A stretch of 64,000 nt of DNA from Candidatus Aenigmatarchaeota archaeon. Its GTDB lineage: Archaea > Aenigmatarchaeota > Aenigmatarchaeia > CG10238-14 > SCSR01. Numbering within the stretch: the first letter of the stretch is position 1; every line of letters begins with the position of its first letter. The stretch covers positions 9,865-73,864 of the forward strand of contig JACPAE010000004.1 in assembly GCA_016181005.1 (NCBI GenBank), written 5' to 3'. The translations under genes and the position numbers were made by a program. Of the stretch, positions 1 to 64,000 are shown piece after piece. The notes below the pieces were generated by a model. That model had not been told where the DNA came from. It was given only the letters and a program-made list of their open reading frames with translations, and did not search any database.

Positions 1-2
1 AT

Positions 3-1007
3 TTACAGCAGTCACAAAAAGTAATTGAAGAGAAGTATTATCGAAGAGAACTTGACGAGGTTTCGTTTAAAAAAATCATGGACGATTATGAGTCTAGATT
101 AGTTGAGATTGGTGTCAAGTTAAAAACCTGGAAGCAGGAATTGGCAAAATTGGAAGAAGAAGCAAAGATGCCAGAAGAAAAAGGAAAACTGCCCAAAATT
201 CTAAAGCCTGTAATGTTAAAGGGTAAAAAGAAAGAACGATCTAAAGCCTTAGGAATTAAACTACCTAAATTCAAGCCTTCTGCAATCCCTGCACCTCTGC
301 CTGAAAAGATAGACCTCAAGAAAATCTGGGAAGCAAAAATTCCTAAAGAAGTCATTAAAGAAGTTATTTGTGCCGATTTGATGACGAAAGGTGTCTACAC
401 AGTGCGGCCCAATGATACCTTGAATTATGTTATTCGAGTGTTCGCCGACAAAAAAATCAGTGGGACACCTGTCATGAATGGAAATAATTTGGTTGGTGTA
501 ATAGCAGAGTCTGATATACTGAAGTTCATAGGAAGTAAAGAGTTGCTGTCGCGTGGTAGTTCAAGGCTGAAGACGTTAAGTGAGATGAAAGTCGAAGATG
601 TAATGCATAAAAACCCTGTTTTTGTTTACGAGTATACAAAATTGTCAGAGGCCACCGACTTGATTAATGAACATGATATAACTCGATTGCCTGTCTTAAA
701 TGAAAAACGGCATTTGGTAGGAATTTTGACAAAAAGCGATATCATGCGTGGCGTTTCCAAAGAGCTTCTATTCAAAATACTTGAAAAACGTGAGCTTGAA
801 AGAATACTTAAGGTTGAGACTGACATCGATGAAATTTTGAAGATTGTGGAAAGAAAAGGTTCTATCGGAGTCTCTGAGATTAAAAAAAGGTTAATATTAC
901 CCGAAGATAAAATAGAAGAATGGGGGAAAGTTCTGGAAAAGCATAACCTACTTGAGATGTTTTATCCACCACTCGGAAAGCCAGAATTCAGGAAGAAGAT
1001 AAAATGA
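3..1007 (+). CDS. CBS-domain protein, 5' end outside the window
   Basis: The reading frame is open to the left edge (first complete codon at base 3), so the true start lies upstream; the first ATG at 78 is internal to a charged helical region and need not be the start. An N-terminal coiled-coil and basic linker (about 100 residues) precede two CBS domains, with CADLMTKGVYTVRPNDTL opening the first and VEDVMHKNPVFVYEYTKLSE the second. A C-terminal helical stretch looks winged-helix-like. CBS pairs usually bind adenine nucleotides and regulate a partner. The stop overlaps the secretion ATPase start by 4 nt (ATGA), so the two are probably co-translated and the protein may regulate pilus assembly; that role is inference. 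Confidence 0.8.
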   Translation, partial: LQQSQKVIEEKYYRRELDEVSFKKIMDDYESRLVEIGVKLKTWKQELAKLEEEAKMPEEKGKLPKILKPVMLKGKKKERSKALGIKLPKFKPSAIPAPLPEKIDLKKIWEAKIPKEVIKEVICADLMTKGVYTVRPNDTLNYVIRVFADKKISGTPVMNGNNLVGVIAESDILKFIGSKELLSRGSSRLKTLSEMKVEDVMHKNPVFVYEYTKLSEATDLINEHDITRLPVLNEKRHLVGILTKSDIMRGVSKELLFKILEKRELERILKVETDIDEILKIVERKGSIGVSEIKKRLILPEDKIEEWGKVLEKHNLLEMFYPPLGKPEFRKKIK

Positions 1008-2536
1008 AAGACAGCACTATTTTAGCCCATTATTATGTGGATGCACACAAAGTCAAGGGAGAGGTGAGCATCGAAAGGACGTCTAAAGAATTTGTTCCCT
1101 TGTATGTTCTCAAGGTTCCAGAGGTTCAACCTGCTACGTTAGCATTGATGGATCAGATAAGAGAGAAAATTTTAAGCGAAGTCGCAATAAAAACAACAGA
1201 ATTGCTGGAGCCTAAAGCTTTCGAAGACTTGAAAATAAAATTTTTCGACCGCTCCTACGACCTATTGAGAAGAGAATTATCAAATGAGCGCGAAGAAATC
1301 TGGGAATTTTTGGCCGGCACGTTAGTTCATGAAATGCTAGGCTTGGGAAAAATAGAACTTTTGTTGGCCGACGGTGATTTGGAAGACATAGTTGTAAACA
1401 ATGCGGAAGAACCGTTGTGGGTTTACCATAAAAAGTACGGCTGGCTCAAAACAAACGTCTCCATTCAGTCAGAAGCTCAAATACAAAACTATTCCGCAAT
1501 GATCGGGCGAAGATCAGGGAGGCAGATTACAACTCTTAATCCCTTGATGGATGCACACATGACAACAGGAGACAGGGTTAATGCAACACTTTTTCCTATC
1601 AGCACATTTGGCAACACAATTAGCATAAGAAAGTTCAGGAGGAAACCATGGGTTATCACAGATGTTCTGGAAAACAAGACCGTAACTTTGGATATTGCAG
1701 CTTTGTTGTGGTTGGCGATTCAATACGAAACTAATATCATTTTTTCTGGTGGAACAGCAACCGGCAAGACTTCTTTCCTAAATGTCTTAATGCCTTTCAT
1801 TCCACCTAATCAAAGAATTATAAGTATAGAAGACACGCGAGAAATACAGTTGCCGAAATTTCTACATTGGGTCCCGTTGACAACAAGAGAGGTAAATCCA
1901 GAAGGCAAGGGTGGTGTTTCAATGCTAGATCTTCTTGTGAACAGCTTGAGGATGAGGCCGGACAGGATAATCGTAGGCGAGATAAGAAGAGGAGAGCAGG
2001 CAGAAGTTTTGTTCGAAGCAATGCATACAGGCCACAGTGTCTATGCAACACTGCACGCAGACACGGCAGAACAAACTTACAGAAGGTTGGTAAACCCACC
2101 AATTGATGTTCCCGAATCTTTAATGGAAGCACTTCATCTGATCGCAGTCTCTTTTAGAGACAGGAGGAAAGGATTAAGAAGAATCTTCCAGCTTGCAGAG
2201 ATTGTACCAGCTTTCAAAGGCGAGGAATTCAAGCCATTTATCAACGTTCTTTACAGATGGAATCCTGTTAAAGACAATATGTTGAAAGTGAAGCAAAGCA
2301 TTAGAATTCTGGACGAGTTGAAATTGCATACAGGCATGACTGATCACGAATTCAAGCGTGATTTGCGTGAAAAGACAGATATCTTGAAATGGATGTTAAA
2401 CAAAAACATCAGGACTGTTGACGGTATAGGCAAAGTTGTCGTTGAATACTATTTTGACCCCGATAGAGTTCTTAAAGTTGTTAAGAAGAATGAAAATCCA
2501 AGTGTCCTAGTTCCGCCATCCTTGCTCAAGGTGTAG
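1004..2536 (+). CDS. Type IV pilus/Tad-type secretion ATPase
   Basis: Cytoplasmic hexameric ATPase of the PilB/TadA/ArlI (type II/IV secretion) superfamily that powers pilin assembly. Visible motifs: Walker A GGTATGKTS near residue 250, an Asp box IISIEDTREIQLP, Walker B region PDRIIVGEIRRGEQ and the His box GHSVYATLHAD. An N-terminal domain of about 200 residues precedes the core, and the 510-residue length is normal for archaeal members. It starts in a 4-nt overlap with the CBS gene and is followed after 3 nt by two TadC-like membrane proteins, the standard archaeal pilus arrangement. No retraction ATPase is seen nearby. Whether it makes an adhesive pilus or an archaellum-like filament cannot be told; the pilin at 5212 is the closest candidate substrate. 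Confidence 0.93.
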   Translation: MKDSTILAHYYVDAHKVKGEVSIERTSKEFVPLYVLKVPEVQPATLALMDQIREKILSEVAIKTTELLEPKAFEDLKIKFFDRSYDLLRRELSNEREEIWEFLAGTLVHEMLGLGKIELLLADGDLEDIVVNNAEEPLWVYHKKYGWLKTNVSIQSEAQIQNYSAMIGRRSGRQITTLNPLMDAHMTTGDRVNATLFPISTFGNTISIRKFRRKPWVITDVLENKTVTLDIAALLWLAIQYETNIIFSGGTATGKTSFLNVLMPFIPPNQRIISIEDTREIQLPKFLHWVPLTTREVNPEGKGGVSMLDLLVNSLRMRPDRIIVGEIRRGEQAEVLFEAMHTGHSVYATLHADTAEQTYRRLVNPPIDVPESLMEALHLIAVSFRDRRKGLRRIFQLAEIVPAFKGEEFKPFINVLYRWNPVKDNMLKVKQSIRILDELKLHTGMTDHEFKRDLREKTDILKWMLNKNIRTVDGIGKVVVEYYFDPDRVLKVVKKNENPSVLVPPSLLKV

Positions 2537-2539
2537 TTA

Positions 2540-3442
2540 ATGCCGTTTACTCGAGTGCCGATAGTACCCTTTCCTTTAAACAAAGCATTGACCTATGCGA
2601 GGAATTTTGGTATGATTGGTCTAGGAAGCAGACTTTCAAACTTCTTCCCACAACTATCACTTTATCTTTACCAATCAGAATCTTATCTGGACAAGGATGA
2701 ATACACAACTATAGCCCTCTTAACTGGAATTTTCTGGTTATTATTATTTTTTTCATTCGGCATATTACTTTCATTTGTTGCACAAGTCCCAAGTAATTTT
2801 CTTTTCATAGTCTCGTCATCATCAATAGCTCTAGGATTATTATCTTTCTTTTATGTAATCTTTTACCCTAAAGTGCTTGTCACCAGAAAAGTTAGGGAAT
2901 TGGAAAAGAATTTACTGTTTGCATTGCGGCATTTGCTGATTCAAACAAAGTCAGGCATACCTCTTTTTGATGCCATAGCATCAGTTGCCAAGTCGAATTA
3001 CGGCTTGGTGTCGCATGAATTCAACGAAGTTGTTAGAAAAATAAGCACCGGCACTAGTGACGTTGATTCATTGGAAGAACTGTCTTTAAAGAGTCCTTCC
3101 TTATATTTCAGAAGAGCTCTCTGGCAGATATCAAATACCATTAGGGCGGGTGCAGACATTTCCACTACGCTAGAGAACATTGTTGTAAATCTAGCAAACG
3201 AACAGAGAATTCTTGTAAGAAAATACGGCTCCCAGCTTAATCCATTAGCTTTCATTTACATGATGTTCGGCGTTATCATACCGAGTTTGGGCATAGCCCT
3301 CCTGATAACCCTTTCTTCATTTACAGGGCTACCGATAAAGCAATTTTACTTTTGGATTATTCTTGCACTTTTGATTTTATTCAAATTCAACTTTTTGGGC
3401 ATTGTGAAAAGCAGAAGACCGTCGGTGGAAGTTTATGTATAG
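2540..3442 (+). CDS. TadC/GspF-like pilus membrane platform protein
   Basis: Polytopic inner-membrane protein of the type II secretion F domain family, which anchors the assembly ATPase and lifts pilin subunits. It has paired hydrophobic segments near residues 60-110 and near the C-terminus, separated by a cytoplasmic helical T2SSF domain (about 120-230) containing LRHLLIQTKSGIPLFDAI and SNTIRAGADISTTLE. It lies 3 nt after the ATPase and overlaps the next TadC-like gene by 8 nt, so the three form one operon. Confidence 0.85.
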   Translation: MPFTRVPIVPFPLNKALTYARNFGMIGLGSRLSNFFPQLSLYLYQSESYLDKDEYTTIALLTGIFWLLLFFSFGILLSFVAQVPSNFLFIVSSSSIALGLLSFFYVIFYPKVLVTRKVRELEKNLLFALRHLLIQTKSGIPLFDAIASVAKSNYGLVSHEFNEVVRKISTGTSDVDSLEELSLKSPSLYFRRALWQISNTIRAGADISTTLENIVVNLANEQRILVRKYGSQLNPLAFIYMMFGVIIPSLGIALLITLSSFTGLPIKQFYFWIILALLILFKFNFLGIVKSRRPSVEVYV

Positions 3443-4418
3443 ATTCCTTTATGCAATAAGTCCAGTAAGGTACAGAAAATGGGTTGAAAAGCATATCGAC
3501 TACTGCGATTTCACCGTCTCTCCAATCCGATTAATAGGATTCCTTATACTGTTCGGTATAGTAGCAAGCTTTGCAGTTAGTTTTCTTTTGTTTTCGTTAA
3601 AGCTGTTAACATTCCAGGCCTTTCTTTTGGCATGGGCTATTGGTTTTGCTGGGTTTGAAGTTCTAGGACATTTAATGCTGATTTTTATTGCAGACAGCAG
3701 ATCTAATTTCGTCGAACAAATCTTGCCCGATGCCCTTCAAATAATTTCGTCTAATATGCGTTCTGGTCTGACACCGGATAAAGCAATTCTAACATCTGCG
3801 CGTCCGGAGTTCGGGCCTTTGGAAAAGGAATTGAGAAAAGCGGCAGAAGAGGCTTTGTCAGGAAAATCTTTCGAGGAGGCGCTTAGTGGCATATCGACTA
3901 AGATTAAATCAAAAATTTTGGACAAAACAGTCAGCCTAATTATAGAAGGACTGATTAAAGGGGGCAGCATAACTTCTTTGCTGGATAGCGTTGCAGATGA
4001 CATAAGGCAGGCGAGAATATTGCGTGACGAGATAAGATCTTATGTAATGATGTACGGAATTTTCATTTTCTTTGCAGTTGGCATAGGCGCGCCTCTGCTT
4101 TACTCTGTATCGACCTACCTAGTTCAAACAATGGCAAAACTTGGGGGGGCTGTCGATTTGCAAACGTTGGTAACCAATAGTGCAATACCGCTTTTAAGGT
4201 TCAAGCCAGCCGAGATATCTACAGACTTTCTAAGAATGTATTCGTATATCTCCATCTTCATCACAGCTCTTTTCGGAAGCATGCTCATAGGCCTTATACA
4301 GGATGGTTCGGAGAAAAATGGGCTGAAGCTCTTCCCGGTACTTCTTGGTATAGGGTTAGCAGTTTTCATCCTCTCGCAGATAGCATTAAAAGCTATTTTC
4401 GGCACGATAATAGCATAG
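3435..4418 (+). CDS. Second TadC/GspF-like pilus membrane platform protein
   Basis: Paralogous F-family platform protein of 327 residues. The T2SSF domain carries LPDALQIISSNMRSGLTPDK and GLIKGGSITSLLDSVADDIR, with hydrophobic segments on both sides (about 35-85, 205-235, 275-325). Archaeal pilus systems often have either one long or two separate TadC proteins; here there are two genes overlapping by 8 nt. Its stop is 1 nt from the end of the convergent RecA-like ATPase gene. Confidence 0.85.
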   Translation: MYRFLYAISPVRYRKWVEKHIDYCDFTVSPIRLIGFLILFGIVASFAVSFLLFSLKLLTFQAFLLAWAIGFAGFEVLGHLMLIFIADSRSNFVEQILPDALQIISSNMRSGLTPDKAILTSARPEFGPLEKELRKAAEEALSGKSFEEALSGISTKIKSKILDKTVSLIIEGLIKGGSITSLLDSVADDIRQARILRDEIRSYVMMYGIFIFFAVGIGAPLLYSVSTYLVQTMAKLGGAVDLQTLVTNSAIPLLRFKPAEISTDFLRMYSYISIFITALFGSMLIGLIQDGSEKNGLKLFPVLLGIGLAVFILSQIALKAIFGTIIA

Positions 4419-4419
4419 A

Positions 4420-5124
4420 CTAGAGCTTTGTCACTTCTATACCATTTTTAGTTATCTTGTAAGGATGGATGAAATGAGAGTGCTCGCTCCGTCTCATCTT
4501 CGTAACCGTCATAATTCTTCTAAACTCGTCCCTCACATACATTGTATCCAGCTTTATAACCATGTCGCCTACAAAATCTATAAACTCACTCCTCTCGCCT
4601 TTCTCCGGTATTTCTGCTGTCAAAAGGGAAGTTACGCCACGGTCCTTGAAGCCGTCGAACAACGCCACCAGCTCACTTCTTATTTGGAACTTGTCTTCAA
4701 ACATCATGTCTATTATAGAAACAGAGTCTATCACAAGTCGTTTGGCCTTTGTACTGTCTATCATTTCAATCACCTTTTTCGACAGCTCTGGCATGGACAT
4801 TGTCAGAACCTTCTTCTTCTCTAGAGGATGGAAAACCCTCTTTATTCTCAGTGGCCAGAAGGTTAGCATCTTTTTCTTTTCCAACTCTTCCAAATCCCAT
4901 CCGAGTGTATCCTTTACGTCATATTTTATGTCTTCTGCCCTTTGCTCCAAAGTTATGTAGACTCCTGGCTCTTTGTATTTGGCGGCTCCTGTGTAGAGGA
5001 ATTGACTGCAAAATAGAGTTTTACCTGTACCGGGATGGCCTCCTATTATAGTAACGGATGACGGCACTAGGCCGCCTTCTACCATATCGTCAAAACCCTT
5101 GATTCCAGTTGGAACCCTTTCCAT
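4420..5124 (-). CDS. RecA-superfamily ATPase of the KaiC/RAD55/ArlH type
   Basis: Single-domain RecA-fold ATPase of 234 residues. Walker A is GGHPGTGKT at residues 28-36, a Walker B-like KRLVIDSVS lies near 125-133, and the start MERVPTGIKGFDDMVEGGL is typical of archaeal KaiC-like proteins. Related proteins include ArlH, the non-motor regulatory ATPase of the archaellum. Its position, convergent with the secretion ATPase operon and divergent from a pilin, makes an ArlH-like role plausible but unproven; a general RadA-paralogue role is the alternative. Confidence 0.8.
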   Translation of the reverse strand: MERVPTGIKGFDDMVEGGLVPSSVTIIGGHPGTGKTLFCSQFLYTGAAKYKEPGVYITLEQRAEDIKYDVKDTLGWDLEELEKKKMLTFWPLRIKRVFHPLEKKKVLTMSMPELSKKVIEMIDSTKAKRLVIDSVSIIDMMFEDKFQIRSELVALFDGFKDRGVTSLLTAEIPEKGERSEFIDFVGDMVIKLDTMYVRDEFRRIMTVTKMRRSEHSHFIHPYKITKNGIEVTKL

Positions 5125-5172
5125 TAATTAAAGTTGAATTTTCTTTTTATTAAGGTTTAATTCTGCATAAGG

Positions 5173-5180
5173 TTTAAAAG
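5173..5180 (+). promoter_or_regulatory. TATA box of the pilin gene
   Basis: TTTAAAAG centred about 36 nt before the pilin ATG at 5212 in an A/T-rich intergenic stretch. Archaeal transcription starts about 25 nt past the TATA centre, so the leader would be only about 10 nt; no Shine-Dalgarno sequence is visible. Confidence 0.5.
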
Positions 5181-5211
5181 GGAGTAAACACAATTAATCT
5201 TAACGAATTAT

Positions 5212-5670
5212 ATGAGGAAAGGACAAACTGCTTTAGAATATCTAATGACATACGGTTGGGCTATTCTTATAGTAATTATCGTTATAGGAGCACTTTATGC
5301 TCTAGGTTTGACAAAGACGTGCAGGTGGACTGGAACTCAGGTAACCGGCTTTACAGGCGGAGGCTTTCAGGCAGCTACGCCCAAAGTTGATGCAAGCGAT
5401 GCAAGTCTAGTTTTCGATTTAAATAGGATAGGAGCTTCAACCGTCACGTACAACAACTCAACAGCCACAATTAGTGGCTCATCGCAGTCAGGTACACTGA
5501 CAGGAGGCTCTGCAACAATAGCAAACGGCGACACAAGAGTGCTGACATTCAGCGGGTTTACAGGGCTGGTTTCAGGTGACTGCTATGCAATCGACGTTTC
5601 AATATCATACACAGAAGATGGAAGAGTTTTTACCTCTGCCGGAAGAATTAGCGGAGCAATAGAAGCTTAA
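5212..5670 (+). CDS. Archaeal type IV pilin with class III signal peptide
   Basis: Secreted filament subunit of 152 residues. The N-terminus MRKGQTALEYLMTYGWA has the class III signature (prepilin peptidase site at RKG|Q, then Q-x3-E-Y), followed by a hydrophobic assembly helix to about residue 32. The rest is a Ser/Thr/Gly-rich beta domain with two Cys (TCRW and DCYAID) that could form a disulfide. It sits beside the assembly ATPase operon, so it is the likely major or minor subunit handled by that machine. The next gene is convergent. Confidence 0.88.
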   Translation: MRKGQTALEYLMTYGWAILIVIIVIGALYALGLTKTCRWTGTQVTGFTGGGFQAATPKVDASDASLVFDLNRIGASTVTYNNSTATISGSSQSGTLTGGSATIANGDTRVLTFSGFTGLVSGDCYAIDVSISYTEDGRVFTSAGRISGAIEA

Positions 5671-5671
5671 A

Positions 5672-7174
5672 TTACATAAAAGTTTCCAAGTCCTTGTCGC
5701 TGATTTTCGCATTATTAAAATTCTTAATGTCGTCTTCTAACCTGACAGATTTCTCCACAGACTTGCTCTGTCTTTCCCTCACGTTTATCAGGATAGGATA
5801 GTTGACAGCCTCCCCGACTATGTAAACCTCTCCCACTTTCAAGCCCGGTATGGAGTCGAGTATGCCGCCGGTGACACCTTCCGAGCTTTCCTTTATGTGG
5901 TCAATATCATAAGGGTTGGTTACGCGCATAATCATATGAGTGTTGCATTGGGACAGCGCTGTTGTTGAAAGTCCTGCCGGCCTTTGAGTAATCAGAGCCA
6001 AGCAGGCGTTGAACTTCCTGCCTTCCCTTGCAATCTGCTCTATTATGCCTCTGGACAGCGCATGCTCATAATCTTCCCCCTCCGGCGCAAATTGGTGGGC
6101 CTCTTCGACAAAAAGGACAAACGGCGATATCTTTTTTCCCCTTCTCGCGTCGAACAATTCCCTAGCAAAGTACGACACGATTATCTGCTTCCTCTTCTTG
6201 TCTACTATGTCCGACAGGTCAAGTATGCTGAGATTGCCTTGGAATGCAAGATCCTTTATGGTTGGATAGTCTCTGTTACTGAACAGTCCTGTCTGGTTCA
6301 GCTCGTGCATCCAGGAAAGCATCGCTGATTTTGTTGCGTCCTTGATGCTGCTGTCCTGCACCGCGGTGATCAAGTCTTCCATGTCGTATGCCGGCTTTGC
6401 TGCCTTCAGATTTTTCATCACAGGCGCTATTTCCCTTCTCTGTACAGGCGACATCTTCGGCATCAGCGCGGACATCTCGTAAGGAGATAGGCTATGCGTT
6501 GCGATTGAGATATCCTTGCCGTCATAGATTTTAGTGGACTTCCTGTATCCCTCGTCCTTTTCAAAGCCGCCGTATTCCCCATGCGGATCTATAAGAATTA
6601 TTGAAGGCCTTGAGTTTCTATCTTTGTTGAGCAACTCTTCAATCAAGACAGATACAGTATAGCTTTTACCGGCACCTGATATTGCAAGAATTGCCAAGTG
6701 CTTCTGGAACAATCGTGTGAGATTCAACTTTGCGTCAACATTGTGAAATTCTATCCTGCCAATTGAAAGGCCATTGACCTCATCCAAACCGAGAAAATTA
6801 TTGAGTATCTTTTCGTCCACTGCGTAAACTTTGCTGCTGGGGGAAATCGGGAATGTTACCCTTTTTTGCCTATTGCTTGAAAGAACACCTAATGGATGAG
6901 CCTGCGCAACAAGATATTCCCACCTGTCAACTGGAAACTGCTCTATCAAAGGCCTGCCGGATTTTTCAAACTCGCTTACGGACTCTGGACGTGTATAATA
7001 GCGGTTTGTTTTTATTATTTCTTCAACCCTAGCAACTAAAAGGCCGTCATGGGAATCTATCTGGACAAACTGCCCTTTCCTTACAGGGACGCCTTTGTTG
7101 TCGTTTATGACGAACCAGAATTCTTGGCTGCTCGGGCCTGTCTCGGTTGAAACCACAGTTCCTATTTCCTGCAT
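5672..7174 (-). CDS. herA: HerA-like bipolar DNA helicase/translocase
   Basis: FtsK/HerA-superfamily ATPase of 500 residues. An N-terminal HAS-barrel-like beta domain (about 1-110) is followed by the ATPase core: Walker A ILAISGAGKSYTV near 165, Walker B with FVLFVEEAHQFAP near 350, a sensor region LALITQRPAGLS and an Arg-rich TRP/VTNPYDIDHI region near the end. HerA works with NurA in DNA end resection together with Mre11-Rad50. Neither NurA nor Rad50 is adjacent here; the divergent neighbour is a small Mre11-fold phosphoesterase. Length and motif order are normal. Confidence 0.85.
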   Translation of the reverse strand: MQEIGTVVSTETGPSSQEFWFVINDNKGVPVRKGQFVQIDSHDGLLVARVEEIIKTNRYYTRPESVSEFEKSGRPLIEQFPVDRWEYLVAQAHPLGVLSSNRQKRVTFPISPSSKVYAVDEKILNNFLGLDEVNGLSIGRIEFHNVDAKLNLTRLFQKHLAILAISGAGKSYTVSVLIEELLNKDRNSRPSIILIDPHGEYGGFEKDEGYRKSTKIYDGKDISIATHSLSPYEMSALMPKMSPVQRREIAPVMKNLKAAKPAYDMEDLITAVQDSSIKDATKSAMLSWMHELNQTGLFSNRDYPTIKDLAFQGNLSILDLSDIVDKKRKQIIVSYFARELFDARRGKKISPFVLFVEEAHQFAPEGEDYEHALSRGIIEQIAREGRKFNACLALITQRPAGLSTTALSQCNTHMIMRVTNPYDIDHIKESSEGVTGGILDSIPGLKVGEVYIVGEAVNYPILINVRERQSKSVEKSVRLEDDIKNFNNAKISDKDLETFM

Positions 7175-7206
7175 AGTTTTTAACTTGATTGTTAAAAGAT
7201 AAAAGT

Positions 7207-7980
7207 ATGCAAGTAAAGTTTTTGACCGACTATCCTGCCGCGTTCATCTCGGAAGAGAAGATGCTTGTAATTTCCGACATCCACATAGGCGTGGAATCCG
7301 AGCTTGGAAAGCTGGGGGTGAGGATCCACAAGCAGATAGAAAAATTCACGTCAGTGCTCGACAAGCTGATAGAAGAGACCAAGGCTGATACTTTGGTAAT
7401 TCTCGGTGACGTGAAGCATAAAGTCCCCGGAGCATCAATGCAGGAGCTGAGGGACATACCGAAATTCCTCAACCACCTTTCAACCAAGGCAAAGATAATA
7501 ATCTGCAAAGGAAACCACGATGACTTTCTGGAAAAATTAATTCCGGCAAATGTAAAGCTTTACGGCAGTAAAGGATTCAGGAAAGGCAAATACGGCTTCT
7601 TCCACGGTCATGCCTGGCCGTCAAAGGCTCTGCTAAAATGCGATTACATTTTCATGGGACACTTGCAACCTGCAGTCGAATTCAGAGACAAACTCGGATA
7701 CAGGTCTCGTCAGCAGGTGTGGCTCAAAGGTAAAATGGACGAAAAAGTCATGAAAAAGAAATACAAAACCAATAAGACAGGAAAACTTGACGTAATAGTC
7801 GTACCATCATTCAATCCAATGCTTGGAAGCCTTAATGTCATGGCCAAAAAAAATCTCTCAGGACCGTTGTTAGCAAACAATGCAGTAAATCTGGAAGAAA
7901 TGAAAGCATACCTTTTAGATGGAACTAGTTTAGGCATGTTAAAGAACATAAGAAAAAAGTTTCGGATGTATAATATTTAA
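7207..7980 (+). CDS. Calcineurin-like phosphoesterase (archaeal SbcD-related family)
   Basis: Metal-dependent phosphoesterase with all core motifs: SDIHIG (D-x-H), GDVKHK (GD-x-x-H variant), KGNHDD (GNHD) and FFHGHAWP plus MGHLQP for the last metal ligands. It matches the short archaeal SbcD-related family of about 220-260 residues, which lacks the capping domain of Mre11. ATG at 7207 is chosen over an in-frame TTG at 7189 because the latter would lie in the short A/T-rich promoter gap shared with the divergent HerA gene (32 nt between ATGs). The substrate is unknown; DNA-end processing with HerA is inference from position. Confidence 0.82.
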   Translation: MQVKFLTDYPAAFISEEKMLVISDIHIGVESELGKLGVRIHKQIEKFTSVLDKLIEETKADTLVILGDVKHKVPGASMQELRDIPKFLNHLSTKAKIIICKGNHDDFLEKLIPANVKLYGSKGFRKGKYGFFHGHAWPSKALLKCDYIFMGHLQPAVEFRDKLGYRSRQQVWLKGKMDEKVMKKKYKTNKTGKLDVIVVPSFNPMLGSLNVMAKKNLSGPLLANNAVNLEEMKAYLLDGTSLGMLKNIRKKFRMYNI

Positions 7981-8004
7981 GTACCTCAATAGTAATTAGT
8001 TGTT

Positions 8005-8889
8005 ATGAAAAAGTTCCTTATAGGATTGCTAAGCTTTTTGTTATTGGTCTCACCGGCATTAGCACTAAATATTTCTGTCTCTGTAGACAAAAATAAAGTC
8101 TTTATGGGAGATGAGATAACTTTGACAGGAAAAATAACATTCGATAATGGTACCTCCTCGGCATTCGATTATCGTGCCGCAGTCGTCGCACCAAAAAGAA
8201 TAGTGGTTTGCGATTCTAACAAAACAAAAACTGCTTCAGACGGCACCTTTTCACTAAAATGCAAATTACCCACTGCTCAGGAAGCCGCTAGTCTTGGCAT
8301 TCCAGCTTCAGACAGCCGTGCAGTTATACCTTATGTAGCTGGTGTCGCTGTTAAAGATCCTGCGACAAATGCAACTGTCAAGAAGCATGCGCGGGCAATA
8401 TTAGCAGTCAATCAAGACAAGTTTTCCACCGAACTAAATGGCGTATCCAAAAGTTTGGACGAATTCATGACGCATGCTCAAAATTTTGTGCCTGAATGCG
8501 ATCAAGTAGCAGAGAAAGCCGCAAGATACAATGTAACTGACGTTGAGACACAATGCTTGGAAATACAACAAAAAGTCAAAGATTTGATAACCGATGCGGC
8601 ATCTTTGTCCGAGCAAGCACAGCAGTTGGAGAGTAATATAAGCTCGTCTGGTATAGAAAGCTTTAGAGAGGCGTTGAAAACATTGCGCGACGATCTGAAA
8701 GATTTGAGAAATGAGATAAAGGATATTAAAGAAACAATTAAATCGATCAAATGGGAAGCAAGGAAAGAAGTTAGGAAATCACAGGAAGAACTTAGAAATG
8801 AGATTGAAGAAAAAAGAACTGAAATAAAACAACAGAGAATGGAAATAAGGGACTTGAGAAATAGAACAAGAGGTGTTCAAAGTGAATAA
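8005..8889 (+). CDS. Secreted protein with Ig-like domain and long C-terminal coiled coil
   Basis: A Sec signal peptide (MKKFLIGLLSFLLLVSPALA, cleavage expected after ALA) is followed by an Ig/bacterial-adhesin-like beta domain (about 22-130, beginning ISVSVDKNKVFMGDEITLTG). A helical domain with two Cys (VPECD and ETQCLE) follows, then a very charged coiled coil of about 85 residues to the C-terminus. There is no membrane anchor, so it is probably surface-associated through its partner. It overlaps the small lipoprotein gene by 17 nt, suggesting coupled expression. No family is recognised with confidence. Confidence 0.7.
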   Translation: MKKFLIGLLSFLLLVSPALALNISVSVDKNKVFMGDEITLTGKITFDNGTSSAFDYRAAVVAPKRIVVCDSNKTKTASDGTFSLKCKLPTAQEAASLGIPASDSRAVIPYVAGVAVKDPATNATVKKHARAILAVNQDKFSTELNGVSKSLDEFMTHAQNFVPECDQVAEKAARYNVTDVETQCLEIQQKVKDLITDAASLSEQAQQLESNISSSGIESFREALKTLRDDLKDLRNEIKDIKETIKSIKWEARKEVRKSQEELRNEIEEKRTEIKQQRMEIRDLRNRTRGVQSE

Positions 8890-9079
8890 GATTTTAATGG
8901 TAGGAGTGCTTTCACTGATAACAATGATATTTCTAGCAGGCTGTACAACTCAGCCAACAGCACCAACTGTCACTAGTGAAAATGTAGAATCATCTTCTGC
9001 TGCAACCGAGACAGCGTCAAGCGATTTCGTCAATCAATCTACACCTACCGCCGATCAAACAGTGCCTGACTTAGCTTAA
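8873..9079 (+). CDS. Small lipoprotein-like secreted protein
   Basis: A 68-residue product with a signal peptide ending in the lipobox-like FLAGC, followed by a Thr/Ser/Pro-rich low-complexity tail. The start is GTG (8873) or GTG (8882); both lie inside the end of the upstream gene. Lipid-anchored Ser/Thr-rich tails are typical of cell-surface linkers. The 3' end overlaps the convergent aIF5B gene by 9 nt. Function unknown. Confidence 0.6.
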   Translation: MFKVNKILMVGVLSLITMIFLAGCTTQPTAPTVTSENVESSSAATETASSDFVNQSTPTADQTVPDLA

Positions 9080-10792
9080 TTCATCCAACAATTCTTTCTC
9101 ACTTTCAGTTAATTTACTGTAAATTTCCTTGAGAATTCTGAGATCATTGTCAGTTAGAGATGACAGTAATTTATCGCCTTCATTGATATGCCTGCCAACT
9201 GTTACATTTTCCATGCTTATCGCAACCCTATCACTTTTTTTCGCTTCGGAGACAGTCTTTCCCTCAGACTGTATTTCCTTAACTCTACCAATAACTTTAC
9301 CATCAACACGTTTTAGTTGAATACCTGATTTCAGAAAACCTCTTAATACCTCAACTCCAAAAACTGCGGGATTGGAAACCCTAAAGGTAGCTCCCTTCAA
9401 AACCAGAACTTCGGCAGGCCTGCTGACAGAAGCAAGCTTATCCTCAAAATCTCTCTCCTTTTTATGCGATACCCATTCTTTGTAGTTCTCCACCAGTCTG
9501 TAAATGATATCGCTCTCAAAGACAATAACTCCCAAGTCCTTTGCCATTGATTTGATGTCCTCAGGCGTCTGCATGTCAAAAGACAAAATAACTCTCCCTG
9601 CTTCATCCTGCGACGTTTGTGCCTCAACTATATCTTCCTTTGTGAGTTTTCCGACGTCGGCTTTTCTTATTGGAATTCCTTCCCCACCAAGCAATTTTAT
9701 CATTGCTTCCAAACCTCCAAGAGTGTTTGCTTTGATTACAACACCCGACACATCCCTGTCGAAACTTACGCTTTCAACTTCCTGCTGCACCTGCATCTTT
9801 GCATCTTCCACATCATCTTCAGATTTAACTGCTATTATGGGCGACCCTGCGATTACGTTCTCCAGGTTCGGCGCAGATATCCTCACGCCAATTGCAGCCT
9901 CTACACTATCTATCTGCTCGAATTGCCTCTCAACACTCAGTTCCTGCAACTCCCTTGGCTTCAGCAGCGCTTTTACCTTGGTAACCACCGGAATTTTGCC
10001 GCCTATAACAATAAAATCACCCTTTTGCACAGACCCGTCGTAAAGAATAACATCTATGGTAGCTCCAAGCCCCCTAACTTCCTTGACTTCCAGCACAGTT
10101 CCCTTGCCGACTTGCGACAGCTCCAATTTCTCCTTCAGAAACCTCTGAGTCAGTCCTGAGAGCATCAGTAATATTTCAGGCAGGCCTTCGCCAGTCTGGC
10201 CGGAGACAGGAACTATGGCAACAGTTTTTGTATAATCGCTCACCCTGTCAAACCTGTCAGCTTCAAAGCCTCTCTCGGCCAACTGCGACACCAGACTGTA
10301 AATTTTATTGTCCAACTCATCCTTGACGTCATCCCTCTGCTTGCCGAAGGAGTCTAGAAAGCTGGCGTTCCTGTTCTGGAACCAGCCTCTTATCTTATCG
10401 ATTTTTGTCGCTGCTATGATGAACGGCGTCTTGTATTCTTTCAGTATGTTCAGAGACTCATCTGTTTGCTCCTTGAACCCCTCGTTTATGTCGATGACAA
10501 GAATTGCAATGTCGGCTATCGCACCGCCGCGTTTTCTTAAAGTTATGAAACTTGAATGGCCTGGCGAATCAATTACTAGCAGCCCCTGTATAGTAAGAGC
10601 GATATTGAATTTTTCCAAAAGATCGCCGCAGATTTTCTTGACAATCTCAACAGGCACATTAGTAGCGCCTATGGATTGCGTTATCAGTCCGGCTTCCTGA
10701 TTGGCAACTGTAGTGCCTCTTATAGCATCCAGAAGAGTAGTTTTTCCATGGTCTATATGCCCCAAAACTGCAACTATAGGTTGTCTCAACAT
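9071..10792 (-). CDS. infB: Translation initiation factor aIF5B (IF-2 family)
   Basis: GTPase that joins ribosomal subunits at the end of initiation. G1 is GHIDHGKT, the switch/G3 region is VIDSPGHSSF, G4 is AATKIDKI and the G5-like element is VPVSGQTGEG. The beta-barrel, alpha/beta/alpha and final barrel domains follow in the usual archaeal order. I place the start at ATG 10792 (MLRQPIVAVLGHIDHGKT) because AGGTG sits about 7 nt upstream; a longer frame from 10819 adds nine residues not typical of the family. The downstream neighbour is convergent. Length is normal for archaeal aIF5B. Confidence 0.95.
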   Translation of the reverse strand: MLRQPIVAVLGHIDHGKTTLLDAIRGTTVANQEAGLITQSIGATNVPVEIVKKICGDLLEKFNIALTIQGLLVIDSPGHSSFITLRKRGGAIADIAILVIDINEGFKEQTDESLNILKEYKTPFIIAATKIDKIRGWFQNRNASFLDSFGKQRDDVKDELDNKIYSLVSQLAERGFEADRFDRVSDYTKTVAIVPVSGQTGEGLPEILLMLSGLTQRFLKEKLELSQVGKGTVLEVKEVRGLGATIDVILYDGSVQKGDFIVIGGKIPVVTKVKALLKPRELQELSVERQFEQIDSVEAAIGVRISAPNLENVIAGSPIIAVKSEDDVEDAKMQVQQEVESVSFDRDVSGVVIKANTLGGLEAMIKLLGGEGIPIRKADVGKLTKEDIVEAQTSQDEAGRVILSFDMQTPEDIKSMAKDLGVIVFESDIIYRLVENYKEWVSHKKERDFEDKLASVSRPAEVLVLKGATFRVSNPAVFGVEVLRGFLKSGIQLKRVDGKVIGRVKEIQSEGKTVSEAKKSDRVAISMENVTVGRHINEGDKLLSSLTDNDLRILKEIYSKLTESEKELLDELS

Positions 10793-10907
10793 TTGTAACA
10801 CCTGCCATTTTATAACCATTCGACTTTAATTTATTCGGAAAGACATTCTTTTAAACCCACAAGCTACCTACAAATACTTTCCAGCACAATCATTATTCAG
10901 TGATGTT

Positions 10908-11351
10908 ATGGCTTTGGCCATGCAGGAAATAACGCCATTAGGCTTGTGCATATCCACTCAGGATCTGATAGACGGCAGGAGGTTCCAGCAGAACTTCTGC
11001 GACAACCTGCTTCTGCGCGACCGGGACAGGGAATTGCATGCGAAGCTGATGCCGATAAAGCGCGACCTGAACTCGAAGGTACAGAACAGGTATCTGGACG
11101 GCCACAAGATTGCAATCGTGAGCAACATAGACAAAATAATAGCTGTTGTATCTTCAAGGTACGCAGAGATCGATTTGAATCTGGTGGACTCGATAGTGTT
11201 CAACGGCAAGCTTCTCATACACAAGGTGCTGAACTCAGAGTCGTTCGACAAGATTGCGGAACTGGAGCCTGTCTTCAAGTCAAAAATAACACTGCCTGTG
11301 TACGATTTGTTTGTGAGAAACTCTGAGAAGAGGAATTTGTTCAAAAAATAA
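10908..11351 (+). CDS. Conserved-looking hypothetical protein
   Basis: A 147-residue soluble alpha/beta protein with no signal peptide or membrane segment and no motif I recognise. It contains a charged helical part (RDRDRELHAKLMPIKRDL) and hydrophobic beta-like stretches (KIAIVSNIDKIIAVVSS and LVDSIVFNGKLLIHKV). G/C-rich codon use resembles its neighbours. Ten bases later starts a small coiled-coil gene and then a Nudix gene, all on the same strand with tiny gaps, so the three likely form an operon. Confidence 0.6.
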   Translation: MALAMQEITPLGLCISTQDLIDGRRFQQNFCDNLLLRDRDRELHAKLMPIKRDLNSKVQNRYLDGHKIAIVSNIDKIIAVVSSRYAEIDLNLVDSIVFNGKLLIHKVLNSESFDKIAELEPVFKSKITLPVYDLFVRNSEKRNLFKK

Positions 11352-11361
11352 CTGGGATTAA

Positions 11362-11523
11362 ATGCCTAGCGAGCTGGAAAGGGAGATTGAAAAGCTTAGG
11401 GACAGGAAAGTACTGATTGTGAATAAAATGAACAGGGCTACTTCGGACGAGAGGGAAGAATATGAGGAAGAATTGAAGGCCATACAAAGGCAGATAGATG
11501 TCCTGGAAAGGATGAAGAAATAA
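11362..11523 (+). CDS. Small coiled-coil protein (53 aa)
   Basis: ATG at 11362, stop TAA at 11521-11523. The product is almost entirely charged heptad-like helix (PSELEREIEKLRDRK at the start, KAIQRQIDVLERMKK at the end). It lies 10 nt after the upstream hypothetical gene and 1 nt before the Nudix gene, which supports it being a real gene. Likely a small dimerising or adaptor protein; function unknown. Confidence 0.6.
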   Translation: MPSELEREIEKLRDRKVLIVNKMNRATSDEREEYEEELKAIQRQIDVLERMKK

Positions 11524-11524
11524 T

Positions 11525-11941
11525 ATGGGACAAAAACCTGTCGTATCAGTAGATTTAATTGTCATTAAAGACGGTAAAATTCTTCTCGGAAAAGTATCTG
11601 AGAAATGGTCTGAAAACGGGAAATATCAATGGGGTCTTCCCGGAAGAGAAATTGATTTTGGAGATAGTTTTGAACAGACGGTGAAAAAGAACTTGAAAGA
11701 AGAGCTTGGCATGGAATTGGAAAATTTCCAAGTTGTATGCACAAACAACAATTTTGGATTTGGAAATCATTACGTTGCTATCGGGATTCTGGTTGAAGGA
11801 AAGGGAGAACCAAAATTGATGAAGCCTGAAGATTGGAAAGAATGGAAATGGTTTGATAAAAACAAAATTCCAGATAAATTATTTCCTTCCGGTGAACTTA
11901 CAATAAAATGTTTTTTGGAAAACAAGTCCACAATCCAGTAA
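11525..11941 (+). CDS. Nudix-fold protein with a degenerate Nudix box
   Basis: Nudix-fold protein of 138 residues (VSVDLIVIKDGKILLGKV start strand, GLPGREIDFGDSFEQTVKKN box). Against the consensus GX5EX7REUXEEXGU, the conserved RE pair reads KN, and only the EELG part keeps the metal-binding glutamates. In GDP-mannose hydrolases and several inactive relatives the box is also altered, so activity may be changed or lost. It is last in a likely three-gene operon. Confidence 0.75.
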   Translation: MGQKPVVSVDLIVIKDGKILLGKVSEKWSENGKYQWGLPGREIDFGDSFEQTVKKNLKEELGMELENFQVVCTNNNFGFGNHYVAIGILVEGKGEPKLMKPEDWKEWKWFDKNKIPDKLFPSGELTIKCFLENKSTIQ

Positions 11942-11946
11942 TATTT

Positions 11947-12063
11947 CTAGTATTTCCTTCCCACAACCCACCTGAAGAAGATGAATATGAACACAATAAC
12001 CACTAAAGCTGCAGCGCCTATAAACCACAGCAGCGGATTTGTAAGATTGAAAAAATCCACCAT
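11947..12063 (-). CDS. Single-pass membrane microprotein (38 aa)
   Basis: ATG at 12061-12063, stop TAG at 11947-11949. The product has one strong transmembrane helix (LLWFIGAAALVVIVFIFIFF) with a short N-terminus and a basic tail RWVVGRKY. It starts 2 nt after the stop of the large surface glycoprotein, so the two are probably translated from one message, and it may assist anchoring or assembly of that protein. Confidence 0.6.
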   Translation of the reverse strand: MVDFFNLTNPLLWFIGAAALVVIVFIFIFFRWVVGRKY

Positions 12064-12065
12064 AA

Positions 12066-14417
12066 TTAACCGCTCGGTTGCACTTTAGGCTCCCTCTTGA
12101 ATAACTTGGAAACCAGTTCTTTTATCCTTCCAAATATCCCTTTCTTTGGAAAGGCTTCCTTTGCTTTACCCGACCAAGTGTATTCTCCAGTCTCGGGCTT
12201 GTACCCCTGCTTTGGAGGCAGGAACAAATATACAACAAAGCCGCCTATGGCAATTACAGCAATCCCTACGCCTACAAAAATCCAAATGTTGGAAAAGCCT
12301 GTGGTGCCGCCGACTTGAGGCAGGGCTTTCAAAAGTTCCCTGGTTTCAGTAATCAGCGAGTCTATTGTCTCAAAATTCTGGTAGGCTTCAAAATATTTGC
12401 CCGAGTTCGCCTGGTTCTCAGCCTCTTGCAGTTTTGACTTGAGCTCTTCCAATTTGGCTTCGGCGTCAAGCACGTTCATCCCGGCAACCTTGTCTTTGCT
12501 GATTTCCGACTCTAGCTTCGAAACTTCCAGGGCGAACAATGCAAGCTTGTCCTTCAATTCAATTTTTGTTTCGTTCGACGGCATTATCCTTAGAGTTAAA
12601 GTTTGGTAAATGGTCCAGTTCTGACTGCTCGCGCTCAAGTTACCTATGTATTCCTTCAAATTCAAGTTACTAATGTTGAACGTTAAGACAAAATCAGCAG
12701 TTTGACCTACAAGTATATCCTTAGTGACAGGAACAAACTCAAACAAACTCCCATCTATATCGGACAGCTTCACCGATACGTTCTGCCCGACATTGCCGAT
12801 GTTCTTTATTTTTATGGTGACAGCTTTTGTCGTATTTTGCACCACTTCTACTGACGCCGGCGCCTCGACAAACATAATGTTCGCTGTGGGTGTTGACCGT
12901 ATGTAAAGGATGTTTTTTTGGGAAGATGCAGTGTAATTTTGGTTCACTGTATTGTTGCAGAAGTACTCATATATGGTTCCGGCGGCAAAAGTCTGTATGT
13001 CAGGATTGTTCACTGCTGTGCCATTTCTATACAGCTTGGGCGTAAGGATATGTACGTCCGATTTGCAAGTTACATTGGTTTGAATTGGCGAATCCAAAGT
13101 CCACTGCGGTGTTGCGTTAAGGCTCAGAGTAGGTGCAGCTTCGTTTATTGTGAAAGATCCCCTGGTGGCATTGAACGTGTGGTTGGAATAAGTTGCAAAG
13201 AGCGTCCAAACAGAGGCGCCTGCAGGAAAGCTGTTGTTGTAATGGTAGACTGTAGCAGAGTTGTTTGTCAGGGAATAGTTTGTTGCAGTTCCTGACCAAC
13301 CTCCCTGGAGGGTGATGCTTGCAAATGCCGGATTGTTGTCAAAAGTAAATACAATCGAACTGCTGCCGTTGGAAAACGTGACAGGCGCCGTTGTAGATGT
13401 GCTAAATCTCGGCACAGTCGCAGCATAGTAAATAGAGGAGTTTGATGTATAATTAGTGTTGCCGCTTGCCGTTACAGAATAGTTGTGCAGGCCGATAGTC
13501 GTTATCACATCATCCGATCTCACGTAGGGATTTGAAGCGCCGGATGTTATTGATGTGCCGTCCCTTGACACAGCTATTGTGCAGCCTGGCTGAGAACAGG
13601 TGGCGTTCACGGTTATATTGACTGCTGTGTTGTTGATAGAGGTTATGTTGCCATTAAGAGTGCCATTCAGGAAAATACGCATCTCACTTACGGCCTTGTT
13701 CAGGTTGTAGGTAAATTGTGGCGTGGAGTTGAAGGTGTTGTTGGTGTCATTCGCATAAATCCTCCATACATAATTTCCCGCAGCTATGTCGCTGGCATTA
13801 AGATAGTAGGTGCTGCTGGAGCTGTTCATAGACTCGTTGTGCGGGGTAGAACTGCCTGTAAAGTTGTGCTCTATCAAGACCTTGGAGACGGCCACGTTGT
13901 CTGTCCACGTGGCGTTTATCCAGTACAGCTGCCCTTGCACATAAGTTGAATTTGTGCTTGGGGAGGTGGTGTTGCTTGCATATTGCGGAGCCAGTATGTC
14001 GAAAAGATTGACGCTTATGTTGGTTGAATTGAAGACACCGTTTGCATCGACGACGGATACGTTAAAGCCGTAATTTACCGGATTCGCGGGTGTAGTTGAA
14101 TAAAACCAAAAATATTGGGTTTCACCGTTCCCGACTATGCCCACGGAAGACGTATTGCCCCAGGAGGGACTCGAAGACAATGCAGAATATCCTGTTGTGG
14201 TTGTCCCGGAAGAGCTGAATACAAAACCGGACGGAAGTGTTATGTTCGCCTGCGTTATGTTCACGCTTCCGATATTCTGGATTGTAAAGTTCAAAAGCTC
14301 TGTCTGGCCTGCATTCACGCTAGTGGGACTGGAAGACGCAGTGAATGCCACCGCGCTCGCAATATGCGAAATGGCAAAAAAGGACAGCATGAAGACCAAA
14401 CTAATCCAAATTCTCAT
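12066..14417 (-). CDS. Large membrane-anchored surface glycoprotein (S-layer/CARDB-like repeats)
   Basis: A 783-residue exported protein. It has a signal peptide (first about 22 residues, ending ASA), several Ig/CARDB-like beta domains rich in N-x-S/T glycosylation sequons (dozens visible), a coiled-coil segment (KLALFALEVSKLESEISKDK onward), one transmembrane helix (NIWIFVGVGIAVIAIGGFVV) and a basic cytoplasmic tail. Such proteins form or decorate archaeal cell envelopes. The 38-residue membrane protein gene follows by 2 nt. Function beyond surface structure or adhesion cannot be read. Confidence 0.8.
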   Translation of the reverse strand: MRIWISLVFMLSFFAISHIASAVAFTASSSPTSVNAGQTELLNFTIQNIGSVNITQANITLPSGFVFSSSGTTTTGYSALSSSPSWGNTSSVGIVGNGETQYFWFYSTTPANPVNYGFNVSVVDANGVFNSTNISVNLFDILAPQYASNTTSPSTNSTYVQGQLYWINATWTDNVAVSKVLIEHNFTGSSTPHNESMNSSSSTYYLNASDIAAGNYVWRIYANDTNNTFNSTPQFTYNLNKAVSEMRIFLNGTLNGNITSINNTAVNITVNATCSQPGCTIAVSRDGTSITSGASNPYVRSDDVITTIGLHNYSVTASGNTNYTSNSSIYYAATVPRFSTSTTAPVTFSNGSSSIVFTFDNNPAFASITLQGGWSGTATNYSLTNNSATVYHYNNSFPAGASVWTLFATYSNHTFNATRGSFTINEAAPTLSLNATPQWTLDSPIQTNVTCKSDVHILTPKLYRNGTAVNNPDIQTFAAGTIYEYFCNNTVNQNYTASSQKNILYIRSTPTANIMFVEAPASVEVVQNTTKAVTIKIKNIGNVGQNVSVKLSDIDGSLFEFVPVTKDILVGQTADFVLTFNISNLNLKEYIGNLSASSQNWTIYQTLTLRIMPSNETKIELKDKLALFALEVSKLESEISKDKVAGMNVLDAEAKLEELKSKLQEAENQANSGKYFEAYQNFETIDSLITETRELLKALPQVGGTTGFSNIWIFVGVGIAVIAIGGFVVYLFLPPKQGYKPETGEYTWSGKAKEAFPKKGIFGRIKELVSKLFKREPKVQPSG

Positions 14418-14539
14418 TGAATCCTTAAAGTTTATTTAAACTTTCTAAAAGATATTGCTTCTATAGCTTCAAATTCGATGAAGACAGATGGGCGGCATGA
14501 CAAAAGATGATTGGTTTGCCGAGTCCTGAGAAGAAGAGA

Positions 14540-15010
14540 CTAGACTATCTTGTAGGTGTCGCTGGCGTCACCGGCATTGATCAACACGCTCTCGGCCTCG
14601 CCTTTCCAATCAAGCTCGAGGACAACGACACTGCCCGACTTTAGAGTTAAATCGCCATTCAGTATCACTACAGGCCTGCCGTCGACATAGGCGGTGAAAT
14701 TGGACAAGTCAGACTGCCCGCTGTTGAGCACAGCCACCAGGAGGTTTCCATTGGAAGATGTGGATGTTCCAAGCACGTCTATGCTATACTGAAAGTCCTT
14801 TATCGCGGCTATGATTTGCCCGGTTTTCGGTATGAATCTGCCAAGTACAGGCACGTTGCCAACTTCCGGGAAGGAGCCCAGTATCAGATAGCTGGAGATG
14901 AATATCAAAAGGACCAGCAAAGCACCCAGGGCTATGTTGCCAAGTACCTTGAACAGGACATAAAACACCACGCCCAATATCGCCAGGCCGAAAATAAACT
15001 CTATTCCCAT
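14540..15010 (-). CDS. Membrane protein with extracytoplasmic beta domain
   Basis: A 156-residue protein with two N-terminal hydrophobic helices (about 5-50) and a C-terminal beta-rich domain (ISVDVLG-like opening, then NGNLLVAVLNSGQSDLSN) resembling pilin-like or CARDB folds. No catalytic residues. Divergent from the next multi-pass membrane gene (35 nt between starts), so they share a promoter region. Function unknown. Confidence 0.6.
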   Translation of the reverse strand: MGIEFIFGLAILGVVFYVLFKVLGNIALGALLVLLIFISSYLILGSFPEVGNVPVLGRFIPKTGQIIAAIKDFQYSIDVLGTSTSSNGNLLVAVLNSGQSDLSNFTAYVDGRPVVILNGDLTLKSGSVVVLELDWKGEAESVLINAGDASDTYKIV

Positions 15011-15045
15011 AAAGGTATTTTATATCGAAACTTTAAATCAGTGTC

Positions 15046-15681
15046 ATGGCAAGGAGGCTTAAGCCTTGGGACACCATGGTCAAATCGTTTGAGATAAGCA
15101 TGAACAATCCGGAGCTTTTCTGGTTCCTGGTGCTGCTCATGTCCGGTCTTATACTTTTCCTTGTAGGCGTGCTTCTACTGTTCTTCAGCGTGGCTTCCCT
15201 GCACGTGCTTTCGCTTTTTATCGGGGCGGTTATAATGCTTGCCTCTTTAGTGCTGTTGATGGGAGGCATCGGCGGCACCATTCTTTATGCCGAGAGGCTG
15301 GTCAAAAGGAAAAAGGCGAGCGTATGGACTATCATGAAGAAGGGGATAACGGAGAGTCCGCGACTGTCGTTAGCGTACGTCCTTGAGCAAGGTTTCATAA
15401 TGTTAGGTCTGCTCCTACTCATAATCCCAGGGCTGATAGTTGCCGTCAGGCTTTCGCTGGTTACGCCTGCGTGCATACTGGAAAAGAAAGGACTGGGTAT
15501 AAAGAGAAGCTGGAGGGCGACGAAGGGGAACTCTTGGCAGATAGCACTGCTCTTGCTTGTGTGGGGGTTGATTTTCATGCTGTTTGCAATAATACCGTTT
15601 TTCATTGTCGCGAGCTTCCTTCTTTTGCCGGTTTACTTGGTTAACCTCACGCTTGTTTACTTGCAGTTGAAGAAGAAATAG
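15046..15681 (+). CDS. Multi-pass membrane protein (YciC/DUF975-like architecture)
   Basis: A 211-residue protein with about five hydrophobic segments and short basic loops. The two-block layout (AERLVKRKKASVWTIMKKG, then IIPGLIVAVRLSLVTPACIL with ERKGLGIKRSW) resembles archaeal/bacterial glycerophosphodiester-phosphodiesterase-like membrane domain proteins of unknown role. Its stop touches the 3' end of the convergent tRNA-Arg(CCT). Confidence 0.6.
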   Translation: MARRLKPWDTMVKSFEISMNNPELFWFLVLLMSGLILFLVGVLLLFFSVASLHVLSLFIGAVIMLASLVLLMGGIGGTILYAERLVKRKKASVWTIMKKGITESPRLSLAYVLEQGFIMLGLLLLIIPGLIVAVRLSLVTPACILEKKGLGIKRSWRATKGNSWQIALLLLVWGLIFMLFAIIPFFIVASFLLLPVYLVNLTLVYLQLKKK

Positions 15682-15784
15682 TGCCCCGGAAGGGATTTGA
15701 ACCCTCAACCTTCTCCTCAATCCTATTCATTAGGACGGAGTTGAGCTGTTACCATTTGCTCTATCCAAGTTGAGCTACCGAGGC
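15682..15784 (-). tRNA. tRNA-Arg(CCT) precursor with two micro-introns
   Basis: The minus-strand cloverleaf has acceptor GCCTCGG/CCGGGGC, D arm GCTC/GAGC, T arm GAGGG-TTCAAAT-CCCTT and discriminator A; CCA is not encoded. The 103-nt gene is 28 nt too long. Intron 1 is 15741-15755 (15 nt, between positions 27 and 28): GAGC pairs with GCTC, bulges AAA and AAC, loop TGGTAACA. Intron 2 is 15718-15730 (13 nt, canonical 37/38): GTCC pairs with GGAT, bulges TAA and TGA, beneath the CTCC/GGAG anticodon stem. Cutting after the second base of each bulge leaves a 75-nt tRNA with anticodon loop GTCCTAA. A27/A43 is mismatched. A TATA-like element lies just upstream near 15790-15815. Confidence 0.88.
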
Positions 15785-15840
15785 TCAAACTTATACTTTA
15801 AAATTGGTTTTAAATAATTAACGTCGGAAAAAAAGCCCTT

Positions 15841-16815
15841 TTGCTTGAAGAGCACGAGAAGGTAGGATTGCCCTGCAAGTGTACCGGTTTAGTTAGCTGG
15901 AGAACGCCAGAGACTGTAAAATTGCCGAAAGAGCTAATTGTTAACAAATTAGACAAGGGAAAATTCTTCTCTCCAGATGAATCATGGTTTGAATTAAAGT
16001 CGAAGAAAGAAGTTTACGTGCTTGACAGGCCAGGACTTGACAAATTTTTATTTGATGAAGCAAAGAAAGAGGGTGCTGAAGTAAAGACTGAAAGATTTGA
16101 AAACTTCACGCGAAGCAATGTCCATATCAAAGTTAAAACAAGCAAAGGAGTTTACGAAACAAAATTATTGATAGGTGCGGACGGCGCCAATTCCCTTGTC
16201 GCCCAAACTGCCGGCTTGGAGATACCGAAGAATATCTATGTGGGTATGCAGACAACTGCTATTGGCGATTTTGAGCAGTGTGCAGAACTGTGGTTTGGTA
16301 AGAATATTGCGCCAAACTTTTTCGCTTGGGTAGTGCCAGAGAATGAAAATGTTGCTAGGATAGGTTTAGCAGCATCGTCTACCCCCAAAGTTTACTATGA
16401 AAAATTTTTGAAAAGCAGGCTTGGCCATAATGGATTAAAGCCGGATGTGGCTGGAGTTATCAGATTTGGTGTGATGAAAGATACTGTTGCGGACAATGTA
16501 ATGCTGGTTGGTGATGCAGCATGCCAGATAAAGGCATTTAGCGGCGGTGGAATTACTTATGGATTGATTGGTGCACAAGTTTGTGCTGATGCTGTGGAGA
16601 AATCCTTTGAAGAAAATAAATTTGACTATGAGTTCCTGAAGAATGTTTATGACAAAGAGTGGAAGAAAAAGCTGGTGCCAGGAATCAACAAAGGAATGTT
16701 GTTCAGAAACATTCACAAGTTGCCGGAATTCCAGCAAAATCTGGTGTTCAGGATGGTTAAAATGTTCGGCTATAAGGTTTTGACTACGTTTGATTTTGAT
16801 TTGTTGTCAGGTTGA
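15841..16815 (+). pseudogene. Geranylgeranyl reductase-family flavoprotein lacking its N-terminal FAD motif
   Basis: FAD-dependent reductase of the family that saturates archaeal lipid chains. Recognisable parts: EEHEKVGLPCKCTGLVS (normally residues 35-50), IGADGANSLVAQ, and VMLVGDAACQIKAFSGGGI. The beta1-alpha1 GxGxxG segment that binds FAD should come first, but the frame is closed by a TAA at 15811 and upstream lies the tRNA promoter and gene. About 28 residues are missing; homology begins at GKKALLLEEH. Only a TTG (15841) is available as a start. It may be a non-functional remnant, a gene cut by recombination at the tRNA, or an assembly join. The rest is intact, so decay is recent or selection continues. 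Confidence 0.75.
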
Positions 16816-18150
16816 CTACAAGAAAACTTTGATTTTCCTCTTCCCGACAATCGCCCTGAAAACTTCCTTTCCAATGTCCGAATCCTTGGCAACTTTAATG
16901 TTTCCATTCTTTCCTATAGTCGCGGAAAAAATGAATTTGTCTTCAATAAACAGGCTTGCAGCCTTGCCGATGAACCTCCTGTCAAAAACAAATTCCACGC
17001 TGTTGCCCTTTTCATAAGTCTCGAAAAGAATCTCGTTCCCAAGTGCGGCGGTCTTGGGTTCGATGTCTATCTTTATCCCCAGCTTGTCTTCCAATGCATT
17101 AACAGTAGAACCCTCCTTCCCGATTATCCTCGGCACAACGCTATTGTCAACCTTCACAACAACTTTGTTTTCTGATACAAGCTCAACTATTGCACGCGGA
17201 TCAAACTTCCTTATGTCCTGCATTATCCTCTCTGCCGCAAGCTTCTTCACTGGAGAAATTCCCGCGGCAGTCTCCTTCACAGGTACGATGACCTTCTCCT
17301 CGCCGAACGTGTAAATCTCGTATTCCAGCTTCTCTGTCTCAAAGTCCCTTATCTCGACCAAAGGCCTTGCAAGATCAGCTTCCATCATTCCGCTGGGAAC
17401 TTTCACCGTCAAATCCAGGTCGTATATCTTCTTCACCTGCCCATCCTTCACGAAAATGACAGTGTCTACCACGTGCGGGATAACTCCCAGCTCCACTCTT
17501 CCAATGAATCTCTGGATTGCGTCAATAGCCTGGCTTGCATGCACAACACCCACCATTCCGACTCCAGCCAACCTCAAGTCCGAGAATATTTCGAAATCTT
17601 TCGTCTTCCTTACTTCGTCGAATGCGGAATAGTCTGGCCGGACAAGGAGCAGAATGTCCGCAGTCTTTTCAAAGTCCCCTTCAAGAGGCCCGTACTGCGT
17701 GACCTCGTCAGGAACCTGCAAGTCGCGCGGCGATTCCAGCGTCTTCACTATCTTTCCTTGCTTCTGATAAAACTCTACAAGGCTTGCGCACAATGTCGAC
17801 TTGCCAGAGCCAGGCGGGCCTGCGATTACAACCCCCTCAGCCTTTTTCCTCAACCTGTCCATTAACTTGTCAGAAAGCTTGTAATCTTCCAGCGTAAGCT
17901 TTACCACAGGCCTTACAATCGTGACCTCCATCCCGTCAGAAAACGGTGGTCGCGTTATTGAAATCCTGAACCTGCCAAACTGTATAACCGTTGCACCCGA
18001 ACGCACAATTTCAAACGAGCCTTCGTCGCTGACTCTTGTCGCTTCGGATATCTCTCTGATAATTTCCTCTAGCTGAACCCTTGTCATTTTTTCTCCACTC
18101 AACTTCATCAGCTCGAAATTTCCGGGCTTGCCCCTTTTTGCCATGGGCAC
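16816..18150 (-). CDS. ATPase-KH half of a PIN-ATPase-KH (PINA-type) protein
   Basis: Second part of the archaeal PIN/PilT-type ATPase/KH protein; PINA relatives act on Holliday junctions. ATPase core: Walker A IAGPPGSGKSTL near residue 110 and a Walker B-like ADILLLVRPDY. A KH domain follows (VPRIIGKEGSTVNALEDKLG, GKEG loop near 350). Start GTG 18150 or ATG 18144; the first residues MAKRGKPGNFEL normally sit inside a single fused chain. The PIN half is encoded in another frame just upstream with a 43-nt overlap. Added together (168 + 444) the length fits one intact protein, so this is a split or frameshifted gene. Confidence 0.82.
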   Translation of the reverse strand: MPMAKRGKPGNFELMKLSGEKMTRVQLEEIIREISEATRVSDEGSFEIVRSGATVIQFGRFRISITRPPFSDGMEVTIVRPVVKLTLEDYKLSDKLMDRLRKKAEGVVIAGPPGSGKSTLCASLVEFYQKQGKIVKTLESPRDLQVPDEVTQYGPLEGDFEKTADILLLVRPDYSAFDEVRKTKDFEIFSDLRLAGVGMVGVVHASQAIDAIQRFIGRVELGVIPHVVDTVIFVKDGQVKKIYDLDLTVKVPSGMMEADLARPLVEIRDFETEKLEYEIYTFGEEKVIVPVKETAAGISPVKKLAAERIMQDIRKFDPRAIVELVSENKVVVKVDNSVVPRIIGKEGSTVNALEDKLGIKIDIEPKTAALGNEILFETYEKGNSVEFVFDRRFIGKAASLFIEDKFIFSATIGKNGNIKVAKDSDIGKEVFRAIVGKRKIKVFL

Positions 18151-18605
18151 GATATCGTGTCGGTCGTGAAGAACTGTTCAAATTTCAGCCCCTCGGACTT
18201 TATCTCAGCGGGTATGTGCTTTACCTTTGCGCCTTCGGCCTCGCCGACAAGCGCCTGCACGTAATCAGCCGTATAAAGAACGCCACCCTCAGCCTTTGCT
18301 ACGTCTCTGATAAGGGCGTCCATCCTTCCGGATTTGGCCAGCTTGATATCCTCAATCGACGGCCTTTCACCGGTGAATCTTAGCTTGATGTCCTTCTTGT
18401 CGCACAAACTGCGCAACCTTTTAAGTTCACCCAGACCTACGAATCCGGGTTCTCTTCCTTTTGAAGCCTGGGCCTGGAGCTCGTCCAGCACCGCGTACGG
18501 GACAATTATTTCTGCGTTATCCAGCTCCCCGCTTTCAATCATCTCGGAAATCTTCGCATCGACAATTATCGATGTGTCCAAAATGATACGTTCTTTTTCA
18601 TTCAT
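18108..18605 (-). CDS. PIN-domain half of a PIN-ATPase-KH protein
   Basis: PIN nuclease domain with the expected acidic residues: LDTSIIVD near the start, VLDELQAQ, and GRMDALIRDVAKAEG then YTADYVQAL. ATG 18605 is preferred to the longer ATT-initiated frame because GGAGTGA lies a few bases upstream. The frame ends shortly after KFEQFFTTDT; intact homologues continue into the ATPase via a linker of roughly ten residues that is missing here. It starts 6 nt after the hisS stop, so it belongs to the hisS operon. Confidence 0.8.
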   Translation of the reverse strand: MNEKERIILDTSIIVDAKISEMIESGELDNAEIIVPYAVLDELQAQASKGREPGFVGLGELKRLRSLCDKKDIKLRFTGERPSIEDIKLAKSGRMDALIRDVAKAEGGVLYTADYVQALVGEAEGAKVKHIPAEIKSEGLKFEQFFTTDTISCPWQKGASPEISS

Positions 18606-18610
18606 GTAAA

Positions 18611-19849
18611 TCACTCCTTTAATAATGAAATAATATTCTTCAGAGGCAATTCCCTCTGTTTACCAGTTTTCATCTCCTTTAACTTAAACTTTTTCTTTTT
18701 CAACTCCTTTTTTCCCACAATGAGGACATAAGGAATCTTTGCATTACTTGCATATTCCATTTGTTTCCCAAAGCTTCTTCCCATCAAATCCATTTGGGTT
18801 TTTACACCATTCTTTCTCAGCTCCGCAGATATCTTTATGGCGTCAGCAATCAGTAAAACGTCAACATTGGCGACAAAAATGCTTGTAGTTGAATTTTCAT
18901 TTTTGAATAAATTATTTTCCTTCATAACTTCCATTACCCTGTCAATTCCCAATGATATTCCGGTTGCAGGCAAATCCTGCGCACCAATTGCCTTAATCAG
19001 ATTGTCGTATCTGCCCCCTCCGCCACAAGAAACTTTGGCGCCTAACATCACTTCAAACACGATAGAAGTGTAATATTCCAATCCACGCACAAGCGAAATA
19101 TCGAACTGCAATCTTTTTTCAATGCCGAATTTCTTTGCTAGACGAAAAAGTTCCTCTAATTCTTCCTTACCTTTGTTATCCATTATTTTGTTCAAATCAT
19201 TCTGTTTCAGAATTTTCAAAACAGCATTCGGTTTAATCCCCTTTTTCTTAAGTTCAGCCTCAACTCCATCAAAGCCAATTTTGTCCAGCTTGTCAATGCT
19301 TCTAAATACTTCGATTATCTTCTCTTTGTTTACAACACCTTCAAGCAAATCCTGCAGCAATTTCCTGCTGTTGACTCTTATTTTGTATACTTTGAATCCT
19401 AGTTTGTTTAAAATCTCGCAAACTGCAGCCAAACATTCGACATCCGACAGCAGTGATTTGCTACCAACAACATCAATGTCAGCCTGCCAAAATTCCCGCC
19501 ACCTCATTGCCTGGGGATTATCATATCTCCATACTTTGTCGATTGCATAGCGCTTGAAAGGTTTCGGCAACGAATTAGATGAAACAACTCTGGTCATCGG
19601 CATTGTCAAATCAAATCTCAGCCCCAGCTCACGGTCAGACTTGTCCTTGAAATAATAAATCTCATCTTTAACAGCTTCACCTAATCCACCCTTGGCAGAA
19701 AGCAATTCAAAACTTTCGAACGCAGGTGTAACCAGTGGCTCAAAGCCGTACTTCTCAAAAACTTCCCTACAGATTTGTACTATCTTCTGTAATTTCGTTG
19801 CGTCTTCAGGTAACAAATCTCTTGTACCCTTTGGAGGTTGCAGTTTCAT
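18611..19849 (-). CDS. hisS: Histidyl-tRNA synthetase
   Basis: Class II synthetase charging tRNA-His, 412 residues. Motif 2 is in GLRFDLTMPMTRVV and KRYAIDKVWRYDNPQAMRWR, the HisA box is LVRGLEYYTSIVFEV, motif 3 is GISLGIDRVM, and an anticodon-binding domain follows (VDVLLIADAIKISAELRKNG). Length and order are normal. It is the first gene of a minus-strand pair with the PIN-ATPase gene. Confidence 0.95.
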   Translation of the reverse strand: MKLQPPKGTRDLLPEDATKLQKIVQICREVFEKYGFEPLVTPAFESFELLSAKGGLGEAVKDEIYYFKDKSDRELGLRFDLTMPMTRVVSSNSLPKPFKRYAIDKVWRYDNPQAMRWREFWQADIDVVGSKSLLSDVECLAAVCEILNKLGFKVYKIRVNSRKLLQDLLEGVVNKEKIIEVFRSIDKLDKIGFDGVEAELKKKGIKPNAVLKILKQNDLNKIMDNKGKEELEELFRLAKKFGIEKRLQFDISLVRGLEYYTSIVFEVMLGAKVSCGGGGRYDNLIKAIGAQDLPATGISLGIDRVMEVMKENNLFKNENSTTSIFVANVDVLLIADAIKISAELRKNGVKTQMDLMGRSFGKQMEYASNAKIPYVLIVGKKELKKKKFKLKEMKTGKQRELPLKNIISLLKE

Positions 19850-19974
19850 ACTAAATATCTTGCTTTTGTCGTTAGAAAAAGGGCTGGATAGAATTAATTC
19901 ACTCTTTGATGTGAAGTATACCGCCCTTCACTTTTATCACAAAATCACATTAATTTTCGAGTTTAAAAAGGCCA

Positions 19975-20577
19975 CTATTTTCTCCCGTTTGCAACGCATG
20001 CTAGCCATTCCCTAACGTCAGAGCCGTAAACCATAGCTCTCAAATCTGGAAGCAATTCTGAGAGTGGCGTCCCGTAACTATCATCACTGCCAAAATAGCC
20101 GTCGTCAGAAGGATTCATGGCATTGTACTCATCGTTCAGCATTTTTATTCTCGGCAGATGGCGCCTGCTGCTGACATGTGCAATTCTTGTGCCCAAATTT
20201 CTGGATGCAACTGTCTGATAACCCACTTCAATATTTTCCCTAGTCGAACTTGATATCGTGCTAGGTATTATTATTCTTTCCTTTTGTACACCCTGCATTA
20301 TCAACTCGTTAACGGCAGCAATAATTTCACGATATCCTCCTAAAGGAATGAAATGATCTACTATATCTTGTTTGTGCAAATAAGCTGCATCAGTAGCTCT
20401 GATCTTTGTTACGTCGTCTCCAGCACCATAGACAAAGGCCACATCAAAATGCCCCGAAGTGTTGTATGATTTGATTGTCGGACAGTCCCCCAATTTCAAT
20501 GCATAAACAGAACCTAATGCAAGAACGGCAGATCCGAATATCCCTAATAAGGAATAAGCCAGCCTTCTGAAATCCAT
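19975..20577 (-). CDS. DUF218/YdcF-like membrane-anchored protein
   Basis: A 200-residue protein with one N-terminal membrane helix (about 5-28) and an external DUF218-like domain. Conserved positions visible: VYGAGDD near the first strand, STISSSTRENIEVG (S-T-x-E-N motif) and the H-rich HVSSRRHLPRI segment. The family is linked to envelope or cofactor metabolism in bacteria, but its reaction is not established. Isolated between hisS and the small zinc-finger gene. Confidence 0.65.
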   Translation of the reverse strand: MDFRRLAYSLLGIFGSAVLALGSVYALKLGDCPTIKSYNTSGHFDVAFVYGAGDDVTKIRATDAAYLHKQDIVDHFIPLGGYREIIAAVNELIMQGVQKERIIIPSTISSSTRENIEVGYQTVASRNLGTRIAHVSSRRHLPRIKMLNDEYNAMNPSDDGYFGSDDSYGTPLSELLPDLRAMVYGSDVREWLACVANGRK

Positions 20578-20601
20578 AATCTTAAAACAACTTCAAATTA
20601 T

Positions 20602-20733
20602 TTAACTTAATTCGGCTTTCGCCCCGAACTTTGTACACCTGTCGCAAACTTCTATGAGCGCACCTTCGATCTTTGCAGGACTCAATTTCGGATAATCTTT
20701 TCCACAGCATGTGCATTCTGACGTAGTCATCAT
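20602..20733 (-). CDS. Small MBF1-like zinc-finger protein (43 aa)
   Basis: ATG at 20733 (a second ATG follows), stop TAA at 20602-20604. Two CxxC pairs are visible (CTCC at 7-10 and CDRC at 30-33). Segments CGKDYPKLSPAKIEGAL and CDRCTKFGAKA closely resemble the N-terminal zinc ribbon of archaeal MBF1 transcription co-activators. The helix-turn-helix that normally follows is absent. It could be a stand-alone regulator or a truncated MBF1. Confidence 0.65.
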   Translation of the reverse strand: MMTTSECTCCGKDYPKLSPAKIEGALIEVCDRCTKFGAKAELS

Positions 20734-20883
20734 CTCTAGCTTCAGGTTCTTTACTCAATCTTTATAAATTTTACCTTATAAACTAATGCTATGAGTGGTT
20801 TACGGATTGCCTGCTAGTTCTAAGCTTTTGTTTACTGTACATCCTGCATTAAACTGCATCATTAAAGAGCATAGCAATTCAAA

Positions 20884-23800
20884 ATGATATTTATGGTCAA
20901 AGAAGTGAAGGGGCAATACAATCAGAAGGAGCTGGAACATAGAATAAGGGAATACTGGGAGTCTCACAAAGTTGTGCAAGCTTTAACGAAGTTCGATCCT
21001 ACGAAAAAGAAGTTCTATCTTCTCGACGGCCCTCCTTATGTAAACAATGTTGCCCACGTCGGCCACATAAAGACGACGACAATAAAAGACATCTGGTCCA
21101 AGTTCAAGCTAATGCAGGGATACTCATCATGGTTCCAACCCGGCTTCGACACCCACGGCTTGCCTATTGAGAATATAGTTGAGAAATCGCTGGGAATAAA
21201 ATCTAAGAAAGACATCGAAAAAATTGGTGCGGAGAAGTTCATTCAGGCATGCAAGGAGCATGCAAGCGGAAATGAGAAAGTCTGGCTGGAGCTTTACAAG
21301 AAATTGGGGGCATGGAGAGGATACGTTCCACCTTACATAACTTTTGAAAATTATTACATCGAGTCAGGATGGTGGACAGTCAAGCAGTTGGCAGAAAAGG
21401 GCATGCTTGTAGAAGGAGAGAAATCAACATTCTGGTGCTCGCATTGCGGGACAGCCTTGGCCGGCTACGAAGTTTCCGACAGCTATGCCGATGTGAAAGA
21501 CCCTTACATTTATGTCAAATTCCCTGTGAAAGGAAGGGACAAAGAATTCCTGCTTGCATTCACTACAACTCCGTGGACTTTGGTTGACAATGTCGCTTTA
21601 GCAGTCCATCCGCAGGAATATTACGTCCGTGTAAAGGTTGGTAGTGAGATTTACATTCTTGCCGAAAAGAGGGTGGAAGCTATTTTGAAAGATTTGCTGA
21701 AAAAGGAGAAATACGAAGTTCTGGAAAAGTTCTTCGGCAAGGAATTGGACGGTATAAAGTACCTGCCGGTTTTGTCCGTGCCGGCACAAGAAAAGTTGGA
21801 TAAAGACTCTCATGCACAGCATGTTGTAATGTCAATTCCAGTTCTTAAATCAAAATCCTACAAGCACGGTGTGATTGAGAGAGCGGACGAGATGAAGGAA
21901 TCATTTTTCGATTTCGTCAACGCAGAGGAAGGCACTGGAATAGTTCATGTTGCGCCGGGGCACGGCCCCGAGGACCATTACATGGGCGAGCATTATCGAC
22001 TGCCGACACCGTCTTTCGTTGACGACGAGGGCAAGTTCACAAGCGAGGCGGGAGAATTCAACGGCCTGTTCGTGAAGCAGGCGGACAAGGCGATTGTTGA
22101 AAGACTGGAAAAGCGAAGCTTTCTACTGCACTTTGGATGGATAACGCACTCGTACCCATTATGCTGGAGATGCAAGACCCCGTTGATTTACAGGCTGACA
22201 AAGCAGTGGTTCTTTACGGTCGATTTGATAAAAGAGCTGATGGTGAAGGAAAACAAGAAAGTCAATTGGTTGCCGAAATTTGGCAAGGAAAGATTTCACA
22301 ACTGGCTTGACGATGCGGTGGACTGGTGCGTGTCGCGGCAGAGATATTGGGGAATTCCGTTGCCAATTTGGATCTGCGAGTCGTGCGACAGAAAGGAAAT
22401 TATAGGAGGGCTTGGGGAACTGAAGGAAAGGGCCGCCAACGAACTGCCGCACAATATAGACCTGCACAAGCATGTAGTGGACAAAATAGAGCTCACATGC
22501 ATCTGCGGCTCCAGGATGAAAAGGGTGCCGGACGTCCTTGATGTTTGGTTTGATTCAGGCATAGCGCCATGGGCTTCGCTAGGATATCCCTACAAGAACA
22601 AGGAGCTTTTCGAAAGCCTGTGGCCAGCGGACATGATATGCGAGAGCCAGGACCAAATCAGGGGATGGTTCTATAGCCTGATGTTCTCGGGTGTGGCTAC
22701 TTTTGATATGGCACCATACAAGTCAGTCTCATTGATGGGATGGGTTCTTGACGAGAAAGGAGAGAAGATGAGCAAGTCCCTTGGAAATGTCATTTGGGCT
22801 GAGGAGGCGCTTGCGCAACTAGGTTCCGACATAACGCGTCTTTACTTCTGCTGGGAGGTCGCCCCGTGGGAGGTGCAGAACTTCAGCTACAAGACTGCAG
22901 ACGAGATAAGAAAAGCGCTGAACATTCTTTGGAACTCCTACACATTTTTCACCACATATTCGACGGAAAACCTCAAGCCTACATTTAGGAATCTAAAAAT
23001 CGAGGACAAGTGGATATTGTCAAAGCTAAACTCCCTGATAAAGGAAGTTACGGAGAACTATGAGAATTTTGAATTCCATCTTGCCGGCAGGAGCATAGTC
23101 AACTTCGTCGTGAACGACCTGAGCAGGTTTTACATCAAGCTTATACGGGATAGGGTGTGGGTTACCGAGTCCGGCAGCGACAAGAATGTCGCACTATCAG
23201 TTTTGCGCGAATGCCTGATGACTGTGTCAAAACTCCTGGCGCCCATAACTCCGTTTATTTCAGAAGAGATCTTCCTTAATCTGGACGGCAGTAAAAAGTC
23301 AGTGTTCATGTCAGAGTGGCCGGAAGAAGACAAGCTTTACGTGGACAAGCATCTGGAGAGGCACATGGAGATTGCCAAGGAAATAATCGAGGCGGCGCTG
23401 GCAGCAAGGCAGATAGGAAATCTCAAGCTTAGGCAACCTGTGTCGGAAATCTTTGTTAAGGCTGAGAAGGATCATGTCATCGAAGCGGTGGAAAAGTTAG
23501 CAAGCGTGATAATGTTCATGTGCAACAGCAAGTCGATAAGCACCATGGTGGACAGTCCAATTGGAAACTTTGCCGACTTTCAGTTCAAGCACGGCAAGGT
23601 TTTTGTGAACAAGGAAATATCTCAAAATCTGCTCGAAGAAACTCTTGTCAGGGAAGTGGTGAGGAAAATCCAGTCAATGAGGAAGGAAAACAAGTTCCAG
23701 GTAAAAGAGAGCATCCTGCTAACCTTGGACTCGGACGAAGATAGTAAAGATGTGTTGAAGAACTACTCACAGCAGATAGCAAAAGAAGTCGGTGCGTACG

Positions 23801-23892
23801 AGATAATTTTAGGCAAGGTCGAAGGCGCATACAAAGACAAACTGGAATTTAGTGGAAAGAAGATTAGCCTGGGATTCGACAGAATCAAATAA
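20884..23892 (+). CDS. ileS: Isoleucyl-tRNA synthetase
   Basis: Class I synthetase, 1002 residues. The HIGH-type motif is in GPPYVNNVAHVGHIKTTT (HVGH), the CP1 editing insertion carries FTTTPWTLVDNVALAVHP and the WGIPLPIW element, KMSKS is in EKMSKSLGN, and a C-terminal anticodon-binding domain follows. An in-frame ATG at 20893 (MVKEVKGQYN) is an alternative start. Zinc ligands CSHCG and a C-x2-C pair near 518 are present. The end overlaps a convergent transporter gene by 8 nt. Length is normal. Confidence 0.95.
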   Translation: MIFMVKEVKGQYNQKELEHRIREYWESHKVVQALTKFDPTKKKFYLLDGPPYVNNVAHVGHIKTTTIKDIWSKFKLMQGYSSWFQPGFDTHGLPIENIVEKSLGIKSKKDIEKIGAEKFIQACKEHASGNEKVWLELYKKLGAWRGYVPPYITFENYYIESGWWTVKQLAEKGMLVEGEKSTFWCSHCGTALAGYEVSDSYADVKDPYIYVKFPVKGRDKEFLLAFTTTPWTLVDNVALAVHPQEYYVRVKVGSEIYILAEKRVEAILKDLLKKEKYEVLEKFFGKELDGIKYLPVLSVPAQEKLDKDSHAQHVVMSIPVLKSKSYKHGVIERADEMKESFFDFVNAEEGTGIVHVAPGHGPEDHYMGEHYRLPTPSFVDDEGKFTSEAGEFNGLFVKQADKAIVERLEKRSFLLHFGWITHSYPLCWRCKTPLIYRLTKQWFFTVDLIKELMVKENKKVNWLPKFGKERFHNWLDDAVDWCVSRQRYWGIPLPIWICESCDRKEIIGGLGELKERAANELPHNIDLHKHVVDKIELTCICGSRMKRVPDVLDVWFDSGIAPWASLGYPYKNKELFESLWPADMICESQDQIRGWFYSLMFSGVATFDMAPYKSVSLMGWVLDEKGEKMSKSLGNVIWAEEALAQLGSDITRLYFCWEVAPWEVQNFSYKTADEIRKALNILWNSYTFFTTYSTENLKPTFRNLKIEDKWILSKLNSLIKEVTENYENFEFHLAGRSIVNFVVNDLSRFYIKLIRDRVWVTESGSDKNVALSVLRECLMTVSKLLAPITPFISEEIFLNLDGSKKSVFMSEWPEEDKLYVDKHLERHMEIAKEIIEAALAARQIGNLKLRQPVSEIFVKAEKDHVIEAVEKLASVIMFMCNSKSISTMVDSPIGNFADFQFKHGKVFVNKEISQNLLEETLVREVVRKIQSMRKENKFQVKESILLTLDSDEDSKDVLKNYSQQIAKEVGAYEIILGKVEGAYKDKLEFSGKKISLGFDRIK

Positions 23893-25099
23893 GCCCAAAG
23901 AACCAGAGAACAACAGGCAAAATGAGAACCCCCATCAGCAGGCTTCTTTTAACTTTTGTCAGCGGTGCGATTAATCCTATTGCTGTTGAGACGGCAAGGA
24001 TTAGGATTCCATAAAGCCCGGCAAAGATGATAGTTAGGACAATGAGCGTTGCAATTACTGCGATTGAAAGTTTGTCGTAAGGAAGCCTCTCAATCAAGAA
24101 CAGACATCTCTTGCTTAGGAACAGGGTTACAATCGCACCCATACCTGCCGACAAAAGCGCGACGCCAGTCAACAGGAGTAGCTCGTTAAAGCCGAAGCTT
24201 TCCACCAACTTCTCGACAGCGGCCGCCGCACCTGACCTTGTCTTGCCTATGGTGTACAGTGCCGCAAGTGCAAATAAAGCATTTGCAGTGTTTATTCCTC
24301 CTAATGAAACTAGATACTCCTTATCATCTCTCTTCCTTGTAATTATTTGCACCAGCGTGCCGGCTTGAGCCGAGCCCATGCCTGGAAGTATTCCCACAAT
24401 GAGCCCGGAGAAAAATCCTTTTATCGAACCAATTATGGCAACTGATTTCTCCACCACGCCAAAATTCTTGATTTGGGCAACAAGCCTAGTCTTGTCATTC
24501 AGGCTGATTAGCAGCGTGCTTATTCCAAATAATCCGCTGAACAGCGGAAAGAACACGTAATCTGGTTGCACAAGATAACTATTCAACACTACAATCCCTA
24601 ATATCCCGGACAGAACAAAAACAACTAATCCCCAGAATTTCTGAACGCCTTTTTCTGTCGCAATCATGACTGTCACGACAGCAAGAAGAATGAAGTGGAT
24701 GTAATTCTTTATTATGCCATACGCATACGGCAGCACTTTCACAAGAACTGGCAGTGTCAAAACAAACAAAAGAACAACTCCAATCCCCCCAACAACACTG
24801 AGATAAACCGCCTCCAAGCCCTTTCCCTCCAACAACAACCTGTGGCCTGGCAGCACTCCCAATGCTGTATCATCTTCAGGCGCTCCAAGGAAGACCGAAG
24901 GTATGAAATTCACAATCGTGTTGACAACAACCATGGAAATTATGAATGCGATAATTGCATGCAATGGATATGCAGAAAGGAAAGGCAGAGCGCCAAGCAT
25001 CAGAACTATTATTGTGTTCGGGTGAATCCCCGGCAACAGCCCAGCGACAACTCCTGCAACGACTCCCAAGGCGATAAAAACAAGTATTTCAAAGAACAT
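23885..25099 (-). CDS. TctA-family (DUF112) multi-pass membrane transporter
   Basis: A 404-residue membrane protein with about twelve hydrophobic segments. The repeated glycine/proline motifs GLLPGIHPNTI near residue 25 and GILPGMGSAQAG near 240 are the signature of the TctA permease family. In bacteria TctA works with a small TctB and a periplasmic binding protein to import tricarboxylates; neither is adjacent, so this is an archaeal stand-alone member with unknown substrate. It abuts the OB-fold gene (1 nt gap), so the two are co-transcribed. Confidence 0.8.
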   Translation of the reverse strand: MFFEILVFIALGVVAGVVAGLLPGIHPNTIIVLMLGALPFLSAYPLHAIIAFIISMVVVNTIVNFIPSVFLGAPEDDTALGVLPGHRLLLEGKGLEAVYLSVVGGIGVVLLFVLTLPVLVKVLPYAYGIIKNYIHFILLAVVTVMIATEKGVQKFWGLVVFVLSGILGIVVLNSYLVQPDYVFFPLFSGLFGISTLLISLNDKTRLVAQIKNFGVVEKSVAIIGSIKGFFSGLIVGILPGMGSAQAGTLVQIITRKRDDKEYLVSLGGINTANALFALAALYTIGKTRSGAAAAVEKLVESFGFNELLLLTGVALLSAGMGAIVTLFLSKRCLFLIERLPYDKLSIAVIATLIVLTIIFAGLYGILILAVSTAIGLIAPLTKVKRSLLMGVLILPVVLWFFGLI

Positions 25100-25100
25100 G

Positions 25101-25454
25101 TCACCGTATCTCTTTGGGTATTATTTCCAGCTTGCCTTCATAGTTGTCTATTTTTCCAAGAAGGCAGGTGTTATCGCCTTTCTTCAATCCATCGACATTG
25201 ATTTTGCTAGTGTTGAACACGATTGCATCTATCTCGCCTGTGTGGTCTTCGAGGATCAGAAAAGTGTGGCCAGTCTTGGAAGTCGACAGGGAGCTTATCT
25301 TGCCGCAGACCTGGACGTTCTTTCCCACGTCATCGAAGGTTATCTTTCCTGTGGGCGTCACAACCGGCTGGACATTCTGCGAAGCGATGTAGATAATAAG
25401 CAGTCCCACTAGCGATGACGCCAAAGCCAGATAAAGCAAAACCTTGTTCTCCAT
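25101..25454 (-). CDS. Membrane-anchored OB-fold protein
   Basis: A 117-residue protein with an N-terminal membrane helix (LLYLALASSLVGLLIIYIA) and an OB-fold of the tRNA_anti/nucleic-acid binding type (VGKNVQVCGKISSLSTSKTG, then GEIDAIVFNT and LLGKIDNYEGKLEII). The anchor places the OB domain at the membrane, perhaps outside. It is co-directional with the TctA-like gene. Function unknown; binding of nucleic acid or saccharide are both possible. Confidence 0.6.
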   Translation of the reverse strand: MENKVLLYLALASSLVGLLIIYIASQNVQPVVTPTGKITFDDVGKNVQVCGKISSLSTSKTGHTFLILEDHTGEIDAIVFNTSKINVDGLKKGDNTCLLGKIDNYEGKLEIIPKEIR

Positions 25455-25495
25455 CTCATTTAAAATTGTATTTCTACAATAAAAATTAGTGCATT

Positions 25496-27811
25496 ATGGT
25501 AACCAAGAAAGAACTTCTATCTGAATTCCAAAAGTCTGCCAGCAAGCACTGGAAGTTCCAGCTATTCGAGGACGAGGGGTTTACTAGGAAAGTATGTGCA
25601 TCTTGCAGGAAGGGATTCTGGAGTTTGACCGACAGGGATAAATGTCCTGACCCGGGCTGTGGGGAGGAATACGGGTTTCTCGGCAAGCCTCTGACAAAAA
25701 AATCCTGGGACTATATAGAAACATGGAAGCTGTTCGAGAAATTCTTCACCAAGCATGACCACGCTTCGATAAAGCGCTATCCTGTAGTCGCAAGATGGAG
25801 GGACGACTTGTTCTTCAACATCGCTTCAATAGTCGATTTCCAAAGGTTCGACAACGGCGTGATGAGCTTTGATTATCCTGCAAATCCTCTCATAGTTCCG
25901 CAGATGTGCCTGAGGTTCGCGGACATACAGAATGTCGGGATAACAGGCCGGCACCACACTTGCTTTATGATGCCGGGCCAGCATGCATTCAATCCTCCGA
26001 AGGAAGGATACTGGAAGGATGAGTGCATCCAGCTAAATTTCGATTTTCTGACAAAGGAAATGGGAATACCGAAAAGGGAATTGGTTTATGTGGAGGACTT
26101 GTGGACCATGCCGGATTTTTCTGCACTAGGGCCGTACATCGAGACATTCTCCCGCGGCCTGGAGCTTGTCAATTCGGGTTTCATGAATTTCGGCTATGTG
26201 AACAATTCTATCAAGGAACTGCCGATGAAAGCCGTGGACGTCGGATGGGGATTGGAGAGATTAGTCTGGTTTTCAAACGGAACGCCCACGGGATACGAAG
26301 CTGTTTTCGGTTCTGTGCTGGACAAGGTGAAGAAGGCATGCAGCATTGAATATGACAAGGAGCTTTTCTTGAGATACTCAAGAATCGCCGGCTCGTTGAA
26401 CTTAGACGAGGTTCCGGATATAATGAAGGCGCGCGAAAATGTAGCCAAAAAGCTTAATGTTCCTGTTGATGTATTGGAAAAAAAGATTGCGCCTTTGGAG
26501 GCAATTTATGCCATCTGCGACCATTCCAGGACTTTATCATTTGCAATTTCAGATGGTGCGCTTCCGTCGAATGTCGGTGGGGGCTATAATTTGCGCGTAA
26601 TACTGCGGAGAGCGTTAGGCTTTATAGAAAAATTCAAGTGGGATTTGAAGCTTGAGGACATTGCAGTCTGGCATGGAGAATATCTGAAAAAACTTTTCCC
26701 GGAATTGAAAGAGAACAGCGATAACATTACCAAGATACTGCAGGTTGAGGAAAAGAGGTACAAACAGTCTATCGAGAGGTCGAAGAAGATAATCGAATCT
26801 TTCGCGACTAGAAAAATTAAAGAAGAAGACTTGGTCAAGCTGTACGATTCAGAAGGAATAACTCCCGAGCAGCTTGCAATTGAAGTACCTCCGGACTTTT
26901 ACCAGAAGGTAACTGAAAGGCACATGGGACATAAAGTAGAAGAGAAGAAATTCCCATTCGACGTCAGTAAATTATCAGCAACAAAAATTTTGTATTATGA
27001 CAAGCCGGAGATTTTTGAATTCAAAGCAGGAGTCGTGAAAACTTTCGACAGTTTTGTCATACTTGATCAAACGGCATTTTATCCGACGTCAGGCGGCCAG
27101 ATGCACGACACAGGGTATCTGAATGATGCGAGGGTCGTTGACGTGTTCAAGATAGGTAATGTCATTATACATAAAGTTGAAGGAAAGGTTGGTGCTAAAG
27201 TTTCAGCCAAGGTCGACAAGGAAAGAAGGGACAAGTTGAGAAGGCACCATGATGCCATACACATAATCAACGGAGTTGTCAAGAAAGTCATAGGTTCATG
27301 GTGCCACCAGTACGGTGCAGAGAAGGATGTCGACAAGGCAAGAATCGATATAACCCATTACGAGGCTTTAACGGACAAACAGATGGAAGAAATAGAGGAT
27401 GCAGCAAATAAAGTTGTTCAGAAGAACTTGAAAATAACAAAGATAGTGACAAGCCGTAGCAGTGCAGAAAAGAAGTATGGGTTTGACATTTATGCAGGCG
27501 GCTATGTGCCGTCAAAGGACGTGAGAATAGTTACAATAAGCGGGCACGACACAGAGGCATGCGGCGGCACCCATGATGATTCTACAGGTGATGCAGGCCC
27601 GATACTCATAATTAAAACAAAGCGTATTGCAGACGGTTTGGTAAGAATAGAAATTAAAGCCGGTGATGTTGCTTTAGGCTATCTCAGAGAAAAAGAGAAA
27701 TTGTTAAAGGAAGTCGCAGAAAAATTAAAAGTCAAGGAAGACAATGTCCCGGATGCTGTGGAAAAACTTTTTGAAACTTGGAAGAGGAAAAAGAAGGCGA
27801 TTAAGAAATGA
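25496..27811 (+). CDS. alaS: Alanyl-tRNA synthetase lacking the C-Ala domain
   Basis: Archaeal-type AlaRS of 771 residues, about 130-140 fewer than the usual archaeal enzyme. The N-terminal zinc-like C-x2-C pair (CASCRKGFW) and catalytic domain are present (GRHHTCFMMPGQHAF; motif 3 WGLERLVWF). The editing domain keeps RRHHDAIHII and ACGGTHDDSTGDAGP with its H-x3-H/C-x3-H ligands. The chain stops after a helical hinge (VAEKLKVKEDNVPDAVEKLF), so the C-Ala dimerisation and tRNA-binding domain is absent. Its stop overlaps a 46-residue gene by 4 nt. Confidence 0.92.
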   Translation: MVTKKELLSEFQKSASKHWKFQLFEDEGFTRKVCASCRKGFWSLTDRDKCPDPGCGEEYGFLGKPLTKKSWDYIETWKLFEKFFTKHDHASIKRYPVVARWRDDLFFNIASIVDFQRFDNGVMSFDYPANPLIVPQMCLRFADIQNVGITGRHHTCFMMPGQHAFNPPKEGYWKDECIQLNFDFLTKEMGIPKRELVYVEDLWTMPDFSALGPYIETFSRGLELVNSGFMNFGYVNNSIKELPMKAVDVGWGLERLVWFSNGTPTGYEAVFGSVLDKVKKACSIEYDKELFLRYSRIAGSLNLDEVPDIMKARENVAKKLNVPVDVLEKKIAPLEAIYAICDHSRTLSFAISDGALPSNVGGGYNLRVILRRALGFIEKFKWDLKLEDIAVWHGEYLKKLFPELKENSDNITKILQVEEKRYKQSIERSKKIIESFATRKIKEEDLVKLYDSEGITPEQLAIEVPPDFYQKVTERHMGHKVEEKKFPFDVSKLSATKILYYDKPEIFEFKAGVVKTFDSFVILDQTAFYPTSGGQMHDTGYLNDARVVDVFKIGNVIIHKVEGKVGAKVSAKVDKERRDKLRRHHDAIHIINGVVKKVIGSWCHQYGAEKDVDKARIDITHYEALTDKQMEEIEDAANKVVQKNLKITKIVTSRSSAEKKYGFDIYAGGYVPSKDVRIVTISGHDTEACGGTHDDSTGDAGPILIIKTKRIADGLVRIEIKAGDVALGYLREKEKLLKEVAEKLKVKEDNVPDAVEKLFETWKRKKKAIKK

Positions 27812-27948
27812 GGAAGAAGGAATGGGAATCACTGAAGAGAAAGGAAAAGATTCTGAAAAAGGCAGCAGAAATACTTCGCGTTGAAGAGAAGGATTTGCCA
27901 AGAGTTATAGACAGGTTTATGAAAGAGGTTGAGGAGATGGAGGGTTAG
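27808..27948 (+). CDS. Small helical protein resembling the AlaRS hinge (46 aa)
   Basis: ATG at 27808 in a 4-nt ATGA overlap with the alaS stop; stop TAG at 27946-27948. The charged helical product (start MRKKEWESLKRKEKILKK, then AAEILRVEEKDLPRVIDRF) aligns with the last helix of the upstream AlaRS (about 10 of 31 identical), which suggests it arose as a second copy of that hinge. It may dock on AlaRS or replace part of the missing C-Ala. Its 3' end overlaps the convergent membrane gene by 32 nt. Confidence 0.55.
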   Translation: MRKKEWESLKRKEKILKKAAEILRVEEKDLPRVIDRFMKEVEEMEG

Positions 27949-28411
27949 TTTTACCTTTCTGATATTCGTCAGCCATCTTAACTTCGATTTCCGCAAGTTC
28001 CTTAAGCAGTTCCGAGTACGCCGTCTTCAAATCAGCTTCCGACAGTTCCTGCTGGTAATATCTTTCCTTCAGCTTTGCTATAACTGATTTAATATCCTCC
28101 TCACGTCTCTTCAGACCAGCCATTTCTGTGTTCTTCTCGTAGAACACCCATACCACTCCAATTGAAAGAAAAACTGAGCCCAACGCTACAGTAGCTAGAA
28201 CAAGTGGAGAAGTCACAAGCTCCACCCACACTCTGAACAAGTAAGACAATCCTATCAAGTTCAGTCCGAGCGCTAGAGTGAAAAGGCTGAAAGACACACC
28301 CCTACTCTTTGCCAACGTCTTACCGAAATAAAAAACAGTATAGGTCGCCACTGTAAGGCCGACAAATGCAATGGTGTTGACCAGATTAGAATAGCTCAGT
28401 TCAATTGCCAT
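27917..28411 (-). CDS. Membrane protein with C-terminal coiled coil
   Basis: A 164-residue protein with three hydrophobic helices in the first 95 residues and a charged coiled-coil tail (EEDIKSVIAKLKERYYQQE onward). No family recognised. Co-directional with the next thioredoxin-like membrane protein (19-nt gap). The C-terminal tail overlaps the alaS-coupled small gene on the other strand. Confidence 0.55.
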   Translation of the reverse strand: MAIELSYSNLVNTIAFVGLTVATYTVFYFGKTLAKSRGVSFSLFTLALGLNLIGLSYLFRVWVELVTSPLVLATVALGSVFLSIGVVWVFYEKNTEMAGLKRREEDIKSVIAKLKERYYQQELSEADLKTAYSELLKELAEIEVKMADEYQKGKTNPPSPQPLS

Positions 28412-28430
28412 AAATATACTATGGTTTTAA

Positions 28431-28871
28431 TTATTTTAGAAGCGCGCACTCAGCAGGCGGCGAGACCATAAGCAGGCACAAGGCAGATGTTATCTGCTGG
28501 TCTGTCGGTTCCATTAATTCTTTGCTGCCGTAAAAGCTTGTCATAGTCAGCCTGGACTGGTTCAAGCTCTCGTCCAGAATCTCCTCCAGGAAAACCTGCT
28601 GTTCGTATTGCTTTGCTATAGACTCCAACGTGAACTTTTGATTAAAGCAGTTTTCGCAGATAGAGCTATACTCAAATGTTATAACCGTCGCACCATTCTG
28701 GAGGAAGGCTTCTCTTACGCTACGATCCAGCCTGTAGTCTATTATGTTGGATTTGGGCAGCTCCACCCTTGGATAAACTGCCTGAAGGACGGCAAAAGCA
28801 AACGTGGACAATATCATGACCGCTATAAGGAACAGGCCGATAAGCGACGATTTGTTAATCCTTTTCAACAT
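28431..28871 (-). CDS. Membrane-anchored thioredoxin-like protein
   Basis: A 146-residue protein with one N-terminal anchor helix (LIGLFLIAVMILSTFAFAVL) and an external domain containing FEYSSICENCFNQKF, a CxxC redox pair after a strand, as in thioredoxin folds. Another Cys lies at the C-terminus (PPAECALLK). It probably acts on surface disulfides; partners are not visible, although several Cys-containing pilins are encoded in the window. Divergent from the SpoIIM-like gene with a 44-nt shared promoter gap. Confidence 0.6.
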   Translation of the reverse strand: MLKRINKSSLIGLFLIAVMILSTFAFAVLQAVYPRVELPKSNIIDYRLDRSVREAFLQNGATVITFEYSSICENCFNQKFTLESIAKQYEQQVFLEEILDESLNQSRLTMTSFYGSKELMEPTDQQITSALCLLMVSPPAECALLK

Positions 28872-28915
28872 AGTGACTATTAATTTTTAATTCTACTATT
28901 TATTTAAGGTGTGGC

Positions 28916-29710
28916 ATGGTACTGGAAACGCTGGTTTCAATAAGGGAGGCTGTAAAGCATCCTATATGGATGTTCTTCATAGGCGCTTTCGTCTCTTTGA
29001 TAAGCTTGTTCATGGCATTCGTTGTTTTTCCCGAGTCGACAGGACTGTTCACAACAATTTTCATCACGTTTGCGATGACACCCTTCATGGTAAACCTCCT
29101 GGCATACGAGGCCTTCGTGACTGAATACGAAGTAAAAAAACGCATGAAGCAGAGCTTCTTCGACAGGTACAAGGAGACGCTTGCAGTATACGTTGCATTC
29201 TTCACGGGAATGATACTCGCACTCTCGATAGTATTTATTTTCCTTCCAGAGGCCACAGTCAATAACCTTTTTCAAGACCAAATAACGGAAATCCGCTTGA
29301 TTCGCGGAAGCTTCCTTTTCCAAAGTACCTTCTTGAAAATCCTGATGAATAACGTAGGGGTTTTGACTTTGTCTGTGATGTTCGCGTTCATTTTCGGCTC
29401 CGGCGCAATATTTATTCTCTCATGGAATGCGTCAGTCTTGTCCACAGCCATAGGTCTGACAGCAAAATCTCTCGGTGGATTGCACGGGGTGCCAGTGGCT
29501 CTGGCGACTTACATGCCGCATGGCGTGTTTGAGATTGCAGCCTATTTCTTGGGAGGAATCGCAGGCGGGATTCTCTCTGCAGCATTAATGAAAAGAAAAA
29601 CAGAATTGTTCAACGTCATAATCAAAGACAGCCTCAGGGTAGTCGCCATCGCTGTCGTTTTGCTTTTCATGGGAGCCTTTATAGAGTCTTTCCTAATAGT
29701 TTCCGCTTGA
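28916..29710 (+). CDS. SpoIIM/DUF95-like membrane protein
   Basis: A 264-residue multi-pass protein with about six hydrophobic segments and the DUF95 signatures: an early AVKHPIWMFFIGAFVSL, the mid segment LKILMNNVGVLTLSVMFAFI, and GLHGVPVALATYMPHGVFEI-AAYFLGG (PHG box). Related archaeal proteins are widespread and their role is unknown; in spore formers SpoIIM helps engulfment. Stop touches the 3' end of the convergent leuS. Confidence 0.85.
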   Translation: MVLETLVSIREAVKHPIWMFFIGAFVSLISLFMAFVVFPESTGLFTTIFITFAMTPFMVNLLAYEAFVTEYEVKKRMKQSFFDRYKETLAVYVAFFTGMILALSIVFIFLPEATVNNLFQDQITEIRLIRGSFLFQSTFLKILMNNVGVLTLSVMFAFIFGSGAIFILSWNASVLSTAIGLTAKSLGGLHGVPVALATYMPHGVFEIAAYFLGGIAGGILSAALMKRKTELFNVIIKDSLRVVAIAVVLLFMGAFIESFLIVSA

Positions 29711-32401
29711 TTACTCCAGATATATAGCAGGCTTGCCGTATTTCGCCTTTGGTGACTTGTTCTGCGGATCGTACTTGTTCTTGTCGGAAGCCTTGTGGAC
29801 GACCAGCTTTTCAAATCCGAACAAATGCTTAAGGTATGTTGCAGATTCTTCAAAGTATTCAACTTCCTTGTCTGTCACGAAGTAGAGGTACGCGTTCTTT
29901 TTCTTGCCCGCCAGCTTTAAGATATTGTTAATGTCCTCATGCGTTTTCTTGAAAATATTTTCGAGCTCCACTACTTTGGCGTCAATCCTACTTTTGTCAA
30001 ACTCCGGCCACTTGCTCACAGCTATGAAATCCTTGTTGCCCAGCCTGCTCCAAAGCTCCTCGCTTATGTGCGACGTAAACGGTGCAATCAACTTAAGCGC
30101 GGTAGACAGGCATGCTCCCAACACAGTGCGGTTGCAATGCTCTATTCCTCCGCACCTGTCAATGTAGTGCCGCATCTCGTTCAACAACTGGAACATGCTG
30201 TACTGTGCACCAGACCTGAACTTCATAACCTCGTAGTTCTCCGTCGCACCTTTGACGCTTTCCTGCATAACCGACGTCATGTAAATGTCCAAAGCGTTTG
30301 TTGTTTGCCTTTCCGCTTTTTTGAAATCATCCACAACAGCCTCCAGAAATTTCAGCCTTGAAGAAAATGTCTTTAGAGAGTCTTCTCTCCAATCAGCGTC
30401 ATCCATATTCTCATTGGATGTAGCTATGTTTATTCTTACCAAATCTGCTCCATGCTGTGCAACCAATTCCTTCAACGGTATAATGTTGCCCTTGGACTTG
30501 GCCATCTTTTCTCCGCTTACCGTTACAAAGCCGTTGATACCATACGACTTTGGCCAATACTTTGGGTTATCCCATATGGCTACATGGTGGAACAAGGCAT
30601 ATGTCAAGTGGTTCTGCACAAGCTCCTTTGCAGAGTTTCTCATGTCGACAGGATAGAAATATTCAAATTCTTCCTTCATAGCCTCAATTGTTTTTTCATC
30701 AATACCAGAGTTCTTGGCGACTTGTTTCAACTCACCTTTGCCGAGGAAGACATAGTCGAAAACCTCATCGGTCAAGTTTTCCGCAGAAATCTTGTCCGCG
30801 TTTATAATTCCTGCTATTGTGTAGTAAGCCATGTAAATAACAGAATCGCTTAGAGTCTCCACGATCCATTCTTTGTCCCATGGGAGCCTCGTGCCTAGGC
30901 CGCTTTTCCTTGCACACGCCTTGTCGTCCAGCCAGTCCACAGTATTGAGGAACTGCATACGCGACCCTTCGGGATAGAATTTCATCTGCGCGATGCATCG
31001 CTTTACTTTTTCCTTCCAGTCCTTGTCCGAGAATTTCAAAAACCACTGGTTCTCCAGAATCTTTACGTGGCACCTGTTTGTACACCTGCAGACTACAATA
31101 TTGCTAGGATCCCACATTTTGTCGGCGGAATTCCGCTTTACAAAATCATCAGTGAGAGCATCTTTTATTTCAGAAACTTTCTTCCCAGAAAACTTGCCAG
31201 CAATTTCGCGAGTGACGCCCGTATGATACTCCTTTTTGTAAAGCTGAGAAGTCGCCTCATCAAGTTTATCAGTTTCTGATGCCGACTTGATGCCCATCTT
31301 TTCTGATATGTCCACTGCGGGATGTTCGCCAAAACCATCAACTTTTATCACCGAGATCGGCTCTATTTTCTTAACGTCTGCAATGCCTATCCCGTATTTC
31401 TTCAGCATTAGAGTGTTCTTCTTCAACTCTTCCAGCGCAACATAGTCATATGGTGCATGTGCCGGCACCGACATCACAACGCCCGTTGCAGTCGCGGCGT
31501 CTACAAAATCACCAGGAAGAATAATAATTTCCGCGTCTGTCAAAGGATTGCGGGCATACTTGCCTATAAGCTCTTTTACCGAAACGCTGCCCGTAATTGT
31601 AATATCCCTTAACTGGTCCTTAAATTTCTCAACCGCTTCTTTACTTATAATCCAAGTCTCTTTGCCGACTTGCGCCTTCACGTATTCAGCATTGGGGTTT
31701 ATCCAAAGGTTGGTAACGCCGTAAATCGTTTCAGGCCTCAATGTGGCGCATGGCACTATCCTGTCGCCAATCTGGAACTTTAACAAAATAAACTCAGTCG
31801 GACTTTCACCTTCCCCCTCCAGCCTGTCATGGTCTCCTGTTGGAGACTGGTCATGCGGACACCATATCACAGGATGCGTTCCCTGAATCACATAGCCTTT
31901 CTTCCTTAGAGTGTTATACTGCCATTCTATAAACCTGTTGAAGGCAGGGTCAATCGCAGTCACAAACTTCCTTCTCCAATCGACCGAGAATCCCATGAGC
32001 TTGGACGATTCGATTATTTTTTCCATCCAGAACCTTGCCGCAAACTCCGGCCCCTCCTTCTTGAAATTCTCCAAATCCGTGTCTGTCGCACCGTACATCT
32101 TGAGAGTTTCTATCTGGCTTTGGTCGTTCTTTTTCAGTCTTTCAATCGCTCCTAAAATTGGTTCTCCTGTCGCGTGGAATCCTTCAGCAAGCAGTGTATT
32201 AAACCCTTGCATCCGCTTGAACCTTGCATAAGCATCTATTCTCGTATAGGTAAAGGAATGTCCGATATGAATGTTGCCATTGACATAGGGAATGATTATA
32301 GATGTGAAGAATTTCTTTTTCTTTGGATCTATGTTAGCTTGAAATATTTCAGAGTCCGCCCAAGCGGCTTGCCACTTCTTATCGATTTTCGCAAAATCCA
32401 T
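29711..32401 (-). CDS. leuS: Leucyl-tRNA synthetase (archaeal type)
   Basis: Class I synthetase, 896 residues. HIGH motif in NGNIHIGHSFTYTRID, CP1 editing region with ATLRPETIYGVTNLW and VVMSVPAHAPYDY, KMSKS as GEKMAKSKGNII, and a long C-terminal helical domain. Zinc-type CRCTNRCHV lies near residue 445. Archaeal LeuRS is usually 930-970 residues, so this one is compact at its C-terminus but complete in motifs. Confidence 0.94.
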   Translation of the reverse strand: MDFAKIDKKWQAAWADSEIFQANIDPKKKKFFTSIIIPYVNGNIHIGHSFTYTRIDAYARFKRMQGFNTLLAEGFHATGEPILGAIERLKKNDQSQIETLKMYGATDTDLENFKKEGPEFAARFWMEKIIESSKLMGFSVDWRRKFVTAIDPAFNRFIEWQYNTLRKKGYVIQGTHPVIWCPHDQSPTGDHDRLEGEGESPTEFILLKFQIGDRIVPCATLRPETIYGVTNLWINPNAEYVKAQVGKETWIISKEAVEKFKDQLRDITITGSVSVKELIGKYARNPLTDAEIIILPGDFVDAATATGVVMSVPAHAPYDYVALEELKKNTLMLKKYGIGIADVKKIEPISVIKVDGFGEHPAVDISEKMGIKSASETDKLDEATSQLYKKEYHTGVTREIAGKFSGKKVSEIKDALTDDFVKRNSADKMWDPSNIVVCRCTNRCHVKILENQWFLKFSDKDWKEKVKRCIAQMKFYPEGSRMQFLNTVDWLDDKACARKSGLGTRLPWDKEWIVETLSDSVIYMAYYTIAGIINADKISAENLTDEVFDYVFLGKGELKQVAKNSGIDEKTIEAMKEEFEYFYPVDMRNSAKELVQNHLTYALFHHVAIWDNPKYWPKSYGINGFVTVSGEKMAKSKGNIIPLKELVAQHGADLVRINIATSNENMDDADWREDSLKTFSSRLKFLEAVVDDFKKAERQTTNALDIYMTSVMQESVKGATENYEVMKFRSGAQYSMFQLLNEMRHYIDRCGGIEHCNRTVLGACLSTALKLIAPFTSHISEELWSRLGNKDFIAVSKWPEFDKSRIDAKVVELENIFKKTHEDINNILKLAGKKKNAYLYFVTDKEVEYFEESATYLKHLFGFEKLVVHKASDKNKYDPQNKSPKAKYGKPAIYLE

Positions 32402-32499
32402 AATAACACTACGCTCTATAATGTTTTATCTTCTCCGGTTATTTGAAAAGACGGCCCCCAAACTATAATTAATTCCCTGCTGTTCGCAATTTATAAATC

Positions 32500-33795
32500 T
32501 TACCTGAAGAATTCTTGATGGATTGCCGCTACGGCTTCTTGGCTATGTTTCGAATCCACCATTATCCCAATAAATTTCGAATTAGGGCTGCTTACATCTG
32601 GATCGTATGTCCTGGATATGTTTATGTTTTTCAGGGAGCGATAGGCACGATTGGCTATGCCTTCCTTCCCACTCATTCCGGATCCAACAACGCCTATGTA
32701 GGCTACTTCGTCTTCATACGCAACTTCCAAGTCGCCCCTCGTTTCAGCATTTCGGACAAAAGCCTTGCCTAATTCCAAGCCCCTTTCAGGCAACCCTATT
32801 CCCATTTCTCCAGGCATGCCTCCTAAAAGAAACCAGTCCACTGAAGAATTTCTGTAGAGTTCATTGACCAATCCCCTCCAATCGCCTTTTATACCATATC
32901 TTGCGACAGGCCTGGCTGCGATAAACCTTACCGTCTGCTCTCTTGCGGCGGGATTAATTCTTGTTTTTCTAGAGTTCATCATCTTATCTGTTATAAAAAC
33001 TTGAGCTTGGGGATGTTCCCCGAAGAATCTTCCAAGCGGTTCTATTGATCTGTAGGTTCTCAGTCTGGCACCGAAAAATCCGGCCGCCCAAGCCTCGTCC
33101 AGGTCAATCTCATTTACTAGTCGGGAATTACCAATTGGCGCTGTAGTAAGGGCGTCTTCAGCAACGACCCATACGGAGTTAGCACCAAACATATAAGCAT
33201 ATACAAATGCTGCAGTGTCGCCTCCACCTCTACCAAGTGTTCTAACAGCACCGCTTTTAGATGCGCCCACATATCCAGGTAGAACTAAAGCACCATTCTT
33301 TGATTTGAAATAATTATCTGCATCCACATGGTTCATATCGACACTTAGGGATCCTCGATCTTCGGTGACTCTTAAAGGAAAGTCTTTGTCAGTCACGTCA
33401 ACAAGCGTAGAGTCTATACCGCTCTGATTCAGATAAACAGATATTAAATATGCCGCTAAGCGATCTCCAGCCGAGAGCTGGAGCTCATTAATGATATTGC
33501 TTTTGGTTTGTAGATACGCGTCAAGATATAGATCAAAATCTCTGCAGAAAGCATCAAACCTCTTGGTCAATTCCGGACTGCTGACCTGTTCCACAATACC
33601 ATCGTAGCAGGCGAAAACTTGCCTAGCATTATTGTCGCCAAAATAAAGCGCGTTTGCTATTCTGTCTGTAGTATCTTCTAGGGCAGTAGGGACAAGTACG
33701 GTAGGTTCATTGAAATCTTTTACCCGTTTCGCGATTCTATCGAGGTCGTCCAATCCTCTGATAGAGGTCGAGCCATATTTCACTACGTTTACCAT
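32500..33795 (-). CDS. Aspartokinase-family protein
   Basis: Amino acid kinase fold followed by tandem ACT domains (431 residues). The opening VVKYGSTSIRG corresponds to the usual KFGGTS motif with Gly changed to Ser; LSAGDRLAAYLIS, TLGRGGGDTAAFVYAYMFGA and two C-terminal ACT segments (DEVAYIGVVGSGMSGKEGI and SKFIGIMVDSKHSQEAV) are present. Aspartokinase starts the lysine/threonine/methionine pathway, but no other pathway gene is in the window. The substrate-binding TDVDG-like segment reads AEDALTTAPIG. It may be functional with altered specificity or an orphan survivor. Confidence 0.8.
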   Translation of the reverse strand: MVNVVKYGSTSIRGLDDLDRIAKRVKDFNEPTVLVPTALEDTTDRIANALYFGDNNARQVFACYDGIVEQVSSPELTKRFDAFCRDFDLYLDAYLQTKSNIINELQLSAGDRLAAYLISVYLNQSGIDSTLVDVTDKDFPLRVTEDRGSLSVDMNHVDADNYFKSKNGALVLPGYVGASKSGAVRTLGRGGGDTAAFVYAYMFGANSVWVVAEDALTTAPIGNSRLVNEIDLDEAWAAGFFGARLRTYRSIEPLGRFFGEHPQAQVFITDKMMNSRKTRINPAAREQTVRFIAARPVARYGIKGDWRGLVNELYRNSSVDWFLLGGMPGEMGIGLPERGLELGKAFVRNAETRGDLEVAYEDEVAYIGVVGSGMSGKEGIANRAYRSLKNINISRTYDPDVSSPNSKFIGIMVDSKHSQEAVAAIHQEFFR

Positions 33796-33826
33796 TTACC
33801 ATACTTTACCAAAAATCTATAAAAGG

Positions 33827-34360
33827 TTATTGTTTATTCTGATGTGGTGGATTTGTGTTAGTTTGCGACGGTAACTGCGTCTTCATTTCCTTAACCTTCT
33901 CCACCTCCGTTATCTTCTGCTGTATGAAAGCAATGGCACGCTTGATGTCGTCAAGGTCTTTTTGTATGTCCTCAACTTCCTCCACGGCTTCCTGCTCCTC
34001 CTGCGCCTCTTCAAGCTCCTTGTAAGTATCTATCAACGCCTGCCTGTTCTGCGTTATCATGATGAAAGTTGCAAGGAAGATGGCCTCAAGCGAGACAACC
34101 ATGGTCAAAAGCCCGAATGGGAACGGGTCAAAGATCGGCACGTACGGCAGAAGTCCCCCGCGATTCGCAATTATCCAGAGCCCGAACCAGATAATGTGCA
34201 CATAAACGAAGAACATGCTGCCAGCGAAAGTAGTTATTGCCTGAGCCAACTGCCCTTCAAAAGAATGAAGCTTCTTCAATAACTGCTCGGGAGTTATCTC
34301 CTTTGGAAAAGAAAATGGGAAAAGTATATCTATAATTGCCCTTTTCGCCCTTTTCACCAT
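33827..34360 (-). CDS. DUF1003 membrane protein
   Basis: A 177-residue protein with the DUF1003 core: QAITTFAGSMFFVYVHIIWF helix, a WIIANRGGLLPYVPIFDPFP linker and a second helix LLTMVVSLEAIFLATFIMIT-QNRQA. A long acidic coiled coil and a polar Gln/Pro tail follow. The family is widespread and uncharacterised. Its promoter region is shared with the divergent tRNA-Arg(TCT). Confidence 0.82.
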   Translation of the reverse strand: MVKRAKRAIIDILFPFSFPKEITPEQLLKKLHSFEGQLAQAITTFAGSMFFVYVHIIWFGLWIIANRGGLLPYVPIFDPFPFGLLTMVVSLEAIFLATFIMITQNRQALIDTYKELEEAQEEQEAVEEVEDIQKDLDDIKRAIAFIQQKITEVEKVKEMKTQLPSQTNTNPPHQNKQ

Positions 34361-34397
34361 ATAATCAATTTAAATCTATAAATAATATTTGTCTTAA

Positions 34398-34486
34398 GCC
34401 CTTGTAGCTCAGCCTGGATACGAATAGCCAAAAAGAGCAGCTCCCTTCTAAGGAGAAGGTCGTGGGTTCGAATCCCTCCGAGGGCA
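34398..34486 (+). tRNA. tRNA-Arg(TCT) precursor with a 14-nt D-loop intron
   Basis: Acceptor GCCCTTG/CGAGGGC, D stem GCTC/GAGC, anticodon loop CTTCTAA (TCT), T arm GTGGG-TTCGAAT-CCCTC with one T/T mismatch, discriminator A, no encoded CCA. The D loop is 24 nt rather than 10. Removing 34420-34433 (14 nt) leaves the standard loop AGCCTGGATA and a 75-nt tRNA. TGG before the site pairs with CCA, flanked by 3-nt bulges ATA and AAA around loop CGAATAG, a minimal relaxed bulge-helix-bulge; cut position is ambiguous by one A. The intron sits between positions 20a and 21, not at 37/38. Confidence 0.9.
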
Positions 34487-34521
34487 TCACTTTTAAGCAA
34501 ACAAAACAAAAGGTAATTAGC

Positions 34522-35280
34522 ATGACACGATTAATCTCCATAGCTTCGGGTAAAGGCGGCGTGGGGAAGACTACACTTGTCTCCAGCTTGTCATTCGCAT
34601 TAACGGAATTGGGCAAGGATGTCACTGCTATAGACGCGAACATAACAACACCACACCTGGGTCTGCATCTAGGTTTCCATTCCGCGCCGAAGAACCTGCA
34701 CGATTTTCTCAGGGGCAGCGCAAAGATGAAGGAAATTATTTATCACCATCCTTTTGGATTCAAGATTATACCTGCCAGTTTGTCTGTGAATGACTTGGTT
34801 GGTGTAAATGGCGATAAGCTTCAAAGTCTGACGATGAATCTGATTGGGAGCACCGACTTTATTCTGCTGGATTCAGCACCGTCGTTGGGAAGGGAAGCTA
34901 CATTGTCATTAAACTCATCCGATGAATTGCTTCTTTTAACTAATCCGAATCTACCCGCGGTTTTGGATATTCTCAAAGTTGCAAAAGTCGCTGAGAAGAT
35001 GAACAAGATAATTCTTGGCATTGTCGTTAACAGGGTTACAGGAAAGAATAACGAGCTGTCTATTAAGGAAATAGAGGACATTGTAAAGTATCCTGTGATA
35101 GCAAAGATTCCCGAGGACGAGAATGTGCAAAAGTCTTTGGCGGCTAGAACTTCAGTAATAGATTACAGTCCTAACTCTCGTGCGGCTGTAGAGGTTAGAA
35201 GATTGGCGCATTATCTAGTCGGGAAGGATTTTGATTACACGCAAAGTTTGTGGGACAAAGTTTTCAACTGGTTTAGATAA
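34522..35280 (+). CDS. MinD/ParA-family P-loop ATPase
   Basis: Deviant Walker A ATPase of 252 residues from ATG 34522 (ISIASGKGGVGKTTLVSSL), with DANITTPHLG and the switch FILLDSAPSLG. The C-terminus ends DKVFNWFR, which may serve as a short amphipathic membrane helix as in MinD. AGGT lies about 9 nt before the ATG; a longer frame would begin inside the tRNA gene and is rejected. Possible roles are positioning of membrane or surface machines. SepF is also in the window, but MinE/MinC are not. Confidence 0.85.
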   Translation: MTRLISIASGKGGVGKTTLVSSLSFALTELGKDVTAIDANITTPHLGLHLGFHSAPKNLHDFLRGSAKMKEIIYHHPFGFKIIPASLSVNDLVGVNGDKLQSLTMNLIGSTDFILLDSAPSLGREATLSLNSSDELLLLTNPNLPAVLDILKVAKVAEKMNKIILGIVVNRVTGKNNELSIKEIEDIVKYPVIAKIPEDENVQKSLAARTSVIDYSPNSRAAVEVRRLAHYLVGKDFDYTQSLWDKVFNWFR

Positions 35281-35288
35281 TTAAGTTG

Positions 35289-35654
35289 TCACTGCCTTTG
35301 ATATGTGGAATGTCCAAGACTAGACACTCTTCTTCCAAATGATCGCCAGAAATATTGAAGCGTGTCAACTAGTCCACCAGAAATCATTCCTAATTCAGCG
35401 CCTGCAGCAGTATAGCCAGCAAAAATTGCTGTTGTCGTTTGAATATCTCCACCTGATGTCTTGGCTAAAATAGCACCAGCTAAACTGCCGATACAGACTC
35501 CTGTAACATAGCCATAAGCACTTCCTCTAATCACATGCTTGGGGGCGTTTATTAAATATAGGAAGACATTTCTAAATGAATCTGAATACCCAACTCTATC
35601 AAGATCATGAGCAGGATTCAATTCCCTTGCAAGTACACTGATAAACCTCATCAA
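35289..35654 (-). CDS. Small glycine-rich membrane-like hypothetical protein
   Basis: A 121-residue protein with two moderately hydrophobic Gly/Ala-rich segments (GSAYGYVTGVCIGSLAGAIL and FAGYTAAGAELGMISGGL) and basic flanks. No family recognised. Convergent with the MinD-like gene (8-nt gap) and divergent from the next hypothetical gene. Confidence 0.5.
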   Translation of the reverse strand: MMRFISVLARELNPAHDLDRVGYSDSFRNVFLYLINAPKHVIRGSAYGYVTGVCIGSLAGAILAKTSGGDIQTTTAIFAGYTAAGAELGMISGGLVDTLQYFWRSFGRRVSSLGHSTYQRQ

Positions 35655-35704
35655 GCAAAATTACATCTTAAAAGGATTTAAGCTTTTCTGCTATACTCAT
35701 TAAT

Positions 35705-36553
35705 ATGACACAAAATGCTATAGAACAGTTTTTATGGGAAGAACTTGGATATAGAAAAATAAAGGAATTGATGGAAGGGAGAAAAGACAGAAGAGTTGGA
35801 ATACGCGATTTTCTAGAAGGTACATTGTTTGCCACTTTCAAACCTTTTACATGGTCTGGAATTAATCAGGTAAGGGTTACAATGCCGGCAGTACCACGAA
35901 TTCATACTATCGACGAGTTTAAACTTTCTGGCGGCTATCCTATAGGATTTCAACAAGATTTATTGGGCACGGTGTTAAACTATCCATTTTTCACTCAAAG
36001 CATGGGGTTCCTCCACCAACGACCCCACCAACGACGTAACGAAATGGTAGAATATTTACAGAATCTGGGCAGAAGATTGTTCCCAAATGCAGAAGTATCT
36101 TTCAGGAAATCTCGTGGTATCCTGACTACCGGCATAATTCTTGATGAAGACTTTTACTTCAGTTTAGTATTCCCTTCTCACACCACAGCGTTTGATACGT
36201 ATTTCAAAGTGAATCCAGATATGGTGACCGACATAAATAGAATTGTATCTAGATATCATTTCCTTAGTAATAGAAAAAGGACAGATTACGGGCCTAGCCA
36301 AATATATACTCAGATACCTGAATTAGATTTGGTTAGCATGATTGGCACAAAACCTGATGATGAGTTATTGGCTACAGTTTCGAGTGTTGAAAATTTAAGA
36401 TATTCTCCAGAATCATCTTATAGAACAGGCCAAGTAATTAACCACAATAGATGGGGCCCAGGCATTATACAAGAGACACACGAAAACCATTTTACTGTGT
36501 ATTTTCCTGCATTGGGAGTAACCAAGAATCTAATACATAATTACAAAAGCTAA
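35705..36553 (+). CDS. Hypothetical protein with a C-terminal Tudor/DUF3553-like barrel
   Basis: A 282-residue protein with lower G+C than its neighbours. The last about 50 residues fit the small SH3/Tudor-like pattern GQVINHNRWGPGIIQETHEN followed by F-x-V-Y-F and a final K-x-L, as seen at the end of UvrD-type helicases. The first 230 residues are mixed alpha/beta with many Phe/Tyr/Arg and no motif I recognise. The domain suggests a nucleic-acid or helicase partner; this is inference. Confidence 0.55.
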   Translation: MTQNAIEQFLWEELGYRKIKELMEGRKDRRVGIRDFLEGTLFATFKPFTWSGINQVRVTMPAVPRIHTIDEFKLSGGYPIGFQQDLLGTVLNYPFFTQSMGFLHQRPHQRRNEMVEYLQNLGRRLFPNAEVSFRKSRGILTTGIILDEDFYFSLVFPSHTTAFDTYFKVNPDMVTDINRIVSRYHFLSNRKRTDYGPSQIYTQIPELDLVSMIGTKPDDELLATVSSVENLRYSPESSYRTGQVINHNRWGPGIIQETHENHFTVYFPALGVTKNLIHNYKS

Positions 36554-36578
36554 TTTTCGAATTTAATATTTAGGATAA

Positions 36579-38204
36579 TTATAAGCTAATCTCGAATGCA
36601 GCACAAGGCATTTCCAAACCCCAGTTTTCCAAAACTTGCGGATGCAATTCGCCAAAATGGCCTATGACTTTATTTTCCACCAAAATGTTAGCCTGCCTGC
36701 CCAGGATAAATGCCGTGCTTGATGCCTCTTCCAGCTTGTAGTCCACGCTCATCTGCTTCATCAAAGTCTCTGCAACAGCTTTTGCATCCGTGTAACTTGC
36801 TTTAGAATGCGACATGATAAATGCAACTTTTCTGACAGTTTTCGCCTTTATCTCTTCATTATCATCCGGAACAACAACATCACCGACCTCGAAAACATTC
36901 TGGGGATAGTCGACATGCTTGTTGACCGAAAGAACTTTCATCAAACTCGGCACAATCCAATTTCTCAAGCATACATAATCCTCGGAGACAGGATTTTCCA
37001 ATTCTATTACATTCTCCCGTTCAACGTTCATTTTCTCAAACAAATCCCTATGGTTTGTAAGAACCGGCCTTATCAATTCCTGAAAGCCGAATCCTGTCAA
37101 AAGATGCCTGTATTTGGCGGAAGTCTTTTCTATGGGATGCGACTTGCCCACTGTCGCGATGTTCGGTAGCTCCGGCGTGAAGTTATTGAAGCCGTATCCA
37201 ATGGCGACATCTTCGATCAAGTCAATCTTGTGCAGAATGTCTGTCCTGTAGGAAGGTATGTAAACTCTAAGAGTTCCCTTGCTTTCTGTAACATCATATC
37301 CCATCCTTTGCAGAATTGCTACAGCATCTACCTTCTTCAAGTCCAGCCCGATCCATTTGTTTATTTCCTCCAATGTTATGTCAAGGAAAGTAGGATTTAG
37401 ATCAGGCGTGATTTCAGGCCGTTCTCCATGAAATATTTTCACAGCTTCAATCACGCACCCACGCTCGGCGAAGTTGGTCACAAGTATGTTGAGAGTCTGC
37501 AAGACAGACTCCTTATCCAACCCAGTAAGCTCTACAAACAAAGTCTTCGTTTCTTCCGTTACCCTTGTCCTATCCGAATTTATTATCGGTGGAAAACTGA
37601 AGACGCCTTTAGCATCAGTATAAACAGGATATTTCTTCGCACCTTCAAGTATATGTCCATATTCCTTCCCCTTCGGTATTTTATCAAATACCTCGCTTAG
37701 GTTCATTTCCTCATCAGTGTCCAACGGAACTATCTTCGCATCTGGATTTGCGTCAGTGTAACTTATGGGCTGGATTATTTTGTCAAAATCATGTATACCA
37801 ATCGCAACTTTCTTCCTCTTCCTTCCTATAGTCTCCGCAAGAACTTCCTGTATGTTCATCAGACTTTTTATGAAGGCATCAGTCATCGTGACGTTCCTGA
37901 CAACAGCCGCCGCAATATAAGGCCGAATATCTACTGTTCCAGCTTTGATTTGGACTTTGGGATTCTCCGCCTTGTGCTTCTTCAAACCAATAATTAATCC
38001 AAGATACTGCTTTATTGCCCTTGCAAGCCCTTCAATGCCATAAAGGTCAGGCCTGTCAGGCGTAAGCTCGAGCGTGATTTCATCCTCTTTCATCGCCTCG
38101 ACATTCGGCTTGATTAGATGAATAACTTCTTCCAACTGCTCGTCAGAAAGATCCTTTCCGATCAAGTTGAGCAAATCTCTCTTGTCATAAGTTATTGTCG
38201 GCAT
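36579..38204 (-). CDS. pheT: Phenylalanyl-tRNA synthetase beta subunit
   Basis: Archaeal/eukaryotic-type PheRS beta, 541 residues from ATG 38204 (MPTITYDKRDLLNLIG), with GGTGATG just before the start. B3/B4 editing segment (LTPDRPDLYGIEGLARAIKQ), B5 domain (LDITLEEINKWIG) and the inactive class II core (IDLIEDVAIGYGFNN, ENPVSEDYVCLRNW) are visible. The start overlaps the pheS stop by 1 nt, so alpha and beta are translated from one message. Confidence 0.93.
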   Translation of the reverse strand: MPTITYDKRDLLNLIGKDLSDEQLEEVIHLIKPNVEAMKEDEITLELTPDRPDLYGIEGLARAIKQYLGLIIGLKKHKAENPKVQIKAGTVDIRPYIAAAVVRNVTMTDAFIKSLMNIQEVLAETIGRKRKKVAIGIHDFDKIIQPISYTDANPDAKIVPLDTDEEMNLSEVFDKIPKGKEYGHILEGAKKYPVYTDAKGVFSFPPIINSDRTRVTEETKTLFVELTGLDKESVLQTLNILVTNFAERGCVIEAVKIFHGERPEITPDLNPTFLDITLEEINKWIGLDLKKVDAVAILQRMGYDVTESKGTLRVYIPSYRTDILHKIDLIEDVAIGYGFNNFTPELPNIATVGKSHPIEKTSAKYRHLLTGFGFQELIRPVLTNHRDLFEKMNVERENVIELENPVSEDYVCLRNWIVPSLMKVLSVNKHVDYPQNVFEVGDVVVPDDNEEIKAKTVRKVAFIMSHSKASYTDAKAVAETLMKQMSVDYKLEEASSTAFILGRQANILVENKVIGHFGELHPQVLENWGLEMPCAAFEISL

Positions 38205-39469
38205 TACATCACCATTTCCTTTTCCCTCAGCCAGTCTATCTTGTCGGAGAACAGATAGCGGATATCGTTTATTCCGAGCTTGAGCATCGCTAGTCTTCCG
38301 AGGCCAAGTCCCCATGCAAGCACAGGAGCTTCAACGCCAAGCGGCAAAGTGACTTCCGGCCTGAATATTCCAGAACCGCCGGCCTCAACCCATCCCAAGT
38401 CATTAAAGTATACGAACAACTCGGTCGAAAATTCGGTGAACGGGAAGTAGCTCGGCTTGAACCTAACCTTCTCAGCACCGATAGTCAATGCGAACTCCTT
38501 CAAGTATCCAAGCAAATGTCTGAATGTCAATTCTTCGCCAACCACAATTCCCTCGCATTGGTCGAACTCTATGAAATGTTTTGCATCGATAACATCCGGC
38601 CTGAACACGTGATCGATAACGAACATCTTGTGCGGTAAATTTTCTTTCTTTAGATTTGCCAGCGTTCTTGCTGACACAGCAGTAGTCTGGCTCCTGAGAA
38701 TCAACCTTCTTGCAAGCTGCGCGTCCCATACCCCCCAGCCTTTGCTTCCTGTTACCCACCCTTTCTTATGCGTTTCCTCAACACGCTTCCACAAGCTCTC
38801 GTCCTTGACAGCGCCTTCTCTAGGCTCCTTGACCATGTAAATGTCGTGTATCCCCCGTGCAGGATGGTCGCTGGGCATGAACAATGCGTCCGCGTTCCAA
38901 AAGTTCAACTCAACTAATGGGCCTTTCGCCTCCACAAAACCTAATCCAATTAGCTTTTCCCTGATTTCTTCAATCACTTGCCTGTAAGGATGGAGCTTCC
39001 CCGGATAGACTTTTGACACAGGCACATCAACATCATATTTCTTGAACTTGACCTGCTTCCATAATCCAGACTTGAGCAACTGTGGTGTCAGGTTTGTAAT
39101 TTCCTTGCCAACAAGCTTGTCGGCCTCGCTTGTGACAACTTTTCTTATCAGCTTTCGTTGCAGCAGTTTTTCAATTAGTTCTTTGTCAACTTCTTCGCCT
39201 TTGTCGATTTTTTCCAGCGCGGCCTGTTCAGGAATTTCCTTCGGGTAAGTTCCCAATACAAGGTCCTTTCCAAATGACTTGGCCCACTTGTTCTTCAGCG
39301 CCCACTGAAGGGCTATGAAAAAGTTGTCCACGCTTTTCTTGGCGTCGTCGAAGGGCATCGACTTCAACGGCTGTTTCTTTAGGATGTCCAGAAGCTGCTT
39401 CTCTGGAAGACCTTTTTTCAGATAGTCACGCCCTTCCTCTGTCAACTCGTACTTTTTCATAACTATCAT
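38204..39469 (-). CDS. pheS: Phenylalanyl-tRNA synthetase alpha subunit
   Basis: Catalytic class II subunit, 421 residues. An N-terminal winged-helix tRNA-binding region (YELTEEGRDYLKKGLPEKQL) precedes motif 1 (MPSDHPARGIHDIYMV), motif 2 (FRPDVIDAKHFIEFDQCEGI) and motif 3 (GLGLGRLAMLKLGINDIR). An ATG at 39460 is an equally good start (MKKYELTEEG). It is upstream of pheT and overlaps it by 1 nt. Confidence 0.94.
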   Translation of the reverse strand: MIVMKKYELTEEGRDYLKKGLPEKQLLDILKKQPLKSMPFDDAKKSVDNFFIALQWALKNKWAKSFGKDLVLGTYPKEIPEQAALEKIDKGEEVDKELIEKLLQRKLIRKVVTSEADKLVGKEITNLTPQLLKSGLWKQVKFKKYDVDVPVSKVYPGKLHPYRQVIEEIREKLIGLGFVEAKGPLVELNFWNADALFMPSDHPARGIHDIYMVKEPREGAVKDESLWKRVEETHKKGWVTGSKGWGVWDAQLARRLILRSQTTAVSARTLANLKKENLPHKMFVIDHVFRPDVIDAKHFIEFDQCEGIVVGEELTFRHLLGYLKEFALTIGAEKVRFKPSYFPFTEFSTELFVYFNDLGWVEAGGSGIFRPEVTLPLGVEAPVLAWGLGLGRLAMLKLGINDIRYLFSDKIDWLREKEMVM

Positions 39470-39483
39470 TTGGTTTTCAATTT

Positions 39484-39666
39484 TTAAGTTCCAGCAACCT
39501 CGTCATAAACTTTGGCATTCTTGTATGTGGTACAGTCTCTGTAGGTTTGGTATAACCTTGTCCAATCGTAAGCTTCTCCACACAGCAGTCTTACATCCGG
39601 CTCTTTGCCCATCAGTTCGCATATGCCGTTTTTGTATTTAGGACAAATCTCTGAACCGTCTTTCAC
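39484..39666 (-). CDS. Small cysteine-containing protein (60 aa)
   Basis: A 60-residue protein with four Cys spaced as CPKYKNGIC, LLCGEAYDW and YRDCTTYK, suggesting a small metal-binding or disulfide-knotted fold. No signal peptide. It lies 15 nt upstream of pheS on the same strand and may be in its operon. Short Cys-rich proteins of this pattern are common in DPANN genomes and mostly uncharacterised. Confidence 0.55.
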   Translation of the reverse strand: MKDGSEICPKYKNGICELMGKEPDVRLLCGEAYDWTRLYQTYRDCTTYKNAKVYDEVAGT

Positions 39667-39792
39667 CAGTCATCCAGACTCGCCTCGAATTAAATCCACA
39701 GAAACAGAACTAGACAAAATAGTCCAATTCAGCAAGTAAATTGGTACGGCATCACAATCTTACTTTTATTATGCAGTCAAAACTTATAAACT

Positions 39793-40881
39793 TTACTTGA
39801 TTAAAAATTTCTCAGTCTGACTTTTTGCCTTTGCTCTTTTCCTCTGATGCCCGGTCAGGAATTTCTTAACCTTCTCTGCAAGATAGTGTTTCACTTCACC
39901 AGAAGTCATCTTACCGCTTCTAAACTCGTCAAATATTTTTTTAATTCTCTTGTCGTCTTCCTCGAACATGTAGTAAAGGTACTGACATGCGACATCTATG
40001 TCAGGATTGCCACCGACTTTCCTATGCTCCTCCAAAGTCCTGGCTCCTCCAGAGAAGGCTCCCATTATTTTCTTTTCCGCGACTTCCGGTTTGTCGGTAA
40101 GATAAATGCATGTCTCTGGCTTGCTCCCAGACATCTTTCCTCCCTGCAGGCCGGGCATGAATGTGTGGTAAGTTGATGAAGGCTTGACATAGCCAAGCTT
40201 GTCCGCTATGTCCCTGACCAAGCGCATGTAGGGATCCTGGTCAATTCCTATATTCACAACTGTCGGCCTTGTTCCTCCATATTCCTCCAACTGTGGAAGC
40301 AGTATATGTGCCGACTGCATTACCGAGTAAAATATCTGTCCAGGGTTGGTGTCATTGTTAAAGCCGAATATGGCTTTGACTGAGGAGAATGTTGTTTTTG
40401 TAGACATCTTGACTGCAAGCTCGTAAACTTTCGCAAGCTTTGTCGAAAGGAAAATCTTCGTCTTTTTCCTGTCAAACCCAAGCGCAATTATAGTCGGAAT
40501 CACGTGTTCGTATGCGTTTTTAGTAGCTTCGTCCACAGTCTGTGCTTTCTTGAAAACATAAGTCTCGTCATTGGAAATCGGTATGAAAACTTCAGCACCG
40601 TTCTTCTGAAAGAACAAAGCTTCCTGCAAAACCATCAAATTTCCTAAATGTAGAGGACCAGAAGGGTTGAATCCAGTTAGAACTGCAAACGGCTTTTTGC
40701 CTTTAATTGCATTGAAGACGGACCCAAAATCACGATGACCGAACACAACTCCTCTCCGATAAAGAGTATCAAGATTTTTCATCTGCTTCAAGTAACTGTC
40801 AATCTTCTCTATCCCAAACTCCTTCATAGTCTCCTCATAGTTCACCTCGCCTTCTACGTTGTCAACAGCTATCTTGGCCAT
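39793..40881 (-). CDS. trpS: Tryptophanyl-tRNA synthetase (archaeal type)
   Basis: Class Ic synthetase, 362 residues. HIGH-type motif TGFNPSGPLHLGN, conserved NIGIDQDPYMRLVRD and KMSKS-type GGKMSGSKPE are visible, with ISNDETYVFKKAQT between. The GIDQDPY signature separates TrpRS from the similar TyrRS. A helical C-terminus of about 80 residues ends the chain. Length is normal. Confidence 0.92.
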   Translation of the reverse strand: MAKIAVDNVEGEVNYEETMKEFGIEKIDSYLKQMKNLDTLYRRGVVFGHRDFGSVFNAIKGKKPFAVLTGFNPSGPLHLGNLMVLQEALFFQKNGAEVFIPISNDETYVFKKAQTVDEATKNAYEHVIPTIIALGFDRKKTKIFLSTKLAKVYELAVKMSTKTTFSSVKAIFGFNNDTNPGQIFYSVMQSAHILLPQLEEYGGTRPTVVNIGIDQDPYMRLVRDIADKLGYVKPSSTYHTFMPGLQGGKMSGSKPETCIYLTDKPEVAEKKIMGAFSGGARTLEEHRKVGGNPDIDVACQYLYYMFEEDDKRIKKIFDEFRSGKMTSGEVKHYLAEKVKKFLTGHQRKRAKAKSQTEKFLIK

Positions 40882-41025
40882 AGAATCACTTTAAGTAATT
40901 TAGAAATAGGAGTAAATAAAATCTAGGAATCACTGAAAGGTAAACCATTGGGACATACCATCTCATAATATTAAGCAAGCCAACAGATTTAAACTTTATA
41001 TTGCAATTAAGACCTTAGTGTTTTA

Positions 41026-41442
41026 ATGGCAAACTGGAGAATCGTCATAAGCGACCCCGAGACAAGGAAATCCTACCAGAAGGAGCTTGAGGAAGACAAG
41101 GCTATTGTTCTTGTCGGAAAAAAGCTTGGTGAAGACGTTAACGGCGATATTTTTGGATTGTCAGGCTATTCCCTCAAAGTCACGGGCGGTAGCGACAGGG
41201 AAGGGTTCCCTATGCATCCAAACCTGCCTGGCCAGGGAAAGAAGAGAATGTTGTTGACAGGTCCTCCAGGCTACCATCCTAAAATAAAGGGGCAAAGAAA
41301 AAGAAAAACAGTCCGAGGAAACACGATATCTCAATTCATAACTCAGGTCAACGTCAAGGTTGTCAAGAAGGGCGATAAACAGCTAGACGAAATTTTTGGT
41401 AAGAAGGAAGCGCCAAGCCCTCCGACAACCGAACAAAAATAA
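41026..41442 (+). CDS. rps6e: Ribosomal protein S6e
   Basis: Small-subunit protein of 138 residues. Characteristic SGYSLKVTGGSDREGFPMHP, LLTGPPGYHPKIKGQRKRKT and VRGNTISQFITQVNVKVVKK are present. TATA-like TTTAAACTTTATA lies around 40989-41001. In archaea S6e often precedes aIF2-gamma; here an unrecognised gene (41485) sits between them. Confidence 0.93.
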   Translation: MANWRIVISDPETRKSYQKELEEDKAIVLVGKKLGEDVNGDIFGLSGYSLKVTGGSDREGFPMHPNLPGQGKKRMLLTGPPGYHPKIKGQRKRKTVRGNTISQFITQVNVKVVKKGDKQLDEIFGKKEAPSPPTTEQK

Positions 41443-41484
41443 CACCATTTACCATTTAAATCCTTTTCTACCGGGTAATTAATT

Positions 41485-42183
41485 ATGTCAACTAATTTAC
41501 TTGTAGTCAAGTCAATGGCCGATGCTTTGGATGTTTTGTCAAAGAATGTAGTTCCTTTAGAGAAGTCTGATTTCAATGAATTAGGAGCTTATGTTTATCC
41601 CTTGCGTTCACAAGTGCAGCTGGCAGTTGAGCTGGAATTAGACGGGAAACCTAAACAAGTTCAATTAACAAGAGAAGATGGAGTAATTATAAATCTCCGT
41701 CTCCCAGACGAACTGGAACTGTTTCAAATGCTTGAACCCAAGTATGGGCCATTAGAGCATGGCGGCATCGAGAAGCAATTGCAAGCTTGTTATCATCAAG
41801 ACCAAAGATACAAAGATAATGTTTTAGTTTTAGGAAGATTCTCGGTCAGGACAGGAGAGATGGGAATAAAAACCGGGGACGGCCACGAATTTTATAGAAT
41901 TATAGGAAAAGAGCCGCCAAACAGTATATCAGCAGGCGATTACGGTTATGATTTTGCAAGGCAACAAATGGTGCCTATGCCGAATAGAAGAGGCTATTTC
42001 GATCGAATAGGCAAGACGGAAGCGAAAGGCTATTGGGGTGGAGTAGACTACGAAGACGACGAGGGCAGGTCGGCAGTCAGATGCTACTGGGTCTCTGCCG
42101 AGGAGATGCTCTACGTGAATGTGCTTAGGCCGTTGGAGAGGAGAGACACCGGTGCTGTGGCTGCGTGGAGAAAGGCAGCTTAA
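41485..42183 (+). CDS. Unrecognised 232-residue soluble protein
   Basis: Mixed alpha/beta protein with no signal peptide or membrane segment. The first 80 residues look like a small beta domain (VQLAVELELDGKPKQVQLTR); the second half is rich in Gly/Tyr/Asp/Arg (GDYGYDFARQQMVPMPNRRG). I recognise no family. It lies between S6e and aIF2-gamma on the same strand, so it may share their expression. Confidence 0.55.
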   Translation: MSTNLLVVKSMADALDVLSKNVVPLEKSDFNELGAYVYPLRSQVQLAVELELDGKPKQVQLTREDGVIINLRLPDELELFQMLEPKYGPLEHGGIEKQLQACYHQDQRYKDNVLVLGRFSVRTGEMGIKTGDGHEFYRIIGKEPPNSISAGDYGYDFARQQMVPMPNRRGYFDRIGKTEAKGYWGGVDYEDDEGRSAVRCYWVSAEEMLYVNVLRPLERRDTGAVAAWRKAA

Positions 42184-42200
42184 TTAGGCAACATTAAAAA

Positions 42201-42208
42201 CCTTTAAA
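42201..42208 (+). promoter_or_regulatory. TATA box of aIF2-gamma
   Basis: CCTTTAAA within A/T-rich sequence. Transcription would start near 42231-42233, a few bases before GGGTGATG. The first ATG (42239) is immediately followed by TAA, which sharpens the start-codon problem of the downstream gene. Confidence 0.45.
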
Positions 42209-42281
42209 TCAATATTTTATCCTAGCTTGGGCTGGGTGATGTAAAGTAACAAAAGAAATAAATCCGAAGCTGATACCTGAA

Positions 42282-43472
42282 GTGAACATAGGTCTTGTCG
42301 GCCACGTAAGCCACGGCAAGACAACACTGACAAAAGCCTTGACAGGCAAGCTGACACTAGCCCATTCCGAGGAATTGAAGCGAGGAATAACAATAAGGCT
42401 AGGCTATGCAGACGTTACAATCTACAAGTGCACCAAATGCGGAAAGCACTCGACAAATGAAAAATGTATCCACTGTTTTTCTCAAGCAGAGCCAGTGCGG
42501 ACAGTAAGCTTCATCGACGCTCCCGGCCACGAAACCCTGATGGCTACAGTGCTGACAGGCGCCAGCCTGATGGACGGCGCGATACTGCTGGTAGCTGCAA
42601 ACGAGAAATGTCCGCAGCCGCAGACAAGGGAGCACTTGACGGCATTGGAAGTTGTCGGCATCAAGAACGTGATAATCGTCCAAAGCAAGATTGACATGGT
42701 GACTAGAGAGCAAGCGCTTGAAAACTACAACCAGATAAAGGAATTTGTCAATGGCACGTCCATGGAAAACGCACCAATAATTCCCATCTCGGCGCAGTAC
42801 AGCGTCAACCTTGATTACCTTTTCGAGGCGATTGAAAAAGTGATACCTACACCCCAGAGGGATTTGGAAGCAGATCCTTTGATGTATGTTGCAAGAAGCT
42901 TCGACGTGAACAAGCCAGGCTCGTCTCCCAAGGCGTTGACCGGAGGCATTGTCGGCGGCTCAGTGGTGCAGGGGAAGTTCAAGGTCGGCGATGAGATTGA
43001 GATAAAGCCAGGCGTCATGGTCAAGAGTTCCTACAAGCCCCTGACCACAATAATCACAGGTTTGAAGAAGGGAGGAATGGACTTGCCAGAGGCCGGTGCT
43101 GGCGGTTTGCTGGGACTTATGACAGACTTGGACCCAGCACTGGCAAAATCCGACGGCCTTGTCGGCAATGTCGTAGGATATCCGGGAAAATTATTGCCCC
43201 CTGTAATAAATTCGCTGACGTTAGAAATCCATTTGCTGGAAAGAGTTGTAGGCGCCAAGGAGCTCGCCTCTACAGACCCGATAAAGATGAATGAACCCCT
43301 TCTTGTAAACGTGGGCACAAGCAGATCAGTAGGAGCCGTCACCTCCATCAAAAAGGGCGCAGTTTCATTGAATCTAAAAATCCCCATCTGCGCGACAAAG
43401 CAGGATAGGATTGTAATCTCAAGACAGGTTCAAGGAAGATGGAGGCTGGTCGGCTACGGAAAATTGCTCTAG
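42282..43472 (+). CDS. eif2g: Translation initiation factor aIF2 gamma subunit
   Basis: GTPase that carries initiator tRNA, 396 residues. G1 GHVSHGKTT (Asp of the usual VDHGK is Ser), zinc ribbon CTKCGKHSTNEKCIHC, G3 IDAPGHETL, G4 SKID and a P-loop-distal VGTSRSVGAV are present. The frame is conserved upstream of the GTG at 42282 (KLIPEVNIGLVGHV) but contains no ATG/GTG/TTG start after the TGA at 42237. The leading ATG at 42239 is one base out of frame. Either translation begins at GTG 42282 or an indel or unusual start exists. Confidence 0.9.
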   Translation: MNIGLVGHVSHGKTTLTKALTGKLTLAHSEELKRGITIRLGYADVTIYKCTKCGKHSTNEKCIHCFSQAEPVRTVSFIDAPGHETLMATVLTGASLMDGAILLVAANEKCPQPQTREHLTALEVVGIKNVIIVQSKIDMVTREQALENYNQIKEFVNGTSMENAPIIPISAQYSVNLDYLFEAIEKVIPTPQRDLEADPLMYVARSFDVNKPGSSPKALTGGIVGGSVVQGKFKVGDEIEIKPGVMVKSSYKPLTTIITGLKKGGMDLPEAGAGGLLGLMTDLDPALAKSDGLVGNVVGYPGKLLPPVINSLTLEIHLLERVVGAKELASTDPIKMNEPLLVNVGTSRSVGAVTSIKKGAVSLNLKIPICATKQDRIVISRQVQGRWRLVGYGKLL

Positions 43473-43909
43473 CCGGTGCAGCTGACAGTTGCTGGAATTG
43501 CTCTTCCAGTCGGAGGCACTATCCTGTAGACACAGCTTCTGGGAGTGCCGGCAGACGTGCAGGAGCCGTCGATAATAGTCGCAGTCCTGCCAGGATCAAC
43601 GGTCGCCGAATCGCCGCTTAGCGTAGCTGTACCGCCACCAGACGTTCTCGTGACGCTCACACTTCCGCATGTTACGGTATTTCCTGGACTCGGAGCGCAG
43701 GCTCCGTTAACGAAAGTTAGAGGATTCGTCCCGATGTTCTTGAAAACAAATCTGGCTTGCGTGCCGCCAGAGCAGAAGGCGTCGACAATGTCAAGCCCCT
43801 GCAGCTGCTGCTGGAACGTGCCGGCGATATAAAGATAAGCCGTACCCGCCAATGCTATTGTGATCATAAGCATTAGCAGTGTCGCTACAACTGTCGATAC
43901 ACCTTTCAT
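43469..43909 (-). CDS. Archaeal pilin-like protein, copy A
   Basis: Secreted pilin of 146 residues from ATG 43909 (MKGVSTVVATLLMLMITIAL), with the short Lys-Gly leader before the cleavage site typical of archaellin/pilin N-termini and a hydrophobic assembly helix. The globular part has paired Cys and ends SCVYRIVPPTGRAI. It is paralogous to the next gene upstream, with stretches of identical DNA at both ends. Convergent with aIF2-gamma (4-nt overlap at the 3' ends). Confidence 0.8.
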   Translation of the reverse strand: MKGVSTVVATLLMLMITIALAGTAYLYIAGTFQQQLQGLDIVDAFCSGGTQARFVFKNIGTNPLTFVNGACAPSPGNTVTCGSVSVTRTSGGGTATLSGDSATVDPGRTATIIDGSCTSAGTPRSCVYRIVPPTGRAIPATVSCTG

Positions 43910-43961
43910 AAATTTCAACTCATTACATTATTTTAATATTTTAATTCACCCGCTTAAAAGC

Positions 43962-44360
43962 TTATGTGCAATAAACTATCGCAGTAATTGCTCTTCCAGT
44001 CGGAGGCACTATCCTGTAAATGCAACTTCTTGAGCCCACGCCCTCGCACTGGTCGTAGACTATAGCATTGGTTCCAGGCTGGAGCGTCTGGGAGCTCCAT
44101 TTCAAATCAGTGGCCGCCGAAGGCGACGTCTGCGATATAACAACTGAGCTGGCGGTTACAGGCTCGCCCCCGATGTTCTTCAGAGTTATAGTTGAATTGT
44201 CCGCCCCCGAACCTTCCCTGAGGCAGAAGGCGTCGACAATGTCAATCCCCTGAGCCTGCTGGGTGTATGTGCTGGTTATGAACAAGTAGACAGTGCCGGC
44301 CAATGCCAGTGTGATCATAAGCATTAGCAGTGTCGCTACTATTTCAGAAACACCTTTCAT
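43962..44360 (-). CDS. Archaeal pilin-like protein, copy B
   Basis: Secreted pilin of 132 residues, MKGVSEIVATLLMLMITLAL start, with a globular domain of different sequence in the middle but the same C-terminal SCIYRIVPPTGRAI. A 33-nt block (43986-44018) is identical to copy A, as is a 29-nt block near the N-terminal end. Divergent from the PIN gene at 44401. Probably a minor pilin or alternate subunit. Confidence 0.8.
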   Translation of the reverse strand: MKGVSEIVATLLMLMITLALAGTVYLFITSTYTQQAQGIDIVDAFCLREGSGADNSTITLKNIGGEPVTASSVVISQTSPSAATDLKWSSQTLQPGTNAIVYDQCEGVGSRSCIYRIVPPTGRAITAIVYCT

Positions 44361-44400
44361 AGTCCCAAATCATTATTAGAGTTCCGGGTTAAAATAGAGT

Positions 44401-44766
44401 ATGAAGGTAGTGCTGGACACCAACTTCCTAATAGACGCAATGCGATTCAAGATAGACCTTGATGAGATCAGGCACATTGCGCCTGAACCATGCCTGCTAT
44501 TTACGCTAACTTCTGTTGTCAAAGAGCTTGAAAGGATTTCCAGAAGGAAAACGCGTCCATCGCTTTACGCAAGAGCCGCGCTTAAAGTCCAGGAAGCGCA
44601 TGGCATCAGGGTTATAAACTCAAGCATACAAACAGACAAGGCGCTGCTGAACCTGTCAAAGAGCTACGCCATAGCCACAAACGACAGGCAACTTCGAAAA
44701 GCTATAAAAGCTTTGGGCGGGAAAACTATTTATTTAAAGTCTAAGAAACATTTAGCTATAGGTTAG
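44401..44766 (+). CDS. PIN-domain protein of the archaeal Fcf1/VapC9-like family
   Basis: A 121-residue PIN nuclease fold with acidic residues at LDTNFLID, VVKELERI, QTDKALLNL and ATNDRQLRK, the expected four-site pattern. In archaea a PIN gene of this type is commonly encoded between aIF2-gamma and Rpo7, and relatives act in rRNA processing rather than as toxins. No antitoxin is adjacent, which fits that view. Confidence 0.78.
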   Translation: MKVVLDTNFLIDAMRFKIDLDEIRHIAPEPCLLFTLTSVVKELERISRRKTRPSLYARAALKVQEAHGIRVINSSIQTDKALLNLSKSYAIATNDRQLRKAIKALGGKTIYLKSKKHLAIG

Positions 44767-44771
44767 ATTAA

Positions 44772-46736
44772 ATGGTCGTGTTGTTAGTTTTTATCGCAGG
44801 CATACTGACATTGCTCTATTCTGCATATCTCAGCTTCAACATAATTTCAAAGCCAGCAGGAAGCAAACAGATGGTAGACATATCAGAGGCTATAAAGAAC
44901 GGGGCTAACGCCTATCTGTTCAGGCAATACAGGACACTAGTTCCAATTGTCGCTATTTTGTCGATACTTTTATTTTTCATTTTCGACTGGATAACAGTTG
45001 TTTCATTTCTTTTGGGCGCAATCTTATCTGGACTTGCAGGTTACATAGGAATGAACATTTCTGTAAGGGCAAACGTGCGAACAGCAGAGGCCGCTAAAAC
45101 AGGATTAAAAAGCGCTTTGAATATTGCTTTTAGAGGCGGAGCTGTAACAGGGTTGGTAGTAGCTGGATTGGCTCTGCTAGGCGTAACCGCACTTTTCTAT
45201 TTCACGCAGAGTGCTGCTTTGACTGTCGGCTTCGGCTTCGGCGCAAGTCTGATAAGCTTGTTCATGAGAGTCGGTGGTGGGATATACACTAAAGCAGCTG
45301 ATGTTGGCGCAGATTTGGTCGGTAAAGTAGAGAAAGGAATTCCAGAAGATGACCCAAGAAATCCTGGTGTTATAGCAGATAATGTCGGTGATAATGTTGG
45401 TGATTGTGCAGGAATGGCTGCTGACTTGTTCGAATCTTATGCAATTACTTTGATTGCAGCGATGCTGTTGGGATTAGCTATAGGAACGAACGCCGTTTTA
45501 TTTCCTCTTGCTATAGGTGCCGCGGGAATTGTCGCGTCTGTTATTGGAACGTTTTTTGTCCGTCTCGGGAAAAGTCAAAACATTTGGGGTGCACTATACA
45601 AAGGTTTGATAGCAACAACAATTATTTCAGCAATTTTATTCTATCTGATATCAAACTTTCTATTCCAGAGTTTGAACATATTTTATGCCGCACTAATAGG
45701 TCTAGGTGTTACATTAATCATCAGCTACATAACAGAATTCTACACGGCAAGGGATAGGAAGTCTGTCAAGGAAGTTGCCGAGGCCGCTAAAACGGGGGCA
45801 GGTACAAACGTGATTGCAGGTTTGGCTTTGGGAATGAGAAGTACATATCCAACAGCACTTTTGATAGCTGCAGCAATTTTTGCATCCTATTACTTCGCAG
45901 GTGTGTACGGCATTGCAATAGCAGCTGTGGGCATGTTGTCAGTAACTGGGATGATAGTAGCAGTAGACTCTTACGGTCCAATAACAGACAATGCAGGTGG
46001 CATAGCAGAAATGTCGAAATTACCACCGAAAGTTAGAAAAGTTACTGATGCACTTGATGCTGTTGGAAATACGACAAAAGCTGTGACTAAGGGATTTGCT
46101 ATAGGTTCTGCAGCGTTGGCGGCGTTGTCGTTATTCGTCGTATATGCAGAGGCTGCTCAATTGCAGGCAATAGATGTACTTAAGGTAAATGTTGTCGCAG
46201 GACTGTTAATCGGTGGCATGATACCATTTTTATTCTCTTCACTCTTGATGCGTGCAGTCGGAAAAGCGGCATTCTCTATCGTGGAGGAAGTAAGGCGACA
46301 GTTCAGAACAATCAAAGGACTGATGCAAGGAAAAGCTAAACCCGATTATGCAAAGTGCGTCGACATAACAACTGGTGCAGCACTAAGGGAATTTATCGTC
46401 CCTGGAATCATTGCAGTTATTGCACCAATTGCAGTTGGATTTATTTTAGGAGCTGAAGCTTTAGGAGGGATGTTAGCAGGAAGCATCGTTACAGGGCTGT
46501 TGCTAGCGATAACTATGGCGAATATGGGAGCCGCATGGGACAATGCTAAGAAATTCATAGAGATAGGAAACTTTGGTGGAAAGGGGAGTTTTGCTCATGC
46601 CGCAAGTGTTGTTGGAGATACGGTAGGCGATCCTGCAAAAGACACCGCAGGACCAAGCTTAAATCCTTTAATTAAAGTTATGAATATGGTAGCCCTTTTA
46701 TCTGCAGGACTTATAATTACATATTCTTTGTTGTGA
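44772..46736 (+). CDS. hppA: Membrane-bound proton-translocating pyrophosphatase
   Basis: Sixteen-helix-type pump coupling PPi hydrolysis to ion transport, 654 residues. The catalytic motif is [20 protein letters not shown] and [20 protein letters not shown]; a second acidic cluster is [20 protein letters not shown]. The [10 protein letters not shown] segment carries Lys where K+-dependent enzymes have Ala, so it is predicted to be the K+-independent, H+-pumping type. It interrupts the usual PIN-Rpo7 neighbourhood and is in the same direction with 5-nt gaps on both sides. Confidence 0.95.
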
Positions 46737-46740
46737 TGAT

Positions 46741-47286
46741 ATGTACCGAATACTAACTATAGAAGACACCATTAGGGTTCCGCCTGAAAAATTCAGCCTA
46801 AAGTCGAAAGAGGCGGTAAAGCATGCTCTGGCAGACAAGTACGAGGGCCTGCTTGACCCGAAGGTGGGCGTAATTCTAAACATTGTCGAAGTTGAAGAAA
46901 TCGGCGAAGGCAAAATTTTGCCAGAAGATCCCAGCATTCATTATCCAGTGAGATTCAAGGGACTGGTCTACAAACCAGAATTGCACGAGTTGGTTTATGG
47001 CGAGGTTGTCGACAATACAGAGTTCGGCTCGTTCGTGCGTGTTGGCCCCCTGGACGGCCTTGTCCACATCTCCCAGCTTATGGACGATTATGTGAGCTTC
47101 GACAGCAAGAACTCACTATTCCTAGGCAAGGAGACGAAGAAAACTTTGAAAGAGGGCGACCTTGTGAGGGGCAGGGTTATCTCCATCTCGTGGGACGAGG
47201 GCAACAAGATAGGCCTTACAATGCGGCAGCCTATGCTGGGGAGCTTGGCCTGGCTGGCAGATGAGAAGAAAAAGAAGAGGAAGTAG
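46741..47286 (+). CDS. rpo7: RNA polymerase subunit Rpo7 (E')
   Basis: A 181-residue stalk subunit with an N-terminal RNP-like domain ([20 protein letters not shown]) and a C-terminal S1/OB domain ([20 protein letters not shown], then [12 protein letters not shown]). It binds Rpo4 and nascent RNA. The stop directly abuts Spt4 (gap 0), part of the conserved Rpo7-Spt4-S24e-S27ae array. Confidence 0.94.
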
Positions 47287-47475
47287 ATGGCCAAAAGATT
47301 GCAAGTCTGCAGAAACTGCAAAAGGTTCACGACCGAAAAGTCTTGTCACACTTGCAAGTCCACCAACCTGTCTACAAGCTGGAAGGGCCTTGTGATTATC
47401 ACGGACGAAAGCAGCGAGATTGCAAAGACGCTGAACATAACGGAAAAGGGCAAGTACGCTCTTTACGTAGGGTGA
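47287..47475 (+). CDS. spt4: Transcription elongation factor Spt4 (RpoE'')
   Basis: A 62-residue zinc protein with CRNCKRFTTEKSCHTC (two CxxC pairs) and the SWKGLVIITD strand that pairs with Spt5. Abuts rpo7 directly; rps24e follows after 4 nt. Confidence 0.92.
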   Translation: MAKRLQVCRNCKRFTTEKSCHTCKSTNLSTSWKGLVIITDESSEIAKTLNITEKGKYALYVG

Positions 47476-47479
47476 TTTT

Positions 47480-47770
47480 ATGGAAATGAATGTTGTAGAA
47501 GAGAAGCAAAACCCGTTCTTCAAGAGGAAGGACGTCAAGCTTGGCTTGAAGCATCTGGGCATGGCCACGCCTTCAAAGGAATCCTTGACAAAAGAGCTGG
47601 CTTTGAGATACGGCGTTGATGAATTGCAGGTGCAGATTAATTATATCTTCCCGCAAAAAGGCTTGGGAGAATCTTTGATAAGCGCCAAGATTTTGGACGA
47701 AAAGCCGGCAGCGCCGGTGCAGGAAGCTAAAGGTGAAAATGTTGAAGCACAAGAAAACAAGCCAGCATAA
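47480..47770 (+). CDS. rps24e: Ribosomal protein S24e
   Basis: Small-subunit protein, 96 residues, with MNVVEEKQNPFFKRKDVK and ATPSKESLTKELALRYGVDE typical of S24e. A Lys/Glu/Ala-rich C-terminal tail extends beyond the core. It overlaps rps27ae by 32 nt. Confidence 0.92.
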   Translation: MEMNVVEEKQNPFFKRKDVKLGLKHLGMATPSKESLTKELALRYGVDELQVQINYIFPQKGLGESLISAKILDEKPAAPVQEAKGENVEAQENKPA

Positions 47771-47903
47771 ACACTATTCGGTTAAAGACGGCAAGCTTGA
47801 AAGATCGAGAAGGCTTTGTCCCAGGTGCGGCGACAGCTTCTTGGCGCAGCACAAGAATCGAGTGGTGTGCGGCAAATGCCTGTATTCCGAATTCAAAGCC
47901 TAG
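47739..47903 (+). CDS. rps27ae: Ribosomal protein S27ae
   Basis: ATG at 47739, stop TAG at 47901-47903, 54 residues. LERSRRLCPRCGDSFLA and RVVCGKCLYSEF provide the two CxxC pairs (27/30 and 44/47) of the S27ae zinc ribbon. GGTGAA lies just before the ATG inside rps24e, so it is translated from the same mRNA. The stop overlaps the convergent aIF6 stop by 4 nt. Confidence 0.92.
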   Translation: MLKHKKTSQHKHYSVKDGKLERSRRLCPRCGDSFLAQHKNRVVCGKCLYSEFKA

Positions 47904-48577
47904 CCCAAGTTCAGAGCGTCGATTATTCTTTGAAGCTCAGGGGCGGTAGTCTTGTCGCCAACCAGGGCACCGTTGGAGTTTGCAATCATACACGAGCCGA
48001 CAAACGGCGAACCAAAGTTGGCAGTTCCTATGTCGGCATTGACCTTGAGCACGTCTTCAACCAATTTAATGTCCTTTTCATTGGAATCCCTGTGCAACAA
48101 ACAGCCTTTGTTAGTAGCCACACCACAGGAGCCGACAATGTCAGTGCCCGCAAGCCTTGTCTTGACTACCTCTGCACCTAGGCAATCTTCAATATTCTTA
48201 ACATCCTTTGATCTCAATAGTCTGCTTGCCAACGCACCCCTATCGTTGCAGAGAACCAAATTCCCGAGTGCAGAAAATTTCGAGTCTATAACCGAAAAAT
48301 TGATGCCCAAGCCCTTTGCAAAATGCTCGAATATCTTAATCTCGTTGTCGGTAGCAAGCTTCGGCAAAATAATCCCGTTTGAATTGAGTGCAGAAAACAA
48401 GCCGATGAATTCTGTATTGGCCACAAAACATTTCTTAACCTCTACACTCAAGTAACTCTCAATCCTTTTAACATCTTTTTCGTGGACAGAATTCCCGGCC
48501 AGGCAAAACCTGTCGGATGCCTTAAGATACATCCCAACGTTTGGGTCACCGTAAAAGTTCAGGTTGGAGATTTGCAT
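47900..48577 (-). CDS. eif6: Translation initiation factor aIF6
   Basis: Anti-association factor of 225 residues with pentein-like repeats, for example GDPNVGMYLKASDRFCLAG, LSVEVKKCFVANTEFIGLFS and LKVNADIGTANFGSPFVGSC. It binds the large subunit and prevents premature joining. Two nt after rpl31e on the same strand, as in many archaea. Confidence 0.94.
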   Translation of the reverse strand: MQISNLNFYGDPNVGMYLKASDRFCLAGNSVHEKDVKRIESYLSVEVKKCFVANTEFIGLFSALNSNGIILPKLATDNEIKIFEHFAKGLGINFSVIDSKFSALGNLVLCNDRGALASRLLRSKDVKNIEDCLGAEVVKTRLAGTDIVGSCGVATNKGCLLHRDSNEKDIKLVEDVLKVNADIGTANFGSPFVGSCMIANSNGALVGDKTTAPELQRIIDALNLG

Positions 48578-48579
48578 GT

Positions 48580-48807
48580 CTATTCAACAGGCTCCAGCTT
48601 TACAATCTTCCCATCCTTCACAATTTTCACTCTGAACGCAGCCCGCCCGCCTTTCCACAGCTTTTCGTTCAATTTCTGGCTAACTGCCACGTTGTCAAGC
48701 TTCATCTTCCTTTTCAAAAGCCTTACAAGGCCGTCTTTTCTTCTCCATCTTGGAACTTTCACAAGCTGCTTTCTCAGGTTAACGCTCACGATTCTTTCTT
48801 CAGCCAT
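48580..48807 (-). CDS. rpl31e: Ribosomal protein L31e
   Basis: A 75-residue large-subunit protein with ERIVSVNLRKQLVKVPRW and KLDNVAVSQKLNEKLWKGG. It normally follows rpl39e directly; here a divergent pilin gene (48913-49332) separates the two. Confidence 0.92.
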   Translation of the reverse strand: MAEERIVSVNLRKQLVKVPRWRRKDGLVRLLKRKMKLDNVAVSQKLNEKLWKGGRAAFRVKIVKDGKIVKLEPVE

Positions 48808-48912
48808 GCTTATTCATTCAACTTTGGCATTTTAATTTCTTTGGCTGGTGGCAAAGGTTAAAGAAGTGACAGAAGATATTTAAGACACAGCCGCGTATTA
48901 TATAAAGATAGG

Positions 48913-49332
48913 ATGAAAGCCATTTCGCAAATGATTGCCGTAATTCTTTTAATAGCCTTCACGATAGGAGTCGGCGGCCTGGTAAACATTTTCGCTACAA
49001 GCCTCACGACAACATCGACAGGCATAGCCTCAAACCAGAGCGAGGCGCTGTCCAAGTGCGCCGGCGCATGGATTAATGTTTACAGCGTCCAAAGCGACAA
49101 AGTTCTTTTCTCCAATCCTTCGCAGGAGACGATAAGAGGTATAAATGTGATTGTCAGCGGGGGAAATATAACTCCTAGTTCCGCAAGTCTTGCTCCAGGC
49201 GCCACAAGCTCATTCTCAGGAGCCGGTTGGGCTCTTGCTGGCAACACCTCAGTAACGGTAAGAGGCCTTTGCCAAACACTTGTAACAGTCGAAGGAAAAT
49301 GCACGACATCTCAAGAATGTTGGGATGCTTAA
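48913..49332 (+). CDS. Archaeal pilin-like protein inserted in a ribosomal operon
   Basis: Secreted pilin of 139 residues with N-terminus MKAISQMIAVILLIAFTIGV, archaellin-like assembly helix, a beta domain and paired Cys at the C-terminus (GKCTTSQECWDA). It is on the opposite strand to the flanking ribosomal genes, and its stop overlaps the rpl39e stop by 4 nt. A TATA-like TTTAAGACAC/TATTATAT stretch lies just upstream (about 48877-48903). Confidence 0.8.
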   Translation: MKAISQMIAVILLIAFTIGVGGLVNIFATSLTTTSTGIASNQSEALSKCAGAWINVYSVQSDKVLFSNPSQETIRGINVIVSGGNITPSSASLAPGATSSFSGAGWALAGNTSVTVRGLCQTLVTVEGKCTTSQECWDA

Positions 49333-49496
49333 ATCTTAACTCTGGTCCTTCTCCATCTCTTGACCTTGGTTATCTGTATCCTTCTGGTCCTCGCCCTTTT
49401 CATGCCGAACTTCCTGATGTCAGCCCATCTCGGGGCATTCCTAATCCTCTTGATTCTGGCAAGCTTGATCTTCCTGCCGACAGTTTTAATCCCCAT
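49329..49496 (-). CDS. rpl39e: Ribosomal protein L39e
   Basis: ATG at 49496, stop TAA at 49329-49331, 55 residues. The very basic sequence with NAPRWADIRKFGMKRARTRR and KVKRWRRTRVKI matches the L39e pattern (K-x-L-A near the start and W-R-R-x-R-x-K at the end). It begins at the base immediately after the rrp42 stop. Too short for ordinary gene calling, but conserved context supports it. Confidence 0.85.
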   Translation of the reverse strand: MGIKTVGRKIKLARIKRIRNAPRWADIRKFGMKRARTRRIQITKVKRWRRTRVKI

Positions 49497-50255
49497 TTAC
49501 ATCAGCTTCCTCAAGTCTCCAGCTTTCTTTATAGCCAAATCAACAATAGCTTCCAGGTCATTGAATGCGATGCCGCTGGCGCCTTGCTTCTGTATCGCGC
49601 ATATCTTGCCGTCTTCCATTACTGCTATGGAAACCTTCGACTCGACAACGGACTCCTCCTCTATCGCAGGGTCAACAAAAAGATTGTCGCCAACCTTGCA
49701 AACAGTAACAGTCACCGGCTTGTGGGCAACAGGCAACTTGTCTCCATGCTCGCCGGCCACAACCTTTCCCTCCTCAAGCTTCGGTAGTTTTGCAGTTATG
49801 AGAGCGTTGATTGCAGCCAATGCCGCGGCGTCAATGAGGTTGCCCTGATGGTCGATTATGTGGATATCCACAAAAACCGTCCAGACTTTTTCGCCAGGCA
49901 CTATAACAAGCTTTTCCGTCTCCAAACTCTTCGACTCCCTGATGCCCCTGTCTACAATCCTTGCAAGCTCTACAGCATTCTCTCCTGGCGGCCCTGACTC
50001 GAATTCCGGAGACGCCATAGGCGTGAATTCAGTGTTTACAATCAGCACGCCGTTATTGGGGCTGTCTGAAAATGGCGTTCCTACACCTATCTTGACGCCG
50101 GCAATTACCTGCGTCTTGCCTATGCGCACGTAAGCAGAGCCTTCAGCCTTGCTTATGACACCAGTCTTTATCTCAATATCCCTGAACTGGTCGAACTTCC
50201 TCTTGTCAACCCTCTTTCCATGCTCTATAAGCTCCAAAGCATAACGCTCCATCAT
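49497..50255 (-). CDS. rrp42: Exosome subunit Rrp42
   Basis: RNase PH-like non-catalytic exosome ring subunit of 252 residues. Visible pieces include IEHGKRVDKRKFDQFRDIEI, FTPMASPEFESGPPGENAVE and VDIHIIDHQGNLIDAAALAA. It forms the hexameric ring with Rrp41. It overlaps rrp41 by 4 nt. Confidence 0.95.
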   Translation of the reverse strand: MMERYALELIEHGKRVDKRKFDQFRDIEIKTGVISKAEGSAYVRIGKTQVIAGVKIGVGTPFSDSPNNGVLIVNTEFTPMASPEFESGPPGENAVELARIVDRGIRESKSLETEKLVIVPGEKVWTVFVDIHIIDHQGNLIDAAALAAINALITAKLPKLEEGKVVAGEHGDKLPVAHKPVTVTVCKVGDNLFVDPAIEEESVVESKVSIAVMEDGKICAIQKQGASGIAFNDLEAIVDLAIKKAGDLRKLM

Positions 50256-50974
50256 TCAGCACCCCTGTACTTCTCCATCAGAGTCTGTTTCTGAATCTGG
50301 TATATCTTCTTGCACGACTCTCTGGCCAGATTCAAAAGCATTACCAGCTCTTCCTTTGTCAGGATGCCGTCCATCTGCAGCAGAGTGACAATGTCTTTCT
50401 GCGGCATCATCGCAACCCCGACATCTGATTCCGAGTTGTTGTCTTCCACGCCGTTAAGGTCGACTATCAGAGTGTCGCTAATCTTCCCAACAGAGCATGC
50501 GGCAACCAAATCCTTCATCGGTATGCCTGCAGACGCAAGTGCCATCGAAAGCGCGTTTATTCCAGTGACCCTTGTGCTGCCGTCCGCCTCGACTATTTCT
50601 ATAAAACTATCAACAGTTGACTTGGGATAATCTTCCAGGAAGAGCACAGGCTCGAATGCCCGCCTTATGACTTTTGATATCTCAACGCTCCTTCTGTCAG
50701 GTCCCGGAGACTTTCTGTCGTCGACGCTGAATGGCGCCATGTTGTACCTGCATCTCAGGATGCCGGTGTCCGACTCCTGCAGGAATTTCGGAAATAAAGA
50801 CCTGGGACCGTGCACGCTCGCGTATGCAGTGGTCTTGCCGAAGCTGACCTTCGCCGAGCCATTGGCACTGGAAATTTCGTCAACGCTCATCTTAATCTCC
50901 CTCATATGGTAAGGCTCCCTTCCGTCCAGCCTTCTGCCATTCACGATAAGCTCTTTGTCAGTCGCCTTGCCCAT
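50252..50974 (-). CDS. rrp41: Exosome catalytic subunit Rrp41
   Basis: RNase PH-like phosphorolytic subunit, 240 residues. GRRLDGREPYHMREIKMSVD, the phosphate-binding SGPDRRSVEISKV-type loop (here PGPDRRSVEIS) and the catalytic region NGVEDNNSESDVGVAMMPQ are present. It degrades RNA 3'-5' inside the exosome ring. Starts 17 nt inside rrp4. Confidence 0.95.
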   Translation of the reverse strand: MGKATDKELIVNGRRLDGREPYHMREIKMSVDEISSANGSAKVSFGKTTAYASVHGPRSLFPKFLQESDTGILRCRYNMAPFSVDDRKSPGPDRRSVEISKVIRRAFEPVLFLEDYPKSTVDSFIEIVEADGSTRVTGINALSMALASAGIPMKDLVAACSVGKISDTLIVDLNGVEDNNSESDVGVAMMPQKDIVTLLQMDGILTKEELVMLLNLARESCKKIYQIQKQTLMEKYRGAE

Positions 50975-51635
50975 TTACCTCACCCAGCATTTTCTCGATC
51001 TTCTCCGTAAGCCCCATTGTGTGGGATTCCTTCTCTATAGTAATAATAGCCTCTATAGCCTTGTCTTTGGTATCGCCCCTTATCCATATCACGCCATTCT
51101 GGCCGACGATTATGTCGCATTTAGTACTGGCTTTTATCATGCTTATCATGCTGCCTTCCTTGCCGATTATCCTCGGCACCCTTGTGGGAGTCACCTTTAT
51201 GATAATGCCGTTCCTCAGTTTCCTTGATTCGAAATCCCTCATGGACGCCTGGACAGTCTTCTGCTTCGTTACCCGCGAAAGCCTGCAATAAATTATATCG
51301 CCGACATCAAAGAATCTGGTCAGATCAGACCTCTGCATGTCTACAAACTCTTCCACGCCTTCCGAAACAGGCAGGAATGCCGTATATGCGGAGTTTATGT
51401 CGACAAACCAGCCCGATATCTCCACTGATTCTATTACCGCGACAACCCTGTCGCCCATCTTCGGCAGGTAGGTCCCGTACATCGGAATCACGGCCAGCTC
51501 ATTCTCACTAATCCTCGGTATTCCCAAAAGCTTGGAGAAGACCTTGCCATCCTCCTCGTAAACGCCGTTGCCCAGCTTCCTTCCCTTCCTTTCGTCCAGC
51601 ATGTCGCCCGGCAGGACAACTTCCCTAGCCTTCAT
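50958..51635 (-). CDS. rrp4: Exosome RNA-binding cap subunit Rrp4
   Basis: A 225-residue cap protein with an N-terminal domain, an S1 domain (MGDRVVAVIESVEISGWFVD) and a KH domain (VPRIIGKEGSMISMIKASTK). It feeds RNA into the Rrp41/42 ring. Starts in an ATGA overlap with the SBDS stop. Confidence 0.94.
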   Translation of the reverse strand: MKAREVVLPGDMLDERKGRKLGNGVYEEDGKVFSKLLGIPRISENELAVIPMYGTYLPKMGDRVVAVIESVEISGWFVDINSAYTAFLPVSEGVEEFVDMQRSDLTRFFDVGDIIYCRLSRVTKQKTVQASMRDFESRKLRNGIIIKVTPTRVPRIIGKEGSMISMIKASTKCDIIVGQNGVIWIRGDTKDKAIEAIITIEKESHTMGLTEKIEKMLGEVNGQGD

Positions 51636-52339
51636 GCGTCTTCCCTCTTGAGCACTTTCGATTCAAAATTTCCATGAGTTAGATTTGAAATCTTTTGTAT
51701 AAATTCGTCCATGACGCCGGCCATAAGCTCCACGCTGGCCTGCAAAGAGCCGTCGTTGAGCCACTGTTCGCCTACAACCTTCCCAGTTTTTATTATCGGG
51801 AACGCCCTCCCTGCAAACTGCGGCGGAACCTTCACCTGCAGAGTCACGTTCTGGAACTTTAATGGAATATATTTTTTGATTGCCTCGACAATTTTCGCAA
51901 GTTGCAATTCTGCCGGTGAAAAGGGATCGACATTCACGCCTGCCTGGTGCATGGCATTTAGGATTCTCTGCTCAGGGTGCGGCGTATTGGTCTGCGGATT
52001 TACTCCCCTTTTCGATATCAAGCCTGCAACCTGGCTCCTTTTCTGCTCAACCATCTCCCTTCTCTGCTCTGTCGTAAGCTGTATCTCGCCCTGCTTAAGG
52101 ATGACTTCCGCTATCTTGTAGGCATCCTTTGTGCCGAAAACCTTCTGCAGCTCTGACTCTGCAACCGATTCAGTGCTTCTCACGTCCCTGTAAATCACAG
52201 GATAAGCCAAAATCTCTTCCATAGGAACAGCCTTTCCACTCTTCAAATCCATTGCTTTATTCGGATCTACAAGTATTTCAAACTTTTGCCCTTGCGCTGT
52301 CAATCTGGATATGACAGCCTTTTCTATGCTTACTGACAA
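51632..52339 (-). CDS. sbds: Ribosome maturation protein SBDS
   Basis: Three-domain SBDS family protein that removes aIF6 from the large subunit. FEILVDPNKAMDLKSGKAVP and NTPHPEQRILNAMHQAGVNV are signature segments. I choose TTG 52339 (SVSIEKAVISRL) because GTGAT lies at Shine-Dalgarno distance and the family normally starts there; a longer frame reaches 52360. Encoded between psmA and rrp4 in the exosome superoperon. Confidence 0.92.
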   Translation of the reverse strand: MSVSIEKAVISRLTAQGQKFEILVDPNKAMDLKSGKAVPMEEILAYPVIYRDVRSTESVAESELQKVFGTKDAYKIAEVILKQGEIQLTTEQRREMVEQKRSQVAGLISKRGVNPQTNTPHPEQRILNAMHQAGVNVDPFSPAELQLAKIVEAIKKYIPLKFQNVTLQVKVPPQFAGRAFPIIKTGKVVGEQWLNDGSLQASVELMAGVMDEFIQKISNLTHGNFESKVLKREDA

Positions 52340-52360
52340 CAGAATCACGTATAATTGCAA

Positions 52361-53112
52361 TCATTTCGAAGGCTTTCCGCCATCGCCAAGCTTCATGAAT
52401 CTGCCGTCCTTCTTTATAACAGCAATGTCGGTCACAATGTCCCTTTTCTCCTTGTCCGATTTCTCAGTCTTGTCGATTATTTCCAAAGCCAAATCAGTGG
52501 CCTCCTTTTCGCTCATGCCGTCCTTCCATTTTTGGTTCAGCAACTTGTTGGCCAATGCCGCGCCTCTTCCTATGGCCTGCGCCCTCCACTCGAACAGCGT
52601 GCCCGAAGGATCGGTCTCAATCAAGTGAACCCCTGACCTGTCCACGCCTCCAAGCAGCATCGACACACCAAAAGGCCTTAAACCGCCATATTGCGTAATC
52701 AACTGCATCCTGTTTCCTATCACCTTGCCGATGTTCCAGACGTCGACAGGCTCGCTATAAGTAAGCTTGTGCATCTGCGCCCTCACCCTTATCATCTGGA
52801 CCAGAACCCTGGCGTCAGCTATAAAGCCCGAGGCAACCGCGCCCATATGGTCGTCTACTTGGAATATCTTTTCTGTCGCGTCCGATACGACCAGCTTTCC
52901 CGTAGGCTTGACAGTGGCAAAAACAATGCCATCCTTGAATGTTATTCCTAGTGCTGTGCTGCCTCTCTTGACGGCCTCTTTTGCGTACTCTAACCAGGCG
53001 AAAAAGGAAACCCTTAATTCGCTACCTGGAACAAGCGGCCATCAGGCGAGAATCTACACCAAATAGCTATTACACTATCTGATTACATAGCCATCGTCCG
53101 ATCATAACCCAT
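52361..53112 (-). CDS. psmA: Proteasome alpha subunit, interrupted by two bulge-helix-bulge introns
   Basis: Coding exons: 53085-53112 (28 nt), 53024-53051 (28 nt) and 52361-52991 (631 nt), 687 nt in total. Spliced product is 228 residues: MGYDRTMAMFSPDG at the start, RLFQV joined to [16 protein letters not shown], then EKIFQVDDHMGAVASGF. The YDR gate motif, [13 protein letters not shown] and helix H0 all match archaeal PsmA, the ring entry that docks PAN. Unspliced, translation from ATG 53112 ends after nine codons at TAA, and the second exon would run into TAA in intron 2. Only the region after 52846 would be called by standard tools, losing about 67 residues. Downstream genes are SBDS and the exosome. 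Confidence 0.93.
52992..53023 (-). other. mRNA intron 2 of psmA (32 nt, bulge-helix-bulge)
   Basis: Read on the minus strand: CCAG pairs with CTGG as the 4-bp central helix. 5' bulge is GTA, 3' bulge is TTA. The inner stem GCGAA/TTCGC is extended by AAGG/CCTT around the loop GTTT. Cuts after GT and after TT join CAG GT with A GAG TAC, restoring F-Q-V-E-Y-A. The outer helix is weak (about two pairs). Confidence 0.92.
53052..53084 (-). other. mRNA intron 1 of psmA (33 nt, bulge-helix-bulge)
   Basis: Read on the minus strand: exon end CTAT pairs with GTAG (T-G wobble at one end) as a 4-bp central helix. 5' bulge is GTA, 3' bulge is ATT. The inner stem ATCAGATAG/CTATTTGGT (9 bp, two G-U) closes the loop TGTAATAG. 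Cuts after GT and after AT join ATG T with TC TCG, giving M-F-S-P. Confidence 0.9.
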
Positions 53113-53224
53113 TTGAATAACAGCCAGCAATTAACTGAACCATTAATATTCCGGCATGATCTCAGGCATCGCATATCACCAATGCACTAAACTTTCTCAT
53201 TTTTGTTATCACCTTAATTTATTA

Positions 53225-54211
53225 TTAGAATTTAGTATTAGGGTTTATATTGTTTTTCAATTTCCAATTAACTGTTTCGATAGGTCCTCTTTTGCTTATC
53301 ACACTCTTTTCTACTAGACCTTCTTCGACCAGTTTATGTACATTCTTCCAGATTACATCACGATTTCGATTAACTATTCTACATAAATCTTTAGTTCTTA
53401 ATACACTACCCATTTTTAATGCGTCTAATATTCTCATTTTTGACTCACCCTTTCCATAAGTTTTATAGCTGTTAATGGTTTGCACCAATTTCCCTTTCTT
53501 TTTATTGTCAGTAAAGCCTACGGTTTCTATAAATTTCATAAGATTGTACCGTCCGTATATATTAAACCCTATTGATGTTGAATCATATGGTTGTTTTCTT
53601 TCATAAAGCCCATTTGGAGATATACCTAAGGAAAGTAGAATTCCTCTTATATCTTCCATAAATTTTTTGTGAGCGTTTAATAGAAAGTTCTTTTTGTTCA
53701 TACTAAATCCTATTACATAATTTCCTTTGCTATTGATGACAGTTCCTTCATCATCGAAAAGTGCCCTGATAAAAGCTGATTTAATGTTAAGAGAACCATT
53801 TTTAATCCATTCTGGTATTGTTAGAGCTTGTTTTACTTTTTCACCTTTCGGAAAACCGCATAAAACTAGGAATCTAGCTACTGTTTTAGGCGGATATATT
53901 TCGTAGAACTCTCGTTCTTTATTAAAATTCCAATTTGGATAAATTCCAAACAAGCCTTTAACTAGCATTCTAAATTCGTCAGCCAAATCCTTACTTTTGT
54001 TGGTATAATATACATTTTCTTCCCCTTGTTTAATACAGCCATCACCTAGAACATGTCCTAAAAGTGATGCTATTTTCTCATTAGCCTTAAATGGCATTTC
54101 GACATTTATGATATACTGACCTCTATGTAACTTTAGGAAGACGATAGTGTCTTCTACTTTAATTACTTTGAAATGTTGTTTCAGTTTCTCCAATGTAATT
54201 AATTCTGACAT
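53225..54211 (-). CDS. LAGLIDADG homing endonuclease with C-terminal winged helix
   Basis: Free-standing two-motif LAGLIDADG protein of 328 residues: P1 ASLLGHVLGDGCI near residue 55 and P2 FIRALFDDEGTV near 155. The acidic metal ligands at the end of each helix (D in GDG, D-E in DDEG) are present. A C-terminal winged-helix-like region (ILDALKMGSVLRTKDLCRIV, NRDVIWKNVHKLVEEGLVEK) could bind DNA or regulate its own gene. Lower G+C than its neighbours suggests transfer. ATG 54211 is preferred over GTG 54217. It ends 112 nt upstream of the psmA start. Confidence 0.88.
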   Translation of the reverse strand: MSELITLEKLKQHFKVIKVEDTIVFLKLHRGQYIINVEMPFKANEKIASLLGHVLGDGCIKQGEENVYYTNKSKDLADEFRMLVKGLFGIYPNWNFNKEREFYEIYPPKTVARFLVLCGFPKGEKVKQALTIPEWIKNGSLNIKSAFIRALFDDEGTVINSKGNYVIGFSMNKKNFLLNAHKKFMEDIRGILLSLGISPNGLYERKQPYDSTSIGFNIYGRYNLMKFIETVGFTDNKKKGKLVQTINSYKTYGKGESKMRILDALKMGSVLRTKDLCRIVNRNRDVIWKNVHKLVEEGLVEKSVISKRGPIETVNWKLKNNINPNTKF

Positions 54212-54261
54212 CGACACGACTATCCAATGTCTATATATTATAGTAGAACTAGTATATAAAG

Positions 54262-54807
54262 TTATCGGAGGTTCATTTCCTTTTTCCCTTTCAAATAATT
54301 TCGTGCAATATACAAAGCCGCAATAACTCTGGCTTCTGTCAATTCCTTATTTTCAATAAATTTCTCGAAATCTTCAAAAGGGACTTTTATCAATTCTATT
54401 TCTTCGTCCTCATCACCTTGTAGTCTACTTTCAACCAGCTTTTGTGCAAGGTAAATATGTGTTTTGTGACGTGTCGACCCTGGAGAAACAATCAAAGTTC
54501 CCAATGGGGTCATTTTATTTGCCTTGTAACCAATTTCCTCTTGCAATTCTCTATTCGCAGCATCTAAAGGATGTCCGGAATCTACTCTGCCTTTTGGCAG
54601 ACTAATCTGATAGTCATCTGTAGCTACAAAATATTCTTTTATTAAAATCAGGTTACCATCATCTGTAATCGGAACAATCATAGCAGAGTCTTTTTTCTCG
54701 ACTATACTGAATGTAGCTTCTTTACCTGTTTTAATCTTAAGATCGATTTCTTTTATTCTAAAAATAGGTGTTTTGAAAACTTCTCTTTCTCGAAGTACTT
54801 TTCCCAT
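54262..54807 (-). CDS. Nudix hydrolase, ADP-ribose pyrophosphatase-like
   Basis: A 181-residue Nudix hydrolase with an intact box GRVDSGHPLDAANRELQEEI followed by GY, and the AdprP-type strand SLPKG before it. Probably cleaves ADP-ribose or another nucleoside diphosphate sugar. It follows Pop5 by 15 nt in the same direction, so it is likely the last cistron of the RNase P/hydrolase operon. Confidence 0.85.
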   Translation of the reverse strand: MGKVLREREVFKTPIFRIKEIDLKIKTGKEATFSIVEKKDSAMIVPITDDGNLILIKEYFVATDDYQISLPKGRVDSGHPLDAANRELQEEIGYKANKMTPLGTLIVSPGSTRHKTHIYLAQKLVESRLQGDEDEEIELIKVPFEDFEKFIENKELTEARVIAALYIARNYLKGKKEMNLR

Positions 54808-54822
54808 AAATATAGTACTTCA

Positions 54823-55170
54823 TTATAAGTTTAACCCCTTAATGGTTCCCGACACCTTTTCAACTTTCACTATCAGTCTGCTCTCACCCAATCTAGACAT
54901 AAGGCCTAGACCAGCGACTACTTTCGAAACAGAATCGTTATTGCAGCGTATTATGCCTGTCTGACTTTTACTGTCGTACAGGTTCTTTACAAGCCACAAG
55001 GAAAGCTCCGCTGTTCCAAGCTCACCGTAAAAGTCGAGCAAGGTCTGCCATAAGGCAGCTTCCAGATCTGAATAAGCTACAGGTTCTTCAGAGATTATTC
55101 TGAATTTTATGTAGCGATGCTTTTCCCTTAGCGTTGGCGGCAATATTTTCAACTTGTTTTCTTGTTTCAT
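54823..55170 (-). CDS. rnp2: RNase P protein component Pop5 (Rnp2)
   Basis: A 115-residue subunit of archaeal RNase P. LKILPPTLREKHRYIKFRII and TGIIRCNNDSVSKVVAGLGL are family signatures. ATG 55170 makes an ATGA overlap with the stop of the upstream hydrolase. It works with Rpp30, here 2.3 kb upstream in the same operon. Confidence 0.88.
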   Translation of the reverse strand: MKQENKLKILPPTLREKHRYIKFRIISEEPVAYSDLEAALWQTLLDFYGELGTAELSLWLVKNLYDSKSQTGIIRCNNDSVSKVVAGLGLMSRLGESRLIVKVEKVSGTIKGLNL

Positions 55171-55925
55171 TTTAACCATTTCTTAAACCATTCTAATGTC
55201 TCCTTTATTACCTTTTTCCTGTGCATTTGTGGTACAAAAAGATGGTCGGCATTTTCTATTTTAACGAGTTTTTTAGGTTTGCGTGACGCATTGTACAACC
55301 ATCTAGAATGTGAGAATGGGACAGCTAAATCATTATTGCCATGAATAAATAGGATATTTTTCAATTTTCCAACTTCCTTTAAGATGTTATATTTGAAAGT
55401 GTCCAAGAATATTCTGGCAGGTTCTTTATAACCAAACATTAGTTTCGTGGTGTACCCCCTCTCCAAAGATTCTTTTAACCATTCTTCATCCCACCACAAT
55501 TTCTTATAATCTGATACAGTAGCCCATGCAACTACAGCTTTAATGTTGCTGTAGCGTCTGGCAGATAAAATAGCTATAGTACCGCCTTTACTATGCCCTA
55601 CAATTCCTATTTTTGATAGGTCAATATTTTTCACGGTTTTCAGAAATTTTAGTGAACTATCAACATCTTCTGACATTGTTTTAATTCTTTGATTTTCAAA
55701 TTTTCCTTCAGAATCTCCACTACCTCTATAATCGAATCTAAATACAGCATAACCATTTCTACAGAATTCTCGTGCCGCATCTACGAAAATGTAAAATGCA
55801 CCTTCTTTAGAGCCAAAATAACCATGACACATAATGATTACAGGAGCATTTTTTCGATTAGGTAAATGCAACATCCCAACTATTTGCTTACCATGACTTT
55901 TGAAAGTTACAGGTATTTCTTTCAT
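55167..55925 (-). CDS. Alpha/beta hydrolase, copy B
   Basis: A 252-residue serine hydrolase. MCHGYFGSKEG carries the oxyanion-hole HG, the nucleophile elbow is GHSKGG, the acid lies in HGNNDLAVPF and the His in ENADHLF. ATG 55925 overlaps the stop of copy A by 4 nt. The copies share the same frame and the same final WFKKWLK, so they are tandem duplicates. Substrate unknown (acyl or peptide ester). Confidence 0.82.
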   Translation of the reverse strand: MKEIPVTFKSHGKQIVGMLHLPNRKNAPVIIMCHGYFGSKEGAFYIFVDAAREFCRNGYAVFRFDYRGSGDSEGKFENQRIKTMSEDVDSSLKFLKTVKNIDLSKIGIVGHSKGGTIAILSARRYSNIKAVVAWATVSDYKKLWWDEEWLKESLERGYTTKLMFGYKEPARIFLDTFKYNILKEVGKLKNILFIHGNNDLAVPFSHSRWLYNASRKPKKLVKIENADHLFVPQMHRKKVIKETLEWFKKWLK

Positions 55926-56686
55926 TTTAACCATTTTTTGAACCATTTGATAGTATAGTCTATCAGTGGTTTTTCATATTCATATTTTGAAAAAGTATGA
56001 TCAGCATTCTTTATTATTTTTAGATTATTACTCGGATATAGAAGTTTGCGCATATCTACACCCGTCTTCAAGTTATTTTCCATATCTTTGCTACCGTATA
56101 TAACAGTCTTGGGAATCTTTAACGACAAAAGATGTTCAGTTACGTCTGGAAATTTATTTTTAACTTCTTCCCAGAAAGTTTTACCCACAATAAATTCTAT
56201 CGCCTTCCCATCCCAAGAAATTGGTGCATATCCTTGCTTTTCTATAGTCTTAATTTTCCTTCCCAATAACATTGTAATGAGTTTTTTAATTGAGATGGAG
56301 GGAGCCCATAAAACTATTGTAGAAATATATTTCTTATTGACAAGAATTACAACCAATCCTCCTAAACTATGCCCAATTAACCCGATTTTGTTATAACCTT
56401 TTTTCTTCATGAACTCTATGGCCTTTTCCAAATCGGATACCTCGCCAGAAATTGTCATGTCTCTGAATAAACCATCACTACTTCCGCTTCCTCGAAAATC
56501 AAATCTTAGCGTAGCAAAACCTTCTTTAGCTAAAGACCTTGCACAGTTAACAATTTGCACTTCTCTTTTGTACCCTGTGAACCCATGTGCAATGATCACT
56601 GCTTTATCGGTTTCCTCTTTGGGTATATGTAGAACACCACTTACATTCTCTCCCTTATTTTCGAATGATACATCAATTTCTTTCAT
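55922..56686 (-). CDS. Alpha/beta hydrolase, copy A
   Basis: A 254-residue paralogue of the following gene: IAHGFTGYKRE, nucleophile GHSLGG, acid in YGSKDMENNLK, His in ADHTFSKYE. ATG 56686 overlaps the cutA stop by 4 nt. Both copies lack a signal peptide and are presumably cytoplasmic. Confidence 0.82.
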   Translation of the reverse strand: MKEIDVSFENKGENVSGVLHIPKEETDKAVIIAHGFTGYKREVQIVNCARSLAKEGFATLRFDFRGSGSSDGLFRDMTISGEVSDLEKAIEFMKKKGYNKIGLIGHSLGGLVVILVNKKYISTIVLWAPSISIKKLITMLLGRKIKTIEKQGYAPISWDGKAIEFIVGKTFWEEVKNKFPDVTEHLLSLKIPKTVIYGSKDMENNLKTGVDMRKLLYPSNNLKIIKNADHTFSKYEYEKPLIDYTIKWFKKWLK

Positions 56687-56997
56687 TCAGTCACTTCCGA
56701 AATCCAATTTAAATAATCTTTGTTGCCTTTATGGACTTTAAATGAAATCACTTCCGGGATTTTGTAAGGGTGAAGTCGCTTAATTTCCTTCTCCACCTTT
56801 TGGTAAAGCTCGCTTCTTGTTTTTATTATCATCAAAACTTCCGAATGGCTTTGAATCTTCCCTTTCCACCAATACTCGCTTTTAATTACAGGAAGAATGT
56901 TAACACACGCAACAAGCTTTTCATTTAATAAATGCCGTGAAATTTTCCCAGCAGATTTCAAGTTAGGACATGTAACAAACAAAATACTATACGTCAT
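56683..56997 (-). CDS. cutA: CutA-like divalent cation tolerance protein
   Basis: A 104-residue trimeric CutA family protein: FVTCPNLKSAGKISRHLLNE, LVACVNILPVIKSEYWWKGK and HPYKIPEVISF are characteristic. Role in metal binding or signalling is not firmly established. Overlaps the Nudix stop by 4 nt. Confidence 0.9.
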   Translation of the reverse strand: MTYSILFVTCPNLKSAGKISRHLLNEKLVACVNILPVIKSEYWWKGKIQSHSEVLMIIKTRSELYQKVEKEIKRLHPYKIPEVISFKVHKGNKDYLNWISEVTE

Positions 56998-57431
56998 CTT
57001 ATCAACTTCCCCTGCAATATTTTTCTTTGTTCAGGAATCATGTTCCTAGGCAGCTTCTTGAAGAATTTCAATTCCTTCCCGGCAGTTCTCGCATTCCCCC
57101 ACAGTCTTCCGCGAATGGGTTCGGCCAGAAACACAAGGTTTATTATGTGAGTATACCCTGGTTCCTTATACCTTATGTACTCGAAAACACCGAGAAACTT
57201 TTTTATTTTCACCTCCAATCCAGTCTCTTCCCTAGCTTTTCTTTTTGCGGCATGAAATATCTTCTCCTTGTAAAGAACAGTACCCCCGGGAAAGTGCCAT
57301 TTTCCCTTGTCCGGCTTTATAGACCTCTTTATCAGGAGAATGCCTCTCCTATCCTTTATTACAGTATCGACTGTAACTCTTGGAGTTTTCTTAAACACCG
57401 TGAGAAATTCCTTTTTAGACATCATTTTCAT
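56994..57431 (-). CDS. Nudix hydrolase-like protein
   Basis: A 145-residue Nudix protein. The box reads GGTVLYKEKIFHAAKRKARE then ETGLE, with the RE pair changed to RK but the REETG end intact. Closest in look to GDP-mannose/NTP-type hydrolases. Starts in a 1-nt overlap with the Rpp30 stop (TAATG), so it is translationally coupled. Confidence 0.8.
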   Translation of the reverse strand: MKMMSKKEFLTVFKKTPRVTVDTVIKDRRGILLIKRSIKPDKGKWHFPGGTVLYKEKIFHAAKRKAREETGLEVKIKKFLGVFEYIRYKEPGYTHIINLVFLAEPIRGRLWGNARTAGKELKFFKKLPRNMIPEQRKILQGKLIR

Positions 57432-58144
57432 TAAACCATCTTAACTCCAGGCAATATCCACTTGTCGATTTTCCTTTCTTTGATTTGGTTAACGATGTCG
57501 GATGGAACTTTTGAAATAGAATCTTTCGCTTTCGGCATCTCTAAGCCCATCTCCACAGCCATCGATACCATGCTTTGCGGGCTCCTAAGCTCCCAATGGC
57601 TGACTGCGCCAGATGAGAGAATTAGTGGGGCATGGAATTTCTTGGCAAGCTTAACATTTTGAGACATATGTCTCATTATCATGCTTCTTGTTTTTTTGCT
57701 GGATAAGAGCAGTTCCCTGAAGTTAATTTCTATAGCCACGTTATTCTTTGCAGCAGATTTAACTAAAATGTGATTTAATCCGGAGTCAAATCTGTTGTTC
57801 TCAGGATGTGTCAGGATGTCCACTTGAGGCGTCTCGCATGCAAGCCTGTTCAGTTCCAAATCCCCGCCTTGGACAAGCAGGATATCAAATAGTCTCCTCC
57901 TTTCCACAAGCTTGTACAGTTCTTTCGTATTTCTTGCTTCAAACCCGAGGTAAATGTCAATTCCAACTTTTTCCTCAATACTCTTTATTTCATTCTTCAG
58001 TTTCTCCAATTGCTCGTCATTTTGAAAATACTCGGCAAAACAAATCCCACTGTAGCCAAGCTCTTTAGAAGTTTGCGCCAGCTGCTCCAAGCTACTTTTT
58101 CCGCCAGAAAATGCACTGTGAAGATGCAAATCAAAATATTTCAT
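57431..58144 (-). CDS. rnp3: RNase P protein component Rpp30 (Rnp3)
   Basis: PHP/TIM-barrel-fold subunit of RNase P, 237 residues from ATG 58144 (MKYFDLHLHSAFSGGKSSLE). DILLVQGGDLELNRLACETP and VDILTHPENNRFDSGLNHIL are typical. It directly follows rpl15e as in other archaea. Confidence 0.9.
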   Translation of the reverse strand: MKYFDLHLHSAFSGGKSSLEQLAQTSKELGYSGICFAEYFQNDEQLEKLKNEIKSIEEKVGIDIYLGFEARNTKELYKLVERRRLFDILLVQGGDLELNRLACETPQVDILTHPENNRFDSGLNHILVKSAAKNNVAIEINFRELLLSSKKTRSMIMRHMSQNVKLAKKFHAPLILSSGAVSHWELRSPQSMVSMAVEMGLEMPKAKDSISKVPSDIVNQIKERKIDKWILPGVKMV

Positions 58145-58166
58145 AATTAAATTTAGCAAGCTATAA

Positions 58167-58694
58167 TTAAGCTCTTAATCCTCTTGACCTTTTTCCCTGC
58201 GACGTCAGCCCATGATAAACTCTTCTCCTGTTTGCAGGATTCCTTATCCATGCAGTCTTCGGGTCGTTAACTATGCTTGGATGATTAGGATTTATCAGTA
58301 TGATTTCATACCAGTCATGCTTGCCGTCCCCGACAACCCAATAAGAATTCAAGACCTCCAAGTTGGAGAATCTTCTCTGAGCTTTCTCCTCGGCTATCCA
58401 CTGCAAGGATTTCTTCGGCGTGAAATGGACTAGACCTGCCTTCTTCGGCTTCCTTCCCTTGTCCGGCTTCCTTCTCCTCCTTCCCCCCTTCTTCACTCTC
58501 ACACGGGCAATAACATATCCTAATTTTGCCTTGTAGCCTAATTCCCTGGCTCTGTCAAGCCTTGTAGGTCTTTCGACACGTGTAACTACATGTTCGGTCC
58601 TGAATTCAATAAGCCTCTGCTTGTAGGCATCTCCCAGACTCTCCTTAGGCTTCTTCCACGCCTCCCTCAGAAATTGGTACATCCCCCTTGCCAT
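58167..58694 (-). CDS. rpl15e: Ribosomal protein L15e
   Basis: Large-subunit protein of 175 residues from ATG 58694 ([20 protein letters not shown]). [20 protein letters not shown] and [20 protein letters not shown] are diagnostic. First recognised gene of the superoperon on this strand. Confidence 0.95.
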
Positions 58695-58741
58695 ACAATT
58701 CACTTTATGAGCAAGGTTTATATCTCTTTACTTAAACGGCG

Positions 58742-58858
58742 TCATTTCACCATGTTTTGTATCAAATATCTAACCTCGCCAGAGACCAGCTTGTTCATTT
58801 TCCCCTCCCTTTCTTTATAGAAGGCATTTGACAGCAGGGCCTGCTCGTATTTATTCAA
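58742..58858 (-). pseudogene. Small ORF fragment upstream of rpl15e
   Basis: Reads as 38 protein-like residues from TTG 58858 (NKYEQALLSNAFYKEREGK, then MNKLVSGEVRYLIQNMVK) to TGA 58742-58744. There is no good start; an internal ATG lies at 58798. The frame is closed at its 5' side by TAA within the 27-bp repeat, suggesting a gene cut by the island boundary. Lies about 48 nt before rpl15e. Not a recognised family. Confidence 0.35.
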
Positions 58859-58866
58859 GTATACGC

Positions 58867-58893
58867 GTTGAGATAAGGCCTGTTATCAGAAAC
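58867..58893. repeat. 27-bp direct repeat, left copy
   Basis: GTTGAGATAAGGC, then C, then TGTTATCAGAAAC. Matches the copy at 59775-59801 with one C/T difference. Contains the short inverted repeat GATAA/TTATC. The two copies enclose about 0.9 kb with a PIN gene. Confidence 0.8.
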
Positions 58894-59048
58894 ATGAGAA
58901 CAAGGGCAGAATATTAATTAGCGTAGCCGAGTGGGAACCTTTGTATCAAGTGGAAAAGATGTTTCAACAATTTGGTTATACGCACAAAATTCTTGGTAGA
59001 TTAGCTAGTCGAAGAGGCGAAAGACGGTTTATAGAGCTTACGAGCTAG
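58872..59048 (+). pseudogene. Open frame without a start, possible gene remnant
   Basis: Fifty-eight codons run from just after TGA 58869-58871 to TAG 59046-59048, with protein-like composition (GRILISVAEWEPLYQVEKM, then KILGRLASRRGERRFIELTS). The first ATG is at 58959 and leaves only 29 residues. The segment begins inside the direct repeat. It may be the 3' end of a disrupted gene. No family recognised. Confidence 0.35.
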
Positions 59049-59106
59049 TAGAATAATCCACCCTGTTCGCTAAACTTATAAATACGCATCTAGCAATATA
59101 CACTTT

Positions 59107-59256
59107 ATGAGACATGACAAAGACTTCGAAATAAAGACAATCAGACTTAACAATCATAATGTTAAGGTAAGGATACCGAAAAAAACTATTACCTTAGAGG
59201 AAGCCCTAAAAAGGGAAAGAGAGATATTCAGAAAGTATACTAAGAAATCTTCCTAA
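59107..59256 (+). CDS. Small basic protein, possible partner of the PIN toxin (49 aa)
   Basis: ATG 59107, stop TAA 59254-59256. A short basic N-terminal strand (KTIRLNNHNVKVRIPKKTIT) is followed by a charged helix (LEEALKREREIFRKYTKKSS), the layout of small antitoxins. A TATA-like CTTATAAATAC lies 25-30 nt upstream, so the mRNA is nearly leaderless. It converges with the PIN gene (17-nt overlap), an unusual order for toxin-antitoxin pairs, so the antitoxin role is a guess. Confidence 0.5.
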   Translation: MRHDKDFEIKTIRLNNHNVKVRIPKKTITLEEALKREREIFRKYTKKSS

Positions 59257-59698
59257 GCTCATCGTAAGTCATGACATTAGTGTAATATACCTTGAATCTA
59301 TTCTTCAGAACTTCATCGCTTGTCAAAACGACCAATTCATTATTTTTAGCGACAATCAAATGTATGATATTGATAATTATTCCCTTAGGTGCTGGTCTTT
59401 CAGACATCATTTTTGCTATATCTTCGAAACTAATCTTATGATTGTCATCTTCGAGGATTATTTCTTTAACATTTAATGATTCTACAAAAGATCTCCAAGC
59501 ATTATAGCAGTCCTTGGAATCAATACCCAAATCGTTATGCAATTTCCTGAAAACTTCGGCTTTAGTCAAATTAGAAACAAAATATTCATGTCTGTCCTTT
59601 ATGTTATAAAGAAACTTCGAAACTTTTGGTAAAGGCCTATTTTTGAATTGACTTTCAAACCTTGGATATATGATACCTGTGTCAAAATAAATTTTCAT
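59240..59698 (-). CDS. PIN-like ribonuclease domain protein, toxin candidate
   Basis: A 152-residue PIN-like fold from ATG 59698 (MKIYFDTGIIYPRF). Acidic positions: FDTG, LTKAEVFRKL and VLTSDEVLK; the usual third acidic site in NIIHLIVAKNN reads Asn/His. That may lower activity. Low G+C compared with flanks. It sits inside the repeat-bounded island. Confidence 0.6.
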   Translation of the reverse strand: MKIYFDTGIIYPRFESQFKNRPLPKVSKFLYNIKDRHEYFVSNLTKAEVFRKLHNDLGIDSKDCYNAWRSFVESLNVKEIILEDDNHKISFEDIAKMMSERPAPKGIIINIIHLIVAKNNELVVLTSDEVLKNRFKVYYTNVMTYDELRKIS

Positions 59699-59774
59699 AA
59701 ATTTTATCACAATTTTCTTATAATTAAACCTCCCCCTTCGTTCGCAGGTCAAGTTTTTTTATTTTGTTCGGTAA

Positions 59775-59801
59775 GTTGAGATAAGGCTTGTTATCAGAAA
59801 C
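59775..59801. repeat. 27-bp direct repeat, right copy
   Basis: GTTGAGATAAGGC, then T, then TGTTATCAGAAAC. One mismatch from the left copy at 58867-58893. The start-to-start distance is 908 bp. Confidence 0.8.
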
Positions 59802-59860
59802 TGTAAGATACAACCAACCTTTATATTTCTTTTCACCCATTAATAATCTTAGGTGCCAAT

Positions 59861-60121
59861 GTGGGTTCGCTAGTCAAAATCATAATCGGAGTTCTTTTGA
59901 TAGTTGTCGGCATGTGGTGGATTGCCGCAGGCTCCAGCTATTTGGAGCCGGTTAAAGCTGCGGGTTGGGTCACAAGCAGGCCTGCATTGGCAGATTTTAT
60001 AACCGTGCTTAACGGAAGCATCCCGCCTTTCCTAGCTCTCATAGGGTTTCTGGTAGTCTGGCTCGAGTGGGACAACATCAAGATCCAGAAGGAAATGGCA
60101 AAGGAAAAGAAGGGGAAATAG
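59861..60121 (+). CDS. Small two-helix membrane protein
   Basis: An 86-residue protein from GTG 59861 (GSLVKIIIGVLLIVVGMWWI, then PFLALIGFLVVWLEWDNIKI) with a charged cytoplasmic tail ending EMAKEKKGK. No family name certain; similar two-helix proteins are common in DPANN. The next gene begins 7 nt later on the same strand. Confidence 0.55.
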   Translation: MGSLVKIIIGVLLIVVGMWWIAAGSSYLEPVKAAGWVTSRPALADFITVLNGSIPPFLALIGFLVVWLEWDNIKIQKEMAKEKKGK

Positions 60122-60128
60122 GATTGAA

Positions 60129-60359
60129 ATGCATCAACGTCTGGCAGCATGGGCACAAGATGTTATACCTTATACAATTGGATTTTTAAGAAACCGTATC
60201 GCACTTGTCGATTTAAAATACGTCGAGAGAATTGCTGGGCAATATTATAAAGGCGAAATTGATAGAACTACAGCCATAAAACGCATGCGGTTCGCAGGGG
60301 TATATCCCACTTTAGCAGCAGAACTTTATTTAGAAGAAGCGTCGGAAAGACGAAGATAA
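60129..60359 (+). CDS. Small helical hypothetical protein
   Basis: A 76-residue basic, helical protein (YVERIAGQYYKGEIDRTTAI, then FAGVYPTLAAELYLEEASER) without recognisable motif. It is 7 nt after the membrane gene and 27 nt before fen1, so it may be part of that operon. Confidence 0.5.
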   Translation: MHQRLAAWAQDVIPYTIGFLRNRIALVDLKYVERIAGQYYKGEIDRTTAIKRMRFAGVYPTLAAELYLEEASERRR

Positions 60360-60386
60360 AAACTTATTCTACACCATACAATATTT

Positions 60387-61415
60387 ATGGGAGTCCAGAT
60401 TTCCAGCATAATCCCTTCCAAGGAAATCGAACTTACAGACTTGGCGGGAAAGAAGATTGCTGTTGATGCATTAAATACTTTGTTCCAGTTTTTGGCAATA
60501 ATACGCGACAGGATGACTGGAGAGCCTCTGAAGGACAGCAAGGGAAGAATTACGTCCCATTTGTCCGGACTATTCTACAGGACTTCAAACTTGATTGAAG
60601 CTGGGATAAAGCCTGTGTTTGTTTTCGACGGCAAGCCGCCGGAATTCAAGAGAGAGACCTTGGAGGCGAGGGAGGTTGCCAAAAAAGAAGCTGAAAGAAA
60701 GTGGGAGGAGGCTGTGGAAAGGGGAGAGGCTGCAATTAAGTATGCGCAGGCCGCGTCGAGAATGACTGACGACATGCTTGAGGGCTCGAAGAAGCTGCTG
60801 GATTATATGGGAATACCGCATGTTCAAGCCCCGAGCGAGGGCGAGATGCAGTGCGCCTTCATGTGCAAGAAGGGCGAAGTATGGGCCTCCGCATCCCAGG
60901 ATTACGATTCTGTGCTTGACGGTTCTCCAAGACTGGTAAGGAATTTGTCAATCAGCGGAAGGAAGAAATTGCCCGGGAAGGAAGTGTACGTTGAAGTCAA
61001 GCCTGAATTGATAGAGTTGGATAAGGTTCTTTCGGAACTGGGGATTACACACGAGCAGCTTGTTGTATTAGGAATACTGGTTGGAACAGACTACAATCCA
61101 AATGGCGTAAAGGGAATCGGGCCAAAGACGGCATTAAAGCTGGTTAAGGAGCACAAGACTCTGAAGAAAGTCATGGAAAATGTCGAATGGACTTTTGATG
61201 TGAAAGCAGAGGATATCTATGAGTTCTTCTTAAATCCGCCGGCAGTAGAAGATTACAAATTGGAGTGGAAGGCTCCTGACAAAAAGAAGCTGATGGATTT
61301 CATGGTTGATGAGCATGACTTTTCTGCCGAGAGGATGGAGAAGGTGATAGACAAGCTGCAGGAGAATTACAACAAGTCAAAGCAGTCTAGTTTAAGTGGA
61401 TGGGTTAGAAAATAA
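60387..61415 (+). CDS. fen: Flap endonuclease 1
   Basis: Structure-specific nuclease, 342 residues. N-region with [20 protein letters not shown] and [12 protein letters not shown]-region with the acidic cluster [12 protein letters not shown] and [10 protein letters not shown], helix-hairpin-helix with [20 protein letters not shown], and a C-terminal PCNA-interacting peptide KQSSLSGWV. It processes 5' flaps in replication and repair. Length normal. Confidence 0.96.
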
Positions 61416-61457
61416 ATCTATAAAAACAAATGATTTACATGGCGGTTTCCGATAAAG

Positions 61458-62804
61458 TTGTTGAGCTGGCCAAGAGACGCGGTGGAGGATCAATGGAGAA
61501 AATACTTCTTGGGATTGGACGATAACTTCTTCGAAATCGAGACCGCAAACATAATGCCCGAGAAGGTCTTCGAGGCGTCCGGCCACATATCAAACTTTGT
61601 CGACCCTGTGGCTAAATGCAAGAAGTGCGGGACATTCCACCGGGCCGACCACATCATGGAGGAATTCCTTCACGAGAGCTTTGAGGGAAAGACAGCACAA
61701 GAAATGATGCATATAATAAAGAAGCACAACATCAAGTGCCCGAAATGCAAGGGCGAACTTGGAGAGGTTTCAGTCCTTAACATGATGTTTCCCGTTCAAC
61801 TAGGTGTTGACAAAGAAACTGTTGGTTATTTGCGACCAGAGACTGCCCAAGGTGCTTACATCAACTTCCTGCGTCACTTCAACATCATGAGGATGAAGCT
61901 TCCGCTGGGGTTGGCAATCGTAGGAAAAGCATTCAGGAACGAGATATCACCCAGACAATTGCTGTTGAGACAGAGAGAATTCACGCAGGCAGAACTGCAG
62001 ATATTCTTTGATCCCAGAAAATTGGACGAGCATGGAAAATGGAAAGAAATTGCAAAATACAAGTTGCTCGTTCTGGCAGACAAGAAAATAACCAAGATTA
62101 GTTGTGACGAAGCTGTGAAAAAACTAAAGCTACCAAAGTTTTACCTGTACTACCTTGCGAAGACCCAGCAGTTCTTCTTGAATGTCTTAAAAATACCCGA
62201 AGGCAAGTTCAGGCTCAGGCGGTTGTCGGACGAGGAAAAGGCGTTCTACAACAAGGTGCACTTTGACATCGAGATAGAGCTTGATGAAATTGGGTTCAAG
62301 GAGTGCGGCGGGATTCATTATAGGACGGACCACGACTTGTCAGGCCACCAGAAAATCTCCGGCCAGTCCCAGGAAGTTTTCTATGATGAAAAAAGATTCT
62401 TAGCGCATGTTCTGGAGTTGAGCATGGGCATCGACAGGATATTTTACGCCTTGCTTGAACTTAACTATGCCGAAGACAAGGACAGGATTATGTTGAAGCT
62501 GCCAACTCCATTAGCCCCGTTCACGGTTGCAGTATTCCCTCTTGTAAACAAAGACAAGCTCCCGCAAGAGGCAACGAAGATTTACAACATGCTGAAGGAG
62601 AATTTCGATGTTGTTTACGACGAAGGCGGAAGCATAGGAAAGCGGTACTACCGCCAGGACGAGATAGGCACGCCCTTCTGCATCACAATCGACCACCAGA
62701 CTTTGAAAGACAAAACAGTCACTTTAAGGCACAGGAATTCGACAAAACAGTCAAGAGTTAAAATAAGCAAACTGGCAGAGGAAATTAGTAAGCTTAGCCT
62801 CTGA
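61458..62804 (+). CDS. glyS: Glycyl-tRNA synthetase, N-terminal segment disrupted
   Basis: Class II GlyRS core is clear: NIMPEKVFEASGHISNFVDP, two zinc-type pairs CKKCGTF and CPKCKG, LRPETAQGAYINFLRHFN, FRNEISPRQLLLRQREFTQA and LSMGIDRIFYALLELNY. The expected N-terminus DKVVELAKRRG is encoded from ATG 61439 in another frame (61439-61525). After it, about 28 residues carrying the family's FLWPSYE/GGxxGFYDYGPxG segment (motif 1) are absent, and the sequence jumps near 61481 to VEDQWRKYFLGL in the main frame. So the gene has an internal deletion plus a frame change. Expressed as is, it could not build a normal dimer interface. Overlaps the sepF 3' end by 11 nt. Confidence 0.82.
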   Translation: MLSWPRDAVEDQWRKYFLGLDDNFFEIETANIMPEKVFEASGHISNFVDPVAKCKKCGTFHRADHIMEEFLHESFEGKTAQEMMHIIKKHNIKCPKCKGELGEVSVLNMMFPVQLGVDKETVGYLRPETAQGAYINFLRHFNIMRMKLPLGLAIVGKAFRNEISPRQLLLRQREFTQAELQIFFDPRKLDEHGKWKEIAKYKLLVLADKKITKISCDEAVKKLKLPKFYLYYLAKTQQFFLNVLKIPEGKFRLRRLSDEEKAFYNKVHFDIEIELDEIGFKECGGIHYRTDHDLSGHQKISGQSQEVFYDEKRFLAHVLELSMGIDRIFYALLELNYAEDKDRIMLKLPTPLAPFTVAVFPLVNKDKLPQEATKIYNMLKENFDVVYDEGGSIGKRYYRQDEIGTPFCITIDHQTLKDKTVTLRHRNSTKQSRVKISKLAEEISKLSL

Positions 62805-63108
62805 AGACCTTGGCGTAGTTAGGAGTTATTATAAGCACATCCTCATCGACGCCTGCAATGTCACCACTCATGGCGCTACATGTCTTCTTTAGCCTGTCCA
62901 CGCTCCTCTTCAGCTCATTGATGTCCGCATCCCTCATCTCCTTTATCCTGAGAAAAACAACCTTTCCGTCCCTCAGAGCATTCTGCACCTTTTCAATCTC
63001 GTCAAAGCTCCTTAGGGTGTCAACAACAACATTATAGCTGGTATGCTCCTTGAAGAAATTCTCGTCAAGCTCCGCATAATCTTCCGGTTGGTTTGACTTC
63101 CCGAACAT
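62794..63108 (-). CDS. sepF: SepF-like cell division protein
   Basis: A 104-residue SepF/DUF552 protein: VVVDTLRSFDEIEKVQNALR, GKVVFLRIKEMRDADINEL and AMSGDIAGVDEDVLIITP match the core. Archaeal SepF anchors FtsZ to the membrane; the short N-terminal part could be the membrane helix. FtsZ is not in the window. Confidence 0.85.
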   Translation of the reverse strand: MFGKSNQPEDYAELDENFFKEHTSYNVVVDTLRSFDEIEKVQNALRDGKVVFLRIKEMRDADINELKRSVDRLKKTCSAMSGDIAGVDEDVLIITPNYAKVFRG

Positions 63109-63191
63109 AGTATCTTATTATAATTGGTTCCATAAATTTAAATAATCGGCGGTGGACCCCAGTTTAAATATTTTGGAGGGTTATACATTTT

Positions 63192-64000
63192 ATGCCTGCA
63201 GGAATAACGAATTGCGACGACCCATCGGAAGCGGACGTTGTGATTCTGGGCGCCAATTACGACAGGACGTCCTCTTTCGGCAAGGGTGCGGATAAAGGCC
63301 CTTCAGAAACTATAAGCGTCCTGAACAGGCAGATAGAGTTTTTTGAGAAATACACTGAAACTTATCCTGGGGACAATCTTAAAATATCGTACGTAGACAT
63401 GGGCAATCTGAATTCAATGATGCCGGAAGATATGGTGGATTATGTCACAAAGAATTTCGACTCACACCTAAGCAAGGGAAAGTTCGTAACCATGCTCGGC
63501 GGTGAGCACTCCTTGTCAAATGCTCCATTCCTGGCTCTAAGCAAAATGCACAACCCGAAAGACGTGACCATCTTCCAAATAGACGCGCATCTTGATATGC
63601 GGGATACTGATGAAGATTACAACGACAAGCCATGGGGGAAATATGCGCATTCGGCAGTCATGAGGAGGGGTGCTGAGCTTGGATTCCCTACAGTCCAGGT
63701 CGGCATAAGGGCTTATGCGAAAGAGGAGATGGATTTTGCTAGGAAGCACGGTTCGAAAGTTTTCGAGTGGGGCAATGGAAAGGACTCTAGTCTCAAGGAC
63801 ATAATAGCTTCCATTCCGACAGGCAAGGTGTACGTAACCATCGACATAGATGGCATAGACCCGTCGCATATGCCTGGTACAGGAACACCTGTTCAAGGTG
63901 GATTGGACTGGCACTTCACTATGAATTTACTGCAACAGGTTTTCCAGAAGAAGGATGTTGTTGGATTCGACATAGTTGAGATTGCACCAAAGCAGGGAGA
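63192..64000 (+). CDS. speB: Agmatinase/arginase-family ureohydrolase, cut by the right edge
   Basis: ATG at 63192; the frame is open at the right edge (269 codons visible). Manganese ligands: GGEHSLS (H), IDAHLDMRD (D-x-H-x-D) and TIDIDGIDPSHMPG (D-x-D). Opening PEADVVILGANYDRTSSFGKG-type strand is normal for the family. In archaea these enzymes usually hydrolyse agmatine to putrescine and urea for polyamine synthesis. The last residues seen are VGFDIVEIAPKQG. Confidence 0.92.
   Translation, partial: MPAGITNCDDPSEADVVILGANYDRTSSFGKGADKGPSETISVLNRQIEFFEKYTETYPGDNLKISYVDMGNLNSMMPEDMVDYVTKNFDSHLSKGKFVTMLGGEHSLSNAPFLALSKMHNPKDVTIFQIDAHLDMRDTDEDYNDKPWGKYAHSAVMRRGAELGFPTVQVGIRAYAKEEMDFARKHGSKVFEWGNGKDSSLKDIIASIPTGKVYVTIDIDGIDPSHMPGTGTPVQGGLDWHFTMNLLQQVFQKKDVVGFDIVEIAPKQG

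What the first reader, a model, noticed from the sequence alone, without database searches (positions are those of the whole stretch)
15682..15784. tRNA-Arg(CCT) with two micro-introns, one outside the anticodon loop
Seen: the gene is 103 nt; the cloverleaf needs 75. A 15-nt intron follows position 27 (GAGC/GCTC helix, bulges AAA and AAC, 8-nt loop) and a 13-nt intron sits at 37/38 (GTCC/GGAT helix, bulges TAA and TGA). Known: most archaeal tRNA introns are at 37/38 and longer; non-canonical ones occur in some Thermoproteota and DPANN. Minimum-size introns with full geometry are unusual. The 5' stem of the D arm doubles as the intron 1 helix.
Basis: partly seen in the sequence, partly recalled or inferred. 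Interest (0 to 1): 0.75.

Follow-up and report, generated by a model that had tools for sequence, protein, structure and literature searches.

The report
Arginine tRNA gene with two micro-introns
A tiny uncultivated archaeon carries an arginine tRNA gene cut by two introns of only 15 and 13 bases, and this gene is typical of a genome full of such micro-introns, whose splicing enzyme appears to lack a residue thought essential for cutting.

Summary
Confirmed. On the minus strand at 15682-15784 lies a 103-nt tRNA-Arg(CCU) gene. Removing 15 nt after position 27 and 13 nt at 37/38 gives a 75-nt cloverleaf that ARAGORN calls tRNA-Arg(cct). Each insert has the 4-bp helix and two 3-nt bulges cut by archaeal splicing endonuclease (EndA). 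Two same-genus relatives have the gene beside the same neighbour, with one 11-nt intron or none. It is the only CCU tRNA found in the genome; AGG is the commonest arginine codon in the window.

The gene is not exceptional here. I curated 40 tRNA genes: 28 are interrupted by 42 introns, 32 of them 11-20 nt; 12 genes have two or three. A same-genus genome has a four-intron tRNA-Arg(UCU) whose exons equal a relative's spliced gene. The ligase gene rtcB is itself split by two small introns. The genome's single EndA, like 29 compared relatives, has Ala (rarely Ser/Thr) in place of the catalytic lysine, plus a lysine-rich insert.

Verdict: new member of a known kind (multi-intron archaeal tRNA genes) in an unusual splicing system. 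Splicing is inferred from sequence; no RNA evidence was available.

The parts
15756..15784 (-). exon 1 of tRNA-Arg(CCU), positions 1-27 (29 nt)
   Evidence: D arm conserved in relatives
15741..15755 (-). intron 1, 15 nt, ATGGTAACAGCTCAA, after position 27 (non-canonical)
   Evidence: absent in G003 and G004
15758..15761 (-). GAGC, D-stem 3' strand (22-25) that also forms the 5' side of the intron 1 central helix
   Evidence: sequence
15743..15746 (-). GCTC in intron 1, 3' side of its central helix
   Evidence: sequence
15731..15740 (-). exon 2, positions 28-37, with anticodon CCT
15718..15730 (-). intron 2, 13 nt, ATGAATAGGATTG, at 37/38 (canonical)
   Evidence: G003 has an 11-nt intron at the same place, G004 none
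15733..15736 (-). GTCC, 5' side of the intron 2 central helix (positions 32-35)
   Evidence: sequence
15720..15723 (-). GGAT in intron 2, 3' side of its central helix
   Evidence: sequence
15682..15717 (-). exon 3, positions 38-73
15809..15814 (-). TTTAAA, TATA-like box at -30 to -25, where tRNA genes of this genome show their A/T peak
34398..34486 (+). second split tRNA gene of the window: tRNA-Arg(UCU) with a 14-nt D-loop intron at 34420-34433

Best explanation
This is a working, single-copy tRNA-Arg(CCU) gene with two bulge-helix-bulge (BHB) introns. Seen in the sequence: both inserts have the BHB core, removing them gives a cloverleaf, the gene has a TATA-like box at the genome's usual place, and relatives have the gene with one or no intron. 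Inferred: EndA cuts the 103-nt precursor at four bonds (exons of 29, 10 and 36 nt; introns of 15 and 13 nt) and RtcB joins the exons. Intron 2 forms its motif on the anticodon stem. Intron 1 borrows D-stem strand 22-25, so its motif and the native D stem exclude each other; after excision the D stem can close. Also inferred, with less certainty (about 0.4): the lineage's EndA has traded its usual catalytic lysine for a lysine-rich loop beside the active site, which lets a single-gene enzyme accept short, relaxed motifs at many places in a tRNA. The confidence given is for the two introns and their removal, not for the loop idea.
For: Best-ranked product of an exhaustive deletion scan; ARAGORN accepts it; cloverleaf fold. 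G004 intronless and G003 with one 11-nt intron, same neighbour gene, same D arm and loop. 42 introns in 40 curated tRNA genes. G001 four-intron gene whose exons equal spliced G002. EndA gene and RtcB gene present. TATA-like box in register. AGG 296 of 677 Arg codons in window ORFs, no other CCU gene found.
Against: No RNA data. A27.A43 mismatch in the mature anticodon stem, where relatives have a C-G pair. Intron 1 motif is relaxed. The motifs alone arise in about 1% of shuffles. The only EndA found lacks the catalytic lysine, and its substitution in the Archaeoglobus enzyme abolishes activity (PMC12397907). The ligase gene is itself interrupted.
Confidence: 0.9

Rival explanations
1. Intron 1 lies elsewhere: 14 nt (AGCTCAACTTGGAT) at 8/9 are removed and a second D-arm-like hairpin, GAGC AAATGGTAACA GCTC, is kept, giving a 76-nt tRNA.
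For: Equal cloverleaf score, 3 of 4 central pairs; the Rfam model also aligns to this hairpin; tRNA-Asn of this genome does have an 8/9 intron (hand-curated).
Against: The first D arm is the one conserved in G003, G004, G014 and G020; the second resembles none of them.
Confidence: 0.03
2. Only intron 2 is removed; insert 1 stays in a 90-nt tRNA.
For: Intron 1 has poor outer and inner helices.
Against: The 90-nt form does not fold as a cloverleaf; same-genus relatives lack the insert; many other tRNAs of this genome have 12-17 nt inserts in the same region that must go.
Confidence: 0.03
3. The gene is a decaying pseudogene or an assembly error and is not used.
For: A27.A43 mismatch; metagenome assembly; AGG could be read by tRNA-Arg(UCU).
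Against: Intact acceptor, D and T arms, TATA-like box in register, the only CCU gene found, AGG the commonest Arg codon; comparable inserts in 27 other tRNA genes make a chance error unlikely.
Confidence: 0.04

Closest known systems
Multi-intron tRNA genes of Thermoproteales (Pyrobaculum calidifontis, 71 introns in 46 genes; PMC8450103)
   Same: BHB introns at canonical and other positions, several per gene; a like density per gene (0.84 on average there, 1.05 here)
   Different: Those archaea use a two-gene EndA with a crenarchaea-specific loop (PMC6379350); here a single-gene EndA without the catalytic lysine, and introns mostly 11-20 nt
ARMAN-2 (epsilon2 EndA with ARMAN-specific loop; PMC12397907) and Nanoarchaeum equitans
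   Same: Small DPANN-type archaea that process non-canonical motifs
   Different: Their EndA is three-unit or two-subunit and keeps Tyr-His-Lys; the loop sits elsewhere in the sequence
Archaeon GW2011_AR20 (CP010426.1)
   Same: Single-gene EndA and 11-15 nt tRNA introns
   Different: EndA keeps the lysine and lacks the insert; 11 of 13 parsed introns are at 37/38
Nucleomorph tRNA introns of Guillardia theta, 3-24 nt (PMC4090602)
   Same: Very short inserts at non-canonical positions, two or three per gene
   Different: Eukaryotic nuclear remnant; how they are spliced is not known

Membership tests
Archaeal BHB tRNA intron | 4-bp central helix between two 3-nt bulges | tested here: met
   Both inserts, 4 of 4 pairs each
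Archaeal BHB tRNA intron | Removal restores a cloverleaf | tested here: met
Archaeal BHB tRNA intron | Same gene without the insert in relatives | tested here: met
   G004 lacks both, G003 lacks intron 1
Archaeal BHB tRNA intron | Canonical place 37/38 | tested here: inconclusive
   Met for intron 2; intron 1 is after position 27
Archaeal BHB tRNA intron | Excised by EndA and ligated in the cell | not testable with these tools
   No RNA data; EndA and RtcB genes present
alpha4-type EndA (the splicing enzyme) | One gene of about 190 aa with N- and C-terminal EndA domains | tested here: met
   188 aa, PF02778 and PF01974; one hit in G000 and in 14 of 15 other genomes of its family, none in the incomplete G004
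alpha4-type EndA (the splicing enzyme) | Catalytic Tyr-His-Lys triad | tested here: not met
   Tyr and His present, Lys replaced by Ala
alpha4-type EndA (the splicing enzyme) | Homotetramer | not testable with these tools
   No structure predicted or solved here
EndA with a specificity loop (CSL / ASL) | Lysine-bearing extra loop next to the active site | tested here: inconclusive
   A conserved lysine-rich insert exists, but between the catalytic Tyr and His, not at the CSL/ASL site in the sequence; nearness in space was not modelled
Split or permuted tRNA | Exons transcribed apart or in swapped order | tested here: not met
   All exons contiguous and in order within 103 nt

The most novel reading that the evidence does not exclude
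In this archaeal lineage a single-gene EndA has lost the catalytic lysine and uses lysines of a new loop between the catalytic Tyr and His. This further kind of lysine loop, besides the crenarchaeal and ARMAN ones, gives it broad specificity, which let micro-introns spread to many tRNA positions, up to four per gene, and into the mRNA of the tRNA ligase RtcB itself.
Probability: 0.4. Interest if true: 0.78.

Novelty: new member of a known kind. Interest (0 to 1): 0.5.

Why it matters
The gene is a clean example that standard finders miss: ARAGORN finds no tRNA in this window, which holds two tRNA-Arg genes. The wider picture tests the idea that EndA loops and intron spread evolved together: here a single-gene enzyme of the size said to cut only canonical introns, without the lysine thought essential, sits in a genome with 23 of 42 tRNA introns off the canonical site. 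If that enzyme is active, the accepted catalytic triad is not universal.

Tried and rejected
Alternative intron 1 at 8/9 with a second D-arm-like hairpin: equal cloverleaf score, rejected by homology. Origin of intron 1 by duplication of the D arm (AGCTCAACT occurs twice): four of the nine bases are forced by pairing and A-rich bulges are common here, so dropped. AR20 could not be used as a centre for relatives. Kaneta et al. 2018 on EndA and intron co-evolution is not held. A search for the neighbouring reductase in named genomes gave two distant hits, AR20 and a Woesearchaeota MAG, at 35-38% identity, so the lineage name is tentative.

Full report
WHAT IS THERE. The reverse strand of 15682-15784 reads GCCTCGG TA GCTC AACTTGGATA GAGC AA [ATGGTAACAGCTCAA] CTCC GTCCTA [ATGAATAGGATTG] A GGAGA AGGTT GAGGG TTCAAAT CCCTT CCGGGGC A. 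I wrote a parser that removes BHB-type introns and scores the product as a cloverleaf; it returns one solution, 15 nt after position 27 and 13 nt at 37/38. An exhaustive scan of deletion pairs, ignoring motifs, gives 24 cloverleaf-compatible products; this one ranks first with 4+4 bp motifs. ARAGORN finds no tRNA in the whole window, but calls the spliced product tRNA-Arg(cct). The product's minimum-energy fold is the cloverleaf; the 90-nt form that keeps insert 1 does not fold that way.

IS IT MORE THAN CHANCE. The tRNA itself is beyond doubt: acceptor 7/7, D 4/4 and T 5/5 pairs and the conserved loop bases. For the inserts I shuffled both in place 4000 times; 45 shuffles still gave two perfect 4-bp motifs and a cloverleaf. 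So the motifs alone are modest evidence. The relatives decide. In G004 (same genus) the gene has no intron, in G003 (same genus) one 11-nt intron at 37/38. Both lie near the orthologue of the window's 15841-16815 gene and share the D arm and the loop GTCCTAA. More distant relatives have intronless versions (G014, G019, G020, G023, G030, G035) or two introns at other places (G011: 37 and about 42; G025: about 23 and 37).

FUNCTION OF THE GENE. AGG makes up 296 of 677 Arg codons in long window ORFs. Searches with the Rfam tRNA model and with T-arm patterns found no other CCU gene, in a genome estimated 92% complete. Its TTTAAA box lies at -30 to -25, where the 40 tRNA genes of the genome show an A/T peak.

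THE GENOME AROUND IT. Starting from 36 covariance-model hits and T-arm patterns I curated 40 tRNA genes: 28 with introns, 42 introns, 32 of them 11-20 nt, ten genes with two and two genes (Asp GUC, Ser UGA) with three; ARAGORN recognises all 40 spliced forms. Some intron boundaries are hand-curated and may be off by a few bases. By my count 19 are at 37/38 and 23 elsewhere. That is 1.05 introns per gene, against a mean of 0.21 in surveyed archaea and 0.84 in Thermoproteales (PMC8450103). The clearest proof that such inserts are introns comes from G001 of the same genus: its 133-nt tRNA-Arg(UCU) has four inserts of 12, 15, 13 and 18 nt, and removing them gives exactly the spliced G002 gene. Reviews give three introns as the maximum (PMC4033280, PMC8450103).

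HOW IT MOST LIKELY WORKS. Step 1, inferred: EndA cuts each bulge between its second and third base. Step 2, inferred: RtcB joins the exons. Intron 2 uses the anticodon stem as outer helix. Intron 1 pairs its GCTC with D-stem strand 22-25, so the D stem must open for cutting and can close afterwards. The genome has one EndA, of 188 aa with both domains; 14 of the 15 other genomes of its family also show exactly one. Compared with solved structures and relatives, the catalytic Tyr and His are present but the lysine of the SVRK motif is Ala: Ala in 26 and Ser or Thr in 2 of the 28 lineage sequences aligned, and Ala in two more. All nine epsilon2-type EndAs read from the same class keep the lysine. 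In the Archaeoglobus enzyme alanine at the catalytic positions abolishes cleavage (PMC12397907). The lineage sequences also share an insert, here GVKLKRGPKAAHEHTK, between Tyr and His. In crenarchaeal and ARMAN enzymes lysine loops next to the active site give broad specificity (PMC6379350, PMC12397907). AR20 makes a useful contrast: a single-gene EndA with the lysine (HSTRK) and without the insert, and 11 of 13 parsed introns at 37/38. My reading is that the insert supplies the missing lysine and the broad specificity; this is untested, and one pair of genomes is not a correlation. In some relatives the lysine-less EndA coexists with an epsilon2-type one, so a different role there cannot be excluded; in this family it is the only EndA found.

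RTCB. The ligase gene is split by two inserts. A 31-nt insert with a 4/4 central helix, 9-bp inner and 4-bp outer helix restores GFDI|NCGM; a 32-nt one with a 3/4 central helix restores MPDGH|SGYGFP. The spliced protein aligns to G001 and G003, whose genes are uninterrupted, with 87% and 86% identity and no gap at the junctions. G004 and G015 have an insert at the same first site, with a U.G to U-A change in the central helix and changed pairs in the inner stem. Archaeal mRNA introns are otherwise best known from cbf5 (PMC2738675). If real, the ligase must act on its own mRNA.

NOVELTY. The tRNA gene is a new member of a known kind. The EndA without its lysine and the rtcB introns are the less ordinary parts; I found no paper on either, but the library is partial and Kaneta et al. 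2018 could not be read.

LIMITS.

Noticed in passing
G000:C2:74457-75833 (L141, reverse strand 1567-1598 and 1688-1718), outside the window: rtcB, the gene of the tRNA ligase, is split by two BHB-like introns of 32 and 31 nt that restore MPDGH|SGYGFP and GFDI|NCGM; G001 and G003 have it uninterrupted, G004 and G015 share the first intron site with pair-preserving changes.
   Followed up: partly
L031 (G000:C5:69040-69561) and relatives L032-L061: EndA of this lineage has Ala (rarely Ser/Thr) for the catalytic Lys and a conserved lysine-rich insert between the catalytic Tyr and His; AR20 has the Lys and no insert.
   Followed up: partly
L084 (G001:C7), reverse strand 1399-1531: tRNA-Arg(UCU) with four introns (12, 15, 13, 18 nt); the spliced product is identical to the spliced G002 gene. 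Reviews give three as the maximum.
   Followed up: yes
window 34398-34486 (+): Second split tRNA gene in the window: tRNA-Arg(UCU) with a 14-nt D-loop intron; 27.5 bits with the Rfam tRNA model, just under the cut-off.
   Followed up: yes
L118 (tRNA-Asp GUC), L096 (tRNA-Ser UGA), L107 (tRNA-Asn GUU) of G000: Three introns each in Asp and Ser, including the D arm or variable region; Asn has a hand-curated 15-nt intron at 8/9 whose motif uses the acceptor strand.
   Followed up: partly
upstream of 40 tRNA genes of G000: A/T peak at -30 to -25 and A at -2 in 75% of genes, which suggests a fixed, very short leader; an RNase P RNA is nevertheless present (123.7 bits).
   Followed up: partly
rtcB in G002, G019, G026, G030: Frames of 840-968 aa with split RtcB matches look like inteins, so rtcB seems a hot spot for inserted elements in this order.
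   Followed up: no

Follow-up and report, generated by a model that had tools for sequence, protein, structure and literature searches.

The psmA gene of this member of the Aenigmatarchaeota (DPANN), which encodes the alpha subunit of the proteasome, is interrupted near its start by three inserts of 32 or 33 nucleotides. Comparison with related sequences indicates with high confidence that these inserts are bulge-helix-bulge (BHB) introns that are spliced out of the messenger. A gene for a free-standing LAGLIDADG homing endonuclease lies directly upstream, and we consider it fairly probable that the introns belong to a homing cassette: the endonuclease would target psmA, and the micro-introns would disrupt its target site. 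The window, that is, the whole stretch of 64,000 nucleotides analysed, comes from a genome of 740 kb in five contigs (92% complete), designated G000. G001, G002, G003, and G004 are genomes of the same genus, and other G numbers denote relatives within the class.

Geometry of the psmA inserts

On the minus strand of the window, the LAGLIDADG gene is followed by psmA, the SBDS gene, and then exosome genes (Table 1). The preliminary description had reported two inserts in psmA, introns 2 and 3 of Table 1, and both are present exactly as claimed, with the same BHB folds and with in-frame stops that close the unspliced frame within each of them. Excising the two gives the 687-nt frame with the conserved N-terminus that had been described. 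The number of introns and the start of the gene had to be revised. A third BHB insert, intron 1, splits the stretch that reads ...MPEYMGYDRT in relatives, and the codon at 53112 that had been taken as the start specifies an internal Met, since the proteins of relatives begin further upstream; the true start codon is at 53169. Spliced psmA therefore amounts to 24 + 28 + 28 + 631 = 711 nt, or 236 codons and a stop. When the gene was translated with introns 2 and 3 removed, a Pfam search gave PF00227 (E 5.7e-50) and PF10584 (E 3.2e-12), the latter being the N-terminal alpha signature, which is present in the spliced protein.

Table 1. Features of the psmA region in the window, and two splicing genes elsewhere in the genome.
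Feature	Position	Strand	Remarks
Free-standing LAGLIDADG homing endonuclease gene	53225..54217	-	PF14528, E 2.4e-16; directly upstream of psmA
Possible 12-codon leader frame	53162..53200	-	MRKFSALVICDA*; from sequence comparison; stop overlaps psmA start
psmA exon 1	53146..53169	-	ATG CCT GAG ATC ATG CCG GAA TAT = MPEIMPEY; relatives have uninterrupted MP(D/E)IMPEYMGYDRT
Micro-intron 1, 33 nt	53113..53145	-	central helix GAAU/AUUC; bulges AUU, AAA; inner stem of 10 pairs
psmA exon 2	53085..53112	-	MGYDRTMAM + 1 nt; from comparison with relatives
Micro-intron 2, 33 nt	53052..53084	-	central helix CUAU/GUAG; bulges GUA, AUU; 10-bp inner stem
psmA exon 3	53024..53051	-	FSPDGRLFQ + 2 nt of Val
Micro-intron 3, 32 nt	52992..53023	-	central helix CCAG/CUGG; bulges GUA, UUA; 5 + 4 bp inner stem
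psmA exon 4	52361..52991	-	remainder of proteasome alpha subunit
EndA gene	G000:C5:69040-69318		catalytic Tyr and His kept; Lys position is Ala
rtcB (splicing ligase gene)	G000:C2:74457-75833 (L260)		two BHB-like inserts; outside the window

In all three introns a 4-bp helix joins the exon to the 3' end of the insert, accompanied by two 3-nt bulges on opposite strands and an inner stem. A cut after the second base of each bulge restores the psmA reading frame at every insert, and only this register gives both the frame and full pairing; where several junctions yield an identical spliced sequence, just one satisfies the BHB geometry. The nine psmA introns that we found in five genomes measure 31-35 nt, and 36/36 of their central-helix pairs form in the canonical register. 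The 168 other registers formed a mean of 0.39 of the pairs, and the best of them, a one-base neighbour of the canonical register, reached 0.86. When the introns were shuffled (by single letters, not dinucleotides), the product of the rates at which the geometry arose was about 1e-26, or about 1e-18 with shifts of as much as 3 nt permitted. The exon-exon outer helix (hBHBh') is weak, with 0-3 pairs immediately beyond the bulges. RNAfold recovered the BHB for introns 2 and 3. With varied flanks, the minimum-energy structure of introns 1 and 2 was sometimes not the BHB (z-scores of -0.31 and -2.44), and the argument therefore depends on register and comparison, not on folding energy.

The possible leader frame of Table 1 has a counterpart in G013 (L015), where MRKLFALVIGNA* stands at the same place. 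Judging from the sequence, the overlap of its stop with the psmA start is arranged as if the two were translationally coupled. An additional insert considered in the psmA leader (AATGAGAAAG...) was discarded; it is without a BHB, and reads as the conserved 12-codon leader frame in G013.

EndA cuts BHB RNA and RtcB joins the ends, and genes for both are present in G000. The EndA proteins of the clade (L034-L039) have Ala or Thr at the third catalytic position, which is Lys in M. jannaschii EndA, and carry a Lys-rich insertion between the Tyr and the His. EndA, of the type that acts on tRNA, would excise the three micro-introns from the psmA pre-mRNA, and RtcB would seal the exons to give a normal proteasome alpha subunit.

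Distribution of the introns and their pairing with an endonuclease gene

The 5' end of psmA was read in 130 loci of the class. BHB micro-introns were found in 5 of them: three each in G000 and G013, and one each in G003, G010, and G012. The intron-free versions anticipated among close relatives do exist, as G001, G002, and G004 encode the same protein without inserts. At the intron-1 site of the window, or within 2 nt of it, introns are also present in G010, G012 (both at the PEY/M site), and G013. The single intron of G003 lies between T and I, where it has a homologue in G013, so that this intron occurs in two genera. Its central helix has undergone a compensatory change, with exon AGAAC facing intron GUUC in one genome and AGGAC facing GUCC in the other, and the resulting change in the Arg codon is silent. 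A pair of its inner stem also differs between G003 and G013 (U-A vs C-G). In the psmA tree the intron trait is scattered and needs five changes, the same number as for shuffled labels; at least two of the changes are forced by well-supported branches. A second intact psmA was sought as a possible functional substitute, and none was found in the G000 genome at its 92% completeness. The earlier proposal that the inserts are archaeal introns of the splicing-endonuclease type thus agrees with the intron-free orthologues in the same genus, the exact BHB register, the recurrence in five independent genomes, the compensatory exon-intron change, the presence of EndA and RtcB genes, and the single copy of psmA.

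The LAGLIDADG gene, which the preliminary description had not connected with the inserts, is the strongest clue to the reason for the introns. Such a gene lies directly upstream of psmA at the same five intron-bearing loci and at no others among the 130. When the count was restricted to loci that have 1.2 kb or more of DNA upstream, and one masked locus was excluded, the endonuclease gene accompanied 5/5 intron-bearing loci vs 0/112 others in the class, uncorrected for kinship. Within the family the count was 5/5 vs 0/10, again with at least 1.2 kb upstream and uncorrected for kinship. The psmA-type endonuclease occurs only in these five of 151 genomes and the next matches are far weaker, the search model having been built from the five, so that their own scores are high by construction. 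The five enzymes share 30-41% identity with that of the window and form a group of their own, and the acidic residues of both LAGLIDADG motifs (GDG, FDDE) are invariant across five relatives. Relatives of the window's enzyme in the PDB include the endonuclease 1dq3. Its closest match is the enzyme of G013, from another genus, and not that of G003, from the same genus; G000 and G013, which share the closest endonucleases, are the two genomes with three psmA introns each. The endonuclease gene of G010 has a frameshift inside.

We also considered whether the endonuclease gene might be part of one large intron in the 5' untranslated region, and rejected this idea: no BHB was recognised by eye at the ends of the gene, and in G003 and G013 the stretch that separates it from psmA contains a likely promoter. 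A plasmid search gave no match.

On the reading that we propose, the inserts are in psmA because of the neighbouring endonuclease; the co-occurrence in five genomes points to introns that shield psmA from the enzyme and are themselves spliced out. The LAGLIDADG enzyme would recognise the very conserved start of psmA. By interrupting that site, the micro-introns would render the host allele immune while leaving the protein unharmed. Upon an encounter of the cassette with an allele that has no introns, cutting of that allele and its repair would copy the endonuclease gene and the introns jointly. Splicing of the psmA messenger, DNA cleavage at psmA, immunity, and co-conversion are thus the steps that we infer. 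The pairing, the scattered trait, and the compensatory change all count in favour of this reading. Counting against it, the intron sites are dispersed along about 56 nt of exon sequence, more than one usual LAGLIDADG site covers, so that one recognition site may not cover them all and several enzymes or successive invasions may be needed. The weak outer helices, and the absence of the usual catalytic Lys from EndA of the clade, also count against the proposal.

Other interrupted genes and other endonuclease neighbours

A second case that counts for homing comes from G063 (L321, C5:5200-10200), where a related LAGLIDADG gene overlaps the start of minD. A 30-nt insert splits the P-loop codons of this minD (GKGGVG/KTT), and of the three junctions that would restore the protein only one has BHB geometry, which is perfect there (UCGG/CCGA). 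Similar endonuclease genes lie above minD of G138, which is intact, and above tgtA, topA, alaS, and stt3, in which no micro-introns are visible; these neighbours count against the proposal. Free-standing LAGLIDADG genes recur just upstream of conserved genes on the same strand (L320, L322, L328, L330, L331, L159, L151, L143, L152), and the downstream genes comprise tgtA, minD, topA, alaS, stt3, and genes for an NTPase, a radical SAM protein, and a tRNA methyltransferase.

Inspection of rtcB revealed inserts of the same kind. In G000 the first (DGH/SGYG, 32 nt) has one G.A mismatch and the second (GFDI/N, 31 nt) is canonical. G004 (L278) has one insert, homologous to the first of G000 with two compensatory pairs. 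Two inserts each were found in G011 (L279; 16 and 13 nt, with very small loops) and in G019 (L299; 26 and 18 nt, canonical). From its sequence, the rtcB gene seems to require its own product for its messenger. In the DNA examined, no endonuclease gene was found near rtcB of G000, G004, or G011, which also counts against homing.

De novo scans for BHB motifs, in the window and in 464 kb of G000, returned mostly noise at gene junctions, so comparison of homologues was used instead. When 464 kb of G000 was compared with 560 kb of G003, 268 genes of G003 had a good match, and among these the micro-introns of G000 were confined to psmA and rtcB, so they are rare and concentrated. Two further inserts, in rps11 (23 nt; L292, G000:C5:172331-172830) and nth (26 nt; L282, G000:C2:58381-59120), were rejected as introns. 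Both are exact tandem duplications that shift the frame, and they are probably assembly errors. In psmB (L002, G000:C4:121-616) about 41 residues are missing and there is a frameshift, unlike in all relatives, which reflects either a real loss or an assembly error. Probable inteins were noted in rtcB of G002 (L277) and G019 (L299) and in ftsZ of G000 (G000:C5:176427-178637), and they sit in the same kinds of conserved motifs as the micro-introns.

Competing explanations and relation to known systems

Some possibility, which we regard as doubtful, attaches to the view that the inserts are spliced BHB micro-introns that owe nothing to the endonuclease, being remnants of older, larger mobile introns or products of reverse splicing, while the endonuclease is a separate guest at a hotspot. 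The rtcB micro-introns and the preponderance of endonuclease genes whose neighbours are without introns both speak for it, as does the frequent shrinkage of rRNA introns to short hairpins (PMC4496867). The psmA pairing together with the minD case is, however, hard to explain as an accident, even with shared ancestry, since the trait is scattered.

We think it most improbable that the inserts stay in the messenger and are skipped by ribosomes. Phage T4 gene 60 is a known example of such bypass, and the same has been suggested for mitochondrial bypass elements; these elements, too, are typically short hairpins that carry stop codons and interrupt coding genes. Bypass needs no pairing between exon and insert, yet all of the pairs form in exact BHB register and one of them has changed on both sides. 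Moreover, the repeat at the psmA insert junctions varies from 0 to 3 nt, so take-off and landing do not share a fixed triplet. Equally improbable are errors of sequencing or assembly, or a psmA pseudogene in decay. The G000 assembly does contain likely errors (the rps11 and nth duplications and the psmB deletion), but none of the psmA inserts duplicates sequence next to it, their geometry is identical and exact throughout, and inserts of this type recur in four further genomes, including an assembly that was deposited separately (L042, JASEGQ010000001.1). The exons, moreover, are conserved, and this psmA is the sole copy found in the genome.

Spliced micro-introns tied to a homing endonuclease, the reading that we prefer, can be compared with several known systems. 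Introns of the BHB type have been described from tRNA, rRNA, and one mRNA (PMC7714728). The established BHB-spliced mRNA is that of cbf5, and where archaeal mRNA introns come from has been described as unclear (PMC2738675). The cbf5 introns of Crenarchaeota are similar: they have a BHB, measure 16-44 nt, interrupt a protein-coding gene, are cleaved by EndA, and are gained and lost in a lineage-specific manner (PMC2738675). They differ in that a single gene carries one intron, mostly with a relaxed BHB, and an adjacent endonuclease gene is not reported, whereas here three canonical introns lie in psmA of a DPANN archaeon and others in rtcB and in minD of relatives.

The short hairpin introns in 16S rRNA of Thermoproteales are likewise BHB introns, of less than 50 nt, clustered at very conserved sites (PMC4496867). 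In Pyrobaculum oguniense, the endonuclease of a 16S rRNA intron cuts the site of an adjacent short hairpin intron when that site is empty, and both introns are co-converted (PMC4496867). Those introns reside in rRNA genes with an intron-encoded endonuclease, in contrast to the protein gene and free-standing endonuclease gene described here. In phages, collaborative (trans) homing describes a free-standing endonuclease and an intron without a reading frame of its own that share one conserved site (PMC3984707), a coincidence of sites that would apply to psmA as well if the proposed reading is right. The phage introns are self-splicing group I introns in phage genes, while the BHB introns are protein-dependent, lie in a cellular gene, and occur several together. 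By this analogy the psmA cassette would represent in archaea what collaborative homing is in phages. The probable inteins of the same genomes resemble the micro-introns as mobile guests with LAGLIDADG endonucleases in highly conserved motifs, and differ in being excised from protein, not RNA.

The splicing mechanism is thus known; the gene, the host, the multiplicity, and the pairing with an endonuclease were not found in the literature searched. The preliminary description had suggested that two BHB introns in a proteasome gene would be new, and no earlier report of introns in proteasome genes, Aenigmatarchaeota, or DPANN was found in open-licence papers.

On balance, although only just, we favour the broader view that archaea harbour mobile cassettes in which a free-standing LAGLIDADG gene is combined with tiny EndA-spliced BHB introns that shield psmA and minD at their most conserved codons. 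This would amount to collaborative homing in cellular genes, and would offer a route for the spread of mRNA introns in archaea, reaching rtcB. Up to three BHB introns in one essential gene, recurring in five genomes and joined by a second and a third affected gene, would mean that gene prediction in DPANN archaea overlooks core genes or predicts them in shortened form. Protection against a homing endonuclease would then be a testable reason for the gain of introns by archaeal messengers, and one answer to the question of their origin would become directly testable.
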